NCBI GenBank assembly: GCA_028691385.1
Contig: JAQUZL010000003.1
Location: forward strand, 1-40,920
Direction: 5' to 3'
DNA: 40,920 nucleotides
Source of the DNA: Oscillospiraceae bacterium
GTDB lineage: Bacteria; Bacillota; Clostridia; Oscillospirales; Oscillospiraceae
The position numbers were made by a program, and so were the translations under genes. This document shows, piece after piece, positions 1 through 40,920 of this stretch (positions within the stretch are counted from its first letter, which is position 1; each line of letters starts with the position of its first letter). Below the pieces are notes generated by a model that was given only the letters and a program-made list of their open reading frames with translations, did no database searches and was not told where the DNA came from.

Positions 1-2
1 CC

Positions 3-380
3 AATTATGCGGATGTTCCGCAGAACCTCATCAGCGCGATTGTGGAAGCCAACAGCACCCGCAAGGACTTTATTGCAGACCAGATTATTGCAAGGCATCC
101 GCAGACCGTCGGCATTTATCGCCTGACCATGAAGGCAAATTCGGACAATTTCCGCCAGTCCTCCATTCAGGGCGTGATGAAGCGGATCAAAGCCAAGGGC
201 ATTGCGGTTGTCATCTACGAGCCAAGCCTGCGGGAAAATCAATTTTTTAACAGTCGGGTCATTCGGGACTTGGACGCGTTCAAGCAATGCGCCGACGTCA
301 TTCTGGCAAACCGCTATACGGATGAAATTGCCGACGTGCTGGACAAGGTTTATACCCGCGATTTGTATTTTAGAGATTGA
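3..380 (+). CDS. UDP-glucose 6-dehydrogenase, C-terminal part (5' truncated by window edge)
   Basis: Frame is open from base 3 ([28 protein letters not shown]...). The C-terminal text [30 protein letters not shown]...VIYEPSL...ADVILANRY is typical of UGDH. Confidence 0.85.
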
Positions 381-384
381 CGCG

Positions 385-417
385 CCGTTTCCGCTGCGCG
401 ACAGGCGGCGGAAACGG
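385..417 (+). other. Intercistronic hairpin (13-bp stem with one G-U)
   Basis: ccgtttccgctgc / gcggcggaaacgg with a 7-nt loop; no U-run follows. Confidence 0.4.
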
Positions 418-442
418 GACAAAGAGATAAGGGAGTATGCCA

Positions 443-1816
443 ATGCGCAACGAGAAACTGCAAAAAAACTATACCCTGCGCCAGCTGTATCAAATGGCGC
501 AGCCAAAACACTTTGAGATCGCGGCGGCGGCGCTGCTTTGCTGGCTATCCGTTCTGCCGGTTACCAATGCGGCGCTGCAGCTCAATGTGGCGGACGCCAT
601 GTTCCTGCACGGCAGCTTCATCGGCACGCTTGGGTATCTGCTGGCCGGGCTGTATCTGGTGCGATTTCGTCCGGAGCGGTCGCAGCTGCGGGAAAACGCC
701 ATGATTTTTTGGCTGGCGTCGCTGCTGCTGTGGAGCTGCGTTTCCACGGCGCTGGCGGCAGATCGCAGCCGGGCGCTGCTGGGCGACTGGCACCGGCTCG
801 ATGGGCTGACGTCTTATTTTCTCTATGGCGGCATTTTTTTGCTGGCCAACCGGGTGCGCACACCGCGCTATCGCGGGTGGGTACTCCATACGTTCCTTGG
901 AACGGCGGCGGTGATGTGCCTGCTTTGCGCCGTAAACTGGACGCCGCTGATGAATTTTTTGGGTATGGAGTCCGATAAAGCGGTGTTTTACAATCAGAAT
1001 CATTTTGGATATTATTTGACGCTTGCGTGGACGGCGGCGGCCGGGGTGTTTACGGCCGGGACGCAAAGCCGGAAGCAAAGCGCTTTTTTGCTGGGGACGC
1101 TTGCGGCAGTTTCCGTTTGCCTTGTGCGGTGCAGGACGCTGGGCGCGCTCATTGCGGTGCTCTGCGGCGCGGCGCTGCTGGTGGTGTTCACATGGTTCCT
1201 TGACCGCACACGGGTTAGGCGTGCGGCGGTTGCGATTTTGCTGAGCGCGGCGGTGTTTGCGGCGTGCAGCACACAGCTTTGGGATCTGCGGCAGGAGGCC
1301 AAAACGCTGACGCAGGATATCGCCGTCACAATTTCCGGGGAGCAGAGCGGCGATGAGAGCGGCGAGGCCAACATGGTCGGCAGCCCGGGCAACGGACGGC
1401 TGATTTTGTGGAAATATGGTGTGCAATTTATCACCGAAAAACCGCTGTTCGGCTATGGACCGGAAAATCTCGGCGTGGAGTATCTGCGCTATCTGGATGA
1501 TGCGGATGTGTCCAGCAGACCGCACAACGAGCTGATTCAGATTGCCGCGTGCCTTGGCGTCCCGGCGCTGATTTTTTACTGCTTGGCCATGTGGTGCCTG
1601 CTTTGGCTGTTTATCCGGCGCTACCGCGCCATGAACTTGTCCGTGCTGGGGCTGTACTGCACCGTATTTGCCTATTTGGTCAGCAGCCTGTTCGGCAATT
1701 CGATGATCTATACCACGCCGTTTTTCTTCCTGTTTCTGGGGCTGTGCTTTTCCGCGGGAAAGGCGCTGCCATCAGGCGGCGCGCAGCCCGCCGTGCCGGA
1801 AAACGCTGAATCATAA
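443..1816 (+). CDS. O-antigen ligase / Wzy-like polymerase family membrane protein
   Basis: Many hydrophobic segments. Wzy_C-like signature NGRLILWKYGVQFITEKPLFGYGPENL...RPHNELIQIAACLGVPALIFY. The ATG at 443 has AGGGAG at better spacing than the ATG at 437. Confidence 0.75.
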   Translation: MRNEKLQKNYTLRQLYQMAQPKHFEIAAAALLCWLSVLPVTNAALQLNVADAMFLHGSFIGTLGYLLAGLYLVRFRPERSQLRENAMIFWLASLLLWSCVSTALAADRSRALLGDWHRLDGLTSYFLYGGIFLLANRVRTPRYRGWVLHTFLGTAAVMCLLCAVNWTPLMNFLGMESDKAVFYNQNHFGYYLTLAWTAAAGVFTAGTQSRKQSAFLLGTLAAVSVCLVRCRTLGALIAVLCGAALLVVFTWFLDRTRVRRAAVAILLSAAVFAACSTQLWDLRQEAKTLTQDIAVTISGEQSGDESGEANMVGSPGNGRLILWKYGVQFITEKPLFGYGPENLGVEYLRYLDDADVSSRPHNELIQIAACLGVPALIFYCLAMWCLLWLFIRRYRAMNLSVLGLYCTVFAYLVSSLFGNSMIYTTPFFFLFLGLCFSAGKALPSGGAQPAVPENAES

Positions 1817-1835
1817 GTCCTGCTCGAATGGAAGC

Positions 1836-1885
1836 AAACGCGCCCCGCAGATCCGGCAACACCGGTTCTGCAGGGCGCGTTTTTG
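1836..1885 (+). terminator. Intrinsic terminator of the plus-strand unit, abutting the end of the convergent gene
   Basis: Stem acgcgccccgcagatccgg / ccggttctgcagggcgcgt (two mismatches), loop caaca, then a T-run. Confidence 0.8.
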
Positions 1886-1887
1886 GT

Positions 1888-4524
1888 TTAGTTCTCGGAC
1901 GGGCGGTCTACGGCGCTGCCGTCTGCCTGCAGTGCGCGCAGGCATGGAATTTGCAGATTCTGCAGCGTGAACGTGTGGGTAACTGCGTCAAAGTGCAGCG
2001 CGTCCGCCTTTTCCCGCCGCTGAAACAGCCGAACCGCGCCATTGCCGTCCTCAATGGTAATCGCTGTGGCAAAGACGGCGCGTGACCCGGAAAGCTCAAA
2101 TTTCAGGGTCGTGATTTCGTCAATCTGATTGGTTTTCTGCGACGAAAGCCCATAGCCCGCCTGTGCGCGGTTGCCATGGATGACCGTCAGCTTCGCCGGT
2201 TCGCCATACTGGCGCAGACGAACCACATAGCCGCTGTCAGACAGCTGCAGCAGAACCTCTTTGCCGGTTGCATAGAGCACCTTCATCTGCTTGGAAAGAT
2301 GAAACAGCTGCGCATAGGTGTGCGGCACATTGGAGGAAAGCCGGTCAAAGACAATGGTAAGATCGTCGGCGGAACAGAAGTTCCGCTCAAAAACCACGCC
2401 GGGATAGGCGCAATTCAAAACGCGGATGTGGTCATAGTCCGGAAAGAATCCGTAGCCGGACAGCCCCACGGCCTGCTTGTGCTTCAGGTCGCAGGGGTAG
2501 GACTGTTCATCCACCACCACCACGTTGTGGGCGTTGGCGGATAGAAAATACTTCCGAAAGTCATCTCTGATGTTCCCATAGGAGCCGCCGTCCGTAAAGA
2601 CTTCATAGCCCTTGCTGTAGAGCAAAAAGGAACAGTCGTCCGCGTGCTTATGTGTGGTGCTCTCATAGCCGGATTTGATGGTTTTCCAGGTGTCGTTCTG
2701 GCAAAGATCGTCCAAATCCGAGCGGTAAAAATAGCAGCCGGTATGGGGGTAAATCTGATGCTGTTCGGCAGATTTGCGCTGCATGGCGCGCAGCGCGCCA
2801 GTGGCATTGTGCGTGTCGCCAATGCGCGCAAGTAAGCCGTTCGGCTCGGTTACCCAATCCAGATACGCCTGCGTCAGCACCATTTTGCCCAGAAGCTCGT
2901 CCCCGAGGGGGTCGGCTTGTTCCTTGAGAAAGGTGCCGATACCGGTGAGCAGAGTGATTACCGCGCCGACATAGCCGGGAGAGTTCTCTTTGTGCACCGC
3001 TTCATCGTTGAACGCCCACAGCGCCTGCTCCTGCAGCCGCTGCCTGGCGTGCGCAATCCAGTCCCGCTCGCCCAACAGGAAGCCGACGTGCAGCAGCGCC
3101 CGATCCTGCATCATGCCGTGATTGTGCCGCTGCTTATAATACGCATCGTTGCAAAGCCGCGCGCCGTGCGCCTGCAGAATTTTTGCCAGCTGCCGGTATT
3201 CCGCGTCGGGGCACAGACCGGAGCTGCGGTAGGTTGTGGAAAAATAAATGAGATTTTCCGTGCGGAGCGCGGTGGCGTGGTCGCTCCATGCGTGCGGATT
3301 GTCACCGCGCAGCGCGTCGTTGGAGGCGTAGCGCCACCAGCTGCGGATAAGCTGCGCGGCAAAGGCCAGAAGGGCGGAATCTTCCGTCTGCAAAAACGCC
3401 TGCGTCAGCACCTGCACAGGGTTCAGCGCCTGCAAATAAAGCTGAAAGGCATTCTCGGCATTCGCAACTTTGATATTCCAGTCCGGCGCGTCCGGCGAAA
3501 ATGGAACAGACGGCAGCGATGGCAGCACCCGCAGCGTTCCCTGCTGCAATTGCTGCGCGGCCGCAATGGCAGCGGCGTCTTTGAAATGCCGTTTTGGCGC
3601 AGGGATGTTCACAGCTTGAAAGACAAGGTCATTCGCGGACGCCATTTGCCGGGCGGAAATTTTTCCGCTTTGTAGCCGATGGAAAAAGGACTGCGCCGGG
3701 TATTGCACATCGCCGCCGGCAATCAGCGGCAGCGCCAAACCGGCGGCGATCAGCCGCAGCGTTTCCTCTTTGCTGGGCATGACGCTGTGCCCGCCCTCCG
3801 CACAGAAAAATTCCACCTCAAATTTTTGCTGACAGGGAAGCTGAAACCGGCAGATCTCCCGCAGAAAGGCCAGCAATTGCAGTTCCACATCCGCCTTGGT
3901 CCAAATGTTCTGATAGAGATGAATCTGCGGAAAAAATCCTTCCCGCTGCATCAGCAAGGCCAGATCGATGCGCGCGTCAATGAGCTGTTCGGTTTCTCGG
4001 AGGACTGCGGCCTTGAGCTTTTCTACGGAAGAACTCCAATAGTTGCGCACATCAAACTGCGGATTGATCGCCAGCGCTTTTCCGTGCAGCATTGCGGCCA
4101 GCGCAATGGAGGTAAAGCCGCCGCCGGAGGAGCCGCAAAACAGGGTGCGTTCCATGGAAATGGACAGCTTTTCCAGAATAACATGAAGAAGGTATGCGAT
4201 ATTTTCCAGATACCACCGATCGTTGGTGCCGTAGCCCCAGCACAAGGCGACGTCGCCCAGATATACGCTGGGATCAAAATACCAGATTCCGCTGCCGGGC
4301 AGGTCTTCCATCCACGATGCTCTGCTGAAAATGGGCCATGTGTCGCGCGCCGTACCAAGCGCGCCCGTGCCGAACACGACGGCCTGGTCAAGGTTCGGTT
4401 TCCAGTTAATTAAAAATTCAAAACCGACGCCTTCCCACTGAACCTCATAGATCATTGGCTCGGCTGCCTGAAAGGTTTCCTGCGCAAGGGCTTCATAGGC
4501 AACCGTTTTCCGCTGGTAACGCAT
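1888..4524 (-). CDS. Fusion protein: N-terminal alpha/beta (Ser) hydrolase-like domain + C-terminal heparinase II/III-like polysaccharide lyase
   Basis: Nucleophile elbow LFCGSSGGGFTS and downstream EGGHSVMPSK His in about the first 280 aa. C-terminal half has GYESTTHKHADDCSFLLYSKGYEVFTDGGSYGN, typical of heparinase II/III-like proteins. RBS GGAGG 8 nt upstream of the ATG. Confidence 0.7.
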   Translation of the reverse strand: MRYQRKTVAYEALAQETFQAAEPMIYEVQWEGVGFEFLINWKPNLDQAVVFGTGALGTARDTWPIFSRASWMEDLPGSGIWYFDPSVYLGDVALCWGYGTNDRWYLENIAYLLHVILEKLSISMERTLFCGSSGGGFTSIALAAMLHGKALAINPQFDVRNYWSSSVEKLKAAVLRETEQLIDARIDLALLMQREGFFPQIHLYQNIWTKADVELQLLAFLREICRFQLPCQQKFEVEFFCAEGGHSVMPSKEETLRLIAAGLALPLIAGGDVQYPAQSFFHRLQSGKISARQMASANDLVFQAVNIPAPKRHFKDAAAIAAAQQLQQGTLRVLPSLPSVPFSPDAPDWNIKVANAENAFQLYLQALNPVQVLTQAFLQTEDSALLAFAAQLIRSWWRYASNDALRGDNPHAWSDHATALRTENLIYFSTTYRSSGLCPDAEYRQLAKILQAHGARLCNDAYYKQRHNHGMMQDRALLHVGFLLGERDWIAHARQRLQEQALWAFNDEAVHKENSPGYVGAVITLLTGIGTFLKEQADPLGDELLGKMVLTQAYLDWVTEPNGLLARIGDTHNATGALRAMQRKSAEQHQIYPHTGCYFYRSDLDDLCQNDTWKTIKSGYESTTHKHADDCSFLLYSKGYEVFTDGGSYGNIRDDFRKYFLSANAHNVVVVDEQSYPCDLKHKQAVGLSGYGFFPDYDHIRVLNCAYPGVVFERNFCSADDLTIVFDRLSSNVPHTYAQLFHLSKQMKVLYATGKEVLLQLSDSGYVVRLRQYGEPAKLTVIHGNRAQAGYGLSSQKTNQIDEITTLKFELSGSRAVFATAITIEDGNGAVRLFQRREKADALHFDAVTHTFTLQNLQIPCLRALQADGSAVDRPSEN

Positions 4525-4556
4525 GCATGTGTCCTCCTGTTCGCCAGATTTTCGGC

Positions 4557-5129
4557 TTAAAACGCCACCTCAAAGCAGGCGGAGTCGGCGCTCTTTTTTT
4601 GTGCGCCCAATTTCACAAACACCTTGACATGATACCTGCCTGGTTCTTCAAATTTATGGGTGTATTCCGGCGCGCTGGGGTACATCTCGCGATGCACCGG
4701 CTGCTCTTCGCCCTCGCGGAAGAGATACCATGCAAATTCCGCGTTTTCCGGGAAGGCTCCCTCGGCGCGGAACTGCCAGAAAGCGCCGCTGATTTGCTCA
4801 TACTTCGGCGTCAGTGTCAAGCTGGGCGTCTGCTGCGCCGCGCTGGCCAGCGCCGGAGAGGTTTTGGCTGTGGCGCGAAATGTGGCAGTCTGCTCCACCT
4901 TTTCCTCCTTGCCGTTGCGGACAAAGGCCTTGACGGTATAGAGTCCCCGCGATTCCAGCTGACATGCGGTGAACGGCTCTTTTTGGTAGACGCCCTTCAT
5001 GATGAGTTTGCTGTCTTTTTTTACATACCAGGCATAGCGCATGGCACTGGTCGGCGCGTCGACGTTGGTTTTCATCACCAGCGTACCGTTTCCGTACAGG
5101 TCAAACAGTTCAATTTCTTTAATTTCCAT
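4557..5129 (-). CDS. Protein made of two Ig-like/beta-sandwich repeats, function unknown
   Basis: Internal repeat (Y/F)AWY...GxYxVKxFV appears twice. No signal peptide visible. Lies within the polysaccharide operon. Confidence 0.6.
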   Translation of the reverse strand: MEIKEIELFDLYGNGTLVMKTNVDAPTSAMRYAWYVKKDSKLIMKGVYQKEPFTACQLESRGLYTVKAFVRNGKEEKVEQTATFRATAKTSPALASAAQQTPSLTLTPKYEQISGAFWQFRAEGAFPENAEFAWYLFREGEEQPVHREMYPSAPEYTHKFEEPGRYHVKVFVKLGAQKKSADSACFEVAF

Positions 5130-5153
5130 ATGCTCACACCTTGCAATCCAGAA

Positions 5154-8100
5154 TTAGGCTTGCGCCTTGACAACATTGGACAGATTTTGCAGCAGGGAAA
5201 CGCCCTGCGCGGTGACGTCAAGATAGGCGACGTCTTCGGAAACCTTTGCGTCCTTATTCTTCAGGAACGCGCGAACCTTGTACCGTCCCGGCGCAAATGC
5301 CGAGAAATCGCAGGTGAACGTGTTGCGGGTATGGTATTTTGTGGCCACCATCTTTTGGTACGCGCCGCTGGTATCCAAAACAACCCATGCATAAAGCCCA
5401 GATTCTATCCGGGTGGTATTGAGGAAGGTGAATGCGCTGCCGGACTGCCGATAGGTCACCTGCAGCTGCGTGGGCTTTTTGGCGGCCTGCAAAATCTCCT
5501 TCAAGGTGGGCATGGGACGCTTCTGCTGCAAGGGAAACGCCTGCTGCACACACGCAACGGCGGCGGCATAGTCGCCGGCGCTGCAATATGCCAGATACTG
5601 ATTGATGAGCGGGTCTGTCCGCCGGTACTCTGCGGCATAGACAGCGAGAATCTGCTCCACCAGCATGGCGCATTCCTGCACGCAATCTTCTCTTGCCTGA
5701 CTCAGCTTTTGGAAAACCCAGTGGGTTGTGTAGTAGTCATAACGCGACTCCATAAACGAACGCATCAGCCCGCTTTCCCGCAGCCAGTCTGCCTTGGGCT
5801 GCTGCAAAAGCAGCAGCTTCCGGAAGAACTTTGCGCTCACCGAGTTGGTGACCGAGCCGGCGGTCTGCGCGTAATAAATATGAATCGGCACGTCCAGCAC
5901 CTGAATTCGCTGCGCGGCTTGCAGCAGCTGCCAGGAGAACAGGGTGTCCTGTCCGGCTGCGCCGGGCACCTGCGTCAGATGGTTCTTGCGGATCAGCGCT
6001 GTCTTGATAACCATGGCCTGAATGCTGGCGGACAAAAAGCCGGTGGCCGTCAGCGAAGTGCCAAACCCGTTCCGGAAGGAATCGGTTCCCGCCGCTGAAA
6101 CAATGGTGCCATAATAGTTGGACAGATACTTGTCGGTGGTACACTTATACATATTCCCAAGCGCCAAATCCAAATCGTCTTCCTGCGCGGCCTGCAGCAG
6201 CTGCGCATAGCCATCGCAGATGGCCTCGTTGTCCGGGTCCAAAAATGTGAGGTATGGCGCGGTGGCAAGCTCTACGCCCTTGTTTCGCGGGCGCGACGCG
6301 GAGCCGCTGCCGCCGTCGGTGAAGCGGAAAGAACGCACATTTTGGAACTTCTCCTCCAAATACTGCTCCGCCTTCAACGTACGGTCGTCGTCAGAGCCGT
6401 CATCCACCAAAATGATTTCCATGCGGTCAAACAGCGAGCTGCGCTGCAGGCTGGCAAAGCATTTTCCGAGCAGGTGCGCGCCGTTGTTATAAACGGGCAC
6501 GATCACGCAGAGAATGCCGCTCGGCCGACTGTCCGGCCGCGGGAGCGGCGCTGCGTTATAGTTGAAATGGTCGATGCTGTAACCGTTGGCAAGCGATTGC
6601 GCGCCGTCTAACTCCAGCAGAAACGCGGGCGAAAACGCTTCGCGCCAAAACAGGGTGCGGTATTTGCTGCCCATGGCGCTGACGTACTGATGCTCCGCGC
6701 CGCTGTGGAGCATGTCCGCTTCACACCAGGCGTCCTTTGTGATATAGTCGCAGGCCGTATATTTGAAACCGTTGGCCAGATCCTCCAGATAATAAACGCC
6801 ATAGTCCGCATCCGGCGCAAACCATGCCACCATATCATATGCGGCAAGCTGCTCGGGCGTGAGTGCGTCGCGCGTGAAAAGCGCCTTATCCGGATAGGTC
6901 TGTCGGGCGAAGCTTTCCTCCACATGGGCGGTCAGCGTATCGGCCAAAACCAAGATGCGCCGGACAGGCTGCGCGGCGGAAAGTCCCGTTGGCCCCAGCA
7001 GCTGGGCAATGCGGTCAAAGCAGCTATGCCCCGTCATCACGCTGCGGATGCCGGCAATCTGCCGCTCATAGCGCGCGTCTGCGGACATCGTGCTCATGAT
7101 ACCGGCTACCTCCGAGGCATCATACACCATTTGCACAGAGGGCAGAATGCTGTTGACGCCGACGCTGAAGTTGGACAGCAGCAGCACGCCGTTGGCCTGC
7201 AGCTCAAAGGCACGGTTTGCGAACATGGTTTCACTGCCCTTGACCGAGTTGATGTTCACGGCCCAGTCAAAGCGCTTATGTATTTTTTGCAGCGTATCAT
7301 GGTCAAGCGCGGGGGACACATATTGAAAATACGGGTTCGGGAAGCGATAGGCGGGGTTGTCCGGATAGTTGCGGTCGATGATGTGCAGTGCGTGTCCCGC
7401 ATCCAGAATCCCGTCAAAAATGACGGCCAGCTCCTTGCAGCGATCCGGATATTTCCGCATCCATGAGCCGGAAAACAACACGCAGTCCTCTTTTTCGCCC
7501 TGATGAAAGCCGATGGGATTGTGATACAGCGGATTGATGCCGAAGCACACCGCTTCCACATGCTCCTTGCCGCAGTCGCTTTCATAATAGGGGACGCATT
7601 CCCGCGCGGAGGTGAACACATAGTCGCACACTTTGGCAAAATCCAGAAACAGCTCATAGTTGGGGGGATCTTCCTTGGAGTAAAACACCGTGGGGATGCC
7701 CTTTTCCCGGCAGCGCTCCAGCATGGCTTTTGCAACGGCGCGCTTGGGATTTTCCTTTAGCTGGCTTAGCGACGCAAGGCCGCGCCACTGACCATGCAGC
7801 CCGCGCCATGCCGATACAAACAGCAGCACGTCAAGGCCTTCGGCTACCACGGCTTCCCAGTTATCCGGCGTGAGAAATACAAAATCAGCGGCGGCGCTGA
7901 TGGACTCATAAAAGAATTCATCGCAGACCAGACCAATTCGATAGGGGAGCTTTTGATAGAACCGCGTGCCGTTGCTGTCGTCGATGCAGCTGAGCGCGGC
8001 GGTATACCGCTCGGCCCAGTGCGCCTGCTCGGGGCTGATTTCCGGCGCCTGCGGGGAAGCTGCGCTGGGCGAAACGACCTGCGCGGGGGCAATCTGCTTC

Positions 8101-8612
8101 GGTGAAGCCAGCGGCGGCAGCGCCGGGCTGTCTGCTATTTCGAGCGGCGGCAGTCTTTGGAACAGCCACTGGAACAAGAAGGTGTTCCCAAGTCCGCCGC
8201 CTGTTTTGCGGCGTCCTTTTTGCCAGGCCCAATAGGTCAGGGTGAGCCGACCAAGCTTGGAACCGGCAAGCGCGTCGTAGCGCGCCTGCAGCCGCTCAAG
8301 GCGGACATTGGCCGTCATCAGGGCGCGCGCGGATTTTTGTTGCGCAAGCTTTTGCTTGTTGGCCTCGCGCTTTAGCCGATCGGCTTCCTCGCGAAGCGAT
8401 TTCTGCGATTCCTGCGCCTTGGTGCAGCGCTCCTCCCATTGCCGATTCTCTATGCGAAGCTGACTGGTTTCGGACAATGCTTTTTCCAGAACAAGCTGAA
8501 GCTTTTCCACTTCGCTGCGCTCCGGTTCGGTAGGCTTGGGCGCAAGAAGTAGGGCTCCTTCTGTGGCAGGCGCGGGAAACCCCGCAGCATTATGGTTTCG
8601 TTTCCGGCTCAT
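5154..8612 (-). CDS. Large glycosyltransferase: N-terminal coiled coil, CgeB-like GT domain, GT2 domain, C-terminal Ig-like repeat
   Basis: MSRKRNHN start at 8612 (the ORF track extends to 8906 but overlaps the ABC gene). CgeB-like text FYSKEDPPNYELF...DYVFTSARECVPYY...FGINPLYHNPI. GT2 text CVIVPVYNNGAHLLGKCFASL...IILVDDGSDD. Confidence 0.8.
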   Translation of the reverse strand: MSRKRNHNAAGFPAPATEGALLLAPKPTEPERSEVEKLQLVLEKALSETSQLRIENRQWEERCTKAQESQKSLREEADRLKREANKQKLAQQKSARALMTANVRLERLQARYDALAGSKLGRLTLTYWAWQKGRRKTGGGLGNTFLFQWLFQRLPPLEIADSPALPPLASPKQIAPAQVVSPSAASPQAPEISPEQAHWAERYTAALSCIDDSNGTRFYQKLPYRIGLVCDEFFYESISAAADFVFLTPDNWEAVVAEGLDVLLFVSAWRGLHGQWRGLASLSQLKENPKRAVAKAMLERCREKGIPTVFYSKEDPPNYELFLDFAKVCDYVFTSARECVPYYESDCGKEHVEAVCFGINPLYHNPIGFHQGEKEDCVLFSGSWMRKYPDRCKELAVIFDGILDAGHALHIIDRNYPDNPAYRFPNPYFQYVSPALDHDTLQKIHKRFDWAVNINSVKGSETMFANRAFELQANGVLLLSNFSVGVNSILPSVQMVYDASEVAGIMSTMSADARYERQIAGIRSVMTGHSCFDRIAQLLGPTGLSAAQPVRRILVLADTLTAHVEESFARQTYPDKALFTRDALTPEQLAAYDMVAWFAPDADYGVYYLEDLANGFKYTACDYITKDAWCEADMLHSGAEHQYVSAMGSKYRTLFWREAFSPAFLLELDGAQSLANGYSIDHFNYNAAPLPRPDSRPSGILCVIVPVYNNGAHLLGKCFASLQRSSLFDRMEIILVDDGSDDDRTLKAEQYLEEKFQNVRSFRFTDGGSGSASRPRNKGVELATAPYLTFLDPDNEAICDGYAQLLQAAQEDDLDLALGNMYKCTTDKYLSNYYGTIVSAAGTDSFRNGFGTSLTATGFLSASIQAMVIKTALIRKNHLTQVPGAAGQDTLFSWQLLQAAQRIQVLDVPIHIYYAQTAGSVTNSVSAKFFRKLLLLQQPKADWLRESGLMRSFMESRYDYYTTHWVFQKLSQAREDCVQECAMLVEQILAVYAAEYRRTDPLINQYLAYCSAGDYAAAVACVQQAFPLQQKRPMPTLKEILQAAKKPTQLQVTYRQSGSAFTFLNTTRIESGLYAWVVLDTSGAYQKMVATKYHTRNTFTCDFSAFAPGRYKVRAFLKNKDAKVSEDVAYLDVTAQGVSLLQNLSNVVKAQA

Positions 8613-9408
8613 TGCTTCCTCCAAACTGCTTTTCACGCAGGCGCGTGGTATAGGCCTTTTGCTCGGCGCGTGAGAAGGCGTTAAATTCTTTAATAAACGC
8701 AGCGTAGGCGGCTGTGACCTCGCCACATGCGCCCATGCTGCGGATCTGTCCGGCTTCCAGCCAAAGCGCATGGTCGCAGAAATCACGTACCTGCGGCAGC
8801 GAGTGGCTGACAAACACAATGGTCTTTCCGCGCTCCCGGAATGCCTGCATTTTTTGCAGGCATTTTTTTGTAAAGGTCGGATCTCCCACCGAAAGCGCCT
8901 CGTCAATGATTAGGACGTCGGGATCAATGTTGACGGAAATGGCAAAGCCCAGCTTTGCCCGCATGCCGCTGGAATAGGTTTTCACCTGCTGATCCATGAA
9001 CGCGCCCAGATCTGCAAATTCCACAATTTGCGGCGTCAGGTCTTTGATCTGCTGGTAGCTGAGCCCCAGCAGCAGACATTTCTGCGTGATGTTTTCCAGT
9101 CCGGTCAGCATGGTGCTGACGCCGGCGGAGATGGAGGTCATGGACACGTTGCCCTCCGCAATCAACGTGCCGGAGGTCGGCGCGGACGCACCGGCAATCA
9201 GATTGGCCAGCGTGGACTTTCCGCTGCCGTTTAGCCCGATCAGGGCGGTGGAGGTGCCTTTTTCCAGCGAAAACGTGATGTCCCGCAGCGCATAGAATTT
9301 CTGACCAAAGGACTTCGGCAGAAAAAAATCCAAATATTTTTCTGCCGCTTTGTGATAAATCGGGTAGACCTTGTCCACCTTTTGCAGGGTGATCGCTTGT
9401 TCAGCCAT
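8590..9408 (-). CDS. ABC transporter ATP-binding protein, polysaccharide/teichoic acid export type
   Basis: Walker A GLNGSGKST, signature YSSGMRAKLGFA, Walker B VLIIDEAL; next to an ABC-2 permease. Confidence 0.9.
   Translation of the reverse strand: MAEQAITLQKVDKVYPIYHKAAEKYLDFFLPKSFGQKFYALRDITFSLEKGTSTALIGLNGSGKSTLANLIAGASAPTSGTLIAEGNVSMTSISAGVSTMLTGLENITQKCLLLGLSYQQIKDLTPQIVEFADLGAFMDQQVKTYSSGMRAKLGFAISVNIDPDVLIIDEALSVGDPTFTKKCLQKMQAFRERGKTIVFVSHSLPQVRDFCDHALWLEAGQIRSMGACGEVTAAYAAFIKEFNAFSRAEQKAYTTRLREKQFGGSNEPETKP
8840..8869 (+). other. Plus-strand terminator-like hairpin inside the antisense of the ABC ATPase gene
   Basis: aatgcctgca-ttttt-tgcaggcatt followed directly by a T-run. Confidence 0.4.
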
Positions 9409-9419
9409 ACGCAGTTTCC

Positions 9420-10238
9420 TTACATATAATCAAGTAGATTTTTTCGCAGCTTGCTCTGAAATACCACGCCGATCGCGTATAAGCAAGCCACAACACACCA
9501 AAAAATCAGGCCGTCGCGCGGCGACTGCCAGAACGAAACATGGAACAACAGGCCTTCGCGGAAGCCCCGGATGACATAGGCAAATGGATTGCAGAGGTCA
9601 AACAGCCGAAATGCGCCGGGCAATGTGCGTCCTGGCTTCCAAAAAATAGGGGACAAGAAGAACATCAGGCGCATGCCCATTTGAATCAGCTTTTGAAAAT
9701 CACGCGCCAGCATCACCAGCACCGACGTGACAAGACTCAAGGCGCACATGAACGCGAAACCGCAAAACACATAGTAAACCAGATTCAGCGCTTCCCAGGA
9801 AAGTCGGCAGCCGTTGCACAGAAAAATCACCAGCATCAGAAGAATCATCCAACCACTGTCCATAAACGCAGAAAGGGTTGTGCTGACCGGAATGATGCAT
9901 ACCGGAATGTTGGAGCGGGTCAAAACAGCGGCTTTGCCATATATGGAATTGGCCGCTCTGCCCACGCAGCTGCTGAGCATATACCACGGGGTGACGCCGC
10001 AGGTGAGCCAGACAACGTAAGGAATGCCGTCAATGGGCGCGCCGCTGCGCAGTCCGATGCCGAACACCAGCCAGTAGGCGCCAATCTGGATAAAGGGGGA
10101 AAGAAGCTTCCACAGTCCGCCCAAAAACATTTTCTTGTTGGCCTGCCGATAATCAAACAGCGCAAGCGAGCCGATTCTTCTGAAATTCTTGAAAAGATCC
10201 CCGGTTGTCTGACAAAAATATTTTATGTATTGTGGCAT
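9420..10238 (-). CDS. ABC-2 type polysaccharide export permease
   Basis: Hydrophobic, about 270 aa, TagG/Wzm-like; upstream of and 11 bp from the ATPase gene. The ATG at 10238 has GGAG 6 nt upstream. Confidence 0.85.
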   Translation of the reverse strand: MPQYIKYFCQTTGDLFKNFRRIGSLALFDYRQANKKMFLGGLWKLLSPFIQIGAYWLVFGIGLRSGAPIDGIPYVVWLTCGVTPWYMLSSCVGRAANSIYGKAAVLTRSNIPVCIIPVSTTLSAFMDSGWMILLMLVIFLCNGCRLSWEALNLVYYVFCGFAFMCALSLVTSVLVMLARDFQKLIQMGMRLMFFLSPIFWKPGRTLPGAFRLFDLCNPFAYVIRGFREGLLFHVSFWQSPRDGLIFWCVVACLYAIGVVFQSKLRKNLLDYM

Positions 10239-10266
10239 AGTTTTCTCCATTATGTGCGGATTTGAA

Positions 10267-11865
10267 TTAAATCGCCGGTACAGATAGCGCGCCGGTTTCT
10301 TTTTCAGCGTGCGCGGCGTCCATGGCGAGCGGCGCTATGGAGCACTCCGCGTCTGCGGCGTAGCCGTTGGGCAGGGGAAACGCCGTGTCGGGAAGCGACA
10401 AAATATCGGAAATCGAGTAGCTGGCCGCCCAGAATACGGTTGCGTATCGGTCGGAAATGCTGCCGGTATAGCAGTGCTGCTGCCCGGCGGCGACCCGGGC
10501 AGCATGCTTGGTGATGTAATCACAGCTTGTATATTTGAAGCCGTTAATCATATCCTCCAGATAGCATGGCCCGTACCGGCGACCCGACCCCCAAAGCGCC
10601 AGCATCTGGCATTGAGGCAGCTTTTTTTCATCACCGGGCAGAAAAATCAGGCACTTGTCCGCGTACGTCTGTCGGTCGAACATTTCCCGGTATTGCGCTG
10701 CGCCATCACCGGAGCCCTGTACCACAACGCCGACTCTTCGCTGCGGCAGGCACTGCGCGCGAACGCCGGCGGTTTCCAGCAGAAAGGCCATTCGCTCAAA
10801 GACGGTACCCTGCCGGAACGCGCTGCGAATGCCATCGAGGCGGCGGCGCTCCCGCGCAAGCACCGACTCGGCTGCCGCACGGCGCAAATCCTCGCGCGTG
10901 CGGATGACCTGCACTGCGGGAAACAGGCGCTCCATACCGGCGCTTTCGTTGGACAGAACCAGCGCGCCGCAGGCCAGCGCGTCATACACGCGCATGGCAA
11001 ACATCGTTTCGCTGTTTGCCACGGAATTCAGATTGAGCACCCAAGGAAACAGCTTATAAATCACACTCAGCTCCCGATAGGAAAAGCTGCCGATGTTATC
11101 GTGCATGTAGCGCAGCGGGAAGCGGTAGCGAAAGACGTTTCTTGAAAAATTGCGGTCGGCAATCCGGAGCAAAAGCCCCGCCTGATGGACCCAGTGAAAC
11201 AAGCTGTGCTGACTTTTCATGCGGGCGGGATACTTGGGAATCCATGACCCGGCAAACAGCACACAATCCGACTGCTTGGCGCAGCGGCAGTCGATGGGAT
11301 TGTGCAGCATGGGGTTGACCGCGAAGGCGAGCGGGTGAACCGCTTTGCCGGGGCAGGCCTGCTGATAGCGCGCAATGCACTCCGCCGCAGAGGTGAACAC
11401 AACGTCGCAGTCCCGGGCAAAGCTGACGAAATGCGCATAATTTGGCGGATCCTCCTTGGAATAAAACAGCACCGGACAGCCTGCCGCATGCGCCGTCTGC
11501 GCCAACGCGTGCAGCGCCGCGCGCGCCGGCGTGCCGGACTCGGCCGCGCCGGTCCATTCCCCAGCGAGTCCGTGCCAGACGGAGGTAATCAGTACGCAAT
11601 CCAATTCCGGCAGCAGTGCTTCCCAATTATCCGGTGTGAGTGCGGTCAACGCGGCGCTTGGCGCGTAGTTTTCATAAAGAAACGAATCCGCGACGATGCC
11701 GACCCGAACGGGGATCGCCTGATAATAACGGCTGCCGTTGCTTGGCTGCACGGTGTGCAGCTGCTCCAAAATATGCGCGCGCGCCTTTGAATTTCCAAAA
11801 AGGCGGTTATACAGCCATGTCAGTTTCGGCAGAACGCGCCGCAGGCTACTGCGGGCAAAGCGCAT
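10267..11865 (-). CDS. CgeB-like glycosyltransferase with C-terminal NGFKYTxCDYITK module
   Basis: LFYSKEDPPNYAHFVSFARDCDVVFTSAAECI...FAVNPMLHNPI, paralogous to the 5154-8612 product. MRFARSS start at 11865 fits a 13-bp gap to the upstream gene. Confidence 0.75.
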   Translation of the reverse strand: MRFARSSLRRVLPKLTWLYNRLFGNSKARAHILEQLHTVQPSNGSRYYQAIPVRVGIVADSFLYENYAPSAALTALTPDNWEALLPELDCVLITSVWHGLAGEWTGAAESGTPARAALHALAQTAHAAGCPVLFYSKEDPPNYAHFVSFARDCDVVFTSAAECIARYQQACPGKAVHPLAFAVNPMLHNPIDCRCAKQSDCVLFAGSWIPKYPARMKSQHSLFHWVHQAGLLLRIADRNFSRNVFRYRFPLRYMHDNIGSFSYRELSVIYKLFPWVLNLNSVANSETMFAMRVYDALACGALVLSNESAGMERLFPAVQVIRTREDLRRAAAESVLARERRRLDGIRSAFRQGTVFERMAFLLETAGVRAQCLPQRRVGVVVQGSGDGAAQYREMFDRQTYADKCLIFLPGDEKKLPQCQMLALWGSGRRYGPCYLEDMINGFKYTSCDYITKHAARVAAGQQHCYTGSISDRYATVFWAASYSISDILSLPDTAFPLPNGYAADAECSIAPLAMDAAHAEKETGALSVPAI

Positions 11866-11878
11866 GCACTGCTTTTTT

Positions 11879-13015
11879 TCAAGGCGTGACAGAAAGCAGT
11901 TCCTCCTTGGACAGGCCGCACTGCTCCAATACCTGCTGAAACAGCCGATCTGTCGAAAATTCCGCTTGAATTCGCTGTGGGTCGCAGTCCACACATACGA
12001 TGTTTGAAGCGCCGGGCACGGCGGTCACGTGAAGCCCGGCCATATGCGTCATGGCCAGCGAATCATTGCTGATAATCTTCATTCCCAGGCAGGACAGCTG
12101 CAGCAGCCGTCGCGAGAGCATGGTTTCCGATTTTGTCACCGTGTTAACATTGATGGCATATTCGTATTGCTCCATAATTCCGGCGATTTTTTCCAGCGCA
12201 ACCGCGGGATGTATGTAAGCCTGGTAACGTTCCGGAAACCGAAACCGCGACTGCGGCGAGCCGGAGTTCCGATCATAAATGTCCAGCGACCATCCCTTGG
12301 ACAGAACATAGTCAAACAAGCGCGCCATAGCTTTGCATCGCTGGCGCTGATCGCCAAACCAACTGCCCGCAAATACGGCGGTGTTCTTGCGGGGCGTGAT
12401 CCCCGTGGAGGAAAACAGCGCCGTATTCACGCCGAAGGGCAAGAGAAAAACCTGCTCGCAGCCAAGCGCCCGATAGCGCGGGATGCACTCTGCGGCCGTG
12501 GTGAAAACGGTGTCAAACAGCAGTGCGGTGCTGGTGAAGTCATAGATCGGGTGCTGAAAAAAAGTCGGGTCTTCTTTCCCCCAGAAGGCGGTGCCAATGC
12601 CCGCCTGCCTGCAATAGTCCAGCACATGCAGCAGTGTCTTACGATTTTCAAACGGCACTCTATGATCCTTGTAAACGCGGCCGCGCCAGCTGTTCCGGCA
12701 GCAATCAGGGCCGCTCCACGCAGCTTCGCAGAACAGAAGCTCCGGCTTGAACGTGCTGAGCTGCTTGCGCCATGTGCGCGGATGCAGGAAGATTGCGTTG
12801 CAGGTAAAACGGAAATCCTGCCAGGTCATCTCATCGCAGATAAACGCGACTTTTACCTTTTTCTCAGCCGATTCGGCAGACGAAAATTCCGCTGCGCGGC
12901 AATACGCAGGCGGGCTGTCCAGCAGCGGCCGGATGGCAAGATAGAGATACTGCGCAAGCGTGTTCAGCGTTTTGGACTTGCGGCACGTTTCCACCAACGA
13001 ATATCGTTCACGCAT
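11879..13015 (-). CDS. CgeB-like glycosyltransferase
   Basis: FWGKEDPTFF...FDTVFTTAAECIPRYRALG...PFGVNTALF...VNTVTKSETMLSRRLLQLSCLG; paralogous to the two neighbours. Confidence 0.7.
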   Translation of the reverse strand: MRERYSLVETCRKSKTLNTLAQYLYLAIRPLLDSPPAYCRAAEFSSAESAEKKVKVAFICDEMTWQDFRFTCNAIFLHPRTWRKQLSTFKPELLFCEAAWSGPDCCRNSWRGRVYKDHRVPFENRKTLLHVLDYCRQAGIGTAFWGKEDPTFFQHPIYDFTSTALLFDTVFTTAAECIPRYRALGCEQVFLLPFGVNTALFSSTGITPRKNTAVFAGSWFGDQRQRCKAMARLFDYVLSKGWSLDIYDRNSGSPQSRFRFPERYQAYIHPAVALEKIAGIMEQYEYAINVNTVTKSETMLSRRLLQLSCLGMKIISNDSLAMTHMAGLHVTAVPGASNIVCVDCDPQRIQAEFSTDRLFQQVLEQCGLSKEELLSVTP

Positions 13016-13018
13016 AAA

Positions 13019-14263
13019 TTATAGCTCAAAAAGTTTGTTGCTGGCATCCCAGTTAAGATGGCAATTTCTAGTGTCAAAGACGGCCTTGTTCTGAACCAAG
13101 CCGATATTTTCATCCAAATGCGCGTGGTGCACCATCACCACCATCACGTCAATATCCTGCAGGAAGGCCTCAAAGCTGTGATACTGCCCGTCCACCACAT
13201 CAAAAGAAATCATGGGATCATACGTTTTGGGCGTGGGAGCCAGGTTGTCATGCATCTTTTCAATCAGCTGCAGCGTGGGACTCTCACGCATGTCGTCGAC
13301 GTTTTCCTTATAGGTCAGCCCGTAAAAGCCCACGCGGGCGTAATTGTGCAGACCAAGCTGGCCCATGAGCGCAGCGACACGGCTGAGGACATAGGCGGGC
13401 ATCCCGTCGTTGGTTTCACGGGACAGACGAATGAGTCTGGCAAGCGCGGGGTAGTCGCCAACCAGAAACCACGGATCTACGGAAATGCAATGTCCGCCCA
13501 CGCCGGGACCGGGAGAAAGAATGTTCACGCGCGGATGCTTATTGGAAATGCGAATGATCTCGTTGACGTCCAGCCCGTCGCTGCGGCAGATTTTCAGCAG
13601 CTCGTTGGCGAATGCTATATTAATGTCACGATATGTATTTTCAACCACCTTGGTCATTTCAGCGGTGCGAATATCGGTAATTTCAATGTCGCCCTGGCAG
13701 AAGGACTGATAGATGCGGCGAACCTTTTCGCCGATTGCCGGGTCATCTGCGCCGATGGTTCTGGAATTGTGCAGCAGCTCGCTGAGCATATTGCCCGGAA
13801 TAATCCGTTCCGGCGCATGGGCGAGGTGCACATCCACGCCGGGACGCAAGCCGCGCTCGATCACCAAAGGCCGAATGTATCGGTCAATTGTTCCGGGGGC
13901 AATTGTGGATTCCACCACAATGACAGCGCCCTGTTCGCACACGTCCAACACGTTTTGGACGGCGTGCATCACATAGCTCGCATCAATTTTTTTGCTGACC
14001 TTATCATAGGGGGTTGGGACGCTGACGACATAGATTTCCGCTTTCTGATACGCAGTCGAAAACTGAATCCCGCGCTGCACGGCAGAAGCATAAAGCGTTT
14101 CCAGGCCATCCTCTTTGAAGGTGACCTGTCCGTGGGTAAGCGTGTCCACCAGCGTGGCCTTAAAATCTGTGCCAACGACTTCAACACCGTGTGCGGCCAT
14201 CATCAGTGCAGTCGGCAGCCCAATGTACCCCAATCCAACAACATTTACTTGTACTTGTTTCAT
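13019..14263 (-). CDS. Nucleotide-sugar dehydrogenase, UDP-N-acetyl-D-mannosamine(uronate) dehydrogenase type
   Basis: NVVGLGYIGLPTALMMAAHGVEVVGTDF...VESTIAPGT...AHAPERIIPGNML...GPGVGGHCISVDPWFL. Start MKQVQVN at 14263 with a purine-rich RBS. Confidence 0.85.
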   Translation of the reverse strand: MKQVQVNVVGLGYIGLPTALMMAAHGVEVVGTDFKATLVDTLTHGQVTFKEDGLETLYASAVQRGIQFSTAYQKAEIYVVSVPTPYDKVSKKIDASYVMHAVQNVLDVCEQGAVIVVESTIAPGTIDRYIRPLVIERGLRPGVDVHLAHAPERIIPGNMLSELLHNSRTIGADDPAIGEKVRRIYQSFCQGDIEITDIRTAEMTKVVENTYRDINIAFANELLKICRSDGLDVNEIIRISNKHPRVNILSPGPGVGGHCISVDPWFLVGDYPALARLIRLSRETNDGMPAYVLSRVAALMGQLGLHNYARVGFYGLTYKENVDDMRESPTLQLIEKMHDNLAPTPKTYDPMISFDVVDGQYHSFEAFLQDIDVMVVMVHHAHLDENIGLVQNKAVFDTRNCHLNWDASNKLFEL

Positions 14264-14497
14264 TTTGCAATCTTTCCTCTCTGTATTGTGTCCTTTACGA
14301 CTTACGAAGATCATTTTCGCGCATAAGGATCTTCGCGCTGGATTTGCAAGGAACAGATCCGATTCCGAAACGATTTCGGTGGGTACGTTCTGATGGGAAC
14401 ACAAATAAATGCAATGGGCAGATGATATGCTGTAATTCGATTTTTGCAGGATTGCCGGGTTTCGGAGAATCAAACAAATTCAACCATATAAAACAAA

Positions 14498-14521
14498 GCC
14501 ATACAGGCACTCCTGTATGGC
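14498..14521 (-). terminator. Hairpin followed by TTTGTTTT on the minus strand
   Basis: Perfect 10-bp stem gccatacagg-cact-cctgtatggc; T-rich tract downstream on the minus strand. Confidence 0.75.
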
Positions 14522-14790
14522 CATTGCTGCACATCATTGGGTTTGCGCAAGCTCATACATGATGCCAATCTACAGCTCTATTATACTATTACCTCGCTGA
14601 AAATACCAGATGATTTGGACGATATATTTCACGTCAACGCAAGGGATTGTCTGTCCGGAAAAGCGGATTTCCCTGCTGGGAGAAAATAGCAATCGAATCG
14701 CATCCCATATGCCGCACAATCAGAAAATAGCCATTGGGTTGACCGCTCGCCGTCAACCGAATTTGCCCCGTGCGGGAATGACGCCGCAGC

Positions 14791-14922
14791 TCACGTTTTC
14801 AATATTTTTTCAGCCGCCAGCTGTAACGCGTCAATATATTGCTGAAAGATGCCGATTTCCGGATGTGCCTCCAAAAATGTGGCCAGCCCTCTGAGCCGTT
14901 CGCTAATTTCTGCATTTGACAT
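14791..14922 (-). CDS. 43-aa small ORF downstream of the DUF739-like regulator
   Basis: MSNAEISERLRGLATFLEAHPEIGIFQQYIDALQLAAEKILKT; preceded by AGAAAGGGATGG. Shorter than the ORF-track cutoff. Confidence 0.5.
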   Translation of the reverse strand: MSNAEISERLRGLATFLEAHPEIGIFQQYIDALQLAAEKILKT

Positions 14923-14986
14923 GGTTTCCATCCCTTTCTGTTCCATTTTCCGCGACCGCATCTCCGCGCCATTGTAAAGCGAATTC

Positions 14987-15205
14987 TTATTTGCCTGCCA
15001 ATGTAAAAAAATACACCTGAATGTCGCGATCGTTGATCTTCAGCAGCTTACAGGATCTCATAATCTCGGACTGATTGAATGCGGACGCGCCGCAGAGCTT
15101 CTGTGATAAAGCGCGTTCAGAAAGTCCGATTGCGGCAGCAAACTGCATCTGCGTTCCAAACACTTTCGTAATCTTGCAGAGCAGTTTATCGTACTCATAG
15201 ATCAT
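14987..15205 (-). CDS. DUF739-like / Cro-type small HTH regulator
   Basis: MIYEYDKLLCKITKVFGTQMQFAAAIGLSERALSQKLCGASAFNQSEIMRSCKLLKINDRDIQVYFF; HTH text FAAAIGLSERALSQKL. AGGAGG RBS upstream. Confidence 0.75.
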   Translation of the reverse strand: MIYEYDKLLCKITKVFGTQMQFAAAIGLSERALSQKLCGASAFNQSEIMRSCKLLKINDRDIQVYFFTLAGK

Positions 15206-15236
15206 TGAGAGGTCCTCCTTGCGTGAACTGTTAGAG

Positions 15237-15259
15237 TTAGTTCAATATAATTGAACTAA
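15237..15259. promoter_or_regulatory. Operator O1: perfect 10+3+10 palindrome
   Basis: TTAGTTCAAT-ATA-ATTGAACTAA. Confidence 0.75.
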
Positions 15260-15267
15260 TTGCCGCT

Positions 15268-15296
15268 ATTATACTACAAGAATTTCCATATTTCAA
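15268..15296 (-). promoter_or_regulatory. Promoter of the DUF739-like gene
   Basis: Minus strand TTGAAA (15296-15291), 17 bp, TATAAT (15273-15268). O1 lies over the expected start site. Confidence 0.65.
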
Positions 15297-15299
15297 CCT

Positions 15300-15322
15300 T
15301 TTGTTCATTTCAGTTGAACTTG
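15300..15322. promoter_or_regulatory. Operator O2, same geometry as O1
   Basis: TTTGTTCATTTCAGTTGAACTTG: GTTCA and TGAAC half-sites 12 bp apart start to start, exactly as in O1. Confidence 0.6.
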
Positions 15323-15342
15323 CGGCGGATTCGTATTATAAT
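15314..15342 (+). promoter_or_regulatory. Promoter of the XRE gene
   Basis: TTGAAC (15314-15319), 17 bp, TATAAT (15337-15342). The -35 is inside O2. Confidence 0.7.
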
Positions 15343-15367
15343 GACCTCATTTGAAGGAGGATTCAAT

Positions 15368-15745
15368 ATGAAGCGTTATACAACCGCGCAGCGACTGAAA
15401 CAAATCATGGCGCAGCGTGGCCTGCGGCAGGTGGATATTCTGCGTGCTGCCGCGCCATATTGCAATGAACTGGGCTGCTCACTCAAGAAAAATGCAATCA
15501 GTCAATACGTTTCCGGCAAGGTAGAACCAAGGCAGGACAAGCTGACAATTCTCGGTCTGGCGCTTGGGGTGTCTGAGGCCTGGCTCATGGGATACGATGT
15601 GCCGATCGAGTGTGAGACGGAATTTTCGGAGGATGATGACCGGCGGAAAAAGGAAGTGCTCCGCCTGTTTCGTCTGCTTTCGCACGCGGAGCAGGTGCGC
15701 TTGCTGCGCACCTTGCAAGAATGGCTTGAGCAGGAGCTGCGGTGA
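15368..15745 (+). CDS. XRE-family transcriptional regulator
   Basis: MKRYTTAQRLKQIMAQRGLRQVDILRAAAPYC...LKKNAISQYVSGKVEPRQDKLTILGLALGVSEAWLMGYDVP; GAAGGAGG RBS upstream of 15368. Confidence 0.9.
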   Translation: MKRYTTAQRLKQIMAQRGLRQVDILRAAAPYCNELGCSLKKNAISQYVSGKVEPRQDKLTILGLALGVSEAWLMGYDVPIECETEFSEDDDRRKKEVLRLFRLLSHAEQVRLLRTLQEWLEQELR

Positions 15746-15870
15746 TCACACACAACGGATCACGCCGCGTCTTTTTTGATCTGCCGCAGGACGCGGCGTT
15801 TGCCGTGGAATATGCCCGGATGGGCGCGACGGTGGGCGTGCTTTTTCGAAACAGGAACAATTACTGGTAA
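15742..15870 (+). CDS. 42-aa small ORF (GTG start) overlapping the XRE stop codon
   Basis: GTGA overlap with the XRE stop, AGGAG 6 nt upstream. Reads (M)ITHNGSRRVFFDLPQDAAFAVEYARMGATVGVLFRNRNNYW*. Confidence 0.5.
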   Translation: MITHNGSRRVFFDLPQDAAFAVEYARMGATVGVLFRNRNNYW

Positions 15871-15882
15871 GATAAAAAACGG

Positions 15883-15908
15883 AATGCCCGGCACGAGAGC
15901 CGGGCATT
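15883..15908. terminator. Bidirectional terminator hairpin between the XRE unit and the convergent permease gene
   Basis: aatgcccggc-acgaga-gccgggcatt; on the minus strand followed by CCGTTTTTT. Confidence 0.75.
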
Positions 15909-16004
15909 TGTGGCATATTGGGCGCAGGCGTCTGCCGGATGGCAAATGGGCTGGTGCCGCGCAAGCGTCATCGAAGAAACTGGCAATGGCGTCGTATGGA
16001 TGCA

Positions 16005-17111
16005 TTACCAGTTCCCAAGCAGTCGTTCCAGCGCCAGCAGCAGCGTGAGAAAGAGAAAATTGAAGCAGGAAAACGTGACTAGATACTGCGCGGTACGGCC
16101 GGTTTTGCTGAATAGTCGCAAGGAAATCAGGCTGGCCATGGAGGCAATGGGCGTGCCAAGACCGCCAATGTTGGTTCCGAGCACAAGCCCCGCGCCGTCC
16201 GCAGTAAAGCCGGAAAGCATCAGCGCCGCTGGGACATTGCTGATGAGCTGGGACGACAGCGCGGCAACCGGCAGCGCACGGCCACCGATGCAGGCGCAGA
16301 GCGCGCTGCGCACGGCGTCCATTCGGGCCAGATTGCCCACAAACACGAACAGGCACACAAAGGTCAAAAGAAGGCTCACATCCACGTGATGAAAGGCACG
16401 GCGCTGATTGGGCAGAAGCGCCGCACAGACGATGCCCAGCACAAGCCGGTAGGACACAAGATGCAGCACGCAGGCCACGCAGAGCAGAAACAGCGCGGCC
16501 GTGGTGAAAAGCTTCGGCTTGGACAGCGGTGCGCGCGCTGCCGCCGCGCATGGCGCAATACGATCGGGCGAAACAAACAGCAGCGTACTGGCGGTTGTGA
16601 GTGCCAGACCTGCGGCCACAATGGGCGCAGTGAGCCGCACAAACGTCAGAATCGGCAAGCCATAGTAGCCCGCGAGGTAGAGATTCTGCGGGTTTCCGAC
16701 CGGCGTCAGCGCGCTGCCGAGATTTGCCGCGATGGTCTGCATGACGACCACAAGCAGCATTGCGCGTGGCTGCTCCCGCAGCGCGGCGATGGCCAGCGGC
16801 ACAAAGGTGATCAGTGCCACATCGTTGGTAATCAGCATGGCGCAAAAAAATGGCAGCAGCACCAAAACCAGCGCCGCCGTGCGCAAATTCCCGGTACGGC
16901 GCAGCAAAATTTCGCACAGCCGGACAAAGACGCCCTGCTCCTTGGCGCTGCCAACCACAGCCATCAGGCAAAACAGCAGCACCAGAACCCGCACGTCCAA
17001 ATAGGCCGCATAGGCGCGATCCGGCGGCACCCAGATCATGGAGCTGAGCGCCAGCAGCGCGCTGCACAGCAAAACGGCTTCCTTTTTCAGTTGTTCCAGA
17101 CATGTTTTCAT
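16005..17111 (-). CDS. SLC13/ArsB-like anion permease
   Basis: Polytopic, with LLPFFCAMLITNDVALITFVPLA and ANLGSALTPVGNPQNLYLAG motifs; start MKTCLEQLKK at 17111. Confidence 0.75.
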   Translation of the reverse strand: MKTCLEQLKKEAVLLCSALLALSSMIWVPPDRAYAAYLDVRVLVLLFCLMAVVGSAKEQGVFVRLCEILLRRTGNLRTAALVLVLLPFFCAMLITNDVALITFVPLAIAALREQPRAMLLVVVMQTIAANLGSALTPVGNPQNLYLAGYYGLPILTFVRLTAPIVAAGLALTTASTLLFVSPDRIAPCAAAARAPLSKPKLFTTAALFLLCVACVLHLVSYRLVLGIVCAALLPNQRRAFHHVDVSLLLTFVCLFVFVGNLARMDAVRSALCACIGGRALPVAALSSQLISNVPAALMLSGFTADGAGLVLGTNIGGLGTPIASMASLISLRLFSKTGRTAQYLVTFSCFNFLFLTLLLALERLLGNW

Positions 17112-17139
17112 ACGCACGGCGCTCCTTATTTTGAACGGC

Positions 17140-17177
17140 GCAGCAAAACGCCTGCCTAGCGGCAGGCGTTTTGCTGC
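17140..17177 (-). terminator. Terminator of the che operon
   Basis: Perfect 17-bp stem gcagcaaaacgcctgcc-tagc-ggcaggcgttttgctgc just past the last che gene. Confidence 0.7.
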
Positions 17178-17193
17178 ATCTGGACGAATTGGG

Positions 17194-17634
17194 TCAATCT
17201 GACATAAGCAGCGCGTCCAAAGTGGCATCCGGGTCGAGCACAAAAATGGCGGGATCGCCGCGCATGACGCGGCTGAGCTTCAGGCGTCCCTGCTCCATGA
17301 TGGAGGCGTCATAGGCCACATAGTCACCAGAGTCGGTGAGAATTTGCTCGGCGCTGTCAGCTGCGAAGCAGACCAGCGATTCCTGACACCGGCAAATGAC
17401 ACCGATGGCGTCTTGCGCATTGTCCGCGCCGCTCAGCGCGCCCAGGGACAATACGGGAATGATGCTGCCCTTGTAGGCGGTGATGCCCAGCAGATAGGGG
17501 GACTGCCGAGGCAGACGCGTCAAAGCGGGCAGGGGCAGAATTTCTGCGATTTGCTCGGCGGGAAGGCCATAGCTGGCGGCACCTTCGCGAAGCTCTAAAA
17601 TCAGTTCACCGACGGCTGCTTTCGACATGACCAT
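17194..17634 (-). CDS. cheW: Chemotaxis coupling protein CheW
   Basis: LREGAASYGLPAEQIAEILPLPALTRLPRQSPYLLGITAYKGSIIPVLSL. Confidence 0.85.
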   Translation of the reverse strand: MVMSKAAVGELILELREGAASYGLPAEQIAEILPLPALTRLPRQSPYLLGITAYKGSIIPVLSLGALSGADNAQDAIGVICRCQESLVCFAADSAEQILTDSGDYVAYDASIMEQGRLKLSRVMRGDPAIFVLDPDATLDALLMSD

Positions 17635-19648
17635 CCTCCTTTTCCCGGAACACTTTCAAAAGACATTCTGCGTTGAGCACCAACGCCAGCGTGTCCGCCC
17701 CGACCACGGAGCAGCCCGATATGCCATATTGGGTGCGATAATCGTGACCCAACAGGCTTGGAAGCGGTTTTTCTTCGGCGATCTGTCCGCCGGTAACAGG
17801 CCCTGTGAGCAGGACGGCGCTGCGGCTGAGACCGCGAATCTGCACAAATCGCGGCGACGGTTCCGCCGACAGGCCAAATAGCTTTGGCAGGTCAATCACC
17901 GGCAGCAGCGTGTCGCTTTGCAGCCAGAGTTGTCCTTGGGCGGTTTGCAGGCGCGCTTGGGCGGCCGAATAGACGCGTTCCACGCACCGAATGGGCAGCA
18001 GGCAAATGTGCGGGCCGACCGTGAAACGGATGCACTCGGTGGAGGTCATGGAAACCGGCACGTCCATGGTGACTGCGGTGCCCTTGCCGGGCGCACTTTC
18101 CACGCTGACGTCGCCGCCCAGCTGCTCGACAACCTGCAGCACCACATCCATGCCGACCCCGCGGCCGGAATACTGATTGACAATCACATTGGTGGAGAAA
18201 CCGGGCAAAAAGATCAGATTTAGCCGCTCTTTCCGGTTGTAAAGTTCGGCGGGCTTGGTGAGCAGTCCCTTTTCGTCGGCGCGGCGCAAAATCGCGTCGG
18301 GATCCATCCCGGCGCCGTCGTCGGTGACGCGAAAACGCAGCGTTCCGCCGGCGGCCTCGGCATGCAGGGTCACTGTGGCAACGGGCGGCTTCCCAAGCGC
18401 TGCGCGCGCTTCGGGCGGCTCTGCGCCGTGATCCACCGCATTGCGCAGCAGGTGCAGCAGCGGCGTGGTCATGAGATCAAGCAGATTGCGGTCGACTTGC
18501 AGATCTTCGCCGGAAACCCGGAAGTCTACCTGCTTGTTTTCCTGACGGCAGATGTCCCGGACTGTGCGGTAAAACTGGGGCATGATGTCCGCGACGGGCA
18601 TCATGGACAGCGATTTGACCAGGTCGCGCAGAATCCGCAGCCGCCGCTGGTTTGTTTGCAGAATATTTTCAATTTCGTGGGCGTCCTGTCCGGCATGCAG
18701 CGCTTCGTAGAGCAGCGCGCCGGTGGTGACAAGATCGCCCGTGATGCTTTGCAGATGCACAATTTGATCCCATGAGATCATGCCGAACTTTGCCGCCTTG
18801 TCCGGTGCGTTCTCGGCCGCTTCGGCCGGCGCATCCGGTTTTGGCGCATCCGGTTCTGGCGCGGCGCAGTCCAAATTCTCCAGACGCAGCACGTAAGGCG
18901 AAGCGGTCAGCCGCCGGGCAACCTCATCGGTGTGGTCGCAGACCAGCGTCAAAAGCAGACCGTGTTGACGAATCTGCGCGGCGGCGACCTCCTGCTCAAG
19001 GGCGCTTGGAATGGTGGAAATACTCTGACACAGCGGGCGAATTTGCTTGAGCAGCATAAACGCGCGCACATTTTCCATTTGGCAGTCAGCGGTGAATGTG
19101 ACGCGCCAAATTGCGCCGACGCCAGCGCCGTCTGGCTGTTCGTCGTTCGGCAGCCGGGCGGCGGAAAGCGCGGCTGCGTTTGCTGCGGCGGGCACGGCGA
19201 CAGGGGCGTGGTCGGAAGCCGGCGGCGCGGCGGTTTCCCTGAAAAAGGAAAGCTCCTGCACAATCTGGGCAAGCAGCGCGTCGGCGGCGGACGGCTGAAA
19301 CGACGGCTGCGTGACCCGGGCGCTTTCCCGCTTCACATAATCGCCGTAGGCGTAGAGCAGGTCGAAAATCCGTCCCTCATTGCCCTGCGTACGGGCGGGA
19401 ACGTCGCGAAACAGCAGAAACAGATCTTCCATGCGGTGGGTGCAGCCGCTCAGCTCCGCCATGCCCATCATGGCGGAAGCGCTTTTGATGGTGTGCACGA
19501 TGCGGAAAATCGCGTTGATGTCCTCCTCGGTCAGGCGGCTGCGCCGCACGGCCTGTAAAAGACAGTTGTCAAAGCTTTCAAGCAGTTCCATGGTTTCCCG
19601 CTGGTAAATCTCCACCATGGATTCCATATCGGCGCTAAAAAAGCCCAT
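17606..19648 (-). CDS. cheA: Chemotaxis histidine kinase CheA
   Basis: HPt motif FRIVHTIKSASAMMG; LLHLLRNAVDHGAEPPEAR, FRVTDDGAGMDPDAI, FLPGFSTN, SGRGVGMDVV; CheW-like C-terminus. Confidence 0.95.
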   Translation of the reverse strand: MGFFSADMESMVEIYQRETMELLESFDNCLLQAVRRSRLTEEDINAIFRIVHTIKSASAMMGMAELSGCTHRMEDLFLLFRDVPARTQGNEGRIFDLLYAYGDYVKRESARVTQPSFQPSAADALLAQIVQELSFFRETAAPPASDHAPVAVPAAANAAALSAARLPNDEQPDGAGVGAIWRVTFTADCQMENVRAFMLLKQIRPLCQSISTIPSALEQEVAAAQIRQHGLLLTLVCDHTDEVARRLTASPYVLRLENLDCAAPEPDAPKPDAPAEAAENAPDKAAKFGMISWDQIVHLQSITGDLVTTGALLYEALHAGQDAHEIENILQTNQRRLRILRDLVKSLSMMPVADIMPQFYRTVRDICRQENKQVDFRVSGEDLQVDRNLLDLMTTPLLHLLRNAVDHGAEPPEARAALGKPPVATVTLHAEAAGGTLRFRVTDDGAGMDPDAILRRADEKGLLTKPAELYNRKERLNLIFLPGFSTNVIVNQYSGRGVGMDVVLQVVEQLGGDVSVESAPGKGTAVTMDVPVSMTSTECIRFTVGPHICLLPIRCVERVYSAAQARLQTAQGQLWLQSDTLLPVIDLPKLFGLSAEPSPRFVQIRGLSRSAVLLTGPVTGGQIAEEKPLPSLLGHDYRTQYGISGCSVVGADTLALVLNAECLLKVFREKEDGHVESSRR

Positions 19649-19677
19649 TTTGCGCCTCCTTCCGGGTCGGAGCGGCG

Positions 19678-21387
19678 TTATACGTCATACTCGAATGTGG
19701 AAACCAGTTCTTTGAGCATTTCCATCTGACCGGTCAGCTCTTCGCTCGATGCGGCGCTTTCCTCGGCGGTGGCGGAATTTTCCTGCACAACGCTGGAAAT
19801 CTGCGCAATGCTTTCCCGCAGCTGCACAATGGCAGTGGCCTGGTCGTTGGAAGCGCTGGAAATGGACTCCACCTGCTTTGCGGCCTCTCTTGCGGAGGTG
19901 GCGACGTGCGCAAGCTTGGCAGAGGTGGTCTTTGCCTGTTCCACGCTTTCCATGATCTGGTCAATGGTGCGGCCGATGAGCGCGCCGGTGGACTTGCTGG
20001 CCTCGGTGGTCTTGTCCGACAGGCGGCGAATTTCGTTGGCGACAACAGAGAAGCCCTTTCCGGCTTCGCCGGCGCGCGCTGCTTCCACGGCGGCATTGAG
20101 GGAGAGAATGTTGGTCTGGAACGCAATATCCTCGATGTCCTTGATGATGCCGGTGATCTGGCTGGACATGGCTTTCATCTGGCTCATGGCGTCGCTCATG
20201 CGCTGCATCTGACTGCTGGCATCCATGATTTCGTCGCCAACATGGTCGGACAGGCGGCTGGTGGCCACGGCGGTTTCGGCGTTTTCGCGCACGCGGTCGG
20301 ACACCTCGTTGATGGTGACGCTCAGCTCCTCGACGGAGCTGGCCTGCTCGAGGGTGGCCTGCGAGAGCGCCTGCCCGCCGCCGGCAATCTGCTCCGCGCC
20401 GCGCATGACCTGATCGGCGCTGACGTTGATTTGCATGATTGCGCCGGTGAGATTGGCGGTAATGCTGTCTATGGCGTTCTTAATGGATATAAAATCGCCG
20501 CGGAACTCGACGTTTGTTTGATAGTTCAGTTTGCCGTGTCCAATGGCGGACATGCAGGCTTCGATCTCCTGAATATACACGTGAAGGCTGCCGATGGTGG
20601 TGCGCAGACTTTCTGCAAGAGAACCAAGCTCATCCGTGCTGCGATAGCGGATTTCCTGTGAGAGATCGCCATCGGCAAGCCGCGCGGCAGCTTCCTCCAT
20701 TTCGCGCAGCGGTCGGGTGATGGCGCGCGTCAGCACAATGCACAGCCAGACGGCGACGCCCAGCAGCAGCACCGACAGCAGAATGCTGAGAAGCTCCAGC
20801 GTTTGAACCAGGGATATGGTGCGCGTATACTTGTCGTTGGCACGCACGGCGGCGCGTTCGATGATGACGTCCAGCGCCTTGCCAAGCGTTGTCCCGACGG
20901 TGTCAATCCGGCCGTTTGCCAGCGTCAGCGCCTCGTCAATCCGCCCGGCACTGTAATAATCCAGCAGCTGGCCGTTGAGCGCCTGCAAGGAGCTGTAGGT
21001 GCTGACGATCGTTTCAAATTCTTCCACAGATTGCAAGGTGAAGCCGGAGAGTACGTCGATTTCCGCACCAAGATTCGTAAACGAGGCCTGCATCTCATCT
21101 TTTTTTTGCTGCAGATAGAGGCCGGAATCCGTGGCGCTCTGGCCAAGCAGATTTGCTTTGGCGACAGCTAGGCGGGAAATGCCCTTGGCGTAGTCCTGCA
21201 GATCGGTCTTCATATTCTGACTTGCCTGAACGATCTGGAACTCCTGCTGATAGAACTCCTCCATATCCGTGGACACGGCGTGCAGGCCGATCAGCGTGGC
21301 AACCAAACTGATGGCGAACACGGCAATGAGCAGCAGATAGGAAAACACCAGCTTACTGCCGATTTTAATATCGCGAAACCGTTTCAT
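19678..21387 (-). CDS. Methyl-accepting chemotaxis protein (4HB-type sensor, HAMP)
   Basis: N-terminal TM + helical sensor + TM + HAMP; hairpin tip IEDIAFQTNILSLNAAVEAARAGEAGKGFSVVANEIRRLSDKT. Confidence 0.95.
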   Translation of the reverse strand: MKRFRDIKIGSKLVFSYLLLIAVFAISLVATLIGLHAVSTDMEEFYQQEFQIVQASQNMKTDLQDYAKGISRLAVAKANLLGQSATDSGLYLQQKKDEMQASFTNLGAEIDVLSGFTLQSVEEFETIVSTYSSLQALNGQLLDYYSAGRIDEALTLANGRIDTVGTTLGKALDVIIERAAVRANDKYTRTISLVQTLELLSILLSVLLLGVAVWLCIVLTRAITRPLREMEEAAARLADGDLSQEIRYRSTDELGSLAESLRTTIGSLHVYIQEIEACMSAIGHGKLNYQTNVEFRGDFISIKNAIDSITANLTGAIMQINVSADQVMRGAEQIAGGGQALSQATLEQASSVEELSVTINEVSDRVRENAETAVATSRLSDHVGDEIMDASSQMQRMSDAMSQMKAMSSQITGIIKDIEDIAFQTNILSLNAAVEAARAGEAGKGFSVVANEIRRLSDKTTEASKSTGALIGRTIDQIMESVEQAKTTSAKLAHVATSAREAAKQVESISSASNDQATAIVQLRESIAQISSVVQENSATAEESAASSEELTGQMEMLKELVSTFEYDV

Positions 21388-21399
21388 GACCCTTCCCCC

Positions 21400-21765
21400 T
21401 TAACCCAGCAGACTGGACACGACGTCAATGACCTGATCGCGCTTGAATGGTTTGATGATGAATTCGCTGGCGCCGCTGCGGATGGCGTCCATGATGGTGC
21501 CGTCCTGGCCAATGGCGGAGCACATGACCACCTTGGCGTCCGGGCGCATGGCCATGATCTCTTTCAAGACCTGCAGGCCGTCCTTATCCGGCATGGTCAC
21601 ATCCAAAAAGATCAGATCCGCCCCCGATTCCTGATAGAGTGCGATGGCCTCGTTGCCGTTTTTGGCCTCCAGAAACTTGGTATAGCCCGCGCTTTCCAGT
21701 GTGCTGCGGATCATTTTCCGCATAAATACCGCGTCGTCTGCGATGAGGATCACTTTTTCATCCAT
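21400..21765 (-). CDS. cheY: Response regulator CheY
   Basis: Single REC domain: ILIADDAVFMRKMIR...LIFLDVTMPDKDG...KPFK. Confidence 0.95.
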   Translation of the reverse strand: MDEKVILIADDAVFMRKMIRSTLESAGYTKFLEAKNGNEAIALYQESGADLIFLDVTMPDKDGLQVLKEIMAMRPDAKVVMCSAIGQDGTIMDAIRSGASEFIIKPFKRDQVIDVVSSLLG

Positions 21766-21787
21766 TTTTCAGCCTCCACATTCAATC

Positions 21788-22816
21788 TCATCTAAATTGG
21801 CGAATGAGCGTTTGCGCAATTTCGCCCGGTGTGAGCAAAACGTCCACACCGCCCGCAGCCGATGCTGCGGCGGGCATCCCGAAAACAGCGCAGCTGTCTT
21901 TTTCCTGCCCCATGGTATAAGCGCCCGCGTTGTGCATCTGCTTCATACCGGCCGCGCCGTCGTGTCCCATCCCGGTGAGAATCCCACCGACGGCGCGATT
22001 GCCCGCATTTTCCGCGGCAGAACCAAACAGCACGTCGACGGAAGGGCAAAATCCGCCCACGCTGGGCGCGCTGACGCTGCGAACGCGAAAGCCGCGCGCT
22101 GCGCGGTGAACGGTGAGCTGCTGCCCGCCCCGCGCGATCAGCACCGTGCCGGGCAGCACGGCGTCGCCGTTGCGCGCTTCCCGCACAGCCATGCTGCAGT
22201 ACTGATCCAGACGCATGGCATAGGCGTTGGTGAAGCCTGCCGGCATATGCTGCACGACCACGATGCCAGGCAGGGTGTCGGGCAGCTGGCGAAGAATCTC
22301 CAGCGTTGCTTCCGTGCCGCCGAGCGACGCGCCGATCACAATCAGGCGCTGGCGCGCGTCCGGCACGCCCGGCACATGGTGCGGCAGCTGCGTGCGAACC
22401 GGGCTTGCATCCGGCGAAAAATGGCCGGTCGCCTGCATTTTTACCTTCAGCTTCAGCAGCAGAGCAAACTGTTCGGCAGAATGGGCTCTGGCGTCGGGGA
22501 TCTTTTCAATGAAATCGCGCGCGCCAAGGCGGATGGCGTCCTCGCACGCATCCGGCGTAGACGTTACCACGATGACCGGAATATTCCAGGAGCGCACCAG
22601 CGTTTGCAGCAGGGAAAGCCCGTCCGTATCCGGCAAATGCAAATCCAGGGTGATGACGTCCGGCTCCAGCAGCGGAATCTGCGCAAGTGCGTCGCGCCCG
22701 GTGCCGGCAGTGCCGACCACCTCCAGACACGCATCCGATTGCACAATGCGGCGCAGGTAGGTCTGGTACAGAATGGAGTCCTCAACGATCAGAACGCGAA
22801 TTTTTGTCTTAATCAT
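21788..22816 (-). CDS. cheB: Protein-glutamate methylesterase CheB
   Basis: REC + esterase; IGASLGG (Ser), QHMPAGFT (His), LTGMGHDGA (Asp). Confidence 0.95.
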   Translation of the reverse strand: MIKTKIRVLIVEDSILYQTYLRRIVQSDACLEVVGTAGTGRDALAQIPLLEPDVITLDLHLPDTDGLSLLQTLVRSWNIPVIVVTSTPDACEDAIRLGARDFIEKIPDARAHSAEQFALLLKLKVKMQATGHFSPDASPVRTQLPHHVPGVPDARQRLIVIGASLGGTEATLEILRQLPDTLPGIVVVQHMPAGFTNAYAMRLDQYCSMAVREARNGDAVLPGTVLIARGGQQLTVHRAARGFRVRSVSAPSVGGFCPSVDVLFGSAAENAGNRAVGGILTGMGHDGAAGMKQMHNAGAYTMGQEKDSCAVFGMPAAASAAGGVDVLLTPGEIAQTLIRQFR

Positions 22817-23646
22817 GCTGCTGCGCCTCCCGGTTTCCGATAAACGGCGGGCTGAACATACGTCAGGGCGGTCTGGATGCCGATCAGGCTTTCGGTGTGA
22901 CCGATGAGCAGGTATCCGCCGGGGCGCAGCACCTGGGTCAGTCGGCCAAGCAGCTGCGCGCGTTCTTTTTCAGAGAAGTAGATCAGGACATTGCGGCAAA
23001 AGATGACGTCAAACCGTTCCGGCAGCGCGGGCCTGTCCAGCAGGTTCTGCTGGCGAAATGTCACAAGCGCCTTGATTTGCGGCAGCACCTGAAATTCACC
23101 GTTTTGAAACGGCGTGGCGTAATGGCACTGCCAGGCGCGGGGCAGTCTTGCGTAGTCCGCGCTGCCATAAGCGCCTTTGCGCGCGGCGGCAATGGCCGTA
23201 TCGGACAGATCTGCGCCGAAAATATGAAAGGGAACGCGCAGCGTGCCGGCAGTTTGACAGTCCAGCAGCAGCATGGCCAGCGTGTAGCATTCCTGTCCGG
23301 TGGCGCAGCCTGCGCACCAGATGTGCAGCGGCGCGGTACGCGCGCGGCCAAGCTGGGGCAGAATGCGGTCTTTCAAAAAGTCAAAATGCTGCGATTCCCG
23401 GCAAAAATAGGTGTAATGCGTGGTGAGCAGGTCAAGCATCCGCCGCTCCATCGTTCCGGTGGCGTCCGCGCGCAGCATTTGCCAGTATTCGGTGTAGCTG
23501 CCGACCCGATACCGTGCCAGCTCAATCCAGAGCTTGCTTTCAATGAGATATTTTTTCTTTTCCAGGTTCAGACCATAGCGCTCCCGAATATGGGGATATA
23601 TGATCTGAAACTCTGCGTCGGTTAAATGAATCATGCCGTATTCCAT
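22813..23646 (-). CDS. cheR: Chemotaxis methyltransferase CheR
   Basis: THYTYFCRESQHFDFLKD, WCAGCATGQECYTLAM, FDVIFCRNVLIYF, GGYLLIGHTESL. Confidence 0.95.
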   Translation of the reverse strand: MEYGMIHLTDAEFQIIYPHIRERYGLNLEKKKYLIESKLWIELARYRVGSYTEYWQMLRADATGTMERRMLDLLTTHYTYFCRESQHFDFLKDRILPQLGRARTAPLHIWCAGCATGQECYTLAMLLLDCQTAGTLRVPFHIFGADLSDTAIAAARKGAYGSADYARLPRAWQCHYATPFQNGEFQVLPQIKALVTFRQQNLLDRPALPERFDVIFCRNVLIYFSEKERAQLLGRLTQVLRPGGYLLIGHTESLIGIQTALTYVQPAVYRKPGGAAA

Positions 23647-23987
23647 TAGGGGAGCAAAAGCTCGCCGTCCTTATCTGAGTATCGTTGCCCCTGCAGCGCG
23701 TCGTCCGGCAGCATCACAAAGCCGTCCACCCGGTCGGCGGCGAAGGCAATGCGCGTGCCGCCGCGCCGGCAGAGCAGGATGATTCCGGTGGGTGCGGCGC
23801 ACAGGGCAGACAGCGTAAAGATCGGCAAAATTTCGCCCGCGTCATAGACCAGGCCGCAGATTCCGTCCGGCGCGTCTGGCAGCGTTTCGCAGACGGGTCG
23901 GGTTTCCACTTTGTCGAGCTGCGACGCAGCGATGGCAAACCGCAGGCCGTCCAGACCGGCTTTGAAATACAGATGTTCCCCGGTCAT
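23646..23987 (-). CDS. Short CheW-like protein
   Basis: FAIAASQLDKVETRPV...GLVYDAGEILPIFTL...AFAADRVDGFVML; overlaps neighbours by a few bases. Confidence 0.65.
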   Translation of the reverse strand: MTGEHLYFKAGLDGLRFAIAASQLDKVETRPVCETLPDAPDGICGLVYDAGEILPIFTLSALCAAPTGIILLCRRGGTRIAFAADRVDGFVMLPDDALQGQRYSDKDGELLLP

Positions 23988-24382
23988 TGCTCGGTCACCT
24001 CCGGCAAAAAGTGCTGATGGATTTTGTGGCAGTCCAGCAGATAGACCAGGTGGCCGTCATGGAGGGCGACGCCGCCAATCCATCGGTTTTTCGCGCAGAC
24101 GGCGGCCTTTGGCAGCTCAAACTGCGCGGTGGGGCGCAGGCGCACAATGCCCTCAATTTCGTCGGCAAGCAGCGCAAACGTCGTATCTTGGTCGCGTACC
24201 AGCAGGCAGCACGCGGCGGCTGCGTCCGGTTCCAGACGCACGCAGGCCATGTCCGTCGGCGGCACGATGGCGGCACGATCCACATCGGGCAGATTCACCA
24301 CATAGCGGTGACGGCCCACACGGATGGCGAGAAAGCACTCCTCCGCGCCGAAGCGCAGCGCCTGCGCAAGCTCGGCGGCCAT
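23984..24382 (-). CDS. CheW-like protein
   Basis: RHRYVVNLPDVDRAAIVPP...FALLADEIEGIVRL...IGGVALHDGHLVYLLDCHKI. Confidence 0.65.
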   Translation of the reverse strand: MAAELAQALRFGAEECFLAIRVGRHRYVVNLPDVDRAAIVPPTDMACVRLEPDAAAACCLLVRDQDTTFALLADEIEGIVRLRPTAQFELPKAAVCAKNRWIGGVALHDGHLVYLLDCHKIHQHFLPEVTEQ

Positions 24383-24384
24383 CG

Positions 24385-24999
24385 TCAGCTGAGCTTGTGC
24401 AGAATTTTCTGCAGCGTGTCCAATTTCGGCTGCAGCAGAATGTAGCTGACAACCTCCTGCCCCAGATAATAGAAGGTGTTTTCAATAAAGAGAATTTCCG
24501 GCGCGTTGTCTGCAAACTCCTGCGAAAAAGCGCCGAGTATTTTTGCGCAGCTGCCAATCTCCAAATCCGGCAGAGAAACCGTCAGCTCCGTTTCCAGCAT
24601 GGAGGCCAGCGCGTTGAGATAGGCATTGCACATGATGTTGCCAACCTCGCGGATGGCGGATTCCTGCATTTCGCTCATGGCGTTCACCTGCGCAAGGGGT
24701 TCTCCGGTCAATTCTTCTGCGATGACTTTTGTGAATACCTCGTTGAGTAGAAATGTCACCACACATTCCAGATCGCCGTGCACCTCAATGATGACGCCGG
24801 TGTTGCGAGCGCCTTCGTAATCCATATATTCCGGCAGTCGATTGGCCGGCACAATGCGGATGCGGGGCAGATCCATCTTAATGGGGTGCGAGGTGAGCTG
24901 GGACAGCGCGGTGAGCGCATTACTCGTACCGATGTTGCCAAGCTCCATGAGAATGTCCCTGTGACTTTCATTCAAGTCAAAATAATAATCTACACGCAT
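24385..24999 (-). CDS. cheC: CheC-family phosphatase
   Basis: Two ExxN-type motifs: DILMELGNIGTSNALTAL and QESAIREVGNIMCNAYLNAL. Confidence 0.85.
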   Translation of the reverse strand: MRVDYYFDLNESHRDILMELGNIGTSNALTALSQLTSHPIKMDLPRIRIVPANRLPEYMDYEGARNTGVIIEVHGDLECVVTFLLNEVFTKVIAEELTGEPLAQVNAMSEMQESAIREVGNIMCNAYLNALASMLETELTVSLPDLEIGSCAKILGAFSQEFADNAPEILFIENTFYYLGQEVVSYILLQPKLDTLQKILHKLS

Positions 25000-25002
25000 A
25001 AT

Positions 25003-27675
25003 TCAGCTCCAAATCTCCTGTAAGGTTTGATACAGCAGTCGTACGTCAATGGGCTTTGCAAGATGGGCATTCATGCCGGCGCCCCTGGTCTGCTGCATAT
25101 CCTCGGCAAAGGCGTTGGCGGTCATGGCGATGATCGGCAGCACGTGCAGATCCTGCCGCGCGGCGGCGCGGATGGCTCTGGCGGCTTCCAGACCGTTCAT
25201 AATCGGCATCCGAATATCCATCAGCACGGCGTGATAGTTGCCCGGCTCAGATGTCAGCAGCAGATCCACGGCCTGCCGGCCATTGCTGGCCGGGATGACG
25301 GTGCAGCCCTTTTTCTCCAGCATTTTGCGGGCAATTTCCAAATTGATGGGATGATCCTCCACCAGCAGCACCTTTTTTCCGGTGAAGTCATAGTCCTCAA
25401 TGGGCGCATGGAATGCGACCGGTGCGCTTGGCGTCGTTTCGTCTGCCGCACGCAGCGGCAGCTCGGCCAAAAAGGCCGTGCCCTGACCCAGTACGCTCTC
25501 GGCGTGAATCTTGCCACCCATCAGCCGCAGCAGATTGCGCACAATGGCAAGGCCAAGGCCGCTGCCCTGGTTCTGGGGGCTGGCCTGCTCAAACGGCTCA
25601 AAAATCCGCTCCAGCGCGCCGGGCGCAATCCCCACGCCGCTGTCCTGCACGGCGATACGATAGAGCAGGCGGCCGCCGGAAGCGGCCTGCCGGTCAACGC
25701 GCACGGCGATGCTGCCATGCGCCGGGGTAAACTTGACTGCGTTGCTGAGTAGGTTGAAAAACACCTGCTGCATCCGCATTTTATCCAGCAAAACCGGCAC
25801 TTCCGGCACGTCCGGCGTGGCGGTATAGGTGAAGGTGATGCTTTTTTGCTGCATCTGCGTGCGCATGGACAGCAGCACCAGCTCCATACATTCCCGAATG
25901 GTGCATGGGGCAAGATGCAGCTCCACCCGGTCGCTTTCAATTTTGGACATATCCAAAATATCGTTGATCAGCCCCAGCAGATATTGCCCGGACGAAGAAA
26001 TCTTTTCCAAATATTCCTGCACGGCGACCTGATTGCCAATCTCGTCCAGCGCAAGGCTGGACATGCCGAGGATGGCGTTCATGGGGGTGCGGATGTCGTG
26101 ACTCATGCGGGAAAGGAAGCTGCTTTTTGCCTCGTTGGCCTTTTTGGCTTCGTTCAGCGCTACCTCCAGCTGCTCATTTTGCAGGCGATAGCTTTCGGTG
26201 TCGTCGGTGGCATAGACAATGCGCGCGGGAATGCCGTTCCAGTCCATGAGCTTGCCGCTCATGTTCAGATGGCGGCCGGTCGTTTCATGGGTGACCTGCA
26301 GGGCGGTATAGCGCTCGGCAGAGAGCCTGCGGGACTGATAAAGCATCCACGGCGCGCCGGCTTGCCCATGCATCCCGGCGTCCTCGGATTCCTCGATCAG
26401 AGATGCGGCCGCATTGTTGACGTAAAGCAGCTCCTGCGTGGCAGCGTCGCTGACGACAATGCCGCAAGAGGCGTCATCGAGCATGTTCTGGAACATTTTT
26501 TCCCGCAAGGTGGTGGGGGAAATGACCGCCTGATAGACCGGATGGCCGTCCTCCATGCGGATGCGGACGGCGTGCGCCTGTACCCAAAGCGCCTTTCCGG
26601 ATTTGCTGCACAGCCGGAAGGTGATTTCCAGCGGCTCCGTGCCGGCGCTGCGCAAATTGGCCAGCAGCCGCGCCCGATCGGATTCATGCACCGCGCCCAG
26701 CAGCCCCTCCCGCACCAGCGTGGGGCGATCGGCTGCGCGCCAGCCCAGGTGCTGGGCAAGCTTGCTGCTGGCATATTGCAGCTCCAGCTTTTCACCCAAG
26801 CGGAAAATCACAACGCCGCCGGGGATGTTGTTTACTAGCGTTTCGATGGCGTTGCGCTGAATGGCAGTGTCGCGCAGCTCGATGAGGTTGGAAAGCCGCA
26901 GACGAATCAGATTGGGATTAAAGGGCTTGCGGAGAAACTCGTTCGCGCCATAGGAGAGAAGCTGCTCTTCATCGCTGCCCTGCTCGGCGAGAATGACCAC
27001 CGGCACAGAGGCATAGAGCAGGCTGCTTTTGAGCGCGGCGGTCAGCCGGTAATCGTCCAGACGGACAATGGCCTCGTCGACCAAAATGGCGGAGATTTCA
27101 TCCTGCTCTTTTCCGAGGATGGACAGCACCTCCGCGCCGTCTTCGGCTTCGATCATCGCGTAGCTGCAACCGAGAATTTCCCGCAGCGCGCGGCGTTCGG
27201 CGGGATCGTCGGTGGCCACAATCAGCTTGTCCTTGATATTGGACTGCCCCACCGGCGCATACTGAATCCGTTTGCGCAAATCCTCTGTGACGACCTGATG
27301 GCCGGAATCCATGAAAATTTCCTGAACGGCCTGAGTGCCGTCAGCGAGCCGGATACTGCGCATTTCCCCCATGATATAGGCAATGGAACCATCCCGCCGC
27401 CGAATGCGATGGCCAAAATTGATGGGCTGGTCGACGCGCATGCAGCGGCGAAGAAATCCGCGCTGTATCTCGCGGTCATAGACATAGACTAGCGCGCAGC
27501 GGCCTGCCTGCAGGTCTGTGGAAAAGGCGTCCTTACTGTCGTATCCGAAGATTTGCGCGCAGGCCTTGTTGAACTGCAAAACGGTTGGCTGTTCCTCAAG
27601 GGTATAGCGCAGAATACCGCATAAAACGCTCTCGAACAAGCTCTGTTCGTCCTGCTGCTGGTGCATATTCTCCAT
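25003..27675 (-). CDS. Hybrid sensor histidine kinase (PAS, REC-like, PAS repeats, HisKA, HATPase_c, REC)
   Basis: SFLSRMSHDIRTPMNAILGM; NLLSNAVKFTP; GSGLGLAIVRNLLRLMGG; C-terminal REC VLLVEDHPINLEIARKMLEKKG...VLMDIRMPIMNG. MENMHQ start has GGAG 8 nt upstream; alternative start 27693. Confidence 0.9.
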   Translation of the reverse strand: MENMHQQQDEQSLFESVLCGILRYTLEEQPTVLQFNKACAQIFGYDSKDAFSTDLQAGRCALVYVYDREIQRGFLRRCMRVDQPINFGHRIRRRDGSIAYIMGEMRSIRLADGTQAVQEIFMDSGHQVVTEDLRKRIQYAPVGQSNIKDKLIVATDDPAERRALREILGCSYAMIEAEDGAEVLSILGKEQDEISAILVDEAIVRLDDYRLTAALKSSLLYASVPVVILAEQGSDEEQLLSYGANEFLRKPFNPNLIRLRLSNLIELRDTAIQRNAIETLVNNIPGGVVIFRLGEKLELQYASSKLAQHLGWRAADRPTLVREGLLGAVHESDRARLLANLRSAGTEPLEITFRLCSKSGKALWVQAHAVRIRMEDGHPVYQAVISPTTLREKMFQNMLDDASCGIVVSDAATQELLYVNNAAASLIEESEDAGMHGQAGAPWMLYQSRRLSAERYTALQVTHETTGRHLNMSGKLMDWNGIPARIVYATDDTESYRLQNEQLEVALNEAKKANEAKSSFLSRMSHDIRTPMNAILGMSSLALDEIGNQVAVQEYLEKISSSGQYLLGLINDILDMSKIESDRVELHLAPCTIRECMELVLLSMRTQMQQKSITFTYTATPDVPEVPVLLDKMRMQQVFFNLLSNAVKFTPAHGSIAVRVDRQAASGGRLLYRIAVQDSGVGIAPGALERIFEPFEQASPQNQGSGLGLAIVRNLLRLMGGKIHAESVLGQGTAFLAELPLRAADETTPSAPVAFHAPIEDYDFTGKKVLLVEDHPINLEIARKMLEKKGCTVIPASNGRQAVDLLLTSEPGNYHAVLMDIRMPIMNGLEAARAIRAAARQDLHVLPIIAMTANAFAEDMQQTRGAGMNAHLAKPIDVRLLYQTLQEIWS

Positions 27676-27756
27676 AACCGATTCTCCAATCATAACGACA
27701 GATTGTTTGCCTGCATTTGCCGAAAAAGGCAACAAATACACATAATATACAAAGTC

Positions 27757-27785
27757 AGTATAGCATTGCAGCTTCAAAATGTAAA
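27757..27785 (-). promoter_or_regulatory. Promoter of the che operon
   Basis: Minus strand TTTACA (27785-27780), 17 bp, extended -10 TGC-TATACT (27762-27757). Confidence 0.6.
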
Positions 27786-28011
27786 TGATTTTGCACCCTT
27801 GGGACGGGAAGAAAAAGACGAGAGGTGGGATTTTACGGGAAAAACCCGCAAAAAAGAAGGAAATTGCGCGGCAGAAGCTGCCGTGTCGGACGTTCGGCGC
27901 AGGCAACAGAACGGTTGGATCAGGCATTCACAAGAATCGGACGGAATCAATCTGCGCCTGCACGCGGCGCAAGGCTGGCAGCACCGGCATTCGCAATACC
28001 GGCGGGATGGA

Positions 28012-28076
28012 AATTGCAGGCGGCAAAGCCCAGGGGGCTTGCCGCCTGCAATTCACAGACAGCAAGCCCCCTGGGC
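28012..28076. repeat. Two overlapping perfect inverted repeats (mutually exclusive hairpins)
   Basis: A: aattgcaggcggcaa (28012-28026) with ttgccgcctgcaatt (28039-28053). B: gcccagggggcttgc (28028-28042) with gcaagccccctgggc (28062-28076). Confidence 0.85.
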
Positions 28077-28146
28077 AGCTTGATTCAAATCGTTATCTCA
28101 TTTTTGAGGCCACATCAAAAGCCGGTGCTGCGGCGCGTTGCGCGCA

Positions 28147-29301
28147 TTACAAATGGTCTGCGAGCGCTTTGGCTGCCTGCGCAATGTTCTCACGGCAGGT
28201 GGCAAGGTTCATGCGCACATGACATGCCGATGCGCCGCCAAACCACGCGCCATAGTCCATGGCAAGGCCGCAGCGCCCCTCAATGTAGTCCGGCAGCTGC
28301 TCCGGGCGCAGGTATGCGCCAAAGTCCAGCCAGGCAAGGTAGGTGCCCTCCAGCGGGGAAACGACCACCTGGGGCAGTGTGTCGCGCAGGGAGGATACCA
28401 AAAGCTGGTAGTTCCCATAGACGGTTTCCAGCACCTGTCCAAGCCACGCTCTGCCGCCCCGATAGGCGGCTTCCGCCGCGACGACGCCGAAGCTGTTGCC
28501 GCTGGCCACATGCAGGACGGCGACATAGTCGTCATATTTCTTGCGAATGGTGTCGTCAGGAATGATGATGACCGAATTCTTCAATCCCGCCAGATTGAAG
28601 GTCTTGCTGGGCGCGGTCAGCGTGACCAGCATGTCGTCATAGCTGCCCACGGTGGCGGCGGGGATGTGGACATGGCCTGCGAAGGTGAAATCCTGATGGA
28701 TTTCGTCGGAAATCACAAACACGCCGTTTTCCCGGCAAATGTCCAGCAGGCGCTTCAGCTCCTGCCGCGTCCAGACGCGGCCAACCGGATTGTGGGGCGA
28801 GCACATGAGGAATACCTTCACGTGATGTTCCCGAATCTTCTGCTCGAAATCCGCAAAATCAATGGTATACACGCCGTTTGTATTCACAAGCTCGCTTTCC
28901 ACCAGCGTGCGGTGGTTTTCCCGCACGGCGTTGGCAAAGGGGTAATAGACCGGGGACTGGATGAGCACTGCGTCGCCGGGGACGGTCATCATCTGGATGA
29001 ACCAGTTGAACGCGGCCACCACGCCGGGGGAGTAACGAATCCACGCGCGCGCCACATCATAGTTGTGATAGGTCTTTTCCCAGCGCACAAAGGCGTCGTA
29101 ATAGCTTTCCGGCGTGACGTCATAGCCGAACACACCGAACGAAACATGGCGCTGCAGCGCGTCGCGGACGCATTGGGCAGCGGCAAAGTCCATGTCGGCC
29201 ACCCAAAGCCCCATCAGATTTTCATGCTGAAATTGGTTGCCGTAGTGGTTCCATTTGGAGCAGTTGGTTCCGCGGCGATCCCGATAGATCAGTTCTTCCA
29301 T
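28147..29301 (-). CDS. MalY/PatB-family PLP-dependent C-S beta-lyase / aminotransferase
   Basis: MGLWVADMDFAAAQCVRDAL, LMCSPHNPVGRVWTRQELKRLLDICRENGVFVISDEIHQDF, LTAPSKTFNLAGLKNS. Confidence 0.85.
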   Translation of the reverse strand: MEELIYRDRRGTNCSKWNHYGNQFQHENLMGLWVADMDFAAAQCVRDALQRHVSFGVFGYDVTPESYYDAFVRWEKTYHNYDVARAWIRYSPGVVAAFNWFIQMMTVPGDAVLIQSPVYYPFANAVRENHRTLVESELVNTNGVYTIDFADFEQKIREHHVKVFLMCSPHNPVGRVWTRQELKRLLDICRENGVFVISDEIHQDFTFAGHVHIPAATVGSYDDMLVTLTAPSKTFNLAGLKNSVIIIPDDTIRKKYDDYVAVLHVASGNSFGVVAAEAAYRGGRAWLGQVLETVYGNYQLLVSSLRDTLPQVVVSPLEGTYLAWLDFGAYLRPEQLPDYIEGRCGLAMDYGAWFGGASACHVRMNLATCRENIAQAAKALADHL

Positions 29302-29327
29302 AAGACACCTCACAGACGTAAATTGAA

Positions 29328-29353
29328 GCTGGGGCAAACGAAGTTGCCCCAGC
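29328..29353. other. Intercistronic hairpin
   Basis: gctggggcaa-acgaag-ttgccccagc between the C26 hydrolase and C-S lyase genes; no U-run. Confidence 0.5.
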
Positions 29354-29370
29354 AGGGTTGCCGATTTGGA

Positions 29371-30099
29371 TTACCGCGCCACTTGGCGGTGCGCTTCGGC
29401 CAGCGCCACCAGATGCGAAAACAGCGGACGAAAGCGCGGGTGGTCTGCGACCAGCTCCTCCGGATGCCACTGCACGGCGTAGATGCCGCGCGCGGCGCTC
29501 TCCATGGCTTCCACCACGCCGTCGGCGGCGGTGGCTGTGACAGTAAACGGCGCGGCCACGGTTTTGACGGCCTGATGGTGGAAGCTGTTGACCATCAGCG
29601 GCTCGCTGCCCAGCAGCTGCGAGATCAGACTGTCCGGCGCAAGGCGCACACGATGGGTCAGCGCGCTGCGAATCGCCATATCCTGGGCATGGCAGATGGC
29701 GGCGTCGTACTGCGTGGGCAGATCCTGATACAGATCGCCGCCGAAGCAGACGTTCAAAAGCTGCATGCCGCGGCAGATGCCAAAGATCGGCTTTTGCTGT
29801 GCGGCAGCCAAACGCACCAGCGCCAGCTCCATCTGATCCTTATCGGCGAGGGTGTAGGAAACCTGCGCAGTCGGCTCCTGCCCATACAGCGTGGGCGTCA
29901 CATCCTCGCCGCCGGGCAGCAAAAGCCCATCGAGCAGCGGCAGATATTCTGCCGCGCGGGCGGCGTCGGCGTCGGCGGGAATCAGGATGGGCGTGCCGCC
30001 GGCGGCGATGATGGCGTCAATATAGGGTGTATTCACCAGATATTTGCGCGCCATGAGCTTGGGACTTTCTGCGGCAATCATGCCGATGATGGGCTTCAT
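29371..30099 (-). CDS. Gamma-glutamyl-gamma-aminobutyrate hydrolase-like (C26 / class I GATase) protein
   Basis: GLLLPGGEDVTPTLYGQEP, FGICRGMQLLNVCFGGDLYQDLP, VQWHPEEL. Confidence 0.85.
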   Translation of the reverse strand: MKPIIGMIAAESPKLMARKYLVNTPYIDAIIAAGGTPILIPADADAARAAEYLPLLDGLLLPGGEDVTPTLYGQEPTAQVSYTLADKDQMELALVRLAAAQQKPIFGICRGMQLLNVCFGGDLYQDLPTQYDAAICHAQDMAIRSALTHRVRLAPDSLISQLLGSEPLMVNSFHHQAVKTVAAPFTVTATAADGVVEAMESAARGIYAVQWHPEELVADHPRFRPLFSHLVALAEAHRQVAR

Positions 30100-30100
30100 T

Positions 30101-30994
30101 TCATTTCACCTCAGCTTGCAGCGCCGCCTGAAAGGCGGGGACAAACACGCGTGTAAAGCGCGCGCGCGCATCATGGGAAGAATAGTCCGCCCAGAGCGGG
30201 CTTGGCGTCACGGACAGGGGATAGGTGTCATAGGCAACCTGCGCCAGATCGGAAAGCTGGTAGGCGTTGGCGGTCGCTTTGGCGCGGGACGCGCCGTCTG
30301 CGGCCATCTGTGCAAGTCCCCGGTCAATGGCGTCCGCGCCCGGCTCGCCCAGCTGCTCGAGCGCCGCTTCGAGAATATAATAATACAGCTTAATGCTCAG
30401 CGTTTCAAAGCCAAGCTTGCCACAGGCTTTTTTGGGCGTGACGGCGGGGGCGACGTAGCCCGGGTCATACTGGGCAAAGCACTTGGGCTTCAGCGAGTCC
30501 GGCAGATTTTCGGCGCGCAGCACCACGTTGAACGCGCAGTACTCGTCCGTTTCCTGCGTCAGGGTCTTGGACAGATTGGTGTGGCCGTAATCATAGGCAT
30601 AGTGGTTGTAGCAGGCGGGATGGAACTCCTCGCAGTACATCCGGCCGATGGCACGCGCGCCATAGGCCTTCCAGACGTCTGCCATGGGGCAGACCAGCGT
30701 GTGGGACACGCGCTCTTCCGGATTCAGCTCCTGCAGCTCCCGCTTGAAGCGGGGGTCGGGCGGCAGGTCGCCGCCGACGGAAAACAGGCTCTGCATATTG
30801 ATTTTGACGCCCAGCTCCAAATGCCTTTGCCTGGAATGCGCGCCGCGGTCGCGGCCATAGCGGCGCGTGCCCTCCCGGAGTGCGCGTTCGCCCTCCACGC
30901 CAAATGCGTCCAGCAGCGCACGCCCGATAAAGGAATAAAGAAGCGTATAGTTGTCGGAAAGATCCATCACACATTGTTCTTCGTAAGTATACAT
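30101..30994 (-). CDS. L-2-amino-thiazoline-4-carboxylic acid hydrolase family protein (copy 2)
   Basis: Shares RMYCEEFHPAC...GHTNLSKTLTQETDEYCAFNVVLR...YDPGYVAP with the upstream paralogue; recalled family pattern. Confidence 0.65.
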   Translation of the reverse strand: MYTYEEQCVMDLSDNYTLLYSFIGRALLDAFGVEGERALREGTRRYGRDRGAHSRQRHLELGVKINMQSLFSVGGDLPPDPRFKRELQELNPEERVSHTLVCPMADVWKAYGARAIGRMYCEEFHPACYNHYAYDYGHTNLSKTLTQETDEYCAFNVVLRAENLPDSLKPKCFAQYDPGYVAPAVTPKKACGKLGFETLSIKLYYYILEAALEQLGEPGADAIDRGLAQMAADGASRAKATANAYQLSDLAQVAYDTYPLSVTPSPLWADYSSHDARARFTRVFVPAFQAALQAEVK

Positions 30995-31010
30995 CGTCTT
31001 TGCTCCTTTC

Positions 31011-31904
31011 TCAGGCGTCCAGCGCGGCGGCGATGGGGTCTAAAACCAGTGTTTTCATCAGGGACTGCGCATTGTGGCCGGGGTGGGACGCCCATGCGGC
31101 GTCATCCGAGGGGGTGAGCGCAAGCGGGAAGTTCTGGCGCGCAAAGTCCGCATCCAGCGGCGCAAGGGTATGCACTGCCTGCACGCGCATGGCGGAAAGG
31201 GCGGCGCTTGACCAGTCCTTCAGACCCTCGGCGACGGCACAGACGCCGTCCGCGCCGCAAACTTCTTCGGCGGTTTCCAGCAGATAGTAATAGATGGCGA
31301 TGGTCATATCCGCAAGCCCCGCGTCGTATCCCGCGTCGGCGGGCAGCGCCTGCGGCGCGGCGTAGTCCGGGTCGCAGTGGGCAAAGGTTTCCTTTGCCCG
31401 CTCGGGCGTCATGTTGGCTTCCCGGAAAAAGACGGAGAAGCGGCAGAAATTATCGCGCGGGCAGGTGAGCAGCTTGGACAGGTTGACCTGCCCCACGTTT
31501 TCGGTATAGGCCAGCACGCGCGCGTACTGGTATTCCTCACAATAGAAGCTGCCGGCCTTGGACGCGCTGCGGCGATTCCAGTAGTCGGCCAGCGGGCAGG
31601 TGTAGACCTCCCAGATCTGGCGATCCGCTTCGTCAAAAATTTCGGTGCTGCGCACCCGGGGGTCGTCCACAAAATCTCTGCCGCAGTGATAGAGATTGTG
31701 CAGGTTGGTCTTGACGTTTGCGCCGCGCAGCGCCGCGCGCTGGCGCAGACCGCTTTCACGGCCTGCCCGGCGCACGGCTTCCCGAATCAGGCGTTCGCCC
31801 TTCCGGTCGCCGCAGGTGCGCATAATGCGCTGCGTCAGGTGAAAATACATGGCGGAAAAGGCGTCCTGTTTGTTTTGCGGCTTAATATCGGTGTAGGTAT
31901 ACAT
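31011..31904 (-). CDS. L-2-amino-thiazoline-4-carboxylic acid hydrolase family protein (copy 1)
   Basis: SFYCEEYQYARVLAYTENVGQVNLSKLLTCPRDNFCRFSVFFR...CDPDYAAP. Confidence 0.65.
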   Translation of the reverse strand: MYTYTDIKPQNKQDAFSAMYFHLTQRIMRTCGDRKGERLIREAVRRAGRESGLRQRAALRGANVKTNLHNLYHCGRDFVDDPRVRSTEIFDEADRQIWEVYTCPLADYWNRRSASKAGSFYCEEYQYARVLAYTENVGQVNLSKLLTCPRDNFCRFSVFFREANMTPERAKETFAHCDPDYAAPQALPADAGYDAGLADMTIAIYYYLLETAEEVCGADGVCAVAEGLKDWSSAALSAMRVQAVHTLAPLDADFARQNFPLALTPSDDAAWASHPGHNAQSLMKTLVLDPIAAALDA

Positions 31905-31921
31905 GGAATATCCTCTTTTCG

Positions 31922-32875
31922 TTACTCGTCACAACGGAAGCACGAAACAAAGTGATTCGGTTCGACCTCTTTGAGCGTGGGATCGCACTGGCGGCAATGG
32001 TCGGTTGCATAGCGGCAGCGGCTTGCAAACCGGCATTCTGCCGGCGGGTCGATGGGCGAGGTGATTTCTCCGCGCATTAAAATATGCTCCTTCCGGTCGT
32101 GGAGACTGGGCACCGGAATGGCTGAGAGCAGCGCCTGGGTATAGGGGTGAATCGGGTTGTGGAAGAGCACCTCGGCCGGCGCTTTTTCCACGACCTGCCC
32201 CAGATACATGACCATGATGTCGTCGGAAATGTGATAGACAACGCTGAGGTCATGGGTGATGAACAGATAGGTCAGGTGATATTGCGCCTGCAGCTCCTGC
32301 ATCAAATTGAGAATCTGCGCCTGAATGGACACGTCCAGCGCGGAAACCGGCTCGTCGCAGACGATGAACTTGGGGTTCAGCGCCAGCGCACGCGCCACGC
32401 CGATGCGCTGGCGGCGGCCGCCGTCCAGCTCGTGGGGATAGGCGTTATACAGCCGCCGGGCAAGGCCGACCGTATCCATCAGTTCGGCCACTTTTTTCTC
32501 GCGGCTTGCTTTGTCCGGACACAGCTGATACAGCCGCAGCGGCTCTTCGATGGTTTGGCTGATGGTCATGCGGGGATTGAGCGACGAAAACGGATCCTGA
32601 AAGATCATCTGCATCTCCCGACGCTTTTTCCAAAGCTGCTGACGGCTCAACGCGCTGACGTTTTCACCATCAAAGAAAATTTTTCCGTCCGTTGGCTCCT
32701 GCAGGCGGATGAGGGTGCGGCCGAGGGTGGACTTGCCGCAGCCGGACTCCCCGACAACGCCAAGGGTTTTGCCCGCTTCGATGGTGAAGCTGACGTCGTC
32801 CACGGCGTGCACAACGCCCTTGGCGGCCTTGAAGTACTTTTTCAGGTGCTCCACGCGAATCAGTTCGTTAGACAT
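31922..32875 (-). CDS. Oligopeptide/dipeptide ABC transporter ATP-binding protein (OppF/DppF type)
   Basis: GVVGESGCGKSTLGRTLIRLQEPTDGKIFF...QMIFQDPFSSLNPRM...DEPVSALDVSIQAQILNLM; start [15 protein letters not shown] at 32875. Confidence 0.95.
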   Translation of the reverse strand: MSNELIRVEHLKKYFKAAKGVVHAVDDVSFTIEAGKTLGVVGESGCGKSTLGRTLIRLQEPTDGKIFFDGENVSALSRQQLWKKRREMQMIFQDPFSSLNPRMTISQTIEEPLRLYQLCPDKASREKKVAELMDTVGLARRLYNAYPHELDGGRRQRIGVARALALNPKFIVCDEPVSALDVSIQAQILNLMQELQAQYHLTYLFITHDLSVVYHISDDIMVMYLGQVVEKAPAEVLFHNPIHPYTQALLSAIPVPSLHDRKEHILMRGEITSPIDPPAECRFASRCRYATDHCRQCDPTLKEVEPNHFVSCFRCDE

Positions 32876-33881
32876 CGTGCAAAACGCCCCCTTCCTGAAT
32901 GTTCTGCTCGTTGTACAGGTGGCAGGCAACACAGTGCTCCGGGGTTCTGTGCACCAGCGCCGGCGGCGACTGGAAGCAGCGCGCGGTGGCATAATCACAG
33001 CGGTCGGCAAAGGCGCAGCCGGCAGGCAGATTGCTGGGATCCGGCATCAGCCCCTTGATGGGCTTGAGCTTTGCGCCGCGGTCATTCATGTTGGGCAGGG
33101 AATTGAACAGCCCCTTGGTATAGGGGTGCAGGGTGTGGTCAAACACATCTTCGAGGGTGCCGTGCTCCACCACCTTGCCGGCATAGACCACGCTGACGCA
33201 GTCGCACACCTCGGCCACGATGCCAAGGTCGTGGGTGATCATCAGCATGGAGGTGTTATTTTTTTCCCGCAGCTTTTTCATCAGATCCAGCACCTGTGCC
33301 TGAATGGTGACGTCCAGCGCGGTGGTTGGCTCGTCCGCAATCAAAAGCTCCGGGTCGCAGGCCAGTGCCATGGCGATCACCACGCGCTGCTTCATGCCGC
33401 CGGAAAACTGATGAGGATAGGCCTTGCCGCGCTCTTTGGAGATGCCGACCAGCTCCAACATTTCTCCGGCCTTTTCGATGGCGCTCTTTCTGCCCAGATG
33501 CTCGTGGTTTTCGATGACCTCGGCAATCTGCATCTCCACGGTGAGCACCGGGTTCAGCGACGTCATCGGATCCTGAAAAATCATGGACGCCGTTTTGCCG
33601 CGCACCTGCTGCAGCGCATTGGTAGTCATTTTCAGCACGTCTTTGCCCTGCAGGAAGATGCTGCCGCGGGTAATGACGCCCGGGGGCGTCTGAATCAGGT
33701 TCAAAATTGCAAGACCGGTGGTGGTTTTGCCGGCGCCGGTTTCGCCGACGAGACCCAGCGTCTGTCCCTGCTTGATTTGCAGGTTCAGCCCGTTGACGGC
33801 GTAAACGGTGCGGTCGTGGGTGCGAAATTCCACCGCAAGATCCTGAATGTCCAGTGCGTATTCGGTTTGCTTGTTTTCCAT
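32868..33881 (-). CDS. Oligopeptide/dipeptide ABC transporter ATP-binding protein (OppD/DppD type)
   Basis: [18 protein letters not shown]...[14 protein letters not shown]...[40 protein letters not shown]. Confidence 0.95.
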
Positions 33882-33893
33882 CTCCGTGCCTCC

Positions 33894-34793
33894 TTATTTC
33901 AGCCGCGGATCGAGCGCATCGCGCAGACCGTCGCCCAGCAGATTGAGCGCCAGAATGGTCAGCATGATGCAGATACCGGGAATGCAGGCCAGATAGCCGC
34001 TGTCACGAATGAAGTTTCTGCCGCCGGAGAGCAGCGCGCCCCATTCCGGACGCGGCGCAACCACGCCAAGCCCCAAAAAGCTGAGCGCCGCCGTGTTGGA
34101 GATCGTGGCGGCAATCCGCAGAGTGGTCTGGACAATGATCGGACCCATGCAGTTGGGCAGAATATAGTGGAAAATGGTGCCGCCGGTTTTCACGCCGATG
34201 GCCTTGGCCGCTTCCACATATTCCATGTCCCGCACGGTGAGCACAGCGCTGCGCACGATTCGCGCGAAGGTTGGAACAGAGGAGATGGCCAGTGCGATGA
34301 CAAGATTTGTGATGCTTGAGCCGAGCGCCGCCACAATAACAATAGCCATGAGCATCATGGGAACGGCGAGAAACACGTCGCAAACACGCATGATGACGTT
34401 GTCCGCCGCGCCGCCGAAAAATCCGGCGACCGCGCCCAGAATACCGCCAACAAACAGGCCGAAGGCGACGGCGATAAAGCTGATAGAGAGAGATACCCGG
34501 CTGCCGTGCACCACGCGCGCGAGCAGGTCGCGGCCGAATTCATCCGTGCCAAACCAGTGCTGCACAGACGGCCATTGCAGCCGTTCGGCGATGTTCTGCT
34601 TGACACAGGTAGCCTGATAGTTGAACAGCACATCGGCAAAGATGGCCAAAAGAACCAGAACGATCAGAAAAATCAGTCCGACCAGTGCGGCCTTGTTTTG
34701 GCACAGGCGGCGGAAGGTTTCCTTCAGCTGGCTGGTTTTCTGCGCGGCGGAAAAATCGGACGCGGAGGAAGTTTTGGGTTCAGATGATTTCAT
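33894..34793 (-). CDS. Oligopeptide/dipeptide ABC permease (OppC/DppC type)
   Basis: HWFGTDEFGRDLLARVVHGSRVSLSI; EAAKAIGVKTGGTIFHYILPN EAA loop. Confidence 0.95.
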   Translation of the reverse strand: MKSSEPKTSSASDFSAAQKTSQLKETFRRLCQNKAALVGLIFLIVLVLLAIFADVLFNYQATCVKQNIAERLQWPSVQHWFGTDEFGRDLLARVVHGSRVSLSISFIAVAFGLFVGGILGAVAGFFGGAADNVIMRVCDVFLAVPMMLMAIVIVAALGSSITNLVIALAISSVPTFARIVRSAVLTVRDMEYVEAAKAIGVKTGGTIFHYILPNCMGPIIVQTTLRIAATISNTAALSFLGLGVVAPRPEWGALLSGGRNFIRDSGYLACIPGICIMLTILALNLLGDGLRDALDPRLK

Positions 34794-34808
34794 TTGTCAG
34801 CTCCTCCT

Positions 34809-35735
34809 TTATCGGTACATGGTACGCACGCGGGGATCAACCACGCCGTACAGCAGGTCTACCACCAGATTGACCACCGAGAAACAGACGGTCATCAGAA
34901 GAATACAGCCCATGACAAGGGGGGTATCGCGCGCGTTAATGGCCAGAATCATCAGTCGGCCGACGCCCGGCCAGGCAAAGACCGTTTCCGTCAACACCGA
35001 ACCGCCCAGCATCTGGCCGATTTCCAGACCGATGACCGTGATGGTGGGCAGCATGCCGTTGCGGAACGCATGACGCATGATAATGGTGGTTTTGGAAAGC
35101 CCCTTTGCATAGGCGGTGCGGATGTAGTCCTGGCGCAGTGTTTCCACCATGGAAGAACGCGTTGTCCGCGAGATGGAGGCCATGTTCATAAAGCCGAGGG
35201 AAATGGCGGGCAGGATGATGCTCTTCCACGAATCCGCGCCATAGACCGGAAGCCAGCCGAGCTTCACCGAGAAAAGCATGATCAGCATCAGTGCCAGCCA
35301 GAAAATCGGCATGGACACGCCAATCAGGGCGACAATCATGCTGACATTGTCCACCCAGGTGTTCTGCTTCACTGCGGCGATGATGCCCAGCGGCAGCGCC
35401 AGCACCAGCGACATAATTGCCGCAACCAGCGTCAGCTTGATGGTATAGGGAAAGCGCGCCATAATCTCCGTGGTAACGGAGCTGCCGGAGCTGTAGGATG
35501 TGCCGAGGTCGCCGTGGAGCAGATCACCCAGATACCGGACATACTGGACAAGCAGCGGCTGGTCAAGCCCCATTTCATGCTCCAAGGTTGCAATCTGCTC
35601 TGCTGTTGCGTTCTCGCCCAGAATGATCTGCGCGGGGTTGCCGGGCGCCAGATGCATGATGAAAAATACCAGCAGTGTGACGCCGAGGATGACCGGGATC
35701 ATGTAGGCAATGCGTTTGGCGATGTATTTGCCCAT
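34809..35735 (-). CDS. Oligopeptide/dipeptide ABC permease (OppB/DppB type)
   Basis: MGKYIAKRIAYMIPVILGVTLLVFFIMHLAPGNPA; YIRTAYAKGLSKTTIIMRHAFRN. Confidence 0.95.
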   Translation of the reverse strand: MGKYIAKRIAYMIPVILGVTLLVFFIMHLAPGNPAQIILGENATAEQIATLEHEMGLDQPLLVQYVRYLGDLLHGDLGTSYSSGSSVTTEIMARFPYTIKLTLVAAIMSLVLALPLGIIAAVKQNTWVDNVSMIVALIGVSMPIFWLALMLIMLFSVKLGWLPVYGADSWKSIILPAISLGFMNMASISRTTRSSMVETLRQDYIRTAYAKGLSKTTIIMRHAFRNGMLPTITVIGLEIGQMLGGSVLTETVFAWPGVGRLMILAINARDTPLVMGCILLMTVCFSVVNLVVDLLYGVVDPRVRTMYR

Positions 35736-35775
35736 CACTTGTTCTCCTTTCACACAATTGTGCGTTTTAAGGGAA

Positions 35776-35804
35776 AGTCCCGACCCCAGGTTGAGGTCGG
35801 GACT
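35776..35804 (-). other. Intercistronic hairpin between the binding-protein gene and the permease gene
   Basis: agtcccgacc / ggtcgggact, 9-nt loop; short T-tract after it on the minus strand. Confidence 0.55.
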
Positions 35805-35832
35805 ACCGCAATATCTTTAATTTGGCAGATTT

Positions 35833-37443
35833 TTAGTTCCAGCGCATGGCGCTGAAGTCAACATAGCCGGTGGCGCTGCAGACAACGTTCTGCAGATCTG
35901 CGCTGTGAGCGCGGAAGTAGTTGACCTGATAAATCGGGACAAACGGGCACATATCATTGACGGTTGCAATAATGTTGGTGATTTCACCTGCGCGCTCCGC
36001 ATCATCCATGCAGACGTTGGCATGCTCGACCAGCACGTCCAGATCATCGTCAGCCATGCAGGCCGGCGTATAATCGCGGCGGGTAGAGTGGAAGCGCTGC
36101 ACATAGGTCAGGGCGTTGGACGGAGACCAGGAAACGATGGCGCTGGTGAGATCGGTGGTGGTCATGATGGCCTGATAGGAGGCGGAGTCCATCTCGTTGA
36201 TGGTCACATTGATGCCGATTTCGGCAAGCTCAGCCTGCATGATGGTGGCAATGGCCTTTTTGGTTTCGTTGCTGCACACGATGTCCAGCGTGACGGTGGA
36301 AGGATCGCCGCCCCAGGCTGCCAGATACTGCTTGGCCTTGTCCACATCGTAGCCGTAGCCGTTCTCATCGGTGGACTCGGCATAGCCCATGGAAACGCAG
36401 GAGTAGCTCGGCGTGCCGTAGCCGTTGAGCGCGCCCACCACGATATCATCGCGGTTGATGGCATAGCTGACGGCCTTGCGCAGGTTCTCGTCGGCAAACG
36501 GGGTGTTCACGCAGTTGAGGTACAGGAAGTAGTTCTCGACGCTCACGACCTGCTCCATGGCCAGGCCGTCGGTATTGGTCAGGCGGTCAATGTCGTTGGA
36601 AGCGACGGAGTAAACAAAGTCGACGTCGCCGGACTCCAGCGCCATGGTTCTCGTCGCACCCTCGGGGATGATGGAGAACTTCAGGTTCTGAATGGAGGCC
36701 TTGCGGTCCGCGTCAAAGTAGTCGTCGTTGGCGACAAAGCTGATGTAGTTGCCCTTGTTCCACTCGACCAGCTTGTACGGGCCGGTGCCGACCGGGTTGG
36801 CGCTGAAGTCGTTGCCGGAATCAATCAGGGATTTGGGCAGCATAAAGTTGAAATGATAGCCCAGGTTATAGAGCAGGTTCGGCGTGGGATCGGAGGTGAC
36901 AAGCTTGACGGTGTACGGATCAACCACCTCGACGGAGGCAATTGCACCGGTGTAGGTCGCGCTGCTGGGGAAAGACTGCGCGTAAGCAATGGTTGCGGCG
37001 ACGTCATCGGCGGTGAATTCTTCGCCGTTCTGGAACAGAACGCCCTGCTTCAGCTTGAAGGTCCACTCGGTGTCGCTGTCCTGGGTGAAGCTCTCGGCCA
37101 GATCGCAGACCGGCTGCAGGGTTTCCATGTCAATGCGGACAAGACCGTTATAGGTGAGCAGGTTCATCTGGACGCCCATCAGGGAGTCGTGCTCACAGGT
37201 GGACAGGTAATCCGGCTCATCGGTTAAGGCAACCGTCAGCGAATCCTTGCCGGATTCGGTCGTCGCAGCGGAACTCGAACCGGCGGAAGATGATGTATCG
37301 CCCGTGCTCGATGCCGGCTTGTTGGAGCTGCCGCAGCCGCTCAGCATACCGGCGGTCAGGATGATTGCAGAACAAAGTGCAACCCCTCTTTTTAAGATGC
37401 TGTCCATTTTCTTGCTTTTCAAGTTTGGTCGCTTCCTTTCCAT
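35833..37443 (-). CDS. Extracellular peptide/nickel-type solute-binding lipoprotein (SBP_bac_5)
   Basis: Lipobox AGMLSGCGSS; VALTDEPDYLSTCEHDSL...FKLKQGVLFQNGEEFTADDV; SYAINRDDIV. Start uncertain (TTG at 37422 has a better RBS). Confidence 0.9.
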   Translation of the reverse strand: MERKRPNLKSKKMDSILKRGVALCSAIILTAGMLSGCGSSNKPASSTGDTSSSAGSSSAATTESGKDSLTVALTDEPDYLSTCEHDSLMGVQMNLLTYNGLVRIDMETLQPVCDLAESFTQDSDTEWTFKLKQGVLFQNGEEFTADDVAATIAYAQSFPSSATYTGAIASVEVVDPYTVKLVTSDPTPNLLYNLGYHFNFMLPKSLIDSGNDFSANPVGTGPYKLVEWNKGNYISFVANDDYFDADRKASIQNLKFSIIPEGATRTMALESGDVDFVYSVASNDIDRLTNTDGLAMEQVVSVENYFLYLNCVNTPFADENLRKAVSYAINRDDIVVGALNGYGTPSYSCVSMGYAESTDENGYGYDVDKAKQYLAAWGGDPSTVTLDIVCSNETKKAIATIMQAELAEIGINVTINEMDSASYQAIMTTTDLTSAIVSWSPSNALTYVQRFHSTRRDYTPACMADDDLDVLVEHANVCMDDAERAGEITNIIATVNDMCPFVPIYQVNYFRAHSADLQNVVCSATGYVDFSAMRWN

Positions 37444-37594
37444 ATCGTTGATTGGTGGTTTGTTCAACTGTTTCACGGTACGCTCCGCTACCAAAGCACC
37501 AGCAACTTTGCTGGAAATAGGAGAAAATACTTTGTGAAAGTTGTTTGAACTATGGTAGCACTTTATGGTGATTTTATGATAATATATATTTTAG

Positions 37595-37609
37595 ATAGCA
37601 TCATTCTAT
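37595..37609. promoter_or_regulatory. Possible LysR-type T-N11-A site
   Basis: ATAGCATCATTCTAT in the divergent LysR / binding-protein intergenic region. Confidence 0.35.
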
Positions 37610-37639
37610 TTATGATATTAAACGAGTGAGGACAGAACC

Positions 37640-38590
37640 ATGACAAATAATCAGATTAAATATATGATAGAAGTTGCCCAGACCGGCTCTGTGAATCAGG
37701 CGGCGCGGAATCTCTTCCTTTCGCAGTCGGCGCTTTCTAACGCCATCATGAGCGTGGAGGAAGAGTTTGGGCATAAGATTTTTAACCGCAGCAACAAGGG
37801 CGTCACGCTGACCTCCTTTGGCAAACTGTTCATCGCCTATATCACACCGATTAACCGGCAGCTCAACCAGCTGTATTCCATGCGCGGCAATGCCAGCGCG
37901 GTGAACCTGCCGACGTTCACGGTGATCAGCAACGGCTTTTACTATCTCAGCGATATTGCCGCCGCGCTCGGCCGCCGCTATCAGGCGACGGGCATCCGCA
38001 TTTCCCTGATGGAGGACTATGGCGGCAACATGTTTGAGGCCATCTCCAATCATACGGCAAGCCTCGGCGTGGTGCGGCTTTGGAGCTGCTATCGCAACAC
38101 CAGCTTAGAACAGTATGCCGCCATGCGGCTGCTGTATCATCCGGTGGCGGTGATGCATGTGGGCGTGGACGTCAGCGATAAAAATCCCCTCTATCGGTAC
38201 GAGGGAAAAGATATTTTGCCCGAGCAGCTGACGCCGTATCCCATGATTTTGCATGAGAGCCTGGACTGCGGGCCGTATTCGGACATCCTGTACCGGCTGA
38301 ACCTGCCTGCGCCGCGCACGCGGTTTGTGGTGGATTCCCGCGCAGCGATGTATGAGCTGCTCGACACCACGGACGGGTACGTGCTCAATTCCCGGAACCT
38401 CAACGCCAGCAAAACGCCCTATGTGGACTCGCACAATCACCGGTGGCGCTTCATTCCGTTCCGGGAGTGCGCCGTTGAGTCGGAGATCGGGTGGTTGCTC
38501 CCGGAAAATGAGGTTCTTTCGCAGGTGGGAAAGGAATTTGTGTCCATGCTCAATGATTGTTTGCTTCATGATATAACGTTGGACTATTAA
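37640..38590 (+). CDS. LysR-family transcriptional regulator
   Basis: N-terminal HTH: MIEVAQTGSVNQAARNLFLSQSALSNAIMSVEEEFGHKIFNRSNKGVTLTSFGK. Confidence 0.95.
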   Translation: MTNNQIKYMIEVAQTGSVNQAARNLFLSQSALSNAIMSVEEEFGHKIFNRSNKGVTLTSFGKLFIAYITPINRQLNQLYSMRGNASAVNLPTFTVISNGFYYLSDIAAALGRRYQATGIRISLMEDYGGNMFEAISNHTASLGVVRLWSCYRNTSLEQYAAMRLLYHPVAVMHVGVDVSDKNPLYRYEGKDILPEQLTPYPMILHESLDCGPYSDILYRLNLPAPRTRFVVDSRAAMYELLDTTDGYVLNSRNLNASKTPYVDSHNHRWRFIPFRECAVESEIGWLLPENEVLSQVGKEFVSMLNDCLLHDITLDY

Positions 38591-38648
38591 TATATATCGA
38601 TTATACATATATATAAAAATGCTGAAAAAATGAAAAAGTGGGACGCTG

Positions 38649-38678
38649 TTTGCAAGACACTGGCAAAAGTCTTGCAAA
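38649..38678. repeat. Perfect inverted repeat in the LysR-M20 intergenic region
   Basis: tttgcaagac-actggcaaaa-gtcttgcaaa (10-bp arms, 10-nt spacer), no T-run. Confidence 0.6.
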
Positions 38679-38705
38679 TGGAAAATTTAAGAAATTTGGA
38701 TCGGA

Positions 38706-38840
38706 ATGGGAGGCGGATTTGTGGAAGTCTTTGGAATCCCGCTGAATGGAAAAAACAGCATCCTTGATTTTGGACTGTGGATCGTGCTGGCCGTCTTGGT
38801 CTGCCTATGGGTGTGGCTTTTGTTTCGTCGCAAAAAATGA
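38706..38840 (+). CDS. 44-aa single-TM small protein candidate
   Basis: MGGGFVEVFGIPLNGKNSILDFGLWIVLAVLVCLWVWLLFRRKK: one hydrophobic helix with a positive C-terminal tail. RBS weak. Confidence 0.45.
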   Translation: MGGGFVEVFGIPLNGKNSILDFGLWIVLAVLVCLWVWLLFRRKK

Positions 38841-38901
38841 ATAGGTACAAAATAATTGATTCAAAAAGATAATATGGAAGAAAAAGGAGCGCGCTGCGAA
38901 G

Positions 38902-40245
38902 ATGGATCAAATTGAACAGAAAATATGTGCGCGGATCGACGCCCACCGCGATGAGATCATCGCCTTTGCCGACGATCTGTGGAATCATGCGGAGCTGGGC
39001 TTTCAGGAGCATCGGACGGCAGGGAAGTTTGCCGCGGTGATGAAGAGCCTTGGCCTGCGTACCGAGGAGCATCTGGCGGTGACAGGCGTCAAGAGCTACC
39101 TGAAAGCCCATGCCGACGGTCCCACGGTTTGTCTGATGGGGGAGTTTGACGGCCTGCCGATTCCCGCCAATGCGCACGCCAACCCGGAAACCGGCGCGGC
39201 GCACTGCTGCGGCCATCATGCGCAGACGGCAGGCGTTATGGGCGCGGCCATCGCACTGAGCGACCCTGAGATTGCAGCGGCGCTGCAGGGCAATGTGGTC
39301 TTTTTCGGCGTTCCGGCGGAGGAATATGTGGAAATTGAGCTGCGCAACCAAATGCGCGAGCAGGGACTTATCCGCTATGGCTGCGGCAAGTGTGAGCTGC
39401 TGCGCATCGGCGCAATGGACGACATTGACATCACGGTGGGTCATCATGCGGTGAGCGGCAAAAAATATTTGGTCGCCAACCGCTCCTGCAACGGATTTGT
39501 GACAAAAATGATTCGTTTCGAGGGGCGCGCCGCCCATGCGGCCGGTGAGCCGCAGCGCGGCGTGGACGCCATGAATGCGGCAGCGCTTGCCATCCATGCG
39601 GTGGATTTGCAGCGGGAAACCTTCCGCGATCAGGATACCATTCGCGTCCACGGCATGGTGACCAAGGGCGCGGATGCCTCCAACGTCATTGCCGACGATG
39701 TGCGCATGACCTATTCGGTGCGCGGCAAGACCATCGCGGCGTATATGGATGCGGCAAAGAAGGTCGACCGGTCGATGCGCGCGGGCGCTGTTGCCATGGG
39801 CTGCGGCGTGACCATTACCACGCTGCCGGGCAATCTGCCCATTGTGCCGGTGAAGGATGCCAGCGTGGTGGACTCGGCGCTGCATGAGATCTGCGGCGAT
39901 ACGCCGGTGACCTGCACGGGGCCGGATTTCCACTCCACCAGCTCCGGGGACTATGGCGACATCAGCTGCATGATTCCGCTGCTGCAGTTCAATTCCGGCG
40001 GCTTTTCCGGGGTGTTCCACAGCCCGGATGTGGATGTGGCAGATCCCTATGACGCCTATGTGATTCCCGCCAAGGTGTTTGCGCTCATTGCCTATAAGCT
40101 GCTGCGCAACGGCGGTGATCGCGCCAGGGCGATCATGGACAGCTTTGAGGCGGTGCTTACACGGCAGCAGTATCTGGAGCTGATGGAAAGCCAGCTGACG
40201 CAAGAGCGCATCGCGCCGCAGATGCTGCCCGTGCTGGACGATTGA
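38902..40245 (+). CDS. M20-family amidohydrolase/peptidase
   Basis: CLMGEFDGLP, GAAHCCGHHAQTAGVMGAA, FFGVPAEEYVE, terminal FHSPDVDVADPYDAY; AAAGGAG RBS. Confidence 0.9.
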   Translation: MDQIEQKICARIDAHRDEIIAFADDLWNHAELGFQEHRTAGKFAAVMKSLGLRTEEHLAVTGVKSYLKAHADGPTVCLMGEFDGLPIPANAHANPETGAAHCCGHHAQTAGVMGAAIALSDPEIAAALQGNVVFFGVPAEEYVEIELRNQMREQGLIRYGCGKCELLRIGAMDDIDITVGHHAVSGKKYLVANRSCNGFVTKMIRFEGRAAHAAGEPQRGVDAMNAAALAIHAVDLQRETFRDQDTIRVHGMVTKGADASNVIADDVRMTYSVRGKTIAAYMDAAKKVDRSMRAGAVAMGCGVTITTLPGNLPIVPVKDASVVDSALHEICGDTPVTCTGPDFHSTSSGDYGDISCMIPLLQFNSGGFSGVFHSPDVDVADPYDAYVIPAKVFALIAYKLLRNGGDRARAIMDSFEAVLTRQQYLELMESQLTQERIAPQMLPVLDD

Positions 40246-40253
40246 AACCGTTA

Positions 40254-40285
40254 AAACCCGCCTGACCGTCCGGTCAGGCGGGTTT
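40254..40285 (+). terminator. Intrinsic terminator after the M20 gene
   Basis: Perfect 14-bp stem aaacccgcctgacc-gtcc-ggtcaggcgggttt. Confidence 0.85.
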
Positions 40286-40289
40286 GTCT

Positions 40290-40785
40290 TATCGCTTTCG
40301 CGAAGATGAACCACCGGCTATGCCGGTGAGGATTAAAATCTTTAGATACAAGAAAACCTCCTTTTGCAAAAAATGCAGGGTTGCCGACTGCATTACAGAG
40401 CAAAAGGCGGTGTTGCCGTGAACGACATACAAAGTTCCACACATTCAAAGTGGAGATGCCAGTACTATATAGTTTTCGCTCCAAAATACCGCCGGAAAGA
40501 GATTTATGGCAAGATAACAGCGGACATAGGAGCGATACTTGGAGAATTGTGTAAACAAAAGAAAGGAGAAATCATAGAGGCAGAAGCGTGTCCCGACCAT
40601 ATCCATATGCGCATAAGCATCCCTCCAAGCCTCGGTGCGGCGCAGCTCATGGGGCTTCTCAAGGGCGAGCGTTCTTTGAGGATATTTGATAGGTATGTCA
40701 ATCTCAAAGATAAGCATGGAAGCAGGCATTCCTGCGCGCTGAAGCACTGGAAAGATACCGATAAAGCATGGAAAAGTCCCTGAAA
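40290..40785 (+). mobile_element. IS200/IS605-family element, 3'-truncated
   Basis: Left-end hairpin caccggc-tat-gccggtg (40312-40328) and aaaatctttagatacaagaaaacctcc lead, typical of clostridial IS200-like left ends; tnpA-like ORF follows. Right boundary unclear. Confidence 0.65.
40418..40783 (+). pseudogene. tnpA: Truncated TnpA (Y1/HUH) transposase of IS200/IS605 type
   Basis: GTG start, MNDIQSSTHSKWRCQYYIVFAPKYRRKEIYGKI...EACPDHIHMRISIPP...LMGLLKGERSLRIFDRYVNLKDKHGSRH. Similarity to the family stops after GSRH, so the C-terminal Tyr region is missing. Confidence 0.75.
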
Positions 40786-40812
40786 ACAACCGTTTTCAGG
40801 GACTTTTCCATG
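40767..40812. repeat. Perfect 21-bp inverted repeat (loop aacc) at the IS 3' junction; may act as terminator for the minus-strand gene
   Basis: catggaaaagtccctgaaaac / gttttcagggacttttccatg. Confidence 0.8.
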
Positions 40813-40822
40813 TGCGGCGCAT

Positions 40823-40920
40823 TCAGGTGCTTTCGTTTTCGCTTGAGAGGTTTCGCAAATGCAGATAGACCGTGTTTTTGGAGATGCCCAGCACCTCGGC
40901 AACCTTAATCACACCGTCCT
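40823..40920 (-). CDS. C-terminal HTH of a transcriptional regulator (truncated by window edge; YheO/HTH_22-like)
   Basis: Minus strand reads ...DGVIKVAEVLGISKNTVYLHLRNLSSENEST*; typical C-terminal HTH. Absent from the ORF track because no start is in the window. Confidence 0.6.
   Translation of the reverse strand, partial: DGVIKVAEVLGISKNTVYLHLRNLSSENEST

Follow-up and report, generated by a model that had tools for sequence, protein, structure and literature searches.

The window analysed here, a stretch of 40,920 nucleotides, is one (C67) of the 119 contigs in the draft genome G000, which totals 1.63 Mb and is 80.6% complete. At positions 14498-15908, in the middle of the contig and with host-type genes on both sides, lies a module of ~1.4 kb that contains two divergent helix-turn-helix (HTH) genes. 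The 162 bp between these genes are AT-rich (36% GC) and carry two near-consensus promoters, found by a consensus scan, and two perfect palindromes. The features of the locus are the following.

14497..14522, - strand: intrinsic terminator that ends the transcript on the mor side before a UDP-sugar dehydrogenase gene
14791..14922, - strand: 43-aa open frame downstream of mor, lengthened to 56 aa if read from the ATG at 14961; gene status unproven
14973..14998, no strand: place at which related switches carry the operator OD; reads GCGAATTCTTATTTGCC, with no operator-like sequence
14987..15205, - strand: mor-like antirepressor gene (DUF739), 72 aa, identified by Pfam and phmmer
15239..15257, no strand: operator OL, perfect palindrome AGTTCAATATAATTGAACT (GTTCA-N7-TGAAC at 15240-15256), just downstream of the mor promoter, in place and geometry as TP901-1 OL
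15268..15296, - strand: predicted promoter PL of mor, TTGAAA-17-TATAAT (consensus scan)
15303..15319, no strand: operator OR, perfect palindrome GTTCATTTCAGTTGAAC (GTTCA-N7-TGAAC), 63 bp from OL
15314..15342, + strand: predicted promoter PR of cI, TTGAAC-17-TATAAT (consensus scan), its -35 hexamer in the right half of OR
15368..15745, + strand: cI-like repressor gene, 125 aa, with the ribosome-binding site AAGGAGG, identified by phmmer, tblastn and alignment
15742..15870, + strand: open frame of 42 aa whose GTG start overlaps the cI stop; gene status unproven
15883..15908, - strand: intrinsic terminator facing the transporter gene, not cI; T-run on the - strand only
16005-17243, - strand: CitMHS-type transporter gene facing cI, identified in a Pfam scan of the module's neighbours

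The regulatory pair

The first-pass annotation of this DNA, made by reading the sequence, described two small divergent HTH genes of the XRE and DUF739 families. Both are real: one encodes 125 aa on the + strand and the other 72 aa on the - strand, the latter matching Pfam DUF739 at E=7e-20. The likeness to a lysogeny switch noted at that stage is also borne out and can now be made specific. In phmmer comparisons with the PDB sequences of the TP901-1 (Lactococcus phage) regulators, the cI product matches CI at E=1e-21 over the N-terminal domain, and the mor product matches MOR at E=4e-13. The tblastn matches of cI include TP901-1, ul36, phi31 and others, temperate phages of Lactococcus, Streptococcus, Staphylococcus and Enterococcus. 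Because both proteins match their TP901-1 counterparts, the pair is, as judged from sequence, a CI/MOR pair of the TP901-1 type and not a generic XRE pair. The residues of the CI:MOR contact are kept in the alignments. CI retains Q56, E70 and M74 (TP901-1 Gln55, Glu69 and Met73), with Y76 in the place of Phe75; MOR retains Y3, Y5, K36 and F67, with the aromatic F43 where TP901-1 has Trp.

The cI product consists of the DNA-binding domain of TP901-1 CI and a short C-terminal stretch that aligns with CTD1; it has neither CTD2 nor a peptidase domain. At 125 aa, against 180 aa for TP901-1 CI, it ends close to the end point of TP901-1 CI-delta58. This derivative, cut after residue 122, binds DNA and gives no repression when mor is present (PMC4941734). 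Does the window's CI share this defect? The closest phage relatives naturally encode a CI of 124-126 aa; the short form therefore gives no sign of damage, and the truncation argument from TP901-1 may not apply to this CI.

The closest relatives of the window's switch are six loci in Oscillospiraceae/Clostridia and viral contigs (L089, L009, L090, L092, L093 and L010). Their CI is likewise short (124 aa) and 51-59% identical to that of the window; their MOR is ~42-55% identical. The OL/OR pair is present in all of them except L093. Two contigs labelled Candidatus Saccharibacteria (L013) and Ruminococcus (L012) have an identical CI tail and identical neighbouring ORFs, so that one of these bins may be contaminated.

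Operators and promoters

Operators had been proposed between the two genes, and two perfect palindromes, at 15240-15256 and 15303-15319, are indeed found there. Besides the two regulator families, the divergent layout and the contact residues, the window shares the dimensions of the TP901-1 switch: the intergenic regions measure 162 and 168 bp, respectively, and OL and OR are spaced by 63 and 64 bp. The operators have the same GTTCA-N7-TGAAC type of geometry; OR of TP901-1 has one deviation, whereas both operators of the window are perfect. Such a palindrome pair, spaced 56-69 bp, is carried by 63 of 102 distinct CI/MOR intergenic regions; when homologous intergenic regions were shuffled, none of the 5,100 shuffled sequences had one. 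The switch of the Staphylococcus aureus phage phi13, which has CI and MOR homologues, uses the same type of half-site, with the published consensus AGTTCAYR (PMC8516035). It differs in having three operators, including OD, and a CI with a lambda-type peptidase domain, neither of which is found in the window (PMC8516035).

Between OL and the mor start, at 15222-15229 of the window, there is a single operator half-site, TGAACT, which reads AGTTCACG on the opposite strand. The intergenic regions of L057, from a genome labelled Alphaproteobacteria, and L144 contain a tighter palindrome, GTTCAATCTTGAAC, with N4 spacing.

Absent and altered sites

The window and 62 other CI/MOR switches with an OL/OR pair (63 in all) formed the set in which the remaining regulatory sites were compared. 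The window lacks the third operator, OD, which 61 of the 63 carry at the distal end of mor. Among the 20 rows listed, OD lies 225-227 nt to the left of the mor start in every one but that of the window; in a limited look at the literature we found no published survey of a fixed OD position. A search of 14700-15200 returned, as best matches, sites at 14881 and 15115 with three mismatches each, and the 3' end of mor diverges from its relatives just at the place expected for OD.

The site pattern at the cI promoter is also unusual. TP901-1 relies on its OM sites for the cI-off state that depends on MOR: when OM1, OM2 or OM3 is mutated, the 20-fold repression of PR that depends on MOR drops to 2-, 8- or 3-fold, respectively (PMC7250872). 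The OM sites are weak motifs that vary among relatives. OM1 of the window, with four mismatches, is the worst of the 63; OM2 has two mismatches, as in seven others, and OM3 has three, OM3 being poor in many switches. The composite operator OM1-OM2-OR-OM3 is thus not found at the window's cI promoter.

Among the 61 switches with a PR call, the window alone has the -35 hexamer of PR inside OR (offset -6); in the other 60 it lies 6-18 nt beyond OR. The closest relatives with an OL/OR pair differ from the window on both counts, having OD and a PR -35 located 16-17 nt beyond OR. TP901-1, too, lacks this overlap and has OD and good OM1 and OM2 sites. Since several close relatives hold TTGAAC in the right half of OR and again at the PR -35, 21-23 bp apart, the fused OR/PR could have arisen by deletion between the two repeats. 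A search for further examples of such a fusion, between OR and a consensus PR, gave 74 viral pattern matches, one of them near a CI/MOR pair, where it lay at the mor end and not at PR.

Surroundings of the switch

The module had been read as a symmetric cassette, each HTH gene being followed by an ORF of roughly 43 codons and a hairpin terminator, standing alone between polysaccharide and chemosensory loci. The left terminator does serve the mor transcript. The right hairpin has its T-run on the - strand only and therefore terminates transcription from the facing transporter gene, not from cI; because it belongs to that gene, the module is not truly symmetric. Likewise, the module does lie between the two loci, with the transporter gene separating it from the chemosensory cluster. 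No RNA families were found. In relatives, the best transporter homologues are ~50% identical, there being no close genome among those compared, and no dehydrogenase homologue was found in their flanks. The draft genome contains a second UDP-sugar dehydrogenase gene (contig C37, 5823-7010), 63% identical to the one adjoining the module.

The small open frames exist (43 and 42 aa), and their status as genes is unproven. The first-pass annotation had staked its cassette on their conservation; searches of 300 family genomes for each frame, of 176 homologous loci and of phage records gave no convincing relative of either, which rules them out as conserved partners and makes the symmetry partly illusory. 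The 56-aa form, which was also compared with viral contigs, has no convincing relative there; a frame of a single viral contig has a short motif, LRxxAxFLEAHPEI, in common with it, to which we give little weight because a similar motif occurs in unrelated sugar-enzyme-like frames. Weak matches of the 42-aa frame in relatives include a recurrent frame that, by eye, seems to be antisense to a zinc-ribbon gene. For both small frames, codon usage does not discriminate gene from non-gene. Other switches also have ORFs adjoining mor, different from that of the window.

The remark that no phage genes surround the module holds. Reading the window's ORF list by eye, we saw no phage genes, and so none of the integrase, replication or structural genes that would mark a prophage beside the switch; the Pfam scan covered the module and its two neighbours. 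An open frame resembling an IS200/IS605 transposase, again by eye only, is located near the contig end (40364-40783). No match to the large terminase was obtained in the genome, an 80% complete draft. Its recombinases lie off the module: one serine recombinase on another contig and four tyrosine-recombinase matches, two of them with internal stops. Relatives of the pair, by contrast, belong to temperate phages and in most cases have an integrase nearby: a survey with seven recombinase queries, which may miss other integrase types, detected one ≤4.5 kb downstream of cI in 82 of 101 determinable homologous pairs. Four of the six closest relatives (L089, L009, L092 and L010) have a recombinase gene on the cI side; the window does not, and unlike TP901-1 it has no excisionase, integrase or other phage gene. 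The viral contigs gave no match to a parent phage with the same operator pair.

No regulon is apparent. Of the five occurrences of the operator pattern in the genome, two belong to the switch and three lie within apparent genes, with ~1.6 occurrences expected from base counts. Outside the switch, the window has one single-mismatch palindrome (32248) and otherwise two-mismatch matches at chance level.

Discussion

We think it probable that the module is the immunity core of a temperate phage, stranded when the prophage was lost and simplified towards a self-repressing, CI-on state; it would then not be a live bistable regulator. The rest of the prophage would have been deleted, leaving a TP901-1-type CI/MOR switch in the chromosome. 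CI dimers would bind OL and OR, shutting the mor promoter. At OR, CI would also restrain its own promoter, because the -35 hexamer of PR lies within that operator. MOR could probably still bind CI, given that the contact residues are kept. The CI:MOR complex, however, would no longer be able to hold cI off. With OM1/OM2 and OD not recognisable, the likely outcome is a self-limited CI-on state instead of a heritable two-state switch; the most that it would confer is immunity to phages that share the operator.

Some of the evidence could be turned against this reading. The OM motifs are weak and variable among relatives, and the short CI of the closest phage relatives takes force from the truncation argument. 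Intact frames and perfect operators could fit a recent loss of the phage or a retained function of another kind, and the remainder of the phage could sit on a contig missing from the ~80% complete draft. The same intactness bears on whether the module is simply inert prophage debris, its genes intact through recent loss with no selection. This is the alternative we take most seriously, though we consider it unlikely. It would account for the missing OD and the lack of good OM1/OM2 sites, for a mor 3' end that diverges where OD is expected, and for the lack of visible phage genes and of detectable target sites elsewhere in the genome; it sits less well with full-length cI and mor genes that keep their contact residues, with two perfect operators, and with promoters and ribosome-binding sites near consensus. 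Somewhat less probable still is a minimal immunity cassette kept by the host, in which a self-limiting CI would make the cell permanently immune to phages with the same operators and MOR would be kept as a brake.

Could the switch still be bistable? A minimal TP901-1 fragment of <1 kb toggles alone, as does a 1.3 kb fragment of phi13 (PMC8516035), and the window likewise has both genes, an OL/OR pair with matching spacing and a conserved CI:MOR interface. Yet OD and OM1 are absent, OM2 and OM3 are poor and PR overlaps OR; the OM sites matter for the cI-off state of TP901-1 (PMC7250872), and we regard retained bistability as improbable. We place in the same low range a technical loss, in which the prophage was split over contigs or the draft contig was mis-joined. 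The fragmented, incomplete assembly leaves room for this, and the compared genomes include no close relative in which the join could be seen; the module is nonetheless in mid-contig between host-type genes, and the missing OD at the mor end implies that the DNA left of mor is already unlike that of the phage relatives. A domesticated regulator making a phase-like decision over the neighbouring polysaccharide or chemosensory genes, as first suggested, is very improbable. Position between those loci is the one point in its favour. Against it, a terminator precedes the dehydrogenase gene on the left, a facing gene with its own terminator lies on the right, operator matches in the window beyond the switch are at chance level save the palindrome at 32248, those in the genome are near chance and inside genes, and OM1/OM2 and OD are missing.

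If the module is a stranded immunity core, it illustrates what becomes of a CI/MOR switch after phage loss: two proteins and two operators survive, and the sites for the opposite state are gone. It would also provide a clean natural experiment for the published model, according to which the OM sites help to keep cI off. If selection maintains the module, it would represent a superinfection-immunity element of very small size.

The wider family shows variation of its own. The distance from OR to the PR -35 is bimodal, 6-8 nt in 26 switches and 15-18 nt in 33, as if two operator layouts existed. The intergenic region is long (~290 bp) in L050 and in the viral loci L129 and L134. Three Oceanobacillus loci (L047, L050 and L051) have CI/MOR pairs with no integrase detected; the first two of these have another small gene after cI, and their genes on the mor side look phage-like by eye.
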